64,000 nucleotides of DNA from Candidatus Thiothrix sulfatifontis (GTDB taxonomy: Bacteria; Pseudomonadota; Gammaproteobacteria; Thiotrichales; Thiotrichaceae): assembly GCA_022828425.1 (NCBI GenBank), contig CP094685.1, positions 1,922,001-1,986,000 on the forward strand, in the 5' to 3' direction. Positions 1-64,000 of the stretch are shown in pieces. The notes under the pieces were generated by a model, which did not search any database, was not told the origin of the DNA, and was given only the letters and a program-made list of their open reading frames with translations. Made by a program: the position numbers and the translations under genes. How positions within the stretch are numbered: the first letter of the stretch is position 1; each line of letters begins with the position of its first letter.

Positions 1-146
1 GATCTTGCTTCGATAATGCCGTCAACACCTTTCGTAGCAACATTGTATTCCGCCAGCGTGTTACGGCATTGGTGCAGGGAATCCAGCTTGCTGGTGAGTT
101 CGTGACGTTTCAGGCAAACGCCCTTGAATGATAATGGTGCGGTCAT
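1..146 (-). CDS. possible partial small ORF at window edge
   Basis: An open frame with an ATG at 146-144 runs without a stop to the window edge (48 codons, starting MTAPLSFKG). A second overlapping frame on the same strand starts with ATG at 177-175 and ends at a stop at 63-61 (38 codons, starting MVAYFKLDF). Neither has a convincing Shine-Dalgarno sequence and I recognise no family. At most one is likely real. The position beside an integrase makes a small gene of a mobile element possible. Confidence 0.25.
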   Translation of the reverse strand, partial: MTAPLSFKGVCLKRHELTSKLDSLHQCRNTLAEYNVATKGVDGIIEAR

Positions 147-226
147 TTTTAAAATCCAGTTTGAAATAAGCCACCATTTTGAATGTTTATCAAAGCGGGA
201 TTTAGGCGGGTTTCCTTGCCCGTTGG

Positions 227-322
227 GGTTTTGTCAGTTTTGGCAGTTCGACACAGACACACTTTCCCGTTTTTCTGGTGCTAGATTGCCTGAAAATTAG
301 GTTTTGTCAGTTTTGGCAGTTC
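227..322. repeat. 23-bp direct repeat, two copies 73 bp apart
   Basis: Positions 227-249 and 300-322 are identical. Each copy is itself two near-identical 9-mers, TTTTGTCAG followed by TTTTGGCAG, so the motif TTTTGNCAG occurs four times in the same orientation. The spacing of the long copies, 73 bp, is about seven helical turns. This resembles iterons or recombinase arm-type sites; which one cannot be told from the sequence. Confidence 0.75.
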
Positions 323-364
323 TACGGTGAGGCACTTTTGTGTTTTTTCTGTGAATGACGGACA

Positions 365-388
365 CAAAAAAGCCGGATTTCTCCGGCT
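365..388 (-). terminator. rho-independent terminator of the integrase gene
   Basis: Read on the minus strand, the inverted repeat AGCCGGA/TCCGGCT (382-388 with 371-377, four-base loop) is followed by a run of six T (370-365). It lies 28 bases downstream of the integrase stop codon. Confidence 0.85.
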
Positions 389-415
389 CTTGCTTAGTGT
401 AGGGTAGGGCAGGGA

Positions 416-1369
416 TTACAGAAACGAACTTCCGGCATGGTCTTTGAATAGTTCCGCGTTCCGCACGTAGCCTTTCACTGTCTGTACTGACTTATGGCGC
501 GATACATCCATAATCTTGAACAGGTTAGCGCCCGCTTCCGCTGCACTGGTGATGAATCCCGCCCGCAATGAATGCCCGCTAAAATCATCAGGATTCAAAC
601 CAGCCGCTTCAGCGTAACGCTTCACGATAGCAGCAATGGATTTGTCGGTGATTGCCTGATCGCGGGTCTTGTCGCTTTTGGTGATAGGTCTGAATAATAC
701 GCCGTCACTAATGCCAGCCGATTGCAGGTAATCTTTCAGGATGCCGCATACATCCAGCTTGCCGCCGTAGATAGCGATAACATGCCCTTCACCCTCTTGG
801 TCGGTCTTACTCTTGCGAATCGTGACTCTTGCGCCATCTTGCACAAACTCAATATCTGACACCTGCAAAGCTACCAGTTCCGAGCGACGGAAAGCGCCAG
901 CAAACCCTAACAACAAAATAGCCTTGTCACGCTTGCCCTGTAGCGTCTTTGTGTTGCATTGAGCAATCATCTGATAAATCTTATCCACGGTTGCCGCTGC
1001 TTTCTTTTCGACCTTAGCACCGACATTGCGCTTAATGCCTTTCAGTGTGGCACTCACCAGCTTGTCGCCAGTCGGTGAAGTCATTCCCGCCGCTTCATGT
1101 GCATAGCGAATTGCAGCAATGCGCCGATTTAGGGTTGAAGGCGAAACACCGTCATTAGCCTGATGTGCCAGAAAGTCGGCAATGGTAGCGGGTGATGCTG
1201 GCATGGCTTCCAAAGACCGACTATCGCACCAACTGACAAAAATAGTCAGGTCACTACGGTAAGCCTTGCGAGTGGATGCCGCTGTGGATTCTGCGACAAA
1301 GTGCCGTGTTTCATCACTGATAGTTTGTGTTGCCAGTGAGTTGCTGTTTGTGGTGGTCAATGTGGTCAT
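416..1369 (-). CDS. tyrosine recombinase / site-specific integrase
   Basis: 317-residue tyrosine recombinase (phage integrase/XerC-D superfamily) catalysing site-specific DNA strand exchange. An N-terminal SAM-like core-binding domain (about residues 20-115) precedes the catalytic domain. The catalytic set is visible: Arg161 in FRRSEL, a Lys in the RKSKTD hairpin, His266 and Arg269 in HSLRAG, His292 in SRHKS and nucleophile Tyr301 in KGYVR. The ATG at 1369 follows an AGAGG Shine-Dalgarno. It has a strong promoter (1415-1443) and a terminator (365-388), so it is a free-standing unit. It is probably the integrase of an element extending left out of the window. It is not XerC or XerD by context. 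Confidence 0.9.
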   Translation of the reverse strand: MTTLTTTNSNSLATQTISDETRHFVAESTAASTRKAYRSDLTIFVSWCDSRSLEAMPASPATIADFLAHQANDGVSPSTLNRRIAAIRYAHEAAGMTSPTGDKLVSATLKGIKRNVGAKVEKKAAATVDKIYQMIAQCNTKTLQGKRDKAILLLGFAGAFRRSELVALQVSDIEFVQDGARVTIRKSKTDQEGEGHVIAIYGGKLDVCGILKDYLQSAGISDGVLFRPITKSDKTRDQAITDKSIAAIVKRYAEAAGLNPDDFSGHSLRAGFITSAAEAGANLFKIMDVSRHKSVQTVKGYVRNAELFKDHAGSSFL

Positions 1370-1414
1370 TTCAAGCCTCTTTATTAGTTCCGAGAATATA
1401 CATTATCGGAAGTA

Positions 1415-1443
1415 ATAATATATATTGGTGTAAGTTGTGTCAA
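1415..1443 (-). promoter_or_regulatory. sigma-70 promoter of the integrase gene
   Basis: On the minus strand, TTGACA (1443-1438), a 17-base spacer and TATTAT (1420-1415) lie 45 bases before the integrase start codon. A second TTGACA sits 10 bases further upstream (1453-1448), so TTGACAC is directly repeated one helical turn apart. The surroundings are AT-rich. Confidence 0.75.
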
Positions 1444-1659
1444 TGCGTGTCAATAGGTGGCTTTATGGTTCATTCCTGAATGAGTGGGTAATTGGAAGTT
1501 TTAGTACAGGGTGATTGATTACAGTGAGAGGATGCAGGATGCTATGATTTAACCTAGATTCAGGCGAAACGCATTTGTAAAAAATCTTGTAAGTACCTGT
1601 TTTTGTTAGTGCGTGAATGTAAGTTTTACAGTGTTTTTCAGGTGGCTTTTTTAGTATAA

Positions 1660-2151
1660 GTGGTTGATTTTATGAAACAAATTAAGGTTTTATTCGTTTG
1701 CATGGGCAATATCTGTCGTTCACCCACGGCGCAAGGCGTGTTCGAGCGTTTGGTGCAGGCGCAAGGCTTGGCAGATCGCATTCTGATTGATTCGGCGGGC
1801 ACACACGCGTACCACATCGGCAGTTCCCCGGATAAGCGGTCGCAAGCAGCGGCAAAACATCGTGGGCTGGATTTATCGGGGCAGCGAGCACGTAAAGTGA
1901 CCGCAGCCGATATTGAGGAATTTGATTATGTGCTGGCAATGGATCGTGCAAATTTAGAGGATTTACAGGATTTGGTTGTGGCGTCACCGCCTGAACGGGT
2001 GCGCTTATTCATGACGTTTGCCGAACGTTGGAAGGTCGACGAAGTGCCTGACCCTTATTACGGTGGGGAAAGTGGTTTTGAGCGCGTATTGGACATGGTA
2101 GAAGATGCGGCGGCAGGTTTGTTAGACCATATCCGCCGCCATCATTGCTAG
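1660..2151 (+). CDS. low molecular weight protein-tyrosine-phosphatase
   Basis: Arsenate reductase-like phosphatase that removes phosphate from tyrosine via a cysteinyl-phosphate intermediate. The CX5R P-loop is near the N-terminus (VCMGNICRSP) and the general-acid loop DPYYGG is near the C-terminus. The long frame opens with GTG at 1660 (163 aa); ATG at 1672 (159 aa, MKQIKVLFV) fits the family length better and is probably the true start. It is a lone gene convergent with rne, whose stop is only 20 bases away. In other bacteria such enzymes often act on exopolysaccharide tyrosine kinases, but no such kinase is in this window. Confidence 0.9.
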   Translation: MVDFMKQIKVLFVCMGNICRSPTAQGVFERLVQAQGLADRILIDSAGTHAYHIGSSPDKRSQAAAKHRGLDLSGQRARKVTAADIEEFDYVLAMDRANLEDLQDLVVASPPERVRLFMTFAERWKVDEVPDPYYGGESGFERVLDMVEDAAAGLLDHIRRHHC

Positions 2152-2171
2152 GCAGCGCGAGCTGAGTGGGG

Positions 2172-5100
2172 TTACTCCGGCTCAGTGTGCATCCATGAAG
2201 GGCGTTTTTTCATGGGCGCTGCCGCTGCTTTGGGTTGGTCAAGCACGGGTTCGGGAGCGGAGACGCTTGCTTCTGTCGGTTGTGGTTCCGGTTGAGCCGG
2301 TGAATTTTCCGCCGCCGGTTCTGGGAGCGGCTGCGTTTGAGGTGCGCTTTCCACCACATTGGGTTCTGGTTGCGTTGTTTCTGTTGCCGCAACGATTGGT
2401 TCAGGTTCCGGTTTCGGCGTTGGTTGCGGCGCAGTTTCCACTATTACCAGAGGTTCTGGAACAGGTTCCGGTTTGACTTCAGCTTTTGCCGGTTGGCGTT
2501 CATAGCGCGGTTGATGCGCCGGTTGTGCAGCGCTCAGGTCGATGATGAACGGTTCCATGTCTTCTGATGCGAAGTGTTGCTCAACCTCGGATCCCGCAGG
2601 GCGCGGCGGGCGCTGCTGACGGTTTTGATTACCACGCGGGCGGCGTGTCCGGCCTCGGCGTTCGCGTGGGCCACGCGGTTGTGTGCCGACGGTTTCTTCG
2701 CGTGCGTCATCGCTTTCTTCGGTGTCAGGTGCGTCGGTAATATTATCAACGTCGATGTCTGCTTCTTCTGCCGGTAATGTGGGCAGTGCAGGTGCTACGG
2801 GGATGACCGTATCTGCGACGGGGACTTCTAACAGAGCGTTGTCATTAACGGGTTGATGCGTGTGTTGGGGTGTCGCCGTTGGCGCATCATCCATCATTGG
2901 TGCGTCAATCCCTTGGTCGTGTGCCGTGATTTCAGGTGTCGCCGTGTTGCGGTTACGCGATTCACGCCGTGAGCGATCCCGGCGCGGTTGTTGCGCTTGA
3001 CCGTTGTCACGGTTGCCATCACGGGTCTCGCGTGGTGCTGGCAATACGATTTCTACCGGCACTTGCTCTTCCACTGGCGCGGTGATTATTGCTGGCATGT
3101 CTTGCGGTTGCACACGCGGTGGGCGTGGTTCGCGTGGCGGGCGACGGTTGTTGGTGTCGCCCGTGGTTTCCTCGCGTTCGTTACGGTTGCGATTGTTGCG
3201 GCGGTCGTTATTACGCTCGTTAGCGTTGTTGTTGCGTTCAGGGGCGCGTTCGTTGACACGCTCGTTACTGCGTGGTTCTTGAGTGCGCTGCTCGTTGGCG
3301 CGTTCATTGCTGCGCTCTTCGGGACGATTTTGACGGTTTTGGCGATTTTCTTGGTTACTGCGGTTACGCGTGTCGTCATTGACGGGGCGTTCTACCTCAT
3401 TGGCGACGTCGCTTTTGCCGTCGTTGCGATTACGGTTGCGGTTGCGTTGATCGTTGCGGTCGTTACCGCGTTCGTTGTTGCGGCGGTCGCGCTGTGGCTG
3501 GTCGTCGCGCTTAGCGACAACGGGTGCGGCGGCTTCTGCTTGGCTTTCTGCGGCTTCTGCTGCTTGATCAACACTTGGGCTGCTACCGAACAGGCTGCCG
3601 AAAATACGCCGCATTAACCCAGGGCCTTTGATTGGCGCAATGGTTGGAACAATCGGCGTTGCTGCCACTGTTACTTCTGCTGGCTGGCTACGGGCGTGTT
3701 GCGGCGCAGGCGTGCTGGGCATGACGTTGGTGACAGCGGCTTCCGCAGCGGCTTGATGTGGGTTAGCTTCTTGCCGGACAGTTTCTTCCGCAGCCGGTGG
3801 TGCGGGGATGTATTGGTAACTGCTGGTAATGACTTCCTCGTCTTCGAGATTGTCATTGCGGATACGGCTGATGTCGTAATGCGGCGTTTCCATGTACGGG
3901 TTGGGAATAATGGTCAAATCGACATTGCGGCGCTGTTGAATGTCGGTGATCGCTTGACGCTTTTCGTTCAGCAAGAAAGTCGCAACGGAAACCGGCAGGC
4001 GGGCAATGACTTTGCCGGTCATTTCCTTCATGGCTTCTTCTTCGACCAAGCGCAAGATGGACAGCGCCATTGAGTCGGTACTGCGAATGTGACCTTGACC
4101 CGTGCAACGCGGGCAGACGATTTGGCTGGATTCGCCAAGTGACGGGCGCAAGCGTTGACGTGACATTTCCAGCAAACCAAAGCGGGAAATGCGCCCGACT
4201 TGTACCCGCGCACGGTCAAGTTTCATGGCATCACGCAGGCGTTTTTCGACTTCGCGCTGGTGTTTGCTGGGCAGCATGTCGATAAAGTCGATCACTACCA
4301 AACCGCCCAAGTCACGCAAGCGCAATTGACGCGCAATTTCGTCAGCCGCTTCGAGGTTGGTATTGAGCGCGGTTTCTTCGATGTCATGCCCTTTGGTGGC
4401 ACGCGCCGAGTTGATGTCGATGGAAATCAGCGCTTCGGTATGGTCAATGACGATTGCGCCGCCAGAGGGCAGGGCAACGGTGCGCTGATACGCCGTTTCG
4501 ATCTGGTTTTCCACCTGAAAGCGGCTGAATAGCGGTGTGCCATCGGTGTAAAGCTTGAGCTTGCGGATATTGTGCGGCATCACCGCCTGCATAAAATCAC
4601 GCGCTTGGTTGAATACCTTGTCATTGTCGATAACAATTTCACCGATGTCGCGGCGGAAATAGTCACGTAAGGCACGGATAATGACATTGCTTTCCTGATA
4701 CAGCAGCGTCGGGCCTTTGTGCTGTTGGTAGGCTTGCTGGATGGCATTCCACAGGGTTTTGAGGTAGTCCAAATCCCATGACAGTTCCTCGGCATCGCGC
4801 TCGATACCGGCGGTGCGCACGATCACGCCCATGCTGTCAGGGATGTCTAACTCGCTCAGGGTTTGCTTGATTTGCTGGCGGTCATCGCCTTCAATACGCC
4901 GAGAAACCCCACCAGCCTTAGGGTTATTGGGCATCAGCACCAAATAACGCCCGGCAAGGCTGAGGTAGGTGGTCAGAGCTGCGCCCTTGTTGCCGCGCTC
5001 TTCCTTATCGACCTGCACCAGAATTTCCATGCCTTCACGCATCACGTCTTTGACGTTAGGGCGACCAGTGTACTTAGCATTCGGGTTGTAAAATTCGGGC

Positions 5101-5321
5101 GCAACTTCGCGGAAGGAGAGGAAACCGTGGCGTTGTGCGCCATAATTAACAAAGACTGCTTCTAAGCTGGGTTCGACGCGGGTAATTACCCCTTTGTAAA
5201 TATTGGCCTTTTTCTGAGCGCGTAGGGAATGTTCAATATCGAGGTCGTATAGGCGTTGCCCATCAACCATGGCAACGCGAATTTCTTCGGGTTGGGTTGC
5301 ATTAATTAAAATACGTTTCAT
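2172..5321 (-). CDS. rne: ribonuclease E
   Basis: 1049-residue endoribonuclease, the scaffold of the RNA degradosome, acting in mRNA decay and rRNA/tRNA processing at the inner membrane. The N-terminal half holds the S1 RNA-binding domain (about residues 35-120), the DNase I-like catalytic site with its Asp residues in SIDIN and VVIDFIDM, and the Zn-link CPRCTGQG. An amphipathic helix with [11 protein letters not shown] (about residues 571-581) matches the membrane-targeting segment of the family. The C-terminal half is disordered: an Arg/Asn-rich RNA-binding tract, then a Pro/Glu-rich tail. A leader of several hundred bases upstream suggests autoregulation, as is known for enteric rne. Confidence 0.97.
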
Positions 5322-5856
5322 GTACTACATAAGCCTTGGTTATGCAGCACCTGTTACCTGTTTGTTTCAGGTGGAGTCGATTAGCTTATTTCGTTTAATA
5401 TCAAAGCGTTAGAAATGTTCTCTTCGCCAAGCTATGGATTAACCTTAATCGGGCCTACCTTCAGAAAGAATCGTTCGGTTGTTACGGGTCATGGAACTGC
5501 CTCATAAGGGCGCATGAAAATTGTAAACCGCTGGCGCATTCTTGCAACAGACATCAGCAACAAGTTCTGCTGTTAATGCCACACCTGTTTGCTTACTTTT
5601 TAAACTGCATAACAGGCGTTGAGTTATTGGGGGTGAGGATGCTTTATCCTGTTTACCCCTGCACAAATTCTGGGGGAATGTTCTGACCGCTAGAATTTGT
5701 GATTGAATCAATCAGGCATGGGTCATATCATCGTGTTCTGATTTGATCGAACCCATTGTGTCAGGTTTGCACCTTAACGTTTGCCTGTTGCGAATATATC
5801 AATTCGGTTAATTATATTCAATTTGCATTTAAATTTAGTTGGTATGTTTTTTCACT
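5322..5856. other. divergent rne/rluC intergenic region with rne leader
   Basis: About 535 bases between the divergent rne and rluC starts, with no convincing gene. A 69-codon frame at 5502-5711 on the minus strand has no family features and no ribosome site, and I regard it as chance. The region holds a 10-bp inverted repeat and a palindrome (5662-5713). The rluC side is AT-rich, with a TTATAT element near 5813 that could be a -10 box. Confidence 0.6.
5662..5713. promoter_or_regulatory. inverted repeat plus palindrome in the rne leader/promoter region
   Basis: CACAAATTCT (5662-5671) is perfectly repeated in inverse as AGAATTTGTG (5692-5701), with 20 bases between. This directly abuts the palindrome GATTGA-A-TCAATC (5701-5713). 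In rne mRNA the first pair would form a 10-bp stem; in DNA either could be an operator. Enteric rne is autoregulated through leader stem-loops, but sequence homology to those was not seen. Confidence 0.55.
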
Positions 5857-6819
5857 ATGGCCGTCGAATATTACACAGTTACTGAAAACGAAGTCGGGCA
5901 GCGCATCGACAATTTCCTGCTGCGGCATTTGAAGCAACTGCCCAAAAGCGCCTTATACCGGATTGTGCGCAAGGGCGAGGTGCGTGTTGATAAAAAAAGG
6001 GTGAAGCCAGAAAAAAAGCTTGAATTAGGTGAAATTATTCGGATTCCGCCGATCAAGTTAGAAACCGAAGTGAACCCGCCGGATAAGCCTGCGTTGGCAT
6101 CCGAAGCGTTGTTGGCAGTGCTGGCAGATGCCGTGTTACACGAAGATGAGCAGCTTATTTTCATCAATAAGCCATCTGGTTTGCCGGTACACGGTGGTAG
6201 CGGCTACAAATTGGGCTTGATTGAGGCATTTCGCCAGTTACGCGAAAATTTGCCGTATGTGGAATTGGCGCATCGCATTGACCGTGACACCAGCGGCGTG
6301 GTGATTTTGGCGAAATCGCGCCAAGCGTTGACCGAATTGCACGGGTTGTTCCGTGACGGCAAGATCGACAAGCGCTACAAAGCCTTGGTTGCCGGGCGTT
6401 GGAAACACGGTCGCCAACACGTAACCATGGATTTGAGTCAGGAAGAAGGCACGCGCCAGAAAGTGCAGCGGGTGGAAGAGGGCGAAGGCAAAGTGTCGGA
6501 AACCATTTTCTCGTCGCTGAAAAATCTGCACGGGGCATCGTTGCTGGAAGCACAAATTCTGACCGGGCGAATGCATCAAATCCGGGTGCAATTGCAAAAT
6601 TTGGGGCATCCGATTTTGGGCGATGACCGTTATGGCGATTTCGCGCTGAATCGCAAGTTTCGCGAGATGGGCTTGAAGCGTCTGTTTTTGCATTCTGCCA
6701 GCGTGGATTTTACCTTGCGAGCCACCGGGCGGCGTTATGTGGTCGAAGCGCCGTTACCCGATGATTTAAAAGAAGTCTTGATCAATATAAAAATTAGTGC
6801 AGTTGAGCGTACTGAATGA
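5857..6819 (+). CDS. rluC: 23S rRNA pseudouridine synthase RluC-type
   Basis: RluA-family pseudouridine synthase, probably modifying positions 955/2504/2580 of 23S rRNA like E. coli RluC. An N-terminal S4 RNA-binding domain (VGQRIDNFL...LYRIVRKGEVRV) is followed by the catalytic domain with the active-site Asp in HRIDRDTSG. The C-terminal block LTGRMHQIRVQL is also typical. I place the start at ATG 5857 (MAVEYY, 320 aa); an in-frame TTG at 5839 would add six unsupported residues. The stop overlaps the start of the HAD gene by four bases (ATGA), so the two are translationally coupled. RluC versus RluD was decided on overall similarity and divergence from rne, as in E. coli. Confidence 0.88.
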   Translation: MAVEYYTVTENEVGQRIDNFLLRHLKQLPKSALYRIVRKGEVRVDKKRVKPEKKLELGEIIRIPPIKLETEVNPPDKPALASEALLAVLADAVLHEDEQLIFINKPSGLPVHGGSGYKLGLIEAFRQLRENLPYVELAHRIDRDTSGVVILAKSRQALTELHGLFRDGKIDKRYKALVAGRWKHGRQHVTMDLSQEEGTRQKVQRVEEGEGKVSETIFSSLKNLHGASLLEAQILTGRMHQIRVQLQNLGHPILGDDRYGDFALNRKFREMGLKRLFLHSASVDFTLRATGRRYVVEAPLPDDLKEVLINIKISAVERTE

Positions 6820-7481
6820 AACCTTATTCCCTGTTGATTTTTGATTGGGATGGCACGTTGATGGATTCAGCGGCGCACATTACCCAATGTATGCGCAATG
6901 CGATTCAGTTGGTGGGCGCAGAATCGCGCACTGATCAGGAAATTCGCCATATTATCGGCTTGGGCTTGGATGAAGCGATTCGCGCCTTGTACCCTCAGGC
7001 GTCCACAAGCTTGATTCGGGCGATTGCGGATGAGTATCGTCAGGAATTTTTGGTGCGTACCACACACGGTAGCGAATTGTTCGCCGGGGCACGTGAAACC
7101 TTGCTTACACTCGCCGCCCAAGGCTACGACTTGGCGGTAGCGACGGGCAAATCGCGCCGGGGTTTGGATAAGGTATTGGACGAAACCGGGCTGCGTGAGT
7201 TGTTCCCGATCACGCGCTGTGCCGATGAAACCCGTTCCAAGCCACATCCACAAATGCTGGAAGAGATTTTGACAGACTATGACGCAGCGCCGCATGATGC
7301 GTTGATGATCGGTGACAGCGAATACGATTTACACATGGCACTGGCTATCGGCATGGATTCACTGGCGGTCAGTTATGGCGTGCATGATTTGGCACGGTTA
7401 CAGCAAGCGCAGCCGCGTGGACACGTGGATGATGTAGCGCATATTCCTGATTGGCTAGAAAAACAAAAGGTTACAGAATGA
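6816..7481 (+). CDS. HAD-superfamily phosphatase (Gph-like)
   Basis: 221-residue haloacid dehalogenase-type phosphatase of the phosphoglycolate phosphatase group. Motif I is FDWDGT with the nucleophile Asp, motif II is the ATGKSRRG region, motif III Lys is in RSKPHP, and motif IV is IGDSEYD. The cap domain is helical (subclass I). It is coupled by 4-base overlaps to rluC before it and sppA after it. A HAD phosphatase between rluC and sppA is a recurrent gammaproteobacterial arrangement. The substrate cannot be read from sequence; it could be phosphoglycolate or another small phosphoester. Confidence 0.85.
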   Translation: MKPYSLLIFDWDGTLMDSAAHITQCMRNAIQLVGAESRTDQEIRHIIGLGLDEAIRALYPQASTSLIRAIADEYRQEFLVRTTHGSELFAGARETLLTLAAQGYDLAVATGKSRRGLDKVLDETGLRELFPITRCADETRSKPHPQMLEEILTDYDAAPHDALMIGDSEYDLHMALAIGMDSLAVSYGVHDLARLQQAQPRGHVDDVAHIPDWLEKQKVTE

Positions 7482-8422
7482 ACGAAGAAAATACACAAGC
7501 ATTACAAGCCCTCAAAGATGTGGCAATGGAATCTGTCAAAGAGCAGCGGAGGGCGCGGCGTTGGGGGATTTTTTTCAAGCTGTTTTTTGTGGCGTATTTG
7601 CTGGTTGGCTTAATTGCGCTGATTGGCAGTGGCGCATCGGATACTAAATTAACGGCTGCCGACAAAATTACGGCGGTGGTCGACATTAACGGCGTGATTA
7701 TGGATGGTGCAGAAGCCAGCGGCGAGATGCTGATCCCTGCGCTGAAAGAGGCGTTTGAGCATGAAAAAACCAAGGGCGTGATTTTACGCATCAATAGCCC
7801 CGGTGGTAGCCCGGTACAGTCGGGTATTATTAATGATGAAATCAAGCGCTTGAAAGCCAAATACAAGGAAATTCCTGTCTACGCAGTCGTGTCTGATTTG
7901 TGCGCTTCTGGTGGCTATTACATTGCCGTGGCTGCCGACGAGATTTATGCGGATAAAGCCAGCATTGTCGGTTCGATTGGCGTGCGCATGGATAACTTCG
8001 GTGCGGTTGAATTGCTGGAAAAGTTAGGCGTTGAACGCCGTTTGTACACTGCGGGGGCGAATAAAGGGATGCTTGATCCGTTTTTGCCTGAAAATGAAAC
8101 GCAGGTGGCACACGTCAATAATATGTTGAACACAACTCACCAGCAGTTTATCAAGGTGGTGAAAGAAGGGCGTGGTGAACGTTTACCAAACAATCCCGAT
8201 ATTTTCTCTGGCCTGTTTTGGACGGGTGAAGATGCGGTCAAACTGGGGTTGATTGATGGCTTGGGCAGCGATGCTTACGTGGCGCGTGAATTGATCAAAG
8301 CCGAAGAAATGGTGAATTTCACCACCGAAAAGGACTTGATTCAGCGTTTGAGTGAGCGGGTCGAAACGTCGGTGCAAGCGCTGATTTCGCTGGATGCTAC
8401 CCCGCGCACCGTGTTGCGTTGA
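7478..8422 (+). CDS. sppA: signal peptide peptidase SppA, single-domain S49 peptidase
   Basis: 314-residue inner-membrane serine protease that degrades cleaved signal peptides. A single N-terminal membrane anchor (IFFKLFFVAYLLVGLIALI) precedes the S49 domain. The catalytic Ser is in CASGGYYIA (about residue 143) and the catalytic Lys in AGANKGML, about 52 residues later, as expected for a Ser-Lys dyad. The length is that of the short form, not the two-domain E. coli form. The ATG at 7478 overlaps the HAD gene stop and has an in-frame upstream alternative that I reject. It is coupled to the following amidohydrolase gene (TGATG). Confidence 0.92.
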   Translation: MNEENTQALQALKDVAMESVKEQRRARRWGIFFKLFFVAYLLVGLIALIGSGASDTKLTAADKITAVVDINGVIMDGAEASGEMLIPALKEAFEHEKTKGVILRINSPGGSPVQSGIINDEIKRLKAKYKEIPVYAVVSDLCASGGYYIAVAADEIYADKASIVGSIGVRMDNFGAVELLEKLGVERRLYTAGANKGMLDPFLPENETQVAHVNNMLNTTHQQFIKVVKEGRGERLPNNPDIFSGLFWTGEDAVKLGLIDGLGSDAYVARELIKAEEMVNFTTEKDLIQRLSERVETSVQALISLDATPRTVLR

Positions 8423-8898
8423 TGGAAACGTTGCTGGCGCAAGTGGCAGCGGCATTGCAAGCCAAGGGTTGGATGCTGACGACAGCGGAATCTTGCACCG
8501 GCGGTTGGATTGCCAAGCTGTGTACCGATCTGACGGGCAGTTCGGTGTGGTTTGAGCGTGGTTTTGTCACTTACAGCAATGAAGCGAAACAGGAAATGCT
8601 GGGTGTGCCAGCAGCAACCTTGGCAGAGCACGGTGCGGTGAGTGAAGCTGTGACTGCTGCGATGGCAACAGGTGCGTTACTGCATTCGCGTGCGCAAGTC
8701 GCGGTATCTGTCAGTGGAATCGCGGGACCGGGTGGCGGCACAATCACTAAACCTGTGGGCATGGTCTGTTTCGGCTGGGTAGCGCAGGATGGCAAAATAC
8801 GTACCGCCACCCAATACTTTGACGGTGATCGGGAAGCGGTACGCTATCAGGCGGTGCAATACGCGCTACACTGCGTATTGCAGATGCTCGCGGATTAG
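8422..8898 (+). CDS. pncC: CinA-type nicotinamide-nucleotide amidohydrolase
   Basis: 158-residue protein equal to the C-terminal CinA domain alone, as in E. coli PncC (YgaD). It hydrolyses nicotinamide mononucleotide to nicotinate mononucleotide in NAD recycling. Diagnostic blocks are TTAESCTGGWI, GSSVWFERGFVTYSN and VSGIAGPGGGTITKPVG. It starts at ATG 8422 inside the sppA stop. pncC directly before recA is a conserved order in many gammaproteobacteria; here phaC has come between them on the other strand. The stop is four bases past the end of phaC (convergent overlap). Confidence 0.9.
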   Translation: METLLAQVAAALQAKGWMLTTAESCTGGWIAKLCTDLTGSSVWFERGFVTYSNEAKQEMLGVPAATLAEHGAVSEAVTAAMATGALLHSRAQVAVSVSGIAGPGGGTITKPVGMVCFGWVAQDGKIRTATQYFDGDREAVRYQAVQYALHCVLQMLAD

Positions 8899-10706
8899 AT
8901 CTTCTGGCGCACGTAAGTGCCGGGTGCATCACCCAGTACTTCCAGTTTGCCTGCACCGGGAATACGCGCATCGACTTCTTCGCTGGAGAAGGTTGCTACC
9001 CAGCGATTCCAGTCATGCCACCAAGACAAATCCACTTTGGTGGCATCCAATAGCCAATCTTCCGCCGTGTCATCTAGCTTTTCTTGCGTATCATTGACCC
9101 AGTGACCGTATTTGTTGGCGGCAGCGGGGTTCACAATGCCTGCAATGTGACCGGATTGCCCTAATACAAAGCGCACCGGGCCTGCGAACAGTTTCGCGCC
9201 TGCATACGTACTGCGCCAAGGCGCGATATGGTCATCGTGGGTGGAAACAAAATAAGCCGGAGTATCAATGGTGCGCAAATCAATCGGCGTACCGGAAAGG
9301 GTGAGGCAATTCGCTTGGCTCAGGCAGTTGTTCAGGTACATATTGCGCAGGTAGTAGCTGTGCATCGCCGCTGGCATCCGCGTGCTGTCTGAGTTCCAGT
9401 ACAACAGGTCAAAAGGCATCGGGTCATTGCCGAGCAAATACAAGTTCACAAAGAATGACCAAACTAGGTCATTGGCGCGGAGCATATTGAAAGCCGTACC
9501 CATGTCCTTGCCGTCGAGGTAGCCGGTTTTGTCCATGCGCTTTTCCAGTGAACCGACTTGTTCTTCACTCAGGAATACGCCGATTTCACCGGGTTCGGCA
9601 AAGTCCAGCAAGGTGGTGAAGAAGGTGGCACTTTTTACCCGCTCATCACCTTTGGCTTTCAGGTGCGCGAGGGTCGCTGCCGTCAGTGTGCCGCCTAAGC
9701 AGTAACCAATCACGTTCAAGTCACGTTCGCCGGTCGCCGCTTCGACCGCATCCATCGCCGCAATTGCTGCCTGCATGTAGTCTTCAAAGTTTAAGTCGCG
9801 GTGCTGGCTGTCAGGGTTGACCCACGAAATCATAAAGACAGTGTTGCCTTGTTCCACCGCCCATTTGACGAACGAGTTCTTTTCGCGCAGGTCGAGGATG
9901 TAATACTTATTGATCCAAGGCGGTACGATCAAGACCGGACGTTGACGAACTTTGGCGGTAGTTGGTGTGTATTGGAGCAGTTCCAACAGTTCGTTTTTGA
10001 ACACGACTTTGCCGGGGGTAGTGGCAATATCGCGGCCTAATTCAAACGCCTTCATGTCGGTCATGCGAATGCGCAATTGCCCGTCTTGGAAGTCATCCAG
10101 CAGGTTTTCCATGCCTTTGACGAGGTTTTCGCCATTGGTGTCGAGAATGGTTTGCCAGACTTGCGGGTTGGTGTGCGAGTAATTGTTCGGCGAGAGTGCA
10201 TCAATCATGCTGTTGATGAAGAACTCGGCTTTTTTCGCATCCTGCTCGGATAAACCACCAGCAGTTTGCGCCAATGTCCGCCAATAGGTTGACATATTCA
10301 GGTAAGACTGGAGCAGCACTTCGGTGAGCTGGTTTTCTTGCCATGCTGGGTGTTTGAAACGCTTGTCGGTAATCGCAGGCACGCCCGGTGACAATTTCCC
10401 GAAGCCTAGTGCACGCGCGGTGCTGTGTTGCCACAGTTTGGTTTGGCTGGTCAGCAGTGCCATATTCGCTTGCATGACGGCACTGGGATGCGAGAATAAA
10501 TTCATGCCCCATTTTGCGACAGCAATGTTGAAACTGTTATCGCCTGGTTCGGCATCTTTGCCCTGTTTGCTGGCGGCATCGCTCATCATGCGGGCAACAA
10601 AGCGTTGCCACAGGAGCATGGCGCGGGTGATGTTGGTTTGTAATTGCACGGGGTCAACCGTGTGCGTCGGTGTTGGTACTGGCTGTTGCATAGTAAGGGA
10701 TTCCAC
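8895..10706 (-). CDS. phaC: class I poly(R)-hydroxyalkanoate synthase
   Basis: 603-residue enzyme polymerising (R)-3-hydroxyacyl-CoA into PHA storage granules. The lipase-like box GYCLGG carries the catalytic Cys (about residue 335); the Asp and His of the triad lie further on, His probably in GQSGHIAG. The length and N-terminal domain match class I synthases. An internal ATG gives MQQPVP five codons later and may be the real start. No phaA, phaB, phasin or phaR gene is adjacent. It is transcribed divergently from recA across 209 bases, and its 3' end overlaps pncC by four bases. Confidence 0.93.
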
Positions 10707-10777
10707 TTGTCTGGGCGGGTGATATTCACAGGTGTATCACAATAGCTAGTTTATGGGGCGATTGTCGACAGTTTTTT

Positions 10778-10792
10778 TGTTGCAACGCAACA
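10778..10792. promoter_or_regulatory. small inverted repeat between phaC and recA
   Basis: TGTTGC-AAC-GCAACA, two perfect 6-bp arms around three bases, directly after a run of seven T. It lies between the divergent phaC and recA genes and could be an operator for either. The binding protein is unknown. Confidence 0.35.
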
Positions 10793-10915
10793 TTTCGTTA
10801 TTTCCTGAAAATGCCTGCTTTTATCGTTCGGCATTGGCTTGCTGCTACCCGTTATGAAATAATCCCCGCTTTCCTACCACCCACACAGAATTTACCTTTA
10901 TTAAGGAGTGTCCGC

Positions 10916-11968
10916 ATGGACGAGAACAAAAAGAAAGCCCTCGCCGCCGCCTTAGGCCAGATTGAACGTCAGTTTGGTAAAGGCACTGTGATGCGCATGG
11001 GCGACTCCAGTGCTGCCCGCGACATCGAAGTGATTTCTACCGGCTCATTGGGGCTGGACATTGCCCTTGGTATTGGCGGCCTGCCCAAGGGACGTGTCGT
11101 CGAAATTTACGGCCCGGAATCTTCTGGTAAAACCACTCTGACGCTGCAAGTGATTGCCGAATGCCAAAAGCAAGGCGGCACAGCGGCGTTCATTGATGCG
11201 GAACACGCGCTTGACCCGATTTACGCGCAAAAAATCGGCGTCAATGTCGATGATTTGCTAGTATCCCAGCCGGATAACGGTGAGCAGGCGTTGGAAATTG
11301 CCGACATGCTGGTGCGTTCTAACGCCGTGGATATGGTGGTGGTCGACTCGGTTGCAGCGTTGACGCCAAAAGCGGAAATTGAAGGCGATATGGGCGATTC
11401 CCACGTCGGCTTGCAAGCACGGTTAATGTCACAAGCCCTGCGTAAACTCACCGGCAATATCAAGCGTTCCAACACCTTGGTGATTTTCATCAACCAAATT
11501 CGGATGAAAATCGGCGTGATGTTTGGCAACCCGGAAACCACCACGGGCGGTAATGCGCTGAAATTCTACGCTTCCGTGCGTCTCGATATTCGCCGCATTG
11601 GGGCGATCAAGAAGGGTGAGGAAATCACCGGCTCTGAAACCCGCGTCAAAGTGGTCAAAAACAAAGTTGCGCCACCGTTTAAACAAGCTGAATTTGAGAT
11701 TTTGTACGGCGAAGGCATTTCCCGCGAAGGCGAATTGGTTGACCTCGGTGTCAAGCAAGGGCTGATTGGCAAAGCGGGCGCATGGTACAGCTACAAAGGC
11801 GACAAAATCGGTCAAGGCAAGGATAATGCACGCAACTACCTGAAAGAGCATCCGGCAGCGGCGGCGGAAATTGAAAAAGCGGTTCGTGAGGCTTGCATGA
11901 ATACTCCGGGTTTTGCCGCAGTGACTGAAGAAGCCGACAGCGATGCCGGTCTTGATGACGTTGTTTAA
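10916..11968 (+). CDS. recA: recombinase RecA
   Basis: 350-residue DNA strand-exchange ATPase and SOS co-protease. It starts at ATG 10916, preceded by AAGGAG; the long upstream extension of the frame is not conserved protein. Walker A is GPESSGKTT (about residues 66-74), Walker B is [10 protein letters not shown], and loop L2 begins at [20 protein letters not shown]. The acidic C-terminal tail is present. recX follows with a one-base overlap (TAATG). I found no CTG-N10-CAG LexA box upstream. Confidence 0.98.
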
Positions 11969-12408
11969 TGGCTAATGGGCGGGAATGCGAAACGGTAGCG
12001 GTGCGCTTGTTGGCGCAACGTGAGCATTCCCGCCATGAACTCGCGCAAAAAGTGCGTCAGCGTTGCGAGTGCGATACTATCAGTCTGAACGCGCTCTTGG
12101 ATAAATTGCAGTCGCTGGGTTATCTGGATGATGCCCGTTACGCGGCTGCTTTTGTCCGCTCGTCAATCTCGCGGGGGCGTGGCCCGCAGCGGATTAACTA
12201 TGAATTACGCGAGCATGGCGTAGATGATGCTACGGCTGCTCAGGCATTGGCAGAAGCCGATGTCGACTGGCACGATCTGGCCTGTGAACAACGGATCAAG
12301 AAATTTGGCGGGGAAATCCCGGCTGATTACAAGGAACGCGCCCGGCAATCTCGATTTCTTGCCGGGTGCGGTTTTTATACCGATGCGATTAAAGCTGCTT
12401 TCCAATGA
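11968..12408 (+). CDS. recX: regulatory protein RecX
   Basis: 146-residue all-helical protein that caps RecA filaments and limits recombination. The RecX repeats are visible: [43 protein letters not shown] and, at the end, the block ending DAIKAAF. The start ATG shares its A with the recA stop, so recA and recX are translationally coupled, as in many proteobacteria. The stop overlaps the alaS start by four bases. Confidence 0.93.
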
Positions 12409-15017
12409 ATACTGCTGAACTCAGACAACATTTTCTCGATTTTTTCGCCAGCAAAGGCCATGAAATCCTTCCGTCCAGCTCGCTGATACCGGGCAATGAC
12501 CCGACCTTGCTGTTCACCAACGCAGGCATGGTGCAATTCAAGGACGTGTTTTTGGGCGAAGATATACGTCCTTACAAGCGTGCGACGACTTCGCAGCGTT
12601 GCGTGCGGGCGGGCGGCAAGCACAACGACTTGGAAAACGTTGGTTACACCGCGCGGCATCACACCTTTTTTGAAATGCTCGGCAACTTCAGTTTTGGCGA
12701 TTATTTCAAACACGATGCGATTCACTATGCGTGGGAGTTCCTCACCGAAGTGCTGAAATTGCCCAAAGGTAAGCTGTGGGTGACGGTCTACGCAGACGAC
12801 GACGAAGCCTATAACATTTGGGCGCAGCAAATCGGCGTGCCAACCGATCGTATTACCCGCATCGGCGATAATAAGGGGGCACGTTACGCTTCCGACAATT
12901 TTTGGCAGATGGGTGACACCGGGCCGTGTGGACCTTGCACCGAAATTTTCTACGACCACGGTGAACATATTTGGGGCGGGCCACCGGGAACGCCAGAGGA
13001 AGACGGCGACCGCTATATCGAGATTTGGAACTTGGTGTTTATGCAGTATGAGCGCACCAAAGATGGCGAAATGCGCCCGCTGCCGAAACCTTCCGTTGAT
13101 ACCGGCATGGGCATGGAGCGTCTGGCGGCGGTGATGCAAGGCGTTCACAGCAACTACGAAATCGACCTGTTCCAAACGCTGCTCAAAAAAGGCACGGAAC
13201 TGGCGAAAAATGCCGACCCGAATAGCCCGTCATTGAAGGTCATTGCTGACCATATCCGTTCTTGCTCCTTCCTGATCGTGGATGGGGTTTTGCCGTCGAA
13301 TGAAGGGCGTGGTTATGTGTTGCGCCGGATTATTCGCCGTGCTATCCGTCACGGCTACAAATTGGGCATGGAAGCACCGTTTTTCCACAAGCTGGTACAG
13401 CCATTAGTGGATGAGATGGGCAAAGCTTATCCTGAACTTGCTGCTGCCCAGCCCTTGGTCGAACAGGCGTTGGAAAAAGAAGAACGCCGCTTTGCCGAAA
13501 CCCTCGAACAGGGCATGAAGATTCTGGAAGAGGCGATTGCGGGCATGTCCGGCGATACCATTGACGGCGAAACTGTGTTCAAGTTGTATGACACTTACGG
13601 TTTCCCGGTGGATTTGACGGGTGATATTGCCCGCGAACGCAATCTCAAGTTGGACGAAACCGGGTTTGAAGCGGCGATGAATGCGCAACGCGAACGCGCC
13701 CGTGCTGCTGGTAAATTCGGCGCGGATTACGGCGACAAGCTGGATGTGAGTGGAGTCACCGAATTCCACGGCTATGAGCAATTGGCGGAAACGTCCACCA
13801 TTACCGCGTTATTCCGTGGTAGCGACGCGGTAACGAGCCTGCAAGCGGGTGATGAAGGGCGTATCGTGCTGGATCACACCCCATTCTATGCCGAATCCGG
13901 TGGTCAGGTGGGCGATACTGGCGTGTTGCACACGGGGGATGCGGTATTCCGCGTTACCGATACCCGTAAGCAGGGTGCAACCTTTATCCATATTGGCACG
14001 CTGGAATCCGGCACCTTGTCCGTCGGTGCAAACGTTGCTGCTGAAGTGGATGCCGAACGCCGCCAAGCCATCATTCTCAACCATTCCGCCACGCACTTGA
14101 TGCACGCAGCACTGCGCCAAGTGTTGGGTACGCACGTTGAGCAAAAAGGCTCATTGGTGACACCCGACCGTTTGCGCTTTGATTTCTCGCAGCCTGACCC
14201 GGTTTCATCCGAGCAAATTGCGGAGGTGGAAGCCATCGTCAACCGCGAAATCCGTGCCAATGCCGCGACTTCTGCGCAAGTCATGAACATGGAAGCCGCC
14301 AAGCAAGCCGGTGCAATGGCATTGTTCGGCGAAAAGTACGGCGATGAAGTGCGTGTTTTGAAAATCGGTTTCTCCACGGAATTGTGCGGCGGTTGTCACG
14401 TGAACCGTACTGGCGACATCGGCTTGTTTAAAATCGTCAGTGAAGGCGGGGTTGCCGCAGGTGTGCGCCGTATCGAAGCTGTGACTGGCGCGAATGCGCT
14501 GGCGTGGCTTGCGGAAGTGACCAGCCGTTTGGATAACGTCGCACGTTTGCTCAAATCCAATCCAGTGGAAGTGACGGACAAGCTTGACGCAATGCTGCAA
14601 AAAAGCCGCGCTCTCGAAAAGGAACTGGAACAGCTTAAAGGCAAAATGGCTTCCCAAGCCGGTTCTAACCTTGCCGATCAAGCGGTGGAAGTGGGCGGAA
14701 TGCGCGTCCTCGCAGCACATTTGGAAGGGGCTGATCCCAAATCCTTGCGCGACACCGTTGACCAGTTAAAAAACAAACTGGGCAAAGCGGTGGTGATTCT
14801 CGCCACGGTAGCCGATGGCAAAGTCAGTTTGGTGGCAGGTGTCACCAAAGACGAAACCGCTAAAGTCAAAGCCGGTGATTTGCTGGGCTTTGTGGCAACG
14901 CAACTGGGTGGCAAAGGCGGCGGTCGCCCGGACATGGCTCAAGGCGGCGGCACGGATGTGGCAGCATTGCCCACCGCGTTAGCCAGCGTACAAGGCTGGG
15001 TTGCTGAGCGCGTTTAA
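12405..15017 (+). CDS. alaS: alanine--tRNA ligase
   Basis: 870-residue class II synthetase charging tRNA-Ala. The order is N-terminal catalytic core (starts [14 protein letters not shown], motif [16 protein letters not shown]), tRNA-recognition domain, editing domain with the metal site HSATHLMH and CGGCH, and C-Ala domain ending in a Gly-rich [15 protein letters not shown] block. It is full length. It overlaps recX by four bases, giving the classic recA-recX-alaS unit, and is followed after 42 bases by lysC. Confidence 0.98.
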
Positions 15018-15059
15018 TCGGGTTTAATTTAGAAGTGTTTTGAAGGTAAACAGTAAACA

Positions 15060-16292
15060 ATGGCACTGATCGTACAGAAATACGGCGGTACATCGGTTGG
15101 CACACCTGAGCGTATCGAGGCTGTGGCTGACCGGGTAATCCGCTGGAAACAACAGGGCAATGATGTCATCGTGGTGGTGTCCGCGATGTCGGGCGAAACC
15201 AATAAGTTGGTCGCGCTCATCAACGCCATTAACCCACAAGGTTCGGAGCGCGAAAAAGACGCAATTCTGTCCACCGGCGAACAAGTCACGATTGGCTTGC
15301 TGGCAATGGCGTTGGAAAAGAAAGGCCAACCGGCGCGTTCTTACACCGGGGCGCAAGTCCGCATTTTGACCGATGATGCGCATACCAAAGCGCGTATCCG
15401 CGACATTGATGCCGACCCGATCCGTAAGGATTTGGCGGAAGGTAAAGTGGTGGTGGTAGCAGGTTTCCAAGGTGTGACCGAAGATGGCAGCATTACCACC
15501 TTAGGGCGCGGCGGTTCGGATACCACGGGCGTGGCATTGGCAGTGGCGTTAAAAGCCGACGAATGCCAGATTTACACCGACGTGGATGGCGTTTACACCA
15601 CCGACCCGCGTGTCGAACCCAAAGCGCGTCACATTCCGCGCCTGACCTTGGAAGAAATGCTGGAAATGGCCAGCCAAGGTTCCAAGGTGCTGCAAATTCG
15701 TTCGGTTGAATTTGCCTACAAATATGATATGCCTATCCGCGTGCTGTCCAGCTTTGACGAATTTGGTCAGGGCAAAAGCACGCTGGTCACTCGTGAGGAA
15801 GAAGTAATGGAAGAAGTCTCAGTCCGTGGGATTGCGTTCAATCGTGATGAAGCTCAATTGACGGTAACGGGTGTGCCGGATCGCCCCGGTGTTGCTTACC
15901 AGATTCTGGGGCCGATTTCGGATGCCAATATCGAAGTCGATATGATTGTGCAAAACATTGGCTCGGATAGCTCGACCGATTTCACCTTCACAGTACATAA
16001 AAACGATTACGCCAAAGCGCGTGATATTCTGTGTAAAACCGGCGAAACCTTGGGCGCAAAGCAATGCACAGGTGATGAAAATATTGCCAAAGTCGCCATT
16101 GTGGGCGCGGGAATGCGTTCTCACGCAGGCGTTGCCAGCAAGATGTTTAAAACATTGGCAGATGAGGGCATCAATATCCGCATGATTTCCACGTCGGAAA
16201 TTAAAGTGGCGGTCGTTGTCGATGAGAAATATTTGGAACTCGCTGTGCGGGTGTTACATCAAGCGTTTGGCTTAGCGCAAACAGCCGCTTAA
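15060..16292 (+). CDS. lysC: aspartate kinase
   Basis: 410-residue monofunctional aspartokinase catalysing the first step toward lysine, threonine and methionine. The kinase signature VQKYGGTSVG is at the N-terminus, TLGRGGSDTTG is the substrate-binding block, and two ACT domains (about residues 265-405) provide feedback control. The length fits the alpha-type of the alpha2beta2 enzymes; an internal beta start is not obvious. There is no lysine riboswitch, since only 42 bases separate it from alaS. A strong terminator follows. Confidence 0.96.
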   Translation: MALIVQKYGGTSVGTPERIEAVADRVIRWKQQGNDVIVVVSAMSGETNKLVALINAINPQGSEREKDAILSTGEQVTIGLLAMALEKKGQPARSYTGAQVRILTDDAHTKARIRDIDADPIRKDLAEGKVVVVAGFQGVTEDGSITTLGRGGSDTTGVALAVALKADECQIYTDVDGVYTTDPRVEPKARHIPRLTLEEMLEMASQGSKVLQIRSVEFAYKYDMPIRVLSSFDEFGQGKSTLVTREEEVMEEVSVRGIAFNRDEAQLTVTGVPDRPGVAYQILGPISDANIEVDMIVQNIGSDSSTDFTFTVHKNDYAKARDILCKTGETLGAKQCTGDENIAKVAIVGAGMRSHAGVASKMFKTLADEGINIRMISTSEIKVAVVVDEKYLELAVRVLHQAFGLAQTAA

Positions 16293-16310
16293 TTCCCGAA
16301 TAAATTGCTT

Positions 16311-16352
16311 AAAAAACCCGCTGGTGTCTTGAGTAACCAGCGGGTTTTTTTG
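16311..16352 (+). terminator. rho-independent terminator after lysC
   Basis: Inverted repeat AACCCGCTGGT (16315-16325) / ACCAGCGGGTT (16335-16345) with a nine-base loop, followed by a T run. It closes the recA-recX-alaS-lysC unit. Confidence 0.93.
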
Positions 16353-16557
16353 TCTATGCATGAATGTGTTAGGTGGTTTAATTAATGCTTGTTGTATAAA
16401 GAATACATTGGTAAAAACGCAACTTTCATGCAAATAGTTAAGCCTCAGTTAAGTGCTAATATGGGATGGTTGATGCTACCAACGACTGTGATGATGCTTT
16501 AGGGGTATCGCCGGGCTTTTGGGATACATAAATGCAGCAATAGGGAGATTATGCGAT

Positions 16558-16758
16558 ATGTTGATTCTAACACGGAGGGTAGGGGAAACCCTCATGATTG
16601 GGGATAATATCAGCGTTACGGTTTTAGGGGTAAAAGGTAATCAAGTTCGCTTGGGAATCAATGCACCGAAAGATGTTGCCGTACATCGCGAAGAAATCTT
16701 TGAACGCATTCGGCACGAACACCTTGAGCCGGTCGCGATTGAAGAAAATGCAAATTAA
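16558..16758 (+). CDS. csrA: carbon storage regulator CsrA
   Basis: 66-residue homodimeric RNA-binding regulator that represses or stabilises target mRNAs at GGA motifs. The start is [16 protein letters not shown], and the RNA-contact residues near the second RNA-binding region (VAVHREEI) are present. ATG 16558 follows AGGGAG by ten bases; the in-frame upstream extension is not CsrA-like. The leader has several GGA triplets, including the one in the Shine-Dalgarno, so autorepression is plausible. The location between lysC and tRNA-Ser is standard for gammaproteobacteria. Confidence 0.96.
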
Positions 16759-16810
16759 AGCTTTACGCTAAGCCGATTTGAAGGTATTCTTGCCGCCTTC
16801 AACCAGTACC

Positions 16811-16901
16811 GGAGAGGTGGCCGAGTGGCCGAAGGCGCTCCCCTGCTAAGGGAGTATGGGTCAAAAGCCCATCGCGGGTTCGAATCCCGCCCTCTCCGCC
16901 A
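16811..16901 (+). tRNA. tRNA-Ser(GCU)
   Basis: The acceptor stem GGAGAGG pairs with CCTCTCC (16891-16897), followed by discriminator G and an encoded CCA (16899-16901). The anticodon stem CTCCC/GGGAG (16838-16842, 16850-16854) encloses the loop CTGCTAA with anticodon GCT at 16845-16847. A long variable arm follows, and the T loop is GTTCGAATC, typical of a class II serine tRNA. Its place after csrA matches E. coli. Confidence 0.97.
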
Positions 16902-16935
16902 TATTCATACGTCATGTTGTTGACATGATTGTATC

Positions 16936-16973
16936 AAAAGCCCTTGCAGGTTATTGTCTGTAAGGGCTTTTTT
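16936..16973 (+). terminator. terminator after tRNA-Ser
   Basis: AAAAGCCCTT (16936-16945) and AAGGGCTTTT (16963-16972) form a stem around a 17-base loop, followed by further T. It ends the tRNA transcript 35 bases downstream of the CCA. Confidence 0.85.
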
Positions 16974-17006
16974 GTATTAACGTTATTAGCGCACAGACCA
17001 AGCCCC

Positions 17007-18647
17007 ATGATACGTATCACCGAATTGCGCCTGCCGCTGGAATACCCCGCCGATGCCCTGTCTGTGGCGATTGCCGGACGTTTAGGCATTGCGACGGCTG
17101 ACCTGTTAAGTTTTAGCGTTTTCAAACGCGGTTACGATGCCCGTAAGCGTGACGCGATTGTGTTGGTTTACACCATAGACGCAGTGCTGCCTGATGAAGC
17201 CGCGCTACTGGCTAAGTTTGCGGATGATCCTCACGTTAAAATTGCCCCTGATACCACCTACCGTTTTGTGGCGCATGTGCAAGAAGCACCCGCTATTCGT
17301 CCCGTTGTTGTCGGCTTTGGCCCCTGCGGTTTGATGGCAGGCTTGGTGCTGGCGCAAATGGGCTTGCGTCCGATTATTTTGGAGCGTGGCAAAAAAGTCC
17401 GCGAACGTACCAAAGATACTTGGGCGCTATGGCGTAAAAATCAGCTCAACCCTGAATCGAATGTGCAATTTGGGGAAGGCGGCGCTGGTACATTTTCCGA
17501 TGGCAAGCTTTATAGCCAGATCAAAGATCCCAAACACTACGGGCGCAAAGTCTTGACTGAATTCGTCAAAGCGGGCGCTCCCGAAGAAATCCTCTATGTT
17601 AGCAAACCGCACATTGGCACTTTCCGTCTGGTGAAAATGGTGGAAAACATGCGGGCGCAGATCGAAGCCTTGGGTGGTGAAATCCGGTTTCAGCAACAAG
17701 TGACTGATATTTTGATCGAAGATGGTCAGGTGCGTGGTTTGACTTTGGCGGGTGGGGAGCAACTGCGTGCCGATCAAGTGATTATGGCCTTGGGACACAG
17801 TGCGCGGGATACGTTTGCGATGTTGCACGAGCGCGGCGTGTTTATGGAACAGAAGCCATTTTCGCTCGGTTTTCGGATTGAACACCCGCAAACGCTGATT
17901 GATCAGGCGCGGTTTGGTAAACATGCGGGCAATGAATTGCTGGGTGCGGCGGATTATAAGCTGGTGCATCACGCTAAAAATGGGCGCTCGGTGTACAGTT
18001 TTTGCATGTGTCCGGGCGGTCAGGTGGTCGCGGCAACCTCTGAAGTTGGGCGAGTTGTTACTAATGGCATGAGCCAATATTCGCGGGCGGAACGCAATGC
18101 CAACGCGGGGATTGTGGTCGGTATTACGCCCAACGATTACCCCGGTAATCCACTGGCAGGGATGGAATTTCAACGCCAATGGGAATCCCGTGCTTACGAA
18201 TTAGGCGGTCACGATTATTCTGCACCGGGGCAATTGGTGGGCGATTTCCTTAAAGGCAGAGCATCGACGCAATTGGGTTCTGTCGAGCCATCGTATCAGC
18301 CGGGTGTGCATTTGACTGATTTGGCAACCAGTTTGCCGGGTTACGCGATTGAAGCGATTCGGGAAGCCTTGCCCGCGTTTGAACGGCAAATCAAAGGCTT
18401 TTCGATGCATGACGCGGTATTGACCGGGGTGGAAACGCGCACGTCTTCGCCACTGCGGATGACGCGCGGTGAGGATTTGCAAAGCCTAAACGTTAAAGGG
18501 CTTTTTCCGGCTGGCGAAGGCGCGGGTTATGCTGGAGGCATTCTCTCGGCGGGCGTGGACGGTATCCGCGTCGCGGAGGCATTAGCGACTCAAATGCTGG
18601 AGGCTCACCATGACCGGAATCATTCGCACCACTTGGCACAACGCTGA
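17007..18647 (+). CDS. FAD-dependent dehydrogenase of the COG2509 type
   Basis: 546-residue flavoprotein of unknown substrate. An N-terminal region (starting MIRITELRLPL) precedes a Rossmann nucleotide-binding motif VVGFGPCGLMAG (about residue 100), and a C-terminal FAD-binding block GLFPAGEGAGYAGGI closes the fold. NAD(P)/FAD-dependent proteins of this group are widespread and uncharacterised. The ATG at 17007 is chosen because upstream codons run through the tRNA terminator. The last 38 bases overlap the next gene, an unusually long overlap. Confidence 0.8.
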   Translation: MIRITELRLPLEYPADALSVAIAGRLGIATADLLSFSVFKRGYDARKRDAIVLVYTIDAVLPDEAALLAKFADDPHVKIAPDTTYRFVAHVQEAPAIRPVVVGFGPCGLMAGLVLAQMGLRPIILERGKKVRERTKDTWALWRKNQLNPESNVQFGEGGAGTFSDGKLYSQIKDPKHYGRKVLTEFVKAGAPEEILYVSKPHIGTFRLVKMVENMRAQIEALGGEIRFQQQVTDILIEDGQVRGLTLAGGEQLRADQVIMALGHSARDTFAMLHERGVFMEQKPFSLGFRIEHPQTLIDQARFGKHAGNELLGAADYKLVHHAKNGRSVYSFCMCPGGQVVAATSEVGRVVTNGMSQYSRAERNANAGIVVGITPNDYPGNPLAGMEFQRQWESRAYELGGHDYSAPGQLVGDFLKGRASTQLGSVEPSYQPGVHLTDLATSLPGYAIEAIREALPAFERQIKGFSMHDAVLTGVETRTSSPLRMTRGEDLQSLNVKGLFPAGEGAGYAGGILSAGVDGIRVAEALATQMLEAHHDRNHSHHLAQR

Positions 18648-19380
18648 AGTACTGAGCAATCAACGCTGGACGGAGCGTTTGTTGACCTTGCGTATTCGCA
18701 CCGAACCGTTGCCGTTTACAGCGGGTCAATTTGTCACTTTGCGACTACCTATCCCCACGGGCGACGCCACAGAACTGGTGGCGAAATCCTATTCGCTGAT
18801 CAATGCCCCTGACGAAGAGGCGTTGGAAATTTTCTACAATATCGTTCCCAACGGCAAACTCTCCAACGCTTTGGCACGATTACAACCGGGTGATAGCCTC
18901 GAAATTTCGCAACCTGCCAAAGGTTTTTTTGTGTTGGATGAAATCCCCGCTGTGCCGAATCTGTGGATGATTGCCACGGGTACAGGTTTAGGGCCTTATT
19001 TGTCGATTCTCAAAACCCCGCAGCCTTGGCAGCGTTTCCATAAAATCGTGTTGGTACACGGTGTGCCGCTGGTGAATGAGTTGGCGTATGCCGATTTGAT
19101 CCAAACGTTTGCTACAAAATACCCTGAGCAATTCCGTTTTATTAGCTGTGTGACTCGCGAAGCTAACCCCCATGGGTTGGAAGGGCGGATTACCACTCAC
19201 CTAGAATCTGGCACATTGGAACAAACGGCTGGCACAACCATTACCGCAGACGATACCCACGTCATGCTGTGCGGCAACCATAATATGCTTAATGATATGA
19301 AAGCCTTGCTGGGCAATCGCGGGATGCAGCGCCATTTGCGCCACAAGTCGGGGCATATCACCACAGAACAGTATTTTTAA
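18610..19380 (+). CDS. fpr: ferredoxin--NADP(+) reductase
   Basis: 256-residue flavoenzyme moving electrons between NADPH and ferredoxin or flavodoxin. FAD is bound through KSYSLINAP (RxYS-type motif), NADP through ATGTGLGPYLSIL and VMLCGNHNML, and the C-terminus ends in EQYF, close to the aromatic-ended tail of bacterial Fpr. The start lies 38 bases inside the preceding flavoprotein gene, so the two are probably co-expressed. The gene symbol is by family resemblance. Confidence 0.9.
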   Translation: MTGIIRTTWHNAEVLSNQRWTERLLTLRIRTEPLPFTAGQFVTLRLPIPTGDATELVAKSYSLINAPDEEALEIFYNIVPNGKLSNALARLQPGDSLEISQPAKGFFVLDEIPAVPNLWMIATGTGLGPYLSILKTPQPWQRFHKIVLVHGVPLVNELAYADLIQTFATKYPEQFRFISCVTREANPHGLEGRITTHLESGTLEQTAGTTITADDTHVMLCGNHNMLNDMKALLGNRGMQRHLRHKSGHITTEQYF

Positions 19381-19451
19381 AGTCGTAATCTGGGCGCAAG
19401 CACTGTAAAATTAACCGCTTGATTACATGGGTCAACGGATAAACAACAGGC

Positions 19452-20385
19452 ATGAACCCGGATTTTCTGGACTTTGAACAACCGATCGCCGAATTACAGG
19501 CGAAGATCGAAGAGCTGCGTTACGTCGGTGACGCTGAAATTAACCTGAGCGAAGAGATTGGCAAGCTGGAAGAAAAAGCTGCCTCGTTGACCCGTTCCAT
19601 TTTTTCCAAACTGACCCCGCGTCAGATTTCGCAGCTTGCGCGGCACCCAAAACGCCCGTATACGCTGGACTTGATCCGTTATTTGTTCACTGATTTCAAA
19701 GAGTTGCACGGTGATCGCGCCTTTGCCGATGATAAGGCGATTATTGGTGGTATGGCAAGGTTTCGTGGTCAGTCGGTCATGGTCATCGGGCATCAGAAAG
19801 GGCGCGATACCAATGAAAATATCAAGCGCAATTTTGGTATGCCCCGCCCGGAAGGGTATCGCAAGGCTCTGCGTTTGATGCACATGGCGGAAAAATTCCA
19901 ACTGCCGATCATTACCTTTATCGACACGCCCGGTGCATACCCCGGTATCGGCGCGGAAGAGCGCGGTCAAAGTGAAGCGATTGCCCGCAATTTGTACGAG
20001 ATGGCGAAATTGCGCACCCCGATTATTTGCACGGTGGTGGGTGAAGGTGGCTCTGGTGGTGCATTAGCTATTGGGGTGGGCGACCGGGTGATGATGTTGC
20101 AATACGCGACTTACTCGGTGATTTCGCCGGAAGGTTGCGCGTCGATCTTGTGGAAAAGTGCGGAAAAAGCGGCTGATGCGGCGGATGCGATGGGAATTAC
20201 GGCAGATCGTCTGAAATCTCTGGGGTTGATTGAGCAGATTATCCCTGAGCCGTTGGGTGGAGCGCACCGTGATATGGAAGCAGCGGCGCAACATATCGGC
20301 GAGGCGCTCGATGCTAATCTACGCAATTTGAAGACCATGAATATCGACAAATTGTTGGATCAGCGTTACCAGCGCATTATGGGCT

Positions 20386-20405
<20 letters not shown>
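19452..20405 (+). CDS. accA: acetyl-CoA carboxylase carboxyltransferase subunit alpha
   Basis: 317-residue subunit that, with AccD, transfers the carboxyl group from biotin to acetyl-CoA in the first committed step of fatty-acid synthesis. Typical blocks are [15 protein letters not shown] at the start, [34 protein letters not shown] and the oxyanion-hole stretch [15 protein letters not shown]. It is full length. tilS starts within its last codons, the common accA-tilS pair. Confidence 0.97.
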
Positions 20406-23771
<3,366 letters not shown>

Positions 23772-23843
23772 ACTTATATCTCCTTGTCCGCTTGGCGGGT
23801 TGCCCGATGTTATTGAGCTTTGATTATAGACCTGAACGCGGGT

Positions 23844-26539
<2,696 letters not shown>

Positions 26540-29149
26540 TTATCCAATAGTCGCTGCGCTGAGAGCTTGCCAGTTTTTGTTTTCTACCCAGACGAAGCGG
26601 CAACGTCCGTTGCTACGCCTTGCCCAGAGTTCACCGATTTGGCGTTTTTCCTTGTCATGTTCGGCTATGTGTTTGCCTTTGTATTCAACGGCTAGTGTTA
26701 TACCGTTTTTCAGGCGTACCAGAAAGTCGGGGTAGTAACGGTCTTTGGCAGTTTGTAGCCAAAAGGCGTTGGGTTTTTTGGGTACATTGCGCACCCACCA
26801 GTCGATATTGTCGAGTTGGTCAATGCGTTGGGCGCATTCAAATTCTTCGCCGTGTGGCTGCAAATCTCCGACGGGGGTGAAAAAATGGTGCTTGAAATGG
26901 ATGAATCCGTCGTAGCGGGTATTGTAGGCATAGCTGCCTTGCTTGAGGGTGATGCTGTATTCGTCACGAACTTCAAAGCGGGTTTCATCCTTGAACAGGT
27001 CGGTGAACACGGTTTGTTTGGCCAAGACCAGACCGCTTGCCATTTTGCGCTCTAACGCTCCGCGCAGGCGGAATTTTCGGTAAGCGAGTTCTTCCAAGGT
27101 GAAGCCGCGTTCATGCAGCAAATATTGGATGGCTTGATTCAACCACGCCACTTTTTGCGGCTGGTCGGCGTAAACGAAGGGCAGATTCTTGTCTAGCCAC
27201 GTCACCAACTCAATATCTGTCCAACCCAGTTCGATAGTGTCGATCTTGAGTTGCGGGTTATCCAGTTTGTCGTAGAAATCGAGTTGCAGCTTGCCCTTTT
27301 GAGTAATGGATAATTGGGCGCGGCTCATCACCTCCGCATCCGGTGCAAATTCATCAGCGGTCAACTTGGGGTCAAAGTCGCTCAGTTCCCAATCCGCATC
27401 CGAGAGGGCGCGGGTATCAAACACGTCAAAGAAACCAAACTGGTGCAGACCCAACAAGGGTACGGTGGCGACAATGCCACGTTCGGCGGGCGTTGGTTCG
27501 CGTTGCTGGGGGGTGATGGCACTAGCGCGTGCCGTATCCAATTGTTCGCGCACGGCTTTAGCGGCTTCCGGTTGCTTGAAGGTTTCCGCCACTTTTTTGA
27601 TTTGTTCGGGAGTCGCGCCGCCTTTGAGCGTCAATGTGCCCGCTTCGGGGGAGATTTCGATTTTGTCGCGCAAGGCTTTGGGCAATACCGCAATCGCCGC
27701 GCTGCTGGGAATAACAACGGTGTCGTTGGCGGTGGGGAGTGTCACCACCAAGTCGTTAATGGGGGCGAATAAATCCCCGCTGCGGGCATTCGGGATATTG
27801 ATTAAATCTTTGGCTTCCTGACGTTCAAAGCCGCTTTGCACCAAGCCATCCCGCAAGCCTTGCACGGTGGCGGCTAATTGGTCGGAAACCACGTAGGCGT
27901 AACTGCGGTTGAGGGCTTCGCGCTGTTTGCGTTTGACGTGCGGCATCCGTAACACGCGCCCTAACACCTGTTCAACGGCAGTGGCGGAGGTGGTGTTGCG
28001 GAAGGAAAACAGCACGTAGGCAAACGGGCAATCCCAGCCTTCGCGCAATTTGTCCACGGTAATAATGACTTGCGGGTAATCAGGGTCGGTCAGCTTTTTA
28101 CCGGACAATTCGTCCAATGCGCCAGTGGCAATGGCGATGCGTGCGGCGGGGATTTGGTAATCGTCGATGAGGAATTGCCTGACTCGTTCCGGCACGAAAC
28201 TTTCACTGTTGGCATTTTTGCGCTCGGCTTGAATCAGCATAATGACAGGATTGATGATTTCGCCCGTCAATTGCTGTTCGGTTTGGGCTTCCTGTTCCAA
28301 CGTGCGTAAACGTGCAATGGCTTCGGTCAAACAGGTGCGCCATTCGGGGTGGATTGCCAGTTCCAGCGGCAGTTTGAGCATGTCTTCCGCTTGCAAGGTG
28401 GCGGCGGAAACGCTGCGTAATACGTTGGAAGGCTGGTTAATGCGGTCAGGGGTGGCGGTCAGTTCGAGGATGCAACTGGGATTGAAGCGCACCAAGGTAT
28501 CCATTGCCAACGGTGTGCCTTGGTTGTGGGCTTCGTCCACGATGATGAACGGCATCTGTAAGCGGATGGCATCCACCAGCGAATGGTCGCCTTTCAAATC
28601 GGCGGGCAGGTGTTCAAAGTGCGACATCAACGCGCCGTTTTGCCGATAAACGCGCAAGCCTTCGGCGGTGTCACGTTTGAAGCTTTGCATGGTGGCAACA
28701 ATGATCGTGACACCGCTGTCCAACATCGGGCGCGTCATGTAGAGGGCTTGGTTAATGTCCAGCACATTCACCGCGCCGAACAGTTCGCGCATATCTGCGT
28801 GGAGCATTTCACCGCGTGTTGTCAGGGTGTAGAGAGTTTGTTCCAGAATCGGCTCGGACGGGACAAGCCACAACACCAGCGGGTATTCGGTGGCGAGGAA
28901 CGCGCTTTTGACCCGTGCAATCGACTGCCCTGCAATGCGGGTTTTGCCGCCGCCCGTGGGGACGCGCAGGCACACATACGGCACAGATTCCGCGCCGGGT
29001 AACGGGGTATAGGGCAAACCGTAGCCGAAGACTTCCTTGGTACTTTCCCAAAATGCCATCGCGGGGTTTTGCAATTCGCGGGTGCGGCTGAGGAAACCTT
29101 CGAGCGCGTCCAGCAATTGCTCTTGGTAATCTTTGAGTCTTAAAACCAT
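26540..29149 (-). CDS. res: type III restriction enzyme, Res subunit
   Basis: 869-residue helicase-nuclease that cuts unmodified DNA together with Mod. Walker A is VPTGGGKT (about residue 65), the DEAH box is IIVDEAHNQG, helicase motif VI lies in the EQVLGRVLRMP region, and the C-terminal PD-ExK nuclease is read in YYPDFLVRLKNG...AVEYKGKH. All motifs are present and the frame is open, so it looks active. It overlaps the mod gene by ten bases. Confidence 0.92.
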   Translation of the reverse strand: MVLRLKDYQEQLLDALEGFLSRTRELQNPAMAFWESTKEVFGYGLPYTPLPGAESVPYVCLRVPTGGGKTRIAGQSIARVKSAFLATEYPLVLWLVPSEPILEQTLYTLTTRGEMLHADMRELFGAVNVLDINQALYMTRPMLDSGVTIIVATMQSFKRDTAEGLRVYRQNGALMSHFEHLPADLKGDHSLVDAIRLQMPFIIVDEAHNQGTPLAMDTLVRFNPSCILELTATPDRINQPSNVLRSVSAATLQAEDMLKLPLELAIHPEWRTCLTEAIARLRTLEQEAQTEQQLTGEIINPVIMLIQAERKNANSESFVPERVRQFLIDDYQIPAARIAIATGALDELSGKKLTDPDYPQVIITVDKLREGWDCPFAYVLFSFRNTTSATAVEQVLGRVLRMPHVKRKQREALNRSYAYVVSDQLAATVQGLRDGLVQSGFERQEAKDLINIPNARSGDLFAPINDLVVTLPTANDTVVIPSSAAIAVLPKALRDKIEISPEAGTLTLKGGATPEQIKKVAETFKQPEAAKAVREQLDTARASAITPQQREPTPAERGIVATVPLLGLHQFGFFDVFDTRALSDADWELSDFDPKLTADEFAPDAEVMSRAQLSITQKGKLQLDFYDKLDNPQLKIDTIELGWTDIELVTWLDKNLPFVYADQPQKVAWLNQAIQYLLHERGFTLEELAYRKFRLRGALERKMASGLVLAKQTVFTDLFKDETRFEVRDEYSITLKQGSYAYNTRYDGFIHFKHHFFTPVGDLQPHGEEFECAQRIDQLDNIDWWVRNVPKKPNAFWLQTAKDRYYPDFLVRLKNGITLAVEYKGKHIAEHDKEKRQIGELWARRSNGRCRFVWVENKNWQALSAATIG

Positions 29150-30777
29150 GTTTTCGCCGCCAGTTCGTAAGGCAATTGGTGGAAGGTGATATTGAGCTTG
29201 GTGAGCGTATTTTTATCGAAACGGGTACGTGCGCCAAACACTACGCACGGCATGTCTTTTTCGGGGAGCAGAGTTTGCAGCAGGTGTAAGGTTTTGGCGT
29301 TTAAGACATTGCCGCCGAGGTCGGTTTTGTCTTTGAGAATGCCGTTGTAGAGCATGAAAATAGCGCGATTCTGGAAGATACCGAGTAACGGGGTGGTGAA
29401 CGTGGTGGCGGGTTCAAGGGTTAAGCCTGTGCCGGTTTCGGTGAACCAAACGAATTCGGCGAGTTGGCGGAAAGTCACGTCGGGGCGGACTTTGCCATCG
29501 GCGGCGAATAGCGGTTCTTGGGAGAGTTGGTAGAACTGGAAGCCGCTGCCGAGTCCGGTAACTTCTTTGTTTTTGGCACTGGTGTAGCCTTGGCTGACGC
29601 GCTTGACCCGTTCGGCGGTGACGGTTTTGGCGATGGTGTTGTCCATTTCCACCAGAATGAAACGGCGGTTGCCGCCATCCTCCGCGTTCTGTTTCAGCAC
29701 CGCATGGGCGGTTGTGCCTGACCCCGCGAAGCTGTCCAGCACCAACGAATCCTTATCACTCGCAATTTTCAACAAATATTGAATAAGCCTGGTTGGTTTT
29801 GGTGTGAACTTGATCCACGGCACCAACTCGCGCAACTCTTTGGCAGCTTCGTCTGTATGCCCAGCTATTTCATGTTTTAATAGCGTTACAGGCATCATTC
29901 CTTGTTGTATTTTTGACATAAAGTTTTTTAGCGATGGTGTCGTATTTTCGCCTTTTAACCCCCACCATAGGCGATCTTCAGCTACATTTTTTTCATGGGT
30001 TTCTTGTGACATAGCCCAAACTCTTGTGCGTTTAGGATATATCAGTTCTCCAGTCACTGGCTGAGTTATTGGATAATAAAGATTGGGTCTTTCATCAGCA
30101 GTATATCGACATGTGTAATTTTCAGCCTTCCATGAACCGCGAGAATCATTATCTGGATTTTTATATCGAGACTTTTGATCTCCAGTTAATGGCAGCAAAT
30201 GGCGTTTAAAAGCCGACGTTTTTCTATACGCAATCAACGTTTCATGTAAGTAACCAAAATCTTTGGTATCTGGCGGTGGTGCATAGCGTTTTTCCCAAGC
30301 AAAAGTACATAAAAAGTTCTCTCTGCCGAAAATTTCATCCATGATTAGGCGTAAATTAGCCGCTTCGTTGTCGTCGATGGAGATGAAGATTGCGCCATCT
30401 TCGCGGAGGAATTGTTTGAGGAGCATGAGGCGTGGGTACATCATGCACAGCCAGCGGTCGTGGCGGTCGAGTGTTTCGCCTTCCTTACCAACCGTTTCAC
30501 CCAACCAGCGGCGGATTTCGGGGCTGTTGACATTATCGTTGTAGACCCAGCCTTCGTTGCCGGTGTTGTACGGCGGGTCGATGTAAATGCACTTTACTTG
30601 CCCAGCGTAGCGCGGCAATAAGGCTTTCAAAGCCAAGAGGTTGTCGCCCTGCACAATCAGGTTGCCGCTCTCCACATCCCCGGCGGATAGCTCCGGTACG
30701 GGTTCGACCAAACGGAACGGCACTTCCTTGTGATGCGAGGCAACGGCTTGTTTGCCAATCCAGTTGAGCGTGGGCAA
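29140..30777 (-). CDS. mod: type III DNA methyltransferase, Mod subunit
   Basis: 545-residue N6-adenine methyltransferase that sets site recognition for the type III system. Motif IV DPPYNTG (residues 67-73) precedes the AdoMet motif SFAGSGTTAHAV (about residue 350), the beta-class order. The target-recognition domain lies between them (about residues 145-337), and its DNA (29765-30345) is much more AT-rich than the flanks, a sign of domain exchange. No long simple-sequence repeat suggesting phase variation was seen. res follows with a ten-base overlap. Confidence 0.92.
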   Translation of the reverse strand: MPTLNWIGKQAVASHHKEVPFRLVEPVPELSAGDVESGNLIVQGDNLLALKALLPRYAGQVKCIYIDPPYNTGNEGWVYNDNVNSPEIRRWLGETVGKEGETLDRHDRWLCMMYPRLMLLKQFLREDGAIFISIDDNEAANLRLIMDEIFGRENFLCTFAWEKRYAPPPDTKDFGYLHETLIAYRKTSAFKRHLLPLTGDQKSRYKNPDNDSRGSWKAENYTCRYTADERPNLYYPITQPVTGELIYPKRTRVWAMSQETHEKNVAEDRLWWGLKGENTTPSLKNFMSKIQQGMMPVTLLKHEIAGHTDEAAKELRELVPWIKFTPKPTRLIQYLLKIASDKDSLVLDSFAGSGTTAHAVLKQNAEDGGNRRFILVEMDNTIAKTVTAERVKRVSQGYTSAKNKEVTGLGSGFQFYQLSQEPLFAADGKVRPDVTFRQLAEFVWFTETGTGLTLEPATTFTTPLLGIFQNRAIFMLYNGILKDKTDLGGNVLNAKTLHLLQTLLPEKDMPCVVFGARTRFDKNTLTKLNITFHQLPYELAAKTWF

Positions 30778-30858
30778 GGGTTATTCCTTTGAGCGATACG
30801 GTTAGTGCGCGTCAACATAGCGGGTTAAGGCGTATCCGTAAAGTGTTGGCTATATCCT

Positions 30859-31074
30859 CTAAAATAACAAATCCAGCGCAGCCATGATTTCTTGGCGTTG
30901 GCTGGCGAGCGATGTGACGTATTCGCCCAAATAACGCGCAGGAATACCCGCTAATTCCGGTGTGGACATCATCATCAGCGTATTTTCAATGTCGAAAACG
31001 GGCGTCAGCGTTTGGGCTGGTTTGGCATTGCCATAGACTTCTAACGGCACAATGACGCGCGTTTTGAGTATACG
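30859..31074 (-). pseudogene. ccdB toxin remnant (5' part deleted)
   Basis: The frame reads ILKTRVIVPLEVYG, then LTPVFDIE, MSTPELAGIPA and finally IMAALDLLF, which is the C-terminal two-thirds of the CcdB gyrase toxin. About 25-30 N-terminal residues are missing. A GTG at 31050 opens only the last 63 codons, so the toxin is probably dead. It directly follows a ccdA fragment. Confidence 0.72.
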
Positions 31075-31130
31075 CCGCGTTGTTCGATGCGCTCATTGTA
31101 AGTATCGAGTGCGCCACGGTTTTGTTTTAG
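31062..31130 (-). pseudogene. ccdA antitoxin C-terminal remnant
   Basis: Beginning at the codon right after the queC stop, one frame reads LKQNRGALDTYNERIEQRG then VYS, which matches the toxin-binding C-terminus of chromosomal CcdA antitoxins (pattern ENR-A-AYN-VE--GVFS). The DNA-binding half is absent. It runs straight into the ccdB remnant in another frame, so a deletion fused the two genes. Confidence 0.6.
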
Positions 31131-31814
31131 CTATTCTTCACGCAACAACGGATCAGCAATGCCCGCCTCCGCAAAGCCTTTGGCACGCAGCAGGCAAGAG
31201 TCGCATTGCCCGCACGGTTTGCCGTCAGCACCGGGGTCATAACAACTGCTGGTCAAGCCATAATCCACGCCCAGTTCCAACCCTTTACGGATAATGTCGG
31301 CCTTGCTCATCTCAATCAGTGGCGCGTGGATAGTGAGCTTATTGCCCTCAACCCCGCTTTTGGTCGCAAGATTCGCCATCGTTTCAAACGCGCTGATGAA
31401 TTCCGGGCGGCAATCGGGGTAGCCCGAATAATCGAGCGCATTCACCCCCACAAAAATATGGTTAGCGTGCAGCACTTCCGCCCAGCCCAGCGCGAACGAT
31501 AGGAAAATCGTATTGCGAGCGGGGACGTAGGTGATCGGAATATCGGCTTCCATCGCGGCAGTATCACGCCCTTTGGGAACATCAATATCAGCCGTCAATG
31601 CCGAACCGCCAAAAGCACGCAGGTTAATGTCAGCAATGACGTGTTCCTTGACCTGGATCGCCGCCGCCACCCGTTGTGCGGACGCAAGTTCGACGCTGTG
31701 GCGCTGCCCGTAGCGGAACGAGAGCGCGTAGGGTTCATAGCCTTGTGCTTTGGCAATGGCAAGGACGGTGGTGGAATCGAGTCCGCCACTGAGAAGAATG
31801 ACTGCTTTTTTCAT
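31131..31814 (-). CDS. queC: 7-cyano-7-deazaguanine synthase
   Basis: 227-residue enzyme that makes preQ0 from 7-carboxy-7-deazaguanine in queuosine synthesis, using ATP and ammonia. The PP-loop is [10 protein letters not shown] at the N-terminus; the zinc cysteines are in [19 protein letters not shown]. It is full length and intact. It starts 11 bases after the AlbA_2-type gene, probably in one transcript, and its stop abuts a ccdA fragment. A second, broken copy lies at 33056-33168. queD, queE and queF are not nearby. Confidence 0.95.
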
Positions 31815-31816
31815 GG
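31771..31816. repeat. 46-bp direct repeat, copy in intact queC
   Basis: The first 15 codons of queC with two bases upstream of the ATG are repeated without mismatch at 33123-33168 in the same orientation. The two copies bracket the AlbA_2-type gene, 1352 bp apart. Confidence 0.9.
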
Positions 31817-31825
31817 TCGTCTCGA

Positions 31826-32992
31826 CTAGTTTAGAGGAGGAAAGGGGGGACGTTGAATAATCGCTTTAAACAAATTGTTGTCGCGATCATCGACAAATTC
31901 AATATCGGGGTAGGCACTTAATGCCCGTACAATGCCGCTCCCCAAGCCCCGGTAAGGCAACATGCGGCTGGCAAACGACACCAAAATCGGGTTGCGGATA
32001 TTGGAATTACCCAGCTTAATTTTGGTGACGGTCAAATTGTTGGGTAAATGTCCCGGACTGATAATTTCGATCCGATCTTTAAAAATAAACAGGCGGATGG
32101 TGGCAGAGACAAAATAATCCCGATGCAGCAGTGCATTAGTAATCAGTTCTTCAAACACAATGCGGGGAATTTCCAGCTCACCCAAGGAATTGACGCTTTG
32201 CCCCGCTTGCACATGATGCAGGTTACGCATGACGAAACCGATGGCTTGCTGAAACACATCCAGCATTTTGCCGCTCATATCCTGACTGTCCAAGTAAGTC
32301 GTGGTATTTAAGTCTGTGCCGGGAAAGGCAATGGCTTTGATAATAAAGGTAGGCAGGTGAAAACTGGGGTTACGCACAAAAAGCAACGCACCCGCCACAT
32401 TAAGCACGCCATCCCGCATCAAATTCATGTTTTCCAGCAGGGTAGGCAGGGGGATTTCCAGTTCATCGACGACAGTGTTCAAGTGTTTTTGCAAGAAAGA
32501 GGCGAAATAATCTTTATCCAAATCCTTGACCGTCAAGCCTTTGGCGGGGATTTCATCGCCATGCAACAAGCCAGCCGCTTGATACATCCGTTGAATCTCT
32601 TCACGGGCACTCACTTTACGTTTGTCTGCGCCACTTTTTACCCAGATCAAACCGTTGTTATCCATGTAAGGCTTGCTAATGCCTTGAGGAATTTGAATGA
32701 CCATCACCAAACCGCCAGCGGTGGCGATATTTTCCGTTTGCGGGTTGATGGGAGGGCGCACGGATTGGGAGGCGGCATTCGCAATCAGTTGGTTCAAGCG
32801 TCCGATGTCTTCACGGGTTAAGCCTGCAAATGAACCATCATCCTTGACACCGATCAAGATCATGCCACCAATGCCGTTGCTGAATGCCACCATTTCAGCC
32901 GCCAAGGCATTGATGTTGGTTACGTCGGACTTGAACTGATGTTGCCCGTCTTCGCCTCGGTCGATGATGGCTTGCAGTGCGGTGGTGTCCAT
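31826..32992 (-). CDS. Schlafen AlbA_2 / ATP-binding protein (COG2865)
   Basis: 388-residue protein with an N-terminal Schlafen AlbA_2 domain (about residues 10-125; [20 protein letters not shown], then [12 protein letters not shown]) and a C-terminal GHKL-type ATPase region ([15 protein letters not shown] as the N-box, [10 protein letters not shown] near the end). Members are often annotated as transcriptional regulators or RNA-binding proteins and are frequent in accessory and defence regions; the exact role is unknown. It lies between intact queC and a queC remnant, so it was probably brought in by rearrangement. Confidence 0.8.
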
Positions 32993-33055
32993 GCTGTGTG
33001 TTGATCCTGAGATTGACGGTGGCTTTCAGTATAGTAAAAAATGGGTTCAGTCGTG

Positions 33056-33168
33056 CAGCAATAATGGATCGGCAATGCACACACGGTTTGCCATTATCAC
33101 CGGGGGCAGACCATAACGTTGCGTGGAATCGAGTCCGCCACTGAGAAGAATGACTGCTTTTTTCATGG
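33056..33168 (-). pseudogene. queC remnant with deleted middle
   Basis: 33123-33168 equals the first 46 bases around the queC start exactly. 33056-33118 matches the last part of queC with about one mismatch in five, itself with a roughly 47-base internal deletion between two similar CAATGC/CATTGC points. The central part of the gene is gone. Its upstream flank faces the divergent alcohol dehydrogenase gene and may be the original queC promoter region. Confidence 0.85.
33123..33168. repeat. 46-bp direct repeat, copy in queC remnant
   Basis: Exact match to 31771-31816. It forms the 5' end of the broken queC copy. Confidence 0.9.
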
Positions 33169-33287
33169 ATTTGCGTCAGCTTGCAAGGAATCAAGCGCGA
33201 ATTATGGCGCAGGTGCAGGCGTTGCGCTAGTTGCTTGGATGCGTCATGCTTGCTTGCGCTTAAGCTTATTCAAACCGGAGTCGCCTG

Positions 33288-34490
33288 ATGCAAACCACGC
33301 TTGCCCCTTTTTCAATCGCCCGCTTGCCGCGTATCGAATTCGGCGCAGGGGCTATCCGTAAGTTGCCCGCGATTGCCGCGCAATACGGCAAACGTTTGCT
33401 GATTATCACCGGGGCTGGCTCATTCACGGATTCTGTTGCTGCTGAAGCGTTGTTTCACGACTTGCAAGCGGCTGGTTTTAGGTGGGAAATTCGGCGGGTG
33501 ACACAAGAGCCTTCCCCGCAATGGGTGGATGCCACCGTCGCCGCCTGCAATGCCTTGCCGGATAGGGGTTTTGATGCAGTCATTGGCATTGGCGGCGGCA
33601 GTCCCTTGGATGCTGCCAAAGCGGTGGCGGGGCTGCTCAAACCCGGCAATTCGGTGCTGGATCATTTGGAAGGTGTCGGCCCCGAATTGCCGTATCAAGG
33701 TGCTGCTACACCGTTCATCGCCGTGCCTACCACGGCTGGCACGGGTTCAGAAGCCACCAAAAACGCGGTGTTGTCGGTGCAGGGCGAATACGGTTTTAAA
33801 AAATCGTTTCGCGACGAGCGCTTGGTTGCCGAATACGCCATCATTGACCCCGATTTACTGGCAACTTGCCCACCCGCGCAAATTGCAGCGAATGGCATGG
33901 ATGCGTTCACCCAGTTGCTGGAAGCTTACGTGTCCACCCGTGCCAATCCGCTGACCGATGCGCTGGCGTTGTCGGGCATGGAAGCGGTACGCGATAGCTT
34001 GCTAAATTTCTACCATGACCCCAGCGATAGCGCGGCTCGCGGCAAAATGGCTTACGCTGCGCTGTTATCGGGTATTTGTTTGGCACAAACGGGGCTGGGT
34101 TCGGTGCACGGTGTGGTCGCACCGCTGGGGGCGTTTCACCCGATTGCGCACGGGGTCGGCTGCGGCATGTTGGTGACTGAAGCCACGCGCTTAAACATTG
34201 ACCTGATGGAGGCCAATGAACCCGACAACCCCGCATTGGCAAAATACACCACGGTCGGTAAATTGTTCCGAGGGCGTAGCCATGTTGATCCGGTCGGGGC
34301 GCGGGTGTTTTTGGTACACACGTTGACCACTTGGGCGCATCAATTGCAATTGCCACGTTTAGCAGATTTTGGGGTTACGGAGGCGGATATTCCGAAAATC
34401 GTCGCACATTCACGCGGTTCCAGCATGAAAACCAACCCGATTGCGCTGACCGATAGCGATATTGCGCACCTAATTCGGGTTTGCTTGTGA
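33288..34490 (+). CDS. iron-containing alcohol dehydrogenase
   Basis: 400-residue group III dehydrogenase oxidising alcohols or reducing aldehydes with NAD(P). The nucleotide-binding block is IGIGGGSPLDAAKA. The metal ligands are Asp and His residues in NGMDAFTQLLEAY and in GSVHGVVAPLGAFHPIAHG, the family signature. Substrate unknown. It starts at ATG 33288 and is coupled to the uracil-DNA glycosylase gene (TGATG). Confidence 0.93.
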   Translation: MQTTLAPFSIARLPRIEFGAGAIRKLPAIAAQYGKRLLIITGAGSFTDSVAAEALFHDLQAAGFRWEIRRVTQEPSPQWVDATVAACNALPDRGFDAVIGIGGGSPLDAAKAVAGLLKPGNSVLDHLEGVGPELPYQGAATPFIAVPTTAGTGSEATKNAVLSVQGEYGFKKSFRDERLVAEYAIIDPDLLATCPPAQIAANGMDAFTQLLEAYVSTRANPLTDALALSGMEAVRDSLLNFYHDPSDSAARGKMAYAALLSGICLAQTGLGSVHGVVAPLGAFHPIAHGVGCGMLVTEATRLNIDLMEANEPDNPALAKYTTVGKLFRGRSHVDPVGARVFLVHTLTTWAHQLQLPRLADFGVTEADIPKIVAHSRGSSMKTNPIALTDSDIAHLIRVCL

Positions 34491-35125
34491 TGGCATTGCC
34501 CGCGTATGCCCCCGTCGATTTGGTGCAACACCAACAAGCCTTGCGTCAATGCACGCTTTGCCCGCTGATGATCCGCCCGGTCATTACTGGCGAACCCGTT
34601 GTGTCACCCGTGATGTCCATCGGGCAAGCGCCCGGTATCCACGAGGCCAAGGTCATGCGCCCGTTTGGTTGGACAGCAGGCAAAACCCTCTTCAAATGGT
34701 TTGAAGGGATTGGTTTGGATGAAACGGCATTTCGGCAACGGGTTTACATGGCGGCAGTTTGTCGGTGTTTTCCGGGCAAGCAAGCGCAAGGCGGTGATCG
34801 CGTTCCCTCGACGGAAGAGGTGGCGAATTGCTCACGCTGGCTGAATGCAGAAATTCGCTTATTGCGTCCGCAACTGTTGATTTTGATTGGCAAATTGGCC
34901 ATTAGCCAATTTCTTAGCGCCAAAAAGTTGGATGAAGTGGTGGGGAAATGCCATCGCACGGTGATCGACGGGCGCGAAGTCGATTTGCTGCCGCTGCCGC
35001 ATCCATCAGGTTTGTCGACGTGGTTTCGTACTGAGCCGGGAAAAACCTTGTTGCAGGATGCGCTGCAAGCTTTGGCAGCACACCCCGCGTGGCTTGGCTT
35101 ATTGGACGCTGAAAGCCGCGAGTAA
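34490..35125 (+). CDS. uracil-DNA glycosylase family 4/5-like
   Basis: 211-residue base-excision repair protein. Motif A-like GQAPGIHEAK, the four Cys expected to hold an iron-sulfur cluster (CTLC at residues near 18-21, CRC before FPGK, and NCSRW) and motif HPSGLSTW are visible. That pattern fits family 4/5 glycosylases; the motif A residue after GQAPG differs from the classic enzymes, so specificity is uncertain. The start is ATG 34490 within the dehydrogenase stop. The 3' end overlaps bamB by 27 bases, convergent. Confidence 0.85.
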   Translation: MALPAYAPVDLVQHQQALRQCTLCPLMIRPVITGEPVVSPVMSIGQAPGIHEAKVMRPFGWTAGKTLFKWFEGIGLDETAFRQRVYMAAVCRCFPGKQAQGGDRVPSTEEVANCSRWLNAEIRLLRPQLLILIGKLAISQFLSAKKLDEVVGKCHRTVIDGREVDLLPLPHPSGLSTWFRTEPGKTLLQDALQALAAHPAWLGLLDAESRE

Positions 35126-36259
35126 GCCGCTTTTCCCTAAGGTATAAATAACATTGCCGTCTTTAACGGGGGCGACGGTGTAGCCGGTTTTATCGCCTTG
35201 GGTGCGTGCTGCCACTTGCCCGTTGCTGGTATTGATCCAATGCAAATAGCCTTGGTAATCACCGATGACGAGGTATTGCCCCAGTAGCGCGGGCGCAGTG
35301 GGTTGGCGACGTTGCAGGTCATCCATTTTCCACACCGGGTTGCCAGAAAGCGGTTCCAGTTTCCACAGATCGCCCGCGTCATTGCTGGTATACAAGCCGT
35401 TCGGGTCAGCATCCACGCCGGTATAGCTGGAGTAGGGCGCTGCCCAGGCGACACTGCCGTCGCGCATATTGATGCCTGCAATTCGCCCGTTGTAACTCGC
35501 GGCAAACAGCGCTTCGCCCAGGGCTTTCATCTCGCCATCCACGTCGGTCATGCGGTCAAGATCGCTGCTGCCGCGTGGCACGGACAAGGTAACTTCCCAC
35601 AGCCCTTTGCCGCTTTGCATGTCGAAAGCCGTGACCACACCGTTATCGAAACCGGCGATGACCATGCCGCCCACGACAATCGGGGTGCTTGCGCCACGCA
35701 ACGAAAGCGTCGGGCTTTTGCGCCCTTCACGCCAGAGGACTTGCCCGCTTTGGGTGGAAAGGCCGTGCAAACCGCCGTTACTGGTGCGGAATACCACAAC
35801 ACCGTTATTAGGCGCTGATGCTGCCAATACTTCACTGCCCAAGGGCGTTGACCACAGGATTTTGCCGGTTTGCCGCTCTAAGGCAATTGCATTACCGTTG
35901 CCTGTGCCGAGGAATACGCCACCGGCGCCGCCGCTGACTCCACCAGTGACGTCGCCATCAAGCGTGGTTTGCCAAATGCGCCCGCCGTTGGCTTTACTCC
36001 AGGCACTGGCTGAACGCCCGCCCGCCACTAATGCGGCGCTGTCATCCACCGTCGGGTGGATACGCACATAGTCTTTGCCGCTGCTGCTACCCGTGCTGAC
36101 TTGCCATAAGGTGCGCACGGTGGCAGTGGCTTTGACTTCTTTCAAGGCTTTCGGCGGGTTTTCCGTTTTGGCAGGAATAACCGCTGTGGTCATTTGTGAG
36201 AGTGTGCCGCAACCCGATAAGGCGACAGCGACGAGCAGGGCGACGCTAATGTGTTTCAT
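35099..36259 (-). CDS. bamB: outer membrane assembly lipoprotein BamB
   Basis: 386-residue lipoprotein of the BAM complex, an eight-bladed PQQ-type beta-propeller that helps BamA fold outer-membrane proteins. The signal peptide MKHISVALLVAVALSGC ends in a lipobox with Cys17; the repeats show GKGLWEV, GSVAWAAPY, GNPVWKMDD and similar strands. Start ATG 36259 is preferred over the upstream frame because it places the signal peptide at the N-terminus. It follows the YfgM gene by ten bases. der, which normally follows, is absent here. Confidence 0.95.
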   Translation of the reverse strand: MKHISVALLVAVALSGCGTLSQMTTAVIPAKTENPPKALKEVKATATVRTLWQVSTGSSSGKDYVRIHPTVDDSAALVAGGRSASAWSKANGGRIWQTTLDGDVTGGVSGGAGGVFLGTGNGNAIALERQTGKILWSTPLGSEVLAASAPNNGVVVFRTSNGGLHGLSTQSGQVLWREGRKSPTLSLRGASTPIVVGGMVIAGFDNGVVTAFDMQSGKGLWEVTLSVPRGSSDLDRMTDVDGEMKALGEALFAASYNGRIAGINMRDGSVAWAAPYSSYTGVDADPNGLYTSNDAGDLWKLEPLSGNPVWKMDDLQRRQPTAPALLGQYLVIGDYQGYLHWINTSNGQVAARTQGDKTGYTVAPVKDGNVIYTLGKSGLLAAFSVQ

Positions 36260-36269
36260 GGTGTCCTTG

Positions 36270-36896
36270 TTAGGTTCCCTCACCGAGGTTGTCACGTTTC
36301 AGTTTGATCAATTCGCTGGAACTGCCCGCTGCGCCCAGCATTGCTTTGTCATAAGCCGCGCGTGCGTCGGTGGGTTTATTTTGGGCAACGTAAATGTCGC
36401 CTTTCAGCTCTTCGATCAGCGCTTGATACGCCTCAGGGTAGGTTTGGGTGATGAGTGTTTGCGCTTCGTCCACTTTTTTCATGGCAAGCAACACGCGGGC
36501 GAGGCGGATATTGGCAAGGTGTTTGAAATCCGCTTCCTTGCTATTGTCGACGACCCAGCGTAATGCGGTGGCTGCCGGTTCGTATTCGCCTTTTTCAGCG
36601 TATTGCTGCGCTGCTTTCATGCTGGCAATCGCCGCATACGGGGTGGAGGCGTAACCGCTTTGCAAGGCTTGGATGTCTGTTTGCGCTTGTTCCAATGAAG
36701 TTTCACTGGCTTTTTCAACTTTGGCATAGAGCGCCGAGGCTTCTGCTGCTGTGGTTTCTTGGTAGTCTTTCCAATACTGCCAGCCGAATAAACCGCCAAT
36801 TGCCAGTGCGATACCGGCTATGACGGAAGTGCCGTTTTCTTTCCACCAAGCTTTGAGTTCTTCGACTTTTTCATCATCGGTTTTGTAATCAGACAT
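36270..36896 (-). CDS. yfgM: YfgM-type inner-membrane TPR protein
   Basis: 208-residue ancillary protein of the SecYEG translocon that links to periplasmic chaperones. A cytoplasmic N-terminus (MSDYKTDDEKVEELKAWW) is followed by one membrane segment (SVIAGIALAIGGLFGWQYW, residues about 19-38) and TPR-like helices in the periplasm. It lies between hisS and bamB, the classic order. Confidence 0.92.
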   Translation of the reverse strand: MSDYKTDDEKVEELKAWWKENGTSVIAGIALAIGGLFGWQYWKDYQETTAAEASALYAKVEKASETSLEQAQTDIQALQSGYASTPYAAIASMKAAQQYAEKGEYEPAATALRWVVDNSKEADFKHLANIRLARVLLAMKKVDEAQTLITQTYPEAYQALIEELKGDIYVAQNKPTDARAAYDKAMLGAAGSSSELIKLKRDNLGEGT

Positions 36897-36931
36897 CAGT
36901 TTGCCCCTGAATTATTGAGTTAAATTGGTAT

Positions 36932-38212
36932 TTATTGTGTTTTTTCAAGCAAAACGGCAAGGTGTTGCGCCACTTGGCTGAGCGGGAGCGTAATCTGCTC
37001 ACCGCCGTCACGCAAGGGTTTGAGGCCGATTTCGCCACGTTCCACTTCATTTTCCCCCAGAATCAGGGCAAAACTGGCGGAAGATTTATCAGCTCGTTTC
37101 ATTTGTGTTTTGAAACTGCCTTCGCCACCATTGCTGATCAGGCGCAAATCGGGCAGGGCATCACGCAAGGTTTCTGCCAATGTCAAGCCGGTTTGAATCG
37201 CGGCGGTGCCTGCCATGATCAAATAAACATCGGGGGCGGTGACGGGTGGAGCAATACCTTGAGTTTCCAGCAGCAGAATCAGGCGTTCCAAACCCATGCC
37301 GAAGCCCACGCCGGGGGTCGGTTTGCCGCCCAATTGTTCCACTAAGCCGTCGTAACGCCCGCCTGCGCAGACGGTGCTTTGTGCGCCGAGATCATCCGTT
37401 ATCCACTCGAATACCATGTGGGTGTAGTAATCCAGCCCGCGTACCAAGCGCGGATTGACCTCGTAATCAATGCCCATGCTATCCAACAAGGAACGCAGGG
37501 TCGCAAAGTGTTCGCGGGAAACCGCATTCAAGTGATCGTGCAAACTGGGTGCAGCGGCTACGATGGCTTGCAGGTCAGGATTTTTGGTATCCAAAATGCG
37601 CAGCGGATTGGTGTGCAGGCGGCGTTTGGAATCCTCATCGAGTGTGTCGTGATGAGCGGTGAAATAGTCCACCAGCAATTCGCGATACGCATGGCGGCAT
37701 TCGGGCGTGCCCAGCGTGTTTAATTCCAAGCGCAAGTTGCGCAGGCCAAGGCTTTTCCATAACCGCGCAGTCATGGCGATGAGTTCGGCGTCAATATCCG
37801 GCCCCGCCATGCCGAACGCTTCCACGCCAATTTGGTGGAATTGACGGTAACGGCCTTTTTGGGGGCGTTCGTGGCGGAACATCGGGCCGGTATACCACAG
37901 GCGTTGTTGCTGATTGTGTAACAGCCCGTGTTGGATTCCGGCACGAATACAGCCTGCCGTACCTTCCGGGCGTAAGCTTAAACTGTCATCGTTACGGTCA
38001 GTAAAGGTGTACATTTCCTTTTCGACAATATCGGTCACTTCGCCAACAGCACGGGAAAACAAATCGGTTTGCTCGACGATAGGCATACGGATTTCGCTGT
38101 AGCCGTACCGATTCAGCAAGGTACGGGCGGTGTTTTCTAGGTACTGCCATGCGGGGGTGGCATCCGGGAGAATGTCATTCATCCCCCGGATAGATTGGAT
38201 ATTTTTGCTCAT
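36932..38212 (-). CDS. hisS: histidine--tRNA ligase
   Basis: 426-residue class II synthetase. Motif 1 is near the N-terminus ([11 protein letters not shown] marks the start), motif 2 is [18 protein letters not shown], and the histidine-binding blocks [15 protein letters not shown] and the [13 protein letters not shown] loop are complete. Motif 3 is [12 protein letters not shown]. It begins two bases after rodZ ends; ispG, often between these two genes, is missing. Confidence 0.97.
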
Positions 38213-38214
38213 GC

Positions 38215-39345
38215 TTACTCGACTCGGAAACGGGCAACGCTGCCCTTGGTGTGTGCAGTCAAATCGAAGGGTTGACCATTGACGAAAATCTTAACGCCCG
38301 GTGCATTACCGATTTTGACATTCAGCGGCGGTGCGGCTTTGAATTCTTTGATATTGCCAGCCGTGTTGAGGGACTCGAACAAGGTCTTTTTATCATCACC
38401 TTTGATTTGCATCCAGACTTCTTCGGCGAATTCCATTTTGATGCTGACTTCACCAGCGGTGGGTGTTGCAGCGGTATCGGTGGGTGTTGCAGCGTTATCG
38501 GTCGGGGTTGTTGCCGGTGGTGTGACAGGTGTTTCCGCTGCGTTGGGTGCTGTTGTTGCAGGCGTGGTTGCAGGAGCAGGGGTTACGGCGGTTGTTTCAG
38601 CCGCTTTAGCTTCGGTTGGCGCGGCGGTATCTTGAGTGCTTGTAACCGTTGCTTCCGGTGCTGGTGTGGCAGGATTCTGCGTTGCTTGAATGCTTGGCGC
38701 GGTTGCTACCACTTCAGGAACAGGCGCTGGCGTTGGTGCAGGAGTGCTGGGTGCTGCTGCTTGCTGAGCTTGTTGTTCGGCGGCGGCTTTTTCGCGTTCC
38801 AAGGCTTCTTTTTGCGCAACGTAAGCTTCCATTGCAGATGGCGGACGTTGTTGGGAATCAGGTGGATTGGTTTGTGCAGAAAACGATGACCAAGTATGGT
38901 TTGCCCAGTCACGCACCCCCGGAATCATGGAAAATAATCCCAATAATAAGACTAATGCCCCAAACCCGATAAATTTCAGGGTGGAGGTTGAGATCATGGG
39001 CTGTGCCACTTTGTTAAGCGGTCTGGCGGGGGCAAAGTGATGGGCAATTTCATCGGGTTTTGCGCCGCGTAGGGCTTCGTAAGTACGAATCAGCTCTTTA
39101 GCATCAATGTCTGCCAGTTTGGAATAGCCGCGCAAATAGCCCCGAACATAAGGCGGTTCGGGCAGGTGAGCGAAATCTTCCCGCTCCAGTGCTTTAATAA
39201 TGTGAGTGGATAGGTGCAATTCTTCCGCTGCTTGTTCGATGTCAAGCCCCGCTTTTTCACGGCAGGCCATGAGCAGGGCGGTCAGGTCGCCGGGTTGCAC
39301 CGCCGCAGATGTCCTTTCTTCGACTGAGTGGGCTGTCTCTGTCAC
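38215..39345 (-). CDS. rodZ: cytoskeleton protein RodZ
   Basis: 376-residue bitopic protein linking MreB to the cell wall machinery. An N-terminal HTH_25 domain (about residues 25-95, [18 protein letters not shown]...[16 protein letters not shown]) is followed by a membrane segment ([17 protein letters not shown], about 126-142), a long Ala/Pro/Thr-rich linker with [16 protein letters not shown] repeats, and the periplasmic DUF4115 domain (about 295-376). Confidence 0.93.
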
Positions 39346-39361
39346 GTGTCCTCCAATTTAA

Positions 39362-40093
39362 TCAATTAATTTGGCTGGCAGCGCTGCTATCAGGGAATTT
39401 TTCCCGCAAGGTGCTGGCACAGGCATCCGCTTTATCCATTGCATTCAAGCGTGTTTGTACTTGGTAACACAGCAGCAAACCGTCTGGGGTTGCCGGTGCC
39501 ACTTCATTATAGCGGTAAATAAACGCTTCTGCCTTGGCTGGCTCACCTTTTTCATGGTGCAATCTGGCCATCTGGTAAAGCGCTTCCGAGAAACGGTCGT
39601 TTTTTTCCAGTGCTTGGCGGAAATACGTTTCCGCTGCTGCCACATTGCCTGCTTTTTTGGTGCAAATGCCTGCATTGGTGTAGGCAAATTCCGGCGTTTT
39701 ATAAAGCGGATCACTAAGCGCTTTGAGAAAAGCCGTTTCTGCGGCCGCATACTGTTGCGTGCGGCACAAGTGTGAGCCGTAATTATTCAGTAAATCGGGA
39801 TCGTTGGGCGTAAGACTGAGTGCTTTGCGGAAATGTTTATTCGCTTTAGCATCATCCTTCAAACGTTCTTGAAGCAAGGCATAATAATGGTGTGCCGGTG
39901 CAGAACGCGAATCTTGCGCCAAGGCTTTTTCCAGATTCATATTGGCTAAATCCAAACGCCCTTTCTGCAAATAACCGATGCCTAATTGGGTGTAATAGCT
40001 GCCCGTTTTATCATCAGTGCTGGAGGTTGTGTTGGAGCAGCCGCCCATGCTGCTAATCAATAGCGCCAACAATGCGTACTTTATTATTTTCAT
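39362..40093 (-). CDS. pilW: type IV pilus biogenesis/stability protein PilW
   Basis: 243-residue outer-membrane lipoprotein with TPR repeats (PilF/PilW family), needed for PilQ secretin assembly. The signal peptide MKIIKYALLALLISSMGGC has a lipobox with Cys19. TPR units follow: YYTQLGIGYLQKGRLDLA, PAHHYYALLQERLKDD, LLNNYGSHLCRTQQYA, EFAYTNAGICTKKAGN. Start 40093 is chosen over the longer frame that overlaps rlmN. It is followed by rodZ after 16 bases, a conserved order. Confidence 0.92.
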   Translation of the reverse strand: MKIIKYALLALLISSMGGCSNTTSSTDDKTGSYYTQLGIGYLQKGRLDLANMNLEKALAQDSRSAPAHHYYALLQERLKDDAKANKHFRKALSLTPNDPDLLNNYGSHLCRTQQYAAAETAFLKALSDPLYKTPEFAYTNAGICTKKAGNVAAAETYFRQALEKNDRFSEALYQMARLHHEKGEPAKAEAFIYRYNEVAPATPDGLLLCYQVQTRLNAMDKADACASTLREKFPDSSAASQIN

Positions 40094-40100
40094 TGGTATT

Positions 40101-41207
40101 TTATGACCGTTCGATGCGTGCGAAATGTATTTCTCGGCGGCTTTTGTCATTGACTTGGCCTGCAAGTTGCCCGCAAGCCGCGTCGATGTCGTCACCCCGT
40201 GTTTTTCTGGTAATCACAGTATAACCGGCTTCGGTCAAAATATCACGGAAGCGGTGTATCCGGTTGTTACTAGAGCGTTTATAGCGCGTTTCGGGAAACG
40301 GATTAAACGGAATCAGGTTAATCTTCGAGGGAATGCCTTTGAGTATTTTGGCGAGTTCGTGGGCATTGGCATCGCTATCATTGATGCCATCCAGCATCAC
40401 GTATTCCCACGTAATGTGATTGCGTTCGGTGGTTTTTTTCTCCAAGAACTGGCGGCACATGGCGAGCAAGTCCTTGATCGGGTATTTGCGGTTTAACGGC
40501 ACCAGTTGGTCACGCAATGCGTCATTCGGGGCGTGCAACGATACTGCCAGCGAAACATCCAGCGTATCGGCTAAACGATCCAGCGCAGGCAATACGCCAG
40601 AGGTGCTGAGGGTGACACGGCGTTTGCTCAGACCGTAAGCATTGTCATCCATCATCAGGCGCAAGGCATTGATGACGTTATCGAAATTCAGTAAAGGTTC
40701 GCCCATGCCCATCATCACCACATTGCTGACAACGCGAGCGCCTTTGGGGTCAGCTTGCAGGGTGCGTTTGGCAACCCACAATTGCCCGATGATTTCCGCT
40801 GTCGTTAAATTGCGGTTGAAACCTTGGCGGGCGGTGGAGCAGAAGGTGCAATCCAGCGCACAACCGACTTGCGAGGAAATGCACAGCGTACCGCGATCGT
40901 CTTCGGGGATGAACACGGTTTCAATGGCATTGCCATCGTCCAACCGCAACAACCACTTGTGTGTACCATCGGCGGATTGTTGATCCATCACAATTTCCGG
41001 GGCGCGAATCACGGCATTATCCGTTAAAAATTGGCGCAACGGTTTGCTGATATTGGTCATCTGGTCAACACTGTCAACATTAAGCTGGTGCAGCCACTTG
41101 ATGATTTGGGTGGCACGAAACGGCTTTTCACCGATGGAGGTGAAATACGCTTTCAGCCCTTCATGGCTAAAATCCAGCAGATTAATTTGTTTAACAGTGT
41201 CAGACAC
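40101..41207 (-). CDS. rlmN: dual-specificity RNA methyltransferase RlmN
   Basis: 368-residue radical SAM enzyme methylating C2 of A2503 in 23S rRNA and A37 in some tRNAs. The CX3CX2C cluster motif is CALDCTFC, the SAM block includes [12 protein letters not shown], and the methyl-carrying Cys is in [12 protein letters not shown]. Start [11 protein letters not shown]. It is 19 bases downstream of ndk, a conserved neighbour. Confidence 0.97.
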
Positions 41208-41226
41208 AGATGACGTTTACCTTAAA

Positions 41227-41658
41227 TTAGCGGGTACGTGGGCATACGCCATCGGTACCGAAGAAGTAAGCGATTTCAATCGCAGCATTTTCTGCGCTGT
41301 CAGAACCGTGAACGGCATTTTCGTCAATGGAATCAGCGAAGTCTGCACGGATTGTACCAGCGTCGGCGTTCTTAGGGTTAGTTGCACCCATCAGTTCGCG
41401 GTTTTTGCTAACGGCGTCTTCGCCTTCCAGCACTTGGATCATGACCGGGCCAGATATCATGAATGCCACCAAATCACCGAAGAAAGGGCGCTCTTTATGC
41501 ACTGCATAGAAACCTTCAGCATCCGCTTGGCTCAGGTGAGTCATTTTCGCGGCAACGATTTTCAGGCCAGCGTTTTCAAAACGGCTGTAGATTTGACCGA
41601 TTACGTTTTTAGCAACAGCATCAGGTTTGATAATGGAAATGGTTTGCTCGATCGCCAT
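41227..41658 (-). CDS. ndk: nucleoside diphosphate kinase
   Basis: 143-residue enzyme equilibrating NDPs and NTPs. The start is [18 protein letters not shown] and the active-site His is in ENAVHGSDS; the Kpn-loop region is [14 protein letters not shown]. It is full length and first in the ndk-rlmN-pilW-rodZ-hisS run. Confidence 0.98.
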
Positions 41659-41819
41659 GCGGGATACTCCAATAAAAAGTTAAGGTTATAATAAGGACGC
41701 AATTGTAATGGGTGTGCATCATGCAGGCAAAGCATATTCGTCGCATCAAGTGCAAACCCCGTGCTAGACTTCATTACAAACGGTAAATCACAAGCAATAA
41801 TCGATGAAAAGGACTTAAT

Positions 41820-43520
41820 ATGCTGGCGAAACTGACCCGATTGATAATTATAAGTGGTGTATTGTCACTGGGCGTAACTGGCTGCGGTACGACCACTGGC
41901 GGCAAGGCGGTGATAAAGGATTCCACTGCGCTGTCTGCGACGAAAACTGCATTTTCTACCAATAATGCGGCCTCTCCCTTGGGCATGAATACCAACGAAA
42001 TTTTGGAAAGCGATGCAAGTATGCCTTTCATCGACTTAATGCGAGCGGCGATGCCTTTCCAAGAAGCCAGCCCTTGGCTGACCAAAGGCAATGTGCTTTA
42101 TGATACCGATGGTTGGCCTGCCAATTTAAATGGCGGGCAAGCGGGGACACGCTTCCTCTCCAATTTACCCGCCGCCGTTATTCCTGAAGGCACCTACACC
42201 GTGCTGTATGACGGCGAAGGCGAAATTCAATACATGAATGATGCGATTTTGATCGAGCGCCAACCGGGTCGGGACAGTATTGCGATTGCCGCCGGTGATG
42301 ATGGCATGTTGAATACATCGTTGCTGATTACCCGCAGTAACCCACAAAATTACGTGCGCAACATCCGCATTCTGCCACCGGGCGGGATTTGTGCGAGTAA
42401 TCCGTTCCAGCGTGTGGCGTCCGCCGCCGCGTGTGGGGATTTCAAAGCGTTCGCAGAACATTCCGGTAGCATTATTTTCAACCCTGATTTCATGGCATTC
42501 ATGAAAGATTTTCGCGCGATTCGCTTCATGAACATGAGTGGCGTGACCCGCAGTGATGAACGCACCTGGTTAGATCGCAATCAAATGAGCAAGGCAACGT
42601 GGGGTGGTAAAGAAGCCTCACGCGGCGCACCGCTGGAAATTCAGGTGGAACTCGCCAACCGTTTGAATGCTGACCCGTGGTTCACGCTGCCGCACGAGGC
42701 AGACGATAACTACGTGCGTGAATTCGCAACTTATGTGAAACAGCATTTGAACAGTAACCTCAAGCCGCATATCGAATACAGCAACGAGGCGTGGAATACG
42801 ATTTTCACCCAAGCTAACTACATGATTGATATGGGGATGCGTTTGGGCTTGGATTCCAATGCGCAGCGTGCCGGACACCGTTATTATTCGCAACGTTCGG
42901 TGGAGATTTTCAAGATTTGGGAAGGCGTGTACGGTGGCTCTGAGCGTTTGGTGCGTATTTTGGCGGGCTGGACGGTGAATGATAAGTTGACCGAAACCGT
43001 GTTGAGCCATCAAGATGCTTACAAACACGTGGATGCCTTCGCGATTGGGCCGTATGTGTTCGGTGGTCATGCGGAAATTCGCAATGTCAGAACGGTTGAA
43101 GAAGCCTTTGACTTGATTAATAACCCGATTTACCGCCATTCACTCGACAAAGAAATGGGTTATGTGCGGATGCAAAAAGCGATTACCGATAAATACGGTT
43201 TGCGCTTGGTCGCGTATGAAGCGGGTCAAGGGCTGGCGGATTTTAAAACGAAAAGCGATGATGAGTTCCCTAATCCGGTGTTGTTTGCGGCGAACCGTGA
43301 CCCTCGGATGCGCGGTGTTTACGACCGCTTGTTGAATGCGTGGAAAGCCGAGGGTGGTACTTTGTTTATGCATTACACCGCGCCGCGCACGTTCACCAAG
43401 CACGGCCCGTGGGGTACGAAGGAATACATTACGCAACCGACCAGCCAAGCGCCAAAGTATCAAGCATTGCTGGACTTTATCCGCAGCACGCCGTGCTGGT
43501 GGGATGGTTGTAAGCGTTAA
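41820..43520 (+). CDS. glycoside-hydrolase-like lipoprotein (clan GH-A-like)
   Basis: 566-residue exported protein. The signal peptide starts MLAKLTRLIIIS and ends in a lipobox VTGC (Cys22). The central part reads as a TIM-barrel glycosidase: IEYSNEAWN carries an Asn-Glu pair (Glu323), as in the acid/base strand of clan GH-A, and VAYEAGQG carries a second Glu (Glu467) at the spacing expected for the nucleophile. Similar proteins are sometimes annotated as cellulose-binding. Substrate unknown. An M17 peptidase gene follows after 17 bases. Confidence 0.65.
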   Translation: MLAKLTRLIIISGVLSLGVTGCGTTTGGKAVIKDSTALSATKTAFSTNNAASPLGMNTNEILESDASMPFIDLMRAAMPFQEASPWLTKGNVLYDTDGWPANLNGGQAGTRFLSNLPAAVIPEGTYTVLYDGEGEIQYMNDAILIERQPGRDSIAIAAGDDGMLNTSLLITRSNPQNYVRNIRILPPGGICASNPFQRVASAAACGDFKAFAEHSGSIIFNPDFMAFMKDFRAIRFMNMSGVTRSDERTWLDRNQMSKATWGGKEASRGAPLEIQVELANRLNADPWFTLPHEADDNYVREFATYVKQHLNSNLKPHIEYSNEAWNTIFTQANYMIDMGMRLGLDSNAQRAGHRYYSQRSVEIFKIWEGVYGGSERLVRILAGWTVNDKLTETVLSHQDAYKHVDAFAIGPYVFGGHAEIRNVRTVEEAFDLINNPIYRHSLDKEMGYVRMQKAITDKYGLRLVAYEAGQGLADFKTKSDDEFPNPVLFAANRDPRMRGVYDRLLNAWKAEGGTLFMHYTAPRTFTKHGPWGTKEYITQPTSQAPKYQALLDFIRSTPCWWDGCKR

Positions 43521-43537
43521 GATTCAGGGGGAAGACG

Positions 43538-44908
43538 ATGTTTACACACGAAAAACCGGCGTATTCGGTAGTGATTCACCCGTTGTTGCCAGCCGCGTGG
43601 GAGGCGTTTAGCGCCTCTCTGCCTGAGGCTGAACGGCAATGGGCAAAATTGCACGATTTTAAGGCGAATGCTGGGCAACTGTGTTTGATTCCAGACGGAC
43701 AGGGTGGCATTAGTAAAGTGCTGGTGGGTTATAGTGCCGACGCTGGAGTACGTTGGGCGCTGGCGGCATTACCGAACAAATTGCCGGGTGGACATTACCA
43801 TCTGGTGTGCGATTGGTCGGCGGAGGCGCAGTTACAAGCGAGCATTGGCTGGGGTTTGGGCTATTACCGCTTTGAGTATTACACCAAACCGGATAATAAA
43901 GCCCGCCCGGTGTTATTCGTGGAAAATCAGCAAGCGCGTGCCAAGGCTTTTGTGCAAGCGGTGGCATTGGTACGGGATTTGGTGAATCAACCCGCGAATC
44001 ACATGATGCCGCAACATTTGTCTGCCGCTGCGCAGGAATTGGCGCGTGCGTTTGGTGCGGATTTCAGCGAAATTGTGGGTGATGCGTTGCTGGCGCAGAA
44101 TTACCCCGCTATCCACGCGGTGGGGCGTGCCAGTGCTCATGCGCCGCGTTTGCTGACCTTGCAATGGGGTAATCCTGAGCATCCGGCGGTGACGTTGGTG
44201 GGCAAGGGCGTGTGTTTTGATACCGGCGGTTTGGACATTAAACCGTCGCAATACATGCGTTTGATGAAGAAAGACATGGGCGGCGCGGCGCATGTGCTGG
44301 GCTTGGCGCGATTGATTATGCAATTGCAGCTTCCGGTGCGGTTACGTGTGCTGATTCCGGCGGTGGACAATGCGATTGGCGGGGATGCGTTTCGCCCCGG
44401 CGATATTTTGGCAACCCGTGCGGGCAAATCGGTGGAAGTGGATAATACCGATGCCGAAGGGCGCTTGGTGTTGTGTGATGCGCTGGCGGATGCGGTGAGT
44501 CACAAGCCGGATTTGCTGTTGGATTTTGCGACATTAACCGGCGCAGCGCGGGTGGCGTTGGGAACGGAAATTCCGGTATTTTTCAGCAATAACCAAGCAC
44601 TGACCACTAAACTGCAAGCAGTAGCGGCGGATGCGGAAGAATTGATTTGGAATCTGCCCTTGCATCGCCCGTATTCCGATCAGTTGAAAAGCGGCTGTGC
44701 CGATTTTACCAACAGTGGCGGGAGCTATGGCGGTGCAATTACAGCGGCATTATTCCTGAATGAGTTTGTGCCGGAGTCCATACCTTGGGCGCATTTTGAT
44801 GTGATGGCCTGGAATACCCGTGAACGTGCCGGTCGTCCGGTGGGTGGGGAGGCGATGGGTTTGTTTGCCGTTTATCACTATTTGGAAGCCGTTTATCGCG
44901 GTGATTGA
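43538..44908 (+). CDS. M17 leucyl aminopeptidase family protein
   Basis: 456-residue metallo-aminopeptidase. The dinuclear-metal site is readable: KGVCFDTGGLDIKP (about residue 225), KKDMGGAA, and NTDAEGRLVLCDAL (about residue 303). The bicarbonate Arg is in that last motif. The N-terminal domain is short and divergent compared with PepA, closer to the PepB-like group. It shares orientation and close spacing with the preceding lipoprotein gene. Confidence 0.9.
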   Translation: MFTHEKPAYSVVIHPLLPAAWEAFSASLPEAERQWAKLHDFKANAGQLCLIPDGQGGISKVLVGYSADAGVRWALAALPNKLPGGHYHLVCDWSAEAQLQASIGWGLGYYRFEYYTKPDNKARPVLFVENQQARAKAFVQAVALVRDLVNQPANHMMPQHLSAAAQELARAFGADFSEIVGDALLAQNYPAIHAVGRASAHAPRLLTLQWGNPEHPAVTLVGKGVCFDTGGLDIKPSQYMRLMKKDMGGAAHVLGLARLIMQLQLPVRLRVLIPAVDNAIGGDAFRPGDILATRAGKSVEVDNTDAEGRLVLCDALADAVSHKPDLLLDFATLTGAARVALGTEIPVFFSNNQALTTKLQAVAADAEELIWNLPLHRPYSDQLKSGCADFTNSGGSYGGAITAALFLNEFVPESIPWAHFDVMAWNTRERAGRPVGGEAMGLFAVYHYLEAVYRGD

Positions 44909-44959
44909 ACTTTTGCGGACTCTTTCGTTCAGTTTCGATTCATTTTTCTTATTCTGGTC

Positions 44960-44965
44960 TATAAT
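44960..44965 (+). promoter_or_regulatory. possible -10 element before the 45000 gene
   Basis: A perfect TATAAT lies 35 bases before the ATG at 45000. No clear -35 is seen at the right spacing, so confidence is modest. Confidence 0.4.
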
Positions 44966-44999
44966 CAAAATATTCGAGTGTTAGATAGGTTGGAATAAT

Positions 45000-45488
45000 A
45001 TGCAACGACGGTACGCGGCGCAGCGTAACATCGCCCGTCATTTTGCTTTGGGGATCGCCCTAACAGGATTGATGCTAACGTTTTTAGCAGCAGCCCTGTT
45101 GGTGTTCCCTTATAAGCTGGCAGCGAACCCTGAGGTACAGGGCGAGCTGCTGTACGATTTGTTGGGAAGTTTGGAATACCAAGACGATGGGCGTTTCAGC
45201 CCGGTTGATGATCCTGCGATGCAACAAAATTTGGAAACGTTGACGACTCAAAAGCGTTTAAACGGGCGCGAGGGCGTGGCGTATATCCTGAATGTGCGCA
45301 ATGGGATGGTGGTGTGGCAGTCAGCGCCGGTTCGCGCAGAATTGGGAGCCGTGGCGGTGGATGACACTTACACCATGCAATTCAAGCAAACCCCTGCGCA
45401 TCAATTGGCAGTGCAAAATTTCTGGCTAAAAGCGGCAGGTAATGCCCGTTTGGAATTCAGGATGGTGGTAGCATTGCCAATTCATTGA
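45000..45488 (+). CDS. membrane-anchored sensor-like protein, possibly truncated kinase
   Basis: 162 residues of unknown family. One N-terminal membrane segment (FALGIALTGLMLTFLAAALLVFPY, about 14-37) precedes a predicted periplasmic domain with strands YILNVRNGMVVWQSAP and LEFRMVVALPI at the end. This layout resembles the input domain of a sensor histidine kinase, but the frame stops where the second membrane helix would come. No kinase domain follows. The methyltransferase gene starts 29 bases later. Confidence 0.5.
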   Translation: MQRRYAAQRNIARHFALGIALTGLMLTFLAAALLVFPYKLAANPEVQGELLYDLLGSLEYQDDGRFSPVDDPAMQQNLETLTTQKRLNGREGVAYILNVRNGMVVWQSAPVRAELGAVAVDDTYTMQFKQTPAHQLAVQNFWLKAAGNARLEFRMVVALPIH

Positions 45489-45516
45489 CGTTGCTTTGCG
45501 TAGGAAGCCTGCTGTT

Positions 45517-47073
45517 ATGGTCGATTTTTATGACGAACTTGCATACGAAACCAATCCTTTCCCCGAAACGCACCCCGGTAATCTGGCTGCATTAGGGCGT
45601 TTATTCGGGATTCCGACTGCCTCACCGCAACAATGCCGGGTATTGGAATTGGGTTCGGCGACTGGCGGCAATTTAATCCCGATGGCTTGGCATTTACCCG
45701 CCAGTGAGTTTGTGGGAGTCGAGTTATCCGGTGCGCAAGTGGCGATTGGGCAGCGGATTGTCGAGCAATTACCGTTGCAAAATATTCGTTTGGATGTCGG
45801 CGATATTTTGGAGATTGATCCTGCCGCGTTGGGGCAGTTTGATTACATTATTGCCCACGGCGTTTATTCCTGGGTTCCCGCTGTGGTGCGTGAAAAAATC
45901 TTGGCGGTGGCGCGGGAATGTCTGACACCGCACGGGCTGGCTTACATCAGTTACAACTTACTTCCCGGCTGGCGAATGCGGGGCAGTTTGCGTGATTTGT
46001 TATTGCACGCGACCCGCGAGGTAACGGGGGCGGCGGCTAAATACCGTGCCGCGATTGCCGCTTTAGAGCGTTTGCAACAGGCTTTGGTGGGGGCGGAAGC
46101 GGATAGCCAACGTTATGTGCAAAAAGAAATCACTTATTTGCTCGGTTCGCACCCCAGTTATTTATTGCACGAATATTTGGCGGGCGAAAACAACGCTTTT
46201 TTATTTAGCGAATTCCTTGCTGATGCCCAGCGGCATGAATTGCAATACGTGTGCGAAACCGATTTGCACACCTTGTTCGACACCACGCTGAGCGGAGCCG
46301 CGCAAGCTGCCTTGGGTGATATTGAAGACCCGTTGCAGCATGAGCAATGGATGGATTTTGTGCGGATGCGGGCATTCCGCAAAAGCGTGTTATGCCGTGC
46401 CGAGGTGCCGCTGGAACGTGCGGTGGATGTGGATGTGTTCACCGAGTTTTTTTACAGCGCGGATCTGCGGCTTAAAGGCAAAGCGAATCTGAGCAATACC
46501 AAGCCGGTGGCGTTTTTGACGCCAGACAATACTGAGTTGACGGTGACACACCCGTTGAGCAAAGCTGCGTTGCTGTATTTGCAGGAAGTACACCCTTACA
46601 CCCCGGATTTCACCGAGTTATACGCTCATGCCGCCGAACGGGTACGTGATGCTGGCGGCAAGCAATTTGCGAATGCTCGTAGCGAATTGGTGAGTGAATG
46701 GTTCAGCTTGTACAGTTATCGTGCGGTGTATGGGCATTTGCATCCCTGCTTGATCAAGCCCGAATGGTCGGAACGCCCTGAAGCCAAGGCTTTGGCACGC
46801 TTGCAAGCGGCTGAAGGTTGGCAAAGTGTGGCGAGTATTCGCCACCAAGCCCTGAGCCTGGATAATTTTTCCAGCCGTTTATTGCAGGCGTTGGATGGCA
46901 CGCACACTGTTCCCGAACTTACCCAGCTTTTGTGTGAGGAAGTGACCACTGGGGCGTTACCAATCCCCGGTGGTAAACAAGCACAAGCCAGCGCTAAAGG
47001 CTTGGAGAAAGAAATTGCGGCGAATGTTAAGCATTTGCTGAGTGTATTTGCGCGGCATGGTTTGCTGGTTTGA
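45517..47073 (+). CDS. SAM-dependent methyltransferase with methyltransferase regulatory domain
   Basis: 518-residue protein. A class I methyltransferase domain comes first (VLELGSATGGNLIPMA as motif I, about residues 45-60; FDYIIAHGVYSWVP as motif IV region), then a predicted regulatory domain of the MethyTransf_Reg type and a C-terminal winged-helix-like part. Start ATG 45517 follows AGGAAG by ten bases; the longer TTG frame is rejected. Substrate unknown. Proteins of this kind are common in proteobacteria. Confidence 0.8.
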   Translation: MVDFYDELAYETNPFPETHPGNLAALGRLFGIPTASPQQCRVLELGSATGGNLIPMAWHLPASEFVGVELSGAQVAIGQRIVEQLPLQNIRLDVGDILEIDPAALGQFDYIIAHGVYSWVPAVVREKILAVARECLTPHGLAYISYNLLPGWRMRGSLRDLLLHATREVTGAAAKYRAAIAALERLQQALVGAEADSQRYVQKEITYLLGSHPSYLLHEYLAGENNAFLFSEFLADAQRHELQYVCETDLHTLFDTTLSGAAQAALGDIEDPLQHEQWMDFVRMRAFRKSVLCRAEVPLERAVDVDVFTEFFYSADLRLKGKANLSNTKPVAFLTPDNTELTVTHPLSKAALLYLQEVHPYTPDFTELYAHAAERVRDAGGKQFANARSELVSEWFSLYSYRAVYGHLHPCLIKPEWSERPEAKALARLQAAEGWQSVASIRHQALSLDNFSSRLLQALDGTHTVPELTQLLCEEVTTGALPIPGGKQAQASAKGLEKEIAANVKHLLSVFARHGLLV

Positions 47074-47075
47074 CG

Positions 47076-47822
47076 TTACGGTGTGCCTGCTACTAAGCTT
47101 TTTACCAGCCATGTGGGGGCGGGAATCTCCGCAATCGGCTGAAAAATGCCGCTCAATTTGGTGGGCATTGCGGTTATTTGGCGGGCTTCGCTCCAACTAT
47201 TGCCCCAGTCATTGCTGCTGTATTGATACCATTGTTTGCGTTCACCGCTGCCCGCTGGCACATACGCCGCCGTGATCAGTGTGCCGCGCCCTTGCTTATC
47301 CATATTGAAATCGTGCAGACCGGGGTAATGGTTGCCCCAATTGGGGCGATTTAATTCAGCGGGAAGATGCACGGTGGTGCAACTGAAGTCGCTCAACTGG
47401 TTTTTGCCCTGCAAAACAATGTAATCATTGCCGGGGCCTTCGCGTCCCCACGTGGCAAACAAGGTCACGCGGTTCAACGATGGTGTGCTGTAAGCGGCGA
47501 GTACCGCGCTGCCATCCGCAATCGGGTAGGCTTGCCAAACAGTATCGCGTTTGGCGAATAAAATAGCGCCCGATTCCGCCGGATTTTGCCCAATCAACAA
47601 CGGCAGTGTTACGCCCTTTAAGGCATAACCGTGTAACGCATTGTTTTTAATCAGTGAGTTTACAAACGCTTTGCTGACGCGCTCGGCTTGCCCGCATTGC
47701 CACCCCGGTTGCCACAATGCGGCACCGTCAGTTTTTAGGGTTTCCCCGGCACAGCCGCTGACAGGGAGCAAACTGCTGATCAGCAATAATCCTGCGAATA
47801 CGGTGTGCGATGTGGTGTGCAT
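47076..47822 (-). CDS. putative lipoprotein of unknown function
   Basis: 248 residues. A signal peptide starting MHTTSHTVFAGLLLIS ends in a lipobox VSGC (Cys24). The rest has WNN/WxxG-rich short strands (RPNWGNHYPGLHDFN, YSSNDWGNSWSEARQI) reminiscent of sialidase/BNR-type propeller repeats; that is only a resemblance. It is convergent with the methyltransferase gene, stopping two bases beyond it. Confidence 0.6.
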   Translation of the reverse strand: MHTTSHTVFAGLLLISSLLPVSGCAGETLKTDGAALWQPGWQCGQAERVSKAFVNSLIKNNALHGYALKGVTLPLLIGQNPAESGAILFAKRDTVWQAYPIADGSAVLAAYSTPSLNRVTLFATWGREGPGNDYIVLQGKNQLSDFSCTTVHLPAELNRPNWGNHYPGLHDFNMDKQGRGTLITAAYVPAGSGERKQWYQYSSNDWGNSWSEARQITAMPTKLSGIFQPIAEIPAPTWLVKSLVAGTP

Positions 47823-47887
47823 AATGATTTCCTTGTTTGCCCCCGAAGCCCAGTCTACTGCTTCAGACTGTCAGAATAAAGAAATGT

Positions 47888-48667
47888 TCAGTATCGGGAA
47901 GCAAGCAATAATTCACGGGTGTAAAGGTGTTGCGGATGATCAAACATAAGGTTTACGGTGCCGGTTTCTACCACTTGACCGTGACGCATGACGGCGATGC
48001 GGTCACACACCCCGCCCGCCAAGGGTAAATCGTGGGTAATCAACACCAGCGCCATTTGCCGCTGGGCGCGAATGTCCCGCAACAGTGCGAGAATTTCGGA
48101 TTGTACCGTGACATCCAAAGCGGTGGTGGGTTCGTCAGCAATCAGCAATTCGGGTTCGCACAGCAGTGCCATTGCAATCATTACCCGTTGGCGCATTCCG
48201 CCAGAAAGTTCGTGCGGGTAACTGTGTAAGCGGCGGCGGGCATCGGGAATGCGCACTTGATCGAGCATGGTCAGTGCTTGTTGTTGTGCTGTTGTCGCGC
48301 TCATGCCTTGATGGACTTCCAGCACTTCAGTGAGTTGTCGCCCGATGGTCAGTAGCGGGTTTAACGCTGTCATCGGGTCTTGGAAAATCATCGCCATGCG
48401 CTTGCCACGGTATTGATTGAGGACGCGCGGCGGCTGATTCAGCAATTCTGTACCCGCAAATTGCAGGCTGCCACGGGTTTGGGCATTGCGTGGCAGTAAG
48501 CCCATGACCGCGTGAAACAGTTGGCTTTTGCCCGCACCGGATTCGCCCACTACCGCGAGGGTTTCGCCCGCCATGAGTTGCAAATCCACGCCGCGCACGG
48601 CTTCGATCACGCCGTCAGGGGTGTTAAAACAAAGCTGTAATTGCTGAATGGATAACAGAGGTATCAC
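47888..48667 (-). CDS. ABC transporter ATP-binding protein (peptide/nickel type)
   Basis: 259-residue ATPase of the OppD/DppD group. Walker A is GESGAGKSQ, the Q-loop lies in [10 protein letters not shown], the signature is LSGGMRQR, Walker B is [12 protein letters not shown], and the H-loop is ITHDLP. I use the GTG start at 48667 ([14 protein letters not shown]) because the frame further upstream overlaps the divergent gene and is not conserved. No permease or binding protein is adjacent, so the partner is elsewhere or the gene is an orphan. Confidence 0.87.
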
Positions 48668-48725
48668 GGCGTTGGGGTTCCATTGCGCTATAATCCAAGC
48701 ATCATAACCTGTGAGCCGTAATAAA

Positions 48726-49355
48726 ATGAACACCAGTAATCGTGAGAGTATGTTGGGCGGTTTTCTTAATGTCCGCCAAGAAGCCATTTCCGGCGTCACC
48801 GAACCCGCGTTGAAGCGCTTGACCGAGGCCGCCAGCGGTGATGTGAAAGAAATTGCCGCGTCGCAAATTGAATTGCTGTCGCGTTTTTACGATTTATCCT
48901 TGTCGCAAGCAGGGCGCAGTTTTCGGTGGGCATTAATTGCCAGTGTGGTGGGCTTGCTGTTTTTCCTCGCGGCGATTGGCTTTATGCTGGGTCAGAGCAT
49001 GGATGTCGCCATCATCAGTGTGATTGGCGGTGCTATGGTGCAATTTGTTGCTGGGGTGAATTTCTTTTTGTATGGCAAAACCTTGGAGCAACTCACCTTG
49101 TTTCAAGGACGTTTGGAAGTGACGCAACGTTTTTTGCTGGCGAATAGCTTGTGCGAAAGTTTGGAAGGCAAAGTGAAACATTACACCCGCGCCCGGCTGA
49201 TTGGGGCGTTAGCGGGAATGAGTGGCGCTGATTTAGCCAAAGATTTGGTGGATGCGGAGCAGGGGTTGGAGATAAGTTCGCCGGGGCAGCCGCCGGTATT
49301 TGAACCGCCTGTGGAGCCGGATCATCAACGTGAGGTGGCGGCACGTCCGTTGTAG
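48726..49355 (+). CDS. two-TM protein of the TRADD-N-associated (CTATM-like) type
   Basis: 209 residues, starting at ATG 48726. A helical N-terminus (about 1-65) is followed by two adjacent membrane helices (ALIASVVGLLFFLAAIGFML and DVAIISVIGGAMVQFVAGVN), then FLYGKTLEQLTLFQGRLEVTQ-type sequence and a Pro-rich tail. The arrangement FYDLSLSQAGRSF-2TM-FLYGKT resembles the two-TM domain linked to TRADD-N in bacterial conflict proteins. It stands alone here, divergent from the ABC ATPase gene, with a TATAAT at 48689-48694. Confidence 0.55.
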   Translation: MNTSNRESMLGGFLNVRQEAISGVTEPALKRLTEAASGDVKEIAASQIELLSRFYDLSLSQAGRSFRWALIASVVGLLFFLAAIGFMLGQSMDVAIISVIGGAMVQFVAGVNFFLYGKTLEQLTLFQGRLEVTQRFLLANSLCESLEGKVKHYTRARLIGALAGMSGADLAKDLVDAEQGLEISSPGQPPVFEPPVEPDHQREVAARPL

Positions 49356-49419
49356 AGCAGGATTGATTGACCGATTTGTTCTATAGTACCGGGTTTGCGC
49401 TCATTTGAAGGAGGTTTGC

Positions 49420-50244
49420 ATGTTTCGCAAAGCAGCAGGGTTGCTTGCCAGCATGGTGGTGTGGTCTATGTCGACGGCGGCAGAAACGTCGTTGAAACAG
49501 AATTTGATGACGGCGGCTGATACCAAAGCCAGTGGCGAATACGCTTTTTCTCAGTGCCGTGCGTTGACAGGGCAGACGTTTGACGCGACTAAATCGACGA
49601 AAAAAGCGCTGATTGTCGGCGACAGTTACGCCTGCGATTTTTTGAACAGTATGCAGGAAAACGGGTATTTGCGTGATTACCAGATTGCGCTGCGTTTTAT
49701 TCCGTATGACTGCCAAACCGTGGCGGGCGATGCGGCTCCTAAGTACATTGCTGCCAAAGATCGTAGCTTGTGTGCCACGCCAGAGCGAGCCGACAGTTTG
49801 GAGCGTGCTAAAGCGCAGATGCAAGAAGCCGATGTGGTGATTTTTGCATCCCGCTGGAAACCGGAGATTGCGGCGGCATTGCCACAGACCTTGCATACCT
49901 TGGGTTTGCAACACCGGCAACGGGTAGTGGTGGTGGGCAGCAAGTTTTTCGGCAAGATTTCGGTGCGGCAATACTTGCGAATGCCTGCCAATGATTTGAA
50001 AAAGTTGGAAAATGAGGTAGACCCTAGCGAAGCAAAAGCCATCAATGCGGTGTTGGCGAAGGGCTTAGGCAAAGAGGTATTGTTTGTTGACCCGCACAAT
50101 TTGGTGTGTGGCGATGATACGAGCTGCCCGTTGTTTACCGATGATGTGAATTTGATTTCGTATGACGGGCGGCATTTGACCAAGGAAGGAGCGCGTTACA
50201 TGGGCAAAGTGTTGTTCCAACACTCGGCATTGGGGCAGATGTGA
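49420..50244 (+). CDS. secreted SGNH-hydrolase-like protein
   Basis: 274 residues with a signal peptide (MFRKAAGLLASMVVWSMSTAAE) and an SGNH-like domain: block I IVGDSYACDF with the candidate Ser, and the C-terminal DGRHLTKEGARYMG with the candidate Asp-x-x-His. This resembles the SGNH domain fused to acyltransferase-3 membrane proteins in O-antigen acetylation, but no membrane acyltransferase is attached. ATG 49420 has a strong GAAGGAGG ribosome site. Confidence 0.78.
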   Translation: MFRKAAGLLASMVVWSMSTAAETSLKQNLMTAADTKASGEYAFSQCRALTGQTFDATKSTKKALIVGDSYACDFLNSMQENGYLRDYQIALRFIPYDCQTVAGDAAPKYIAAKDRSLCATPERADSLERAKAQMQEADVVIFASRWKPEIAAALPQTLHTLGLQHRQRVVVVGSKFFGKISVRQYLRMPANDLKKLENEVDPSEAKAINAVLAKGLGKEVLFVDPHNLVCGDDTSCPLFTDDVNLISYDGRHLTKEGARYMGKVLFQHSALGQM

Positions 50245-50327
50245 CGGCAACTCCACATTTCCTGCATGACCTTTGCACGTGATTCGGGCAGAATCGCGGC
50301 TTCTTTTTGTGGAAACCCCGTTAAACC

Positions 50328-51884
50328 ATGAGCCGTTTATTGCGTTCCGGTGCTGTGATCAGCGCCATGACCATGATTTCCCGCGTGTTGGGCTTGCTGC
50401 GCGATATGATCGTTGCGCGTTATTTTCCGGTGGATGGCGCAACCGATGCGTTTTATGTGGCATTCCGCATCCCTAATTTGTTGCGGCGTTTGTTTGCGGA
50501 AGGGGCGTTTTCCTTAGCCTTTGTGCCGGTGTTGTCGGAATACAAGGAAAAGCGTGGTCAGGCAGAACTCAAGGATTTGATTGATCATGTGGCGGGTTAT
50601 CTGGCGCTGATTTTGCTGGTGATTACCGTCATCGGCGTGATCGCAGCACCTGTGGTGATGTGGGTGTTTGCACCGGGGTTTGCCAGCAAACCGAGTGCGC
50701 GACCGGATTTAGCCGTGGAAATGCTGCGGATTACCTTTCCTTACATTTTATTTATTTCGCTGACGGCGTTTGTCAGTGGGATTTTGAATACGTTTCATCG
50801 GTTTGCGATTCCGGCTTTAACGCCTGCGTTGTTGAATGTGGTGATGATTGCGGCAGCGGTGTGGGGTGCGCCTTATTTTGACGAGCCAATCTTGGCGTTG
50901 GCGTGGGGGGTGTTTTTTGCGGGGTTGGCGCAATTGGTGTTTCAGTTGCCGACCTTGACGCGCTTGGGATTGCTACCGCGTTTCCGTTTGCGTAAGGCTC
51001 ACGAAGGGGTTAGCCGGATTATGACGCTGATGATTCCGACTTTGTTTGGTTCGTCAGTGGCGCAGTTGAATTTGTTGATCAATACCTTGCTGGCGTCGTT
51101 TTTGGCAGTGGGCAGTATTTCGTGGTTGTATTATTCCGACCGTTTTGTGGAATTGCCGTTGGCGATTGTCGGGGTGGCGTTAGGGACGGTGATTTTGCCC
51201 AAATTATCCAGCGACCATGCCAAGGCAGATGCGGCGCAATTTCAGCAAACGATGGATTGGGCATTGCGGCTGGGGGTGTTGATTTCGCTGCCTGCGACGC
51301 TGGGTTTGGTGTTGTTGGCAAAGCCGATTCTGGCAACGGTGATGATGCACGGTGAATTTGCGTGGCGTGATGTGCAAATGTCGTCCTTGAGTTTGATGAC
51401 GTATGCGGTCGGCTTAAGTGGGTTTATTCTGGTGAAAGTGTTAGCGCCCGGTTTTTATTCGCGTCAAGATACCAAAACCCCGGTTAAAATCGGCATGATC
51501 GCGATTGGGGCGAACATGGCGCTGAATGTGTTGATCGTGTTGCCTTGGTATTTTTCAGGTATCGCGGGGGCGCACGCGGGTTTAGCATTAGCAACTGCGT
51601 TGGCGGGGTATGTGAATGCGGGGTTGTTGTTTTATCACTTGCGTAAACAGCAGATTTTTCAACCCACGAACGGCTGGTACATCTTTTTGCTGAAAATCGG
51701 CGTGGCTTGCGGCGTGATGACGGCGTTGGTTTGGTTGGCATCTCCGGCGGATGCGTGGTGGCAAACGGCTTCCACAGGGGCAAGAATTGGCTGGTTGACG
51801 GCGCTGATGGTGCTGGCGTTAAGCAGCTATTTTACAGCGTTGCGGTTGCTGGGTATGCCGTTTAAACAAATGTTGGGGCGCTGA
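50328..51884 (+). CDS. murJ: lipid II flippase MurJ
   Basis: 518-residue MOP-family membrane protein with about 14 transmembrane helices that moves lipid II across the inner membrane for peptidoglycan synthesis. The start MSRLLRSGAVISAMTMISRV and VLGLLRDMIVARYFPVDGATDAFYVAFRIPN-type region are characteristic, as are the central LLASFLAVGSISWLYYSDR and VKVLAPGFYSRQDTKTP. It is full length. Only short gaps separate it from neighbours. Confidence 0.95.
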   Translation: MSRLLRSGAVISAMTMISRVLGLLRDMIVARYFPVDGATDAFYVAFRIPNLLRRLFAEGAFSLAFVPVLSEYKEKRGQAELKDLIDHVAGYLALILLVITVIGVIAAPVVMWVFAPGFASKPSARPDLAVEMLRITFPYILFISLTAFVSGILNTFHRFAIPALTPALLNVVMIAAAVWGAPYFDEPILALAWGVFFAGLAQLVFQLPTLTRLGLLPRFRLRKAHEGVSRIMTLMIPTLFGSSVAQLNLLINTLLASFLAVGSISWLYYSDRFVELPLAIVGVALGTVILPKLSSDHAKADAAQFQQTMDWALRLGVLISLPATLGLVLLAKPILATVMMHGEFAWRDVQMSSLSLMTYAVGLSGFILVKVLAPGFYSRQDTKTPVKIGMIAIGANMALNVLIVLPWYFSGIAGAHAGLALATALAGYVNAGLLFYHLRKQQIFQPTNGWYIFLLKIGVACGVMTALVWLASPADAWWQTASTGARIGWLTALMVLALSSYFTALRLLGMPFKQMLGR

Positions 51885-51943
51885 AACTTTTTTCTCTGGT
51901 ACACTTCGTGCAAGTGTCAAAATACATCCTACAGGAATCTATA

Positions 51944-53590
51944 ATGAAAAAGTTAGTTATACTGCTGTCTGTTCCCGTTGTTTTGCTGGTCGCGTGGGGC
52001 GGTACTAATTGGTATGTCGGTCAACAGACTGAAACCACCTTGAAACAGTTTATCGACCAACAAAATCAAGCCTCCGCCCAAAATGGTATCAAGCAAGAAC
52101 TGGTCAGCTATGAAAAAAGCGCATTGGGCGCTACTGCGATTACCAAGCTGATCATGGACGTGCCACCGTTGAGCGGTTTGGGTGAAATCCAATTCATCAA
52201 TGAAATTAGCAATGGCCCGGTGTTTATCGGTGGCGGCAGCCCGGTGCAGTTCGGCACCGCACGAATCCACACGCAACTGGATACCGAAGCGTTGGATGCG
52301 GAGCAGCGTCAATGGTTAACCACGGCATTTGCGGGTAAAGCGCCGTTAGAAGGCCACACCGTGATTGGTTTTGGCGGCAATACGGATTACCACTTCACCA
52401 CGAATCCGCTGAAAGTGGATCAGGATGGCACGACCGCACAAATGGATAGCATTACCTTGTCTGGCACTTCAGCGCCGGATATGACGGGTAAGATTTCGAT
52501 GCAAGCGGGTAAAATTGAAATTAAAGATACCACGGCGCAATTCACCCTGCCTTCCATGCAATTAGAAGGCGACATGACCGGCATGATTGGCGGGCAAGCG
52601 TTGGGAACGTTCGATCTCAAGATGCCGGGCGTGAGCATTTTAGCGGAAGACACGACCGTACCCGTCAGCTTTGATTTGGCGATGCAGTCCGACAGCGGCG
52701 TTACTGACAATGAATTGGCGTTTACAATTGCCACGCAAGCCAGCAATGTTCAGGGCGTCGACGACGCGTTTAGCAAGCTGGATTTCAAACTCGACCTTAG
52801 CGGTTTGGATATGGCTGGCGCAGAAGAATTGGGCAAGCTACAAGCTGAGTTGCAAAGCCTTCAAAATCAAATGCTGTGGAGCAGCGAAGCCACCGAAACC
52901 CCGGAAGGCCAGCAAAAACAGCAGGAGTTGATGACGCAATTGACCGATACTACCGGCAAAGTCGTCGAAACCTTGTTTGCTAAAGTGCTGAAAACCGACA
53001 AAAGCCGTCTGCATACCACGCTCTTGACCGAAAGCCCCAAGGGTAAGCTGAATGCCGATGTGGATTTGACCTACACGGGTAAAGCAGCCCCCGATATGAT
53101 GGCGCTTGCCAGTTACGGCCCCAATGACTGGGCAAAACTCATGAAAGGCAAAGTAACCTTGGATGCCGATAAAGCCTTGCTGCCTCCCGGTTCTGAGCTG
53201 ATGTTGACCCCGCTTAGTGAACAGGGTTTGCTGAAATTGGACGGCGAGAAAATTACCAGTGCCATCGAGCTGGCGGGCGAAAATGTTACCCTGAATGGCA
53301 AACAGATGCCGTTTGCTGACTTTGTGGCTATGCTGGCGCCGCCGGGTATGGATCAGAACATGATGGAAGAGGGCGGCGACCCGAATATGGGCATTCCTGA
53401 AGATTTGATGAAAAAGATCGAGGCAGAAGGTCTAACCCCAGAAATGATTCAATTACTGGAAGAAAGCGATGATGTGCCTAAAGAAACCATCGAGATTATG
53501 AAACAGTTGCAGCAAATGCAGCAGCAAATGGGGGCTGAGGAAGCGCCTGCGACTGAAGCAGCACCCGCCGCAGACGCTAACAAGGAGTAA
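51944..53590 (+). CDS. DUF945 family protein (YdgA-like)
   Basis: 548-residue protein with an N-terminal membrane anchor or signal (MKKLVILLSVPVVLLVAWGG) and the DUF945 pattern of paired beta-rich repeats (ETTLKQFIDQQN...VSYEKSALGATAITKLIM). The C-terminal 70 residues are Met/Gln/Glu-rich, ending in a low-complexity tail EEAPATEAAPAADANKE. Function unknown; related E. coli proteins sit in the inner membrane facing the periplasm. It is followed six bases later by the ybbN gene. Confidence 0.85.
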   Translation: MKKLVILLSVPVVLLVAWGGTNWYVGQQTETTLKQFIDQQNQASAQNGIKQELVSYEKSALGATAITKLIMDVPPLSGLGEIQFINEISNGPVFIGGGSPVQFGTARIHTQLDTEALDAEQRQWLTTAFAGKAPLEGHTVIGFGGNTDYHFTTNPLKVDQDGTTAQMDSITLSGTSAPDMTGKISMQAGKIEIKDTTAQFTLPSMQLEGDMTGMIGGQALGTFDLKMPGVSILAEDTTVPVSFDLAMQSDSGVTDNELAFTIATQASNVQGVDDAFSKLDFKLDLSGLDMAGAEELGKLQAELQSLQNQMLWSSEATETPEGQQKQQELMTQLTDTTGKVVETLFAKVLKTDKSRLHTTLLTESPKGKLNADVDLTYTGKAAPDMMALASYGPNDWAKLMKGKVTLDADKALLPPGSELMLTPLSEQGLLKLDGEKITSAIELAGENVTLNGKQMPFADFVAMLAPPGMDQNMMEEGGDPNMGIPEDLMKKIEAEGLTPEMIQLLEESDDVPKETIEIMKQLQQMQQQMGAEEAPATEAAPAADANKE

Positions 53591-53596
53591 AGAATA

Positions 53597-54472
53597 ATGG
53601 CAGAAAACGCAACTTCCCCGTACATTTTTGAAGCGACCGCGCAGAATTTCCAGCAGATTATGGACAGTTCATTCCAAGTCCCGATCTTGGTGGATTTCTG
53701 GGCGGACTGGTGTCAACCCTGCAAAACGCTGATGCCGATTTTGGCGAAATTGGCAAACGAATACCAAGGCGGTTTCATTCTGGTGAAGGTCAATAGCGAC
53801 CAACAGCAGCAACTCGCCACCCAATTCGGTGTACGCAACTTGCCGACCGTCAAGGTCATCAAGGATGGCAGAATCGTGGATGAATTCACGGGGGTACAGC
53901 CAGAGTCTGAAATCCGCAAACTCATCGACCGCCACCGCACGCGCAAAACTGAGCCGTACCGCCAGCAAGCACTGGAAATGTACAACAACGGTGATTTGCC
54001 GGGCGCAACGCAGTTGATGGAACAAGTGGTGCAACACGAGCCGGATTTCTACGAAGCCGTGGTGGAACTGGCGGGAATGCTGATTCAGCAAGAACGTGCT
54101 GATGAAGCCGAAGTATTGTTGCAAAGCATTCCGCCGGATGCGATCGACAACCAAATCCTCAGCCAACTGTTGGCGGATGTGAAACGTGCCAAATTGCAGG
54201 CGCAAGTGGTTGGTGTGGACACGTCAGCACTGGAGCAGCGTTTAGCGGAAAATCCTGACGACCTTGCGACCATGTTGGAACTTGCCAAAATCCGCGTGGC
54301 GATGGATGAGGTCGAAGCGGGTTTGGAGCTGTATTTTGCTGTCCATAAGAAAGATAGCAGCTTCGAGAATGGCGCGGGTAAGCAAGGGCTGTTCAATACG
54401 TTTGAATTGATCGGTTCGGGCAATCCGTTGGTGAAAAAGTATCGTAATAAATTGTTTGCGTTGCTTTATTGA
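53597..54472 (+). CDS. ybbN: thioredoxin-TPR co-chaperone YbbN/CnoX
   Basis: 291-residue chaperone-holdase. An N-terminal thioredoxin fold (about residues 8-115) has the active-site motif WADWCQPCK; unlike E. coli CnoX, whose motif is SxxC, both cysteines are here, so redox activity is plausible. TPR repeats follow (ALEMYNNGDLPGATQLMEQV, YEAVVELAGMLIQQERADEA, LATMLELAKIRVAMDEVEAG). It lies just upstream of grpE-dnaK-dnaJ, in line with a protein-quality role. Confidence 0.93.
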   Translation: MAENATSPYIFEATAQNFQQIMDSSFQVPILVDFWADWCQPCKTLMPILAKLANEYQGGFILVKVNSDQQQQLATQFGVRNLPTVKVIKDGRIVDEFTGVQPESEIRKLIDRHRTRKTEPYRQQALEMYNNGDLPGATQLMEQVVQHEPDFYEAVVELAGMLIQQERADEAEVLLQSIPPDAIDNQILSQLLADVKRAKLQAQVVGVDTSALEQRLAENPDDLATMLELAKIRVAMDEVEAGLELYFAVHKKDSSFENGAGKQGLFNTFELIGSGNPLVKKYRNKLFALLY

Positions 54473-54504
54473 TATTTCCTGCCGTATTGCTGGCATTTTT
54501 CGGG

Positions 54505-54539
54505 TGTCGCCCTTGAAATCCCCAAACTAAACCCTACTT
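54505..54539 (+). promoter_or_regulatory. sigma-32 heat-shock promoter of grpE
   Basis: TGTCGCCCTTGAAA (54505-54518) matches the extended sigma-32 -35 (T-TC-CCCTTGAAA) completely. After a 13-base spacer comes CCCTACTT (54532-54539), six of eight to CCCCATTT. Transcription should begin near 54545-54548, about 32 bases before the grpE ATG, in the left arm of the inverted repeat at 54540-54570. Confidence 0.82.
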
Positions 54540-54570
54540 TCCACGGCGAAATGATTTTTATCGCCGTGGA
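54540..54570 (+). promoter_or_regulatory. 10-bp inverted repeat over grpE start site and ribosome site
   Basis: TCCACGGCGA (54540-54549) and TCGCCGTGGA (54561-54570) are perfect inverse copies with 11 bases between. The Shine-Dalgarno GGAG (54568-54571) is in the right arm, seven bases from the ATG at 54579. No T run follows, so it is not a terminator. It could be a DNA operator (a CIRCE-like position, different sequence) or an RNA stem hiding the ribosome site in read-through transcripts. Confidence 0.75.
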
Positions 54571-54578
54571 GTAGCACA

Positions 54579-55127
54579 ATGAATGATCCCAAAGACAACA
54601 ACCTGCAAGACGCAGCGACAAACGATGCTGAAGACGCTGTGATGGACGTGATGGACATTGAGCCATTAGACACTGATACCTTGCAAATTGAACTCGACAA
54701 AGCCAAAGCGGAAGCCGCCGATAACTACGAACAATTGCTGCGAGCGCAAGCGGAAATGGCGAATCAACGCCGTCGTTTTGAAAAACAAATTGAAGACGCG
54801 CACAAATATTCTGCCCAAAAATTCCTCGAATCTATCATTCCGGTGATTGACAGCTTGGAAATGGGAATGCAAGCGCAAGGTGACATCGAGCAAATTCGCG
54901 AAGGCATGGCGCTTACCCTCAAGCAGTTTGAAACCGTCATGGAAAAATTCAACATCACTTCGATTGGCAAACCCGGTGACGTGTTCAACCCTGAACACCA
55001 CCAAGCCATGTCGATGCAGCCGCACCCTGAGTTCGACAACAATACCTTGTCGCTGGTCATGCAAAAAGGTTACTTGCTGAACGGTCGCGTGGTACGCCCT
55101 GCGATGGTCATGGTTAGCAAAAAGTAA
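54579..55127 (+). CDS. grpE: nucleotide exchange factor GrpE
   Basis: 182-residue homodimeric co-chaperone that releases ADP from DnaK. An acidic, disordered N-terminus (about 1-28) is followed by a long coiled coil (LQIELDKAKAEAADNYEQLLRAQAEMANQRRR) and the beta-wing domain with the family end GYLLNGRVVRPAMVMVSKK. The start is ATG 54579. It has its own sigma-32 promoter and lies upstream of dnaK. Confidence 0.97.
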   Translation: MNDPKDNNLQDAATNDAEDAVMDVMDIEPLDTDTLQIELDKAKAEAADNYEQLLRAQAEMANQRRRFEKQIEDAHKYSAQKFLESIIPVIDSLEMGMQAQGDIEQIREGMALTLKQFETVMEKFNITSIGKPGDVFNPEHHQAMSMQPHPEFDNNTLSLVMQKGYLLNGRVVRPAMVMVSKK

Positions 55128-55146
55128 AGATTCTGTCACATCGGCT

Positions 55147-55173
55147 CTTGAAAACGGGCAGTTAGCCCCACAT
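55147..55173 (+). promoter_or_regulatory. sigma-32 heat-shock promoter of dnaK
   Basis: CTTGAAA (55147-55153), a 12-base spacer and CCCCACAT (55166-55173) match the sigma-32 consensus. It lies about 60 bases before the dnaK ATG, between grpE and dnaK, giving dnaK-dnaJ an independent heat-shock start. Confidence 0.82.
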
Positions 55174-55232
55174 AAACAAGCCAACTGACAACATTCGTAT
55201 TAGCCCTACAAAAAGCATTCTGGAGAGACACT

Positions 55233-57149
55233 ATGGGAAAGATTATCGGTATTGACTTGGGTACAACTAACTCTTGCGTGGCGGTCATGGATGGCGACAA
55301 GCCCCGTGTTATCGAAAACGCAGAAGGTGATCGTACTACCCCGTCGATCATTGCGTTCATGGAAGACGAAGTGCTGGTCGGTCAAACCGCTAAGCGCCAA
55401 GCCGTCACCAACCCAGAGAACACCCTGTACGCGATTAAGCGTTTGATCGGTCGCCGTTTCCAAGAAGATGCGGTACAAAAAGACATCAAACTCGTGCCGT
55501 ACAAAATTGTCCAAGCCGACAACGGCGATGCGTGGGTAGACGTGCGCGGCAAGAAAATGGCCCCGCCAGAAATTTCCGCCCGCGTGCTGATGAAGATGAA
55601 GAAAACCGCTGAAGATTTCTTGGGCGAGCCTGTCACCGAAGCGGTTATTACTGTTCCGGCTTACTTTAACGACTCGCAGCGCCAAGCCACTAAAGACGCG
55701 GGCAGAATTGCCGGTTTGGAAGTCAAGCGTATCATCAATGAGCCAACCGCCGCTGCACTGGCTTACGGCATGGATAAAGCCAAAGGCGACAGCAAAATTG
55801 CCGTTTACGACTTGGGTGGCGGTACGTTTGACGTATCCATCATCGAAATCGCCGACGTTGATGGCGAAATGCAGTTTGAAGTATTGTCTACCAACGGTGA
55901 CACTTTCCTCGGTGGCGAAGACTTCGACATGCGCTTGATTGACTATCTGGCAGACGAATTCCGCAAAACCAGCGGCATTGACCTCAAAGGCGATGCACTG
56001 GCGATGCAACGTCTGAAAGATGCGGCAGAAAAAGCCAAGATTGAGTTGTCAACCAGCCAACAATCGGATGTGAATTTGCCGTACATTACCGCTGATGCGA
56101 CTGGCCCGAAGCACTTGAATATCAAAGTGAGCCGAGCCAAGCTGGAATCACTGGTGGATGATCTGATTGAGCGCACCATGGCACCGTGTAAAATTGCGCT
56201 GAAAGATGCAGGTTTATCTGCTGCACAAATTAACGATGTTATTTTGGTCGGTGGTCAGACCCGGATGCCTAAAGTGCAAGAAGCGGTGAAAAACTTCTTC
56301 GGCAAAGAGCCACGTAAAGATGTGAATCCTGATGAAGCGGTTGCTGTTGGTGCCGCGATTCAAGGCGGCGTATTGGGCGGCGGCGTTAAAGACATTCTGT
56401 TGTTGGACGTTACCCCACTGTCATTGGGTATCGAAACCCTTGGCGGCGTTATGACCAAGCTGATCCAAAAGAACACCACGATCCCCACCAAGGCATCGCA
56501 AGTGTTTTCGACCGCTGAAGACAACCAAACGGCTGTGACCGTGCATGTGCTGCAAGGTGAACGTGAAATGGCGCGTGACAACAAGTCACTGGGTCGTTTC
56601 GACCTGCAAGACATCCCACCTGCACCGCGTGGTATGCCACAAGTAGAAGTGACGTTTGACATCGACGCGAACGGCATCTTGAACGTTGGCGCGAAAGACA
56701 AGTCTACCGGCAAGCAGCAAACCATCGTGATCAAGGCTTCTTCCGGCTTGTCCGATGCTGAAGTCCAGCAAATGGTGAAGGATGCGGAAGCGCACGCGGA
56801 AGATGACCGTAAATCTCGCGAATTGGTCGATGCGCGTAACCAAGCCGACAGCATGATACACGGCACGGAAAAGTCACTGAAAGAGTACGGTGAGAAAGTG
56901 GATGGCGCATCGCGTGCTAACCTCGAATCCCTGATCAGCGAATTGCGTGATGCGATTAAAGGCGACAACAAAGACGTGATCGAGCGCAAGTCCGAAGCGT
57001 TGATGGAAGCATCTGGCAAGCTGATGCAGCAAATGGCGGGCGGCGCAGACGGCGGCGTTGAGCCGGGTGCAGGCGCACAAGCCGGTGGCAAAGCGGGCGA
57101 TGACGACATCGTTGATGCTGAATTTGAAGAAGTCGATGGCAAGAAGTAA
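55233..57149 (+). CDS. dnaK: chaperone protein DnaK (Hsp70)
   Basis: 638-residue Hsp70. The ATPase domain starts [20 protein letters not shown] and contains the phosphate loops [13 protein letters not shown] and [11 protein letters not shown]; the linker [13 protein letters not shown] and substrate domain follow, ending in a disordered tail with EEVDGKK. A GGAGAG ribosome site precedes ATG 55233. It is preceded by its own sigma-32 promoter and followed by dnaJ. Confidence 0.99.
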
Positions 57150-57173
57150 TACACTTACTGTCTTCTAAATATG

Positions 57174-57203
57174 CAGGCGCAGCAGGAACTCTTGCTGTGC
57201 CTG
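57174..57203 (+). other. stem-loop in the dnaK-dnaJ spacer
   Basis: CAGGCGCAGCA (57174-57184) pairs with TGCTGTGCCTG (57193-57203), 11 pairs with one G-U and an eight-base loop. No T run follows directly, so it is more likely an mRNA-processing or stability element than a terminator. It lies 26 bases before the dnaJ ATG. Confidence 0.65.
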
Positions 57204-57229
57204 ATTGCGTTTAAGTGGGGATAGAATTT

Positions 57230-59873
<2,644 letters not shown>

Positions 59874-59894
59874 TCGTAACCATTACACACTATC

Positions 59895-59908
59895 TTGATA
59901 TAGATCAT
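59895..59908 (+). promoter_or_regulatory. FNR/Anr-type binding site before the YeeE gene
   Basis: TTGAT-ATAG-ATCAT matches the FNR/Anr consensus TTGAT-N4-ATCAA at nine of ten positions. Its centre lies about 94 bases before the YeeE ATG in an AT-rich region, a usual place for an activator site. Confidence 0.65.
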
Positions 59909-59995
59909 TAGCATTTCTTAATATACTAATTAACATATGCTGTATTGATTATGGCATGGCTTCATTGTGAATTCGCGCAGTGAAGGGAGAGTGAA

Positions 59996-61108
59996 ATGAA
60001 TTACGAGACCTTGGTAAATTATTTGAGTACCGCAGAGATTTCCGCTGTCATTGGGATAGTGGTGGGGTTGACGTTCGGTGTTTTTGCACAGCAAAGCCGT
60101 TTTTGTTTGCGCGCCGCGTGCGTGGAATTTTGGCGTGGGCAGACGGGTAAAAAGTTTGCAATTTGGCTGCTGGCTTTTGGGGCGGCGATGCTGGGTACTC
60201 AATATTTTATTGCAACAGGTGCAATTGATACCGGGCAGATTCGGCAGTTGAATAATGCAGGGTCTATGTCTGGTGCGATTATCGGCGGCTTGTTGTTTGG
60301 TGGCGGGATGGTGTTGGCGGGCGGTTGTGCCAGCCGTTTGCTGGTGTTGTCGGCAACTGGCAATATGCGCACGATGGTGGCGGGGCTGGTGGTGACAATT
60401 GTGGCGCAGGCTTCCTTGACGGGCGGTTTGTCACCCTTGCGCGAAGAAATTTCTTCTTGGTGGTTAGTTGATGGCGGTTCGCGCAGTTTCGCGGGCTGGT
60501 TGCCGCCTTACGGTGGCATGATGTTAGGTGTGGCTTTTTTGGCAGTTGCCTTGTGGTTCGCGAAACGTCACGAGGTGGGTAAATGGTACAGCCTTGCGGC
60601 GATGATCACCGGCTTATCCGTGGCGTTGGGATGGTTCTTGACCAGTTGGCAAGCCAGTAATTCGTTTGACATCGTGCAGGTGCAGAGTGTTAGTTTCACT
60701 GGCCCTTCGGCAGATACTTTAATGGGCTTAATTAACCAACCTTACTTGTCACTGAGTTTCAATATTGGGTTAGTGCCGGGCGTGTTTCTGGGGTCATTTT
60801 TAGCAGCGCTGGTGACACATGAATTCAAATGGCAACAATTCACGCAAGACAGCGGCTTTACCCGGTTTTTTATTGGGGCGGTATTGATGGGGTTTGGCGG
60901 AATGCTGGCGGGTGGTTGCGCTGTGGGTGCGGGTGTTACCGGCGGCGTTATTTTGGTTATTACCGCTTGGGTCGCACTGTTTAGCATGTGGATCGGCGCA
61001 GGTATCATGGATTGGCTGGTCGATCGCAAAGCCGATGCCCTGAAAGCTGCCTCGAACAACCCTTCACCCTTACCGGGCAAAGGGCTGGGGCTTAGGGTAT
61101 CCCCTTAG
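59996..61108 (+). CDS. YeeE/YedE-type thiosulfate transporter
   Basis: 370-residue polytopic membrane protein of the YeeE/YedE family, whose best-known members import thiosulfate through conserved cysteines. Candidate residues are in SRFCLRAACVEF, AGGCASRLL and AGGCAVGAGVTGG. ATG 59996 follows GGGAGAG. The last 15 residues (PSPLPGKGLGLRVSP) are encoded by a REP-like repeat, not by the usual protein end. An FNR-type site lies upstream. No partner TusA-like gene is adjacent. Confidence 0.87.
   Translation: MNYETLVNYLSTAEISAVIGIVVGLTFGVFAQQSRFCLRAACVEFWRGQTGKKFAIWLLAFGAAMLGTQYFIATGAIDTGQIRQLNNAGSMSGAIIGGLLFGGGMVLAGGCASRLLVLSATGNMRTMVAGLVVTIVAQASLTGGLSPLREEISSWWLVDGGSRSFAGWLPPYGGMMLGVAFLAVALWFAKRHEVGKWYSLAAMITGLSVALGWFLTSWQASNSFDIVQVQSVSFTGPSADTLMGLINQPYLSLSFNIGLVPGVFLGSFLAALVTHEFKWQQFTQDSGFTRFFIGAVLMGFGGMLAGGCAVGAGVTGGVILVITAWVALFSMWIGAGIMDWLVDRKADALKAASNNPSPLPGKGLGLRVSP
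61063..61105. repeat. REP-like palindromic repeat, copy 2, inside a coding end
   Basis: In inverse orientation to the copy at 26316-26360: the complement of CCCCAGCCCTT is at about 61083-61093, beside a hairpin CCTTCACCCTTACCGGGCAAAGGG. It encodes the tail of the YeeE protein. Confidence 0.65.
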
Positions 61109-61569
61109 TCTTTTCTGTACTCTTTGTGGCAAGCTTTGCAAGTTTCGCCCACTTTGCCGAATTGTGGCTTGATGGCTGCCATGTCGCCGCTTTTAGCAAT
61201 TTCTGCCAATGATGCCGCTTCTACTTGGAAGGTTTCCATCTTCTTTTTGAAGTCATCCATGTTTGCCCAGATCTCGCTTTTCGCGTCGGTTTCGCCCATG
61301 TCGCTGCCTGCGGTGAAGCCGTTGATTGGAAATTTGCTCAATGCTGCAACTGCTTCAGCATTTTTTGCAAACTCTTCTGCGTTGAACTCTTTTTCGCCTT
61401 TAACCATGGCGCCCATTGGGCCGAAATGGTGCTTAATCATTTTGAAGCTGGACTGACGGTATTCAATCGCGGCTTCTTCGGGTGATTTCTCTTCAGCCGT
61501 TACGGTGGAGATGGCGGCAACGCTCATGGCGGTGACGGCGATGGCGAAGATTTTAGTAAACATATTCAT
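61105..61569 (-). CDS. cytochrome c' (class II c-type cytochrome)
   Basis: 154-residue periplasmic heme protein. A signal peptide (MNMFTKIFAIAVTAMSVAAISTVTAEE) is followed by a four-helix bundle; the heme-binding CKACH is near the C-terminus, as in cytochromes c'. Such proteins bind NO or act as small electron carriers. It is convergent with the YeeE gene (4-base overlap). Confidence 0.9.
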   Translation of the reverse strand: MNMFTKIFAIAVTAMSVAAISTVTAEEKSPEEAAIEYRQSSFKMIKHHFGPMGAMVKGEKEFNAEEFAKNAEAVAALSKFPINGFTAGSDMGETDAKSEIWANMDDFKKKMETFQVEAASLAEIAKSGDMAAIKPQFGKVGETCKACHKEYRKD

Positions 61570-61606
61570 GGGTTATTTCCTTGAATGTTAGTGAGGGCAT
61601 AAATCG

Positions 61607-62377
61607 TTATACGTGAGATTGCGATTGTCGCAGGGTGTGGCGTAGCTTTTCAATAAAAGCATAAAAAGGTGAGTAGTAATTGTAAATCGGCGTAAGTTTA
61701 CCATTGAACGTGCGCTTGAAGCGATTAATGCCTTGCATCACCGGGTCGGTAGCATCCACGGCATAACCGCCCCAATCGTAAGTGTGGAACCCCGCTGCTT
61801 TGAAATGCCGCATTCCTTGCCAATGCAAGCAGCGATTGGCAAACCCCATCGAACGCCGCATATCCGGGTCGTGATTGTATGCTTGGGAGCTGGCTGAAAT
61901 CAGCAGATTGGTTACACCCTGTTGTGGGCATTGCAAGTAAAAATGGCAAATGATCGGATGGCCTGCGTGTTCAACGCTGAAAATGTGGTAATTTTCGCTG
62001 CCGATGGCGCGTGCATCGTGATCGGTAAATGGAGATAAGCCGCGTTTTTCTGCAAAGGCATTGTACAGCGGCATAAAGTCTTCCAGCGCGGCATTCAGAT
62101 TGAGGCTGAAATACCGTCCTTGCTCGCAGCGCCGGATTTGATTGCGAGCGTCTTTAGAAAAATTCTGGAAAATAGCGGCTTCATCCGCATTCAAATCGGT
62201 CAGCAAGGTGTGCCGGTATTCGGTATAAAACAGCGCTGGTTTTGTTGCTGCGTAGCAATCCATATACGCGGTGGGAAGTAACACATCACGCCAAGTGGGT
62301 CGAGTGGTGTGGGCAAAATAGTATTTTTGAATAGGAATGCCATAACGGTAATGTTGAACACGCATGATAGTAGCCAA
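61607..62377 (-). CDS. GNAT/FemAB-like acyltransferase
   Basis: 256-residue protein of the GNAT_like/FemAB-like fold. The pattern LTDLNADEAAIFQNFSKDARNQIRRCEQ is typical of this superfamily (acyl-acceptor side), and HAGHPIICHFYLQCPQQG and YDWGGYA are core strands. The longer frame starts MATIMRVQHY; ATG at 62365 (MRVQHYRYG) is an alternative. Substrate unknown; peptidyl or polysaccharide-linked roles are possible. Confidence 0.75.
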   Translation of the reverse strand: MATIMRVQHYRYGIPIQKYYFAHTTRPTWRDVLLPTAYMDCYAATKPALFYTEYRHTLLTDLNADEAAIFQNFSKDARNQIRRCEQGRYFSLNLNAALEDFMPLYNAFAEKRGLSPFTDHDARAIGSENYHIFSVEHAGHPIICHFYLQCPQQGVTNLLISASSQAYNHDPDMRRSMGFANRCLHWQGMRHFKAAGFHTYDWGGYAVDATDPVMQGINRFKRTFNGKLTPIYNYYSPFYAFIEKLRHTLRQSQSHV

Positions 62378-62402
62378 TAATTATTTTAGTGTTACGTAAA
62401 AC

Positions 62403-62431
62403 TATACTACATTTAGCCTTATGTGTATAAT
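62403..62431 (+). promoter_or_regulatory. sigma-70 promoter of rpsO
   Basis: A perfect -10 TATAAT lies at 62426-62431, 43 bases before the rpsO ATG; the -35 at 62403-62408 is TATACT and weak. It probably drives the rpsO-pnp transcript. Confidence 0.5.
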
Positions 62432-62473
62432 CTGCGCCTTTTTAGCAACCTTTAATCTGGAGCCTAGGCGAAT

Positions 62474-62743
62474 ATGTCTCTGAGTGCAGAAATTAAGGCG
62501 GGTGTTGTTGCACAATACCGCCAATCAGACACAGATACCGGGTCCCCGGAAGTGCAAGTTGCGCTATTAACAGCGCGGATTCAGCATCTGACGGACCATT
62601 TTGCAACCCACAAACATGACCACCATTCCCGTCGCGGGTTGTTGGCAATGGTCAGCCAGCGCCGTAAGCTGCTGGATTACCTGAAGCGTAAGGATCTGAA
62701 TCGCTATCAAGCGCTGATTTCCAGCTTGGGTCTGCGCCGCTAA
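62474..62743 (+). CDS. rpsO: 30S ribosomal protein S15
   Basis: 89-residue primary-binding 16S rRNA protein. The start [19 protein letters not shown] and the conserved blocks [37 protein letters not shown] and [12 protein letters not shown] identify it. It is followed by pnp, as in most bacteria. Confidence 0.98.
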
Positions 62744-62758
62744 GTCGGGGCAACCACT

Positions 62759-62788
62759 ACAAAACACCGCCATTGTGCGGTGTTTTGT
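62759..62788 (+). terminator. hairpin between rpsO and pnp
   Basis: ACAAAACACCGC (62759-62770) and GCGGTGTTTTGT (62777-62788) form a 12-bp stem with a six-base loop. The right arm carries T residues but no long T run follows, so it is a leaky terminator or attenuator, as between rpsO and pnp in E. coli. Confidence 0.8.
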
Positions 62789-62934
62789 TATGTACGCACG
62801 AATTGTTTACTATTATTTGTCACGCAGGAAGGTTGTTGATAAGGGTTTGTACCGTGTTTACTGCCGAACTTTTCTCAACAGCCTGCCCGTGAACTTCACT
62901 CGCAATAAAACCTATCAAAGGAAATTCCAACGTC

Positions 62935-64000
62935 ATGGCAAAAATCACCAAGACTTTCCAATACGGCAATAATACCGTCACTATCGAAACCGGCGAAATC
63001 GCCAAACAAGCCACCGCCGCCGTTTTAATTACCATGGACGACACCAGTGTGTTAGTCACTGTCGTTGGCAGTAAAGAAACGGTGCCAGGTCGTGACTTTT
63101 TCCCAATGACCGTGGATTACCAAGAAAAATTCTACGCGGCGGGGCGCATTCCCGGTGGTTTCTTTAAACGTGAAGCGCGTGCTACCGAAGAAGAAACACT
63201 AATTGCACGTTTGATTGACCGTCCGTTGCGCCCGTTGTTCCCGGAAGGCTTTACCCACGAAGTGCAATTGATTGCCACCGTGGTTTCCATGAATCCATCC
63301 GTCAGCGCGGACATTCCGGCATTGTTGGGGGCTTCAGCGGTGATGGCGCTGTCCGGTATGCCATTCCAAGGCCCGATGGGTGCGGCGCGGGTTGGCTACC
63401 GTGATGGCGGCTATTTGCTGAATCCATCTAAGGAAGAACTGGAAACATCCGAGTTGGATTTGGTTATCGCCGGTACTGACTGTGCAGTGCTGATGGTGGA
63501 ATCTGAAGCGAAAGAACTCAGCGAAGACGTGATGCTGGGCGCGGTGATGTTTGGTCATGAACAAATGCAAGTTGCTATCCAAGCCATCAAAGAATTGGCG
63601 GCAGAAGTTGCTACTCCCGCGTGGGATTGGACGGCACCAGTGGCAAACACTGCACTGGCAGATGCCGTGGAAGCAGCTTGTTCGGCTGATCTGGTTGAAG
63701 CTTTCCAAATTGCCGACAAGCAAGCGCGTTATGCGCGTATCCACGACGTGCAAGGCGCATTGGTTGAGAAACTGGCAGCGAAAGAAGGCGAGACAGGTTT
63801 CTCTGCTGACGACATCAAAGGTGAATTCAAAAACGCTGAAAAGAAAGTCGTGCGCGGTAGTATTTTGGATGGCAAACCGCGTATCGACGGTCGTGCGCTG
63901 GATAGCGTGCGTCAAATTACCGTCCGCGTGGGTGTATTGCCGCGTGCTCACGGTTCCGCGCTGTTTACCCGTGGTGAAACGCAGGCGTTGGTTGTGACCA
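62935..64000 (+). CDS. pnp: polyribonucleotide nucleotidyltransferase, partial (window edge)
   Basis: The first 355 codons of the 3'-5' phosphorolytic exonuclease and degradosome partner of RNase E. The first RNase PH domain is read in [36 protein letters not shown] and [14 protein letters not shown]; the second begins near RGETQALVV at the edge. An AAAGGAA ribosome site precedes ATG 62935. The gene runs off the window. Confidence 0.97.

Follow-up and report, generated by a model that had tools for sequence, protein, structure and literature searches.

Is grpE of Candidatus Thiothrix sulfatifontis translated from every messenger that carries it, or chiefly from the one that starts at its own heat-shock promoter? 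The question arises from the grpE leader, in which a sigma-32-type promoter is followed directly by a perfect inverted repeat that reaches into the Shine-Dalgarno (SD) sequence, and we addressed it within a 64-kb window (the whole stretch of DNA analyzed, 64,000 nt) from a 3.69-Mb, single-contig genome. The genes along the locus run in the order DUF945 gene, ybbN-like gene, grpE, dnaK, dnaJ, and dapB-like gene (ybbN and dapB being the names that we presume for these two neighbors), and the features are collected in Table 1. Among the grpE loci compared, the closest named relative by GrpE is Thiothrix fructosivorans (95%).

Table 1. Features of the grpE leader and of related sites (window positions unless a contig or locus is named).
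Feature	Position	Strand	Remark
ybbN-like gene, thioredoxin domain and TPR-like part	53597..54472	+	upstream neighbor of grpE here
Weak terminator-like stem and T run, 5′ of the promoter	54480..54495	+	
Sigma-32 −35 element CTTGAAA	54512..54518	+	conserved in 16/16 genus genomes
Sigma-32 −10 element CCCTACTT	54532..54539	+	CTAC at 54534-54537 within the element
Inverted repeat, left arm TCCACGGCGA	54540..54549	+	outer half upstream of the predicted RNA start
Predicted sigma-32 RNA start	54545..54548	+	54547 by E. coli numbering (excerpt of PMC10216364)
Loop AATGATTTTTA	54550..54560	+	11 nt
Inverted repeat, right arm TCGCCGTGGA	54561..54570	+	
grpE SD, GGAG	54568..54571	+	7 nt 5′ of the ATG
grpE	54579..55127	+	ATG at 54579
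Second, separate sigma-32-like promoter, 5′ of dnaK	55147..55173	+	12-nt spacer
dnaK	55233..57149	+	
Perfect CIRCE sites	G000:C1:1233012-1233038 (L140), G000:C1:2693834-2693860 (L141)		before rpoH and groES
L051 repeat	about 1870-1914		before grpE, promoter-straddling
L066 repeat	about 1840-1881		before grpE, promoter-straddling

Promoter and inverted repeat of the grpE leader

The genome contains rpoH, and the grpE promoter (54512-54539) agrees with the sigma-32 rule applied here (CTTGAAA, a spacer of 11-16 nt, and CCCCATNT), matching CTTGAAA at 7/7 positions and, after a 13-nt spacer, carrying CCCTACTT, which matches 6/8 positions of CCCCATNT (N counted as a match). Each of the 16 genus genomes examined has CTTGAAA and a C-rich −10 element before grpE, and a sigma-32-like promoter was found by rule in 76 of 80 grpE regions from the class (the best 80 of 145 class genomes). 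A site similar to the one before dnaK is present in 15 of the 16 genus genomes. In the excerpt of the E. coli sigma-32 cryo-EM study that we drew on, CTTGAA is numbered from −35 to −30, and −12/−11 is the C/A step of the −10 element (PMC10216364); both landmarks, as given in that excerpt, place +1 near 54547, which falls in the left arm of the repeat (54540-54549). A prior reading of this DNA, made from the letters alone (hereafter the sequence-only reading), had described a promoter followed by the repeat, with transcripts starting near 54546; the arms lie exactly where it put them, and its start agrees closely with the one predicted from the excerpted numbering.

The two 10-bp arms are 100% complementary and form the sole inverted repeat of at least 8 bp detected within 60 nt across positions 54300-54800. 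Three of the four letters of the SD fall in the right arm. The fourth letter (54571) is outside the arm and finds its partner in the −10 element, where the stem continues past a TT bulge as CTAC (54534-54537) paired with GTAG (54571-54574), beyond the 10 bp previously described. Dinucleotide shuffles of 54530-54620 fold far less stably as RNA than the real sequence does (z −3.86, with 0/200 as good). The window as a whole contains 17 matches with an arm of at least 10 and a loop of 3-20, versus a first-order random mean of 2.0, corresponding to 10 distinct places by manual count, and since perfect repeats of such size occur at 10 places the grpE repeat is unremarkable by itself. What is unusual about it is its position and its conservation. 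We rejected a reading of the repeat as a terminator, there being no T run 3′ of the stem. Terminator-like sites number three in 1 kb versus 1.7 expected in this genome, including the weak one upstream of the promoter.

Predicted folding of read-through and promoter RNA

In the T. sulfatifontis sequence, opening the SD is predicted to cost 10.4 kcal/mol in read-through RNA and 1.7 kcal/mol in promoter RNA (start set at 54545, the −10 end +6). When the start was varied, the cost went from 8.3 kcal/mol at 54540 to 0.8 kcal/mol at 54543 and was at most 1.8 kcal/mol through 54548; because every start from 54543 to 54548 gives an open SD, the SD-open form does not depend on the exact base. Prediction thus bears out the proposal, made in the sequence-only reading, that the SD is free in sigma-32 RNA and hidden in read-through RNA, and by the energy model the leader shares a property of the phage T4 gene e case, an SD closed in the long RNA and open in the short one.

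The same pattern was predicted in 15 of the 16 genus genomes, with costs of 6.9-12.6 kcal/mol for read-through versus 0.8-3.4 kcal/mol for sigma-32 RNA (start at the −10 end +6) and a difference of 4.1-10.9 kcal/mol (start equivalent to 54545), values that come from one lineage and so are not independent cases. The exception is L017 (read-through 1.7, sigma-32 RNA 0.2 kcal/mol). With the start at the −10 end +8 (54547), the difference is at least 4 kcal/mol in 14 of the 16 genomes and goes down to 2.6 in L011. Including 120 nt of upstream RNA in the fold lowers it to about 3 kcal/mol in L010. Shuffles confined to the upstream DNA matched the real read-through opening cost in 0-21 of 200 trials across the 15 hairpin genomes. 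Mean SD accessibility, a weak and softer measure after which the opening cost was used, was equaled by shuffled upstream DNA in 0-28 of 100 trials in the same genomes, and since it is below 0.1 also in 5 of 28 family genomes it does not single out the genus.

Beyond the genus, a difference of 4 kcal/mol was reached in 0 of 76 class regions (mean 0.35, largest 3.2 kcal/mol; 80 upstream regions taken best first from 145 grpE matches, with G000 and G060 excluded and the other 4 regions having no promoter by rule). It was reached in 2 of 28 family genomes (L136 and L129; 28 of 36 loci analyzed, the other 8 being without a clear promoter or start, or near a contig edge) and in 2 of 70 loci from other gammaproteobacteria (L066 and L051, with L055 rounding to 4.0). 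The latter set derives from 80 loci, less seven (L019-L025) whose GrpE is 72-95% identical, which left 73, 70 of them analyzed; it overlaps with the 76-region set, in that L050/L144 and L079/L151 give identical numbers. Other sigma-32-like promoters of the T. sulfatifontis genome were compared as well (28 motif matches, of which 11 were taken and 9 gave a gene start, grpE included), and the largest difference among the eight computed was 3.0 kcal/mol, with 0.1 at dnaK (L236), 1.6 at L231 (presumably clpB-like), and 1.9 at L237 (presumably htpG-like).

We give about an even chance to the grpE repeat being a promoter-dependent translation switch that uses the mechanism of T4 gene e, a reading that combines the sequence, the fold model, and analogy with the phage. 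RNA entering from upstream would contain the whole repeat and would form a stem of 10-14 bp that closes the SD; a transcript that sigma-32 initiates near 54547 would be without the outer left arm and CTAC, and its SD would be free. GrpE would then come mainly from its own heat-shock promoter, with read-through from any upstream gene largely silent for GrpE. The effect on translation we infer from T4, and the mechanism presumes that useful amounts of poorly translated read-through RNA exist. As a sigma-32-like site also precedes dnaK in 15 of the 16 genomes, such a lock would affect GrpE more strongly than DnaK.

History of the hairpin and its upstream neighbors

The repeat was expected before grpE in close relatives by the sequence-only reading, and it is there in 15 of the 16 genus genomes and absent from the sister lineage L017. 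In a tree of GrpE and partial DnaK (26 rows, 16 from the genus and 10 from the family), the 15 hairpin genomes lie on one side of a branch with L017 as their sister (support 94/96, just below the tool's star), and the hairpin looks like a single gain. Loop and arms are conserved together in the genus alignment, and 93.8% of cells in the stem columns are paired versus at most 61.0% when the bracket line is slid; covariation in the stem showed no excess over the shuffle control (91/500 as high). The left arm is altered in L011-L016, whereas changes in the right arm are limited to L010 and L011. Outer left-arm changes in L012, L013, L014, and L016 retain pairing via G-U, L011 has an outer mismatch, L013 and L014 have a mismatch in the inner stem, and the inner stem is shortened in L015. 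In genus g8 of the family (loci L099-L103), the first transcribed stretch after the grpE −10 element is TTTCAGGCGATT-like at 5 of 6 loci, and no right arm matching this left-arm-like start was seen at the 6 loci, which suggests that the left arm may be the older of the two and that a right arm was later matched to it.

Promoter and hairpin have stayed with grpE whichever neighbor lies upstream. This neighbor is a ybbN-type ORF in 8 of the 15 hairpin genomes (L002-L009; L002 and L006 were read as protein and the other six called by ORF length and place), and hrcA in L012, L015, and L016; L013 and L014 have a CBM9-domain gene in this place and L011 a carboxylase-type gene. The earlier account of read-through from ybbN agrees with the prediction in its consequence, closure of the SD by the hairpin, and is too narrow in its source, with ybbN upstream in only 8 of 16 genomes. 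A codirectional gene is found upstream in 14 of the 15 hairpin genomes. The remaining one, L010, has no such gene in the 1.5 kb examined and has instead an oppositely directed Gp49-family (Gp49/HigB-like) gene, with promoter and hairpin intact and with what we take to be an IS30-like element (transposase) beside grpE.

The grpE −35 element falls within the last codons of hrcA, at the 3′ end of its coding sequence, in L015 and L016; the element begins 9 nt past the upstream stop codon in L013 and L014. L013-L016 leave no room for a terminator, so upstream transcription can hardly end before grpE in these genomes. Terminator-like stems do occur 5′ of the promoter in L005 and L011, with the weak one in T. 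sulfatifontis, and these would lower read-through.

Competing explanations and known systems

The main rival, in our view an unlikely one, is a private (single-target) DNA operator, at which a protein bound to the palindrome over +1 would block the promoter in the manner of LacI on its main operator. The palindrome is centered at 54555, about 8 bp past the predicted start and hence in a usual place for an operator, its arms and loop are conserved jointly, and L010 retains it without a codirectional upstream gene. Against this, the asymmetric arm changes cost dyad symmetry yet often keep G-U pairing, and no regulator is linked to the repeat. Nor is the repeat CIRCE or a CIRCE variant, a candidate that we rejected on sequence and spacing: the genome has HrcA, and a search of it for TTAGCACTC-N9-GAGTGCTAA with at most 3 mismatches found two perfect sites, neither of them at grpE. 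Their place before rpoH and groES weakens the CIRCE-like operator offered as the alternative in the sequence-only reading, as does the absence of close reuse of the grpE repeat. Only two further places in the T. sulfatifontis genome resemble the repeat, each with 3 mismatches, and across the 16 genus genomes the matches elsewhere are limited to 11 places, again with 3 mismatches each (reversed control, 5); the same search recovered the grpE site in 14 of the 16, missing L016 because of its 10-nt loop, and L017 has none. A multi-gene operator or repeated element was accordingly rejected, more than one close copy per genome not being found. The perfect CIRCE site before rpoH indicates that HrcA probably represses the gene for the heat-shock sigma factor itself, and an excerpt of work on Geobacter sulfurreducens likewise reports a CIRCE site before rpoH (PMC545781).

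Less probable again is that the sigma-32 RNA is where the element acts, either through shielding of the messenger from decay by the inner stem (GGCGA/TCGCC) at its 5′ end or through help from the leader in promoter escape or translation. Hairpins of the ompA type at the 5′ end do shield their messenger in this way, a start at 54545 would leave a 5-bp terminal hairpin, and the GGCGA-like start without a right arm in genus g8 means that the left arm may be conserved independently. A start at 54547, however, would leave only about 3 pairs, L013 and L014 have a broken inner stem and L015 a shortened one, and this reading leaves unexplained the CTAC/GTAG pairing and the outer left arm, both outside the sigma-32 RNA. 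We put lower still the prospect of a functionless coincidence, in which a C-rich −10 element and discriminator pair with a G-rich SD through composition: shuffled upstream DNA closes the SD fairly often and covariation is not above control, but a perfect 10-bp stem has been kept along the lineage, and the difference of at least 4 kcal/mol separates 15 of 16 genus genomes from 0 of 76 in the class (best 80 of 145). A heat-shock gene with a hairpin that closes its SD also calls to mind an RNA thermometer in which heat melts the stem and opens the SD. We consider this very improbable and rejected it on the model, as the predicted opening cost of the read-through RNA goes from 11.6 kcal/mol at 30 °C to 10.0 at 42 °C and is 7.7 even at 60 °C, while the model has the sigma-32 RNA open at every temperature tried. 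Rfam had no relevant family at the hairpin, giving a single chance-level match to an unrelated family at 55130-55195.

A second candidate for the promoter-dependent switch comes from L051 and L066, whose nearly identical leaders have an unlike repeat (TTGTTCT..CAGA/TCTG..AGAACAA) with the left arm just past the −10 element, and in both of which the gene directly upstream of grpE is, we presume, hrcA-like. Before the predicted start is reached, their predicted opening cost has dropped from about 10 kcal/mol to about 3, the same predicted switch, and if not due to chance this repeat would be of independent origin. Somewhat tentatively, we regard it as possible that grpE of Thiothrix has acquired a phage-style lock, whereby read-through RNA carrying grpE (first from hrcA, later from unrelated neighbors) would make no GrpE, GrpE would answer to sigma-32 alone, and dnaK would keep its own sigma-32 promoter, with a second origin in other sequence in L051 and L066, from a gammaproteobacterial lineage unrelated to Thiothrix. 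If promoter-dependent translation does operate at grpE, the cell would insulate a core chaperone cofactor from its neighbors' transcription, and where read-through is frequent, counts of grpE RNA would suggest more GrpE protein than is made. The grpE leader would also offer a simple two-transcript case in which to ask whether the choice of start site alone sets the translation of a heat-shock gene. Our literature search, mostly of open-access sources, recognized nothing on Thiothrix heat-shock promoters or on a grpE read-through hairpin.

The leader shares traits with several known systems. CIRCE of HrcA is likewise a palindrome between the promoter and the start codon of a chaperone gene, although it differs from the grpE repeat in sequence and spacing. 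The ROSE and fourU thermometers are SD-closing hairpins on heat-shock genes, whereas the grpE hairpin is too stable in the model and has no Rfam match. Promoter-dependent translation itself is known from transposons, as in IS10/Tn10, where read-through RNA hides the transposase start and RNA from the element's own promoter does not; there it guards a mobile element against arbitrary neighbors, whereas grpE is a fixed housekeeping gene. It is also known from phages, and in T4 gene e (lysozyme), as well as soc, 49, and I-TevI, the SD is closed in early read-through RNA and free in late-promoter RNA, which for gene e is without the 5′ part of the structure, lysozyme synthesis differing about 100-fold (PMC3014915). 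Gene e and grpE are alike in that an internal promoter yields, or for grpE is predicted to yield, RNA without the 5′ strand of a hairpin whose right arm lies over the SD, in that the long RNA is silent and the short one translated (for grpE, would be so), and in that the structure is kept in close relatives. In contrast to gene e, grpE is a chromosomal chaperone gene read by a heat-shock sigma factor, and its switch is a predicted one.
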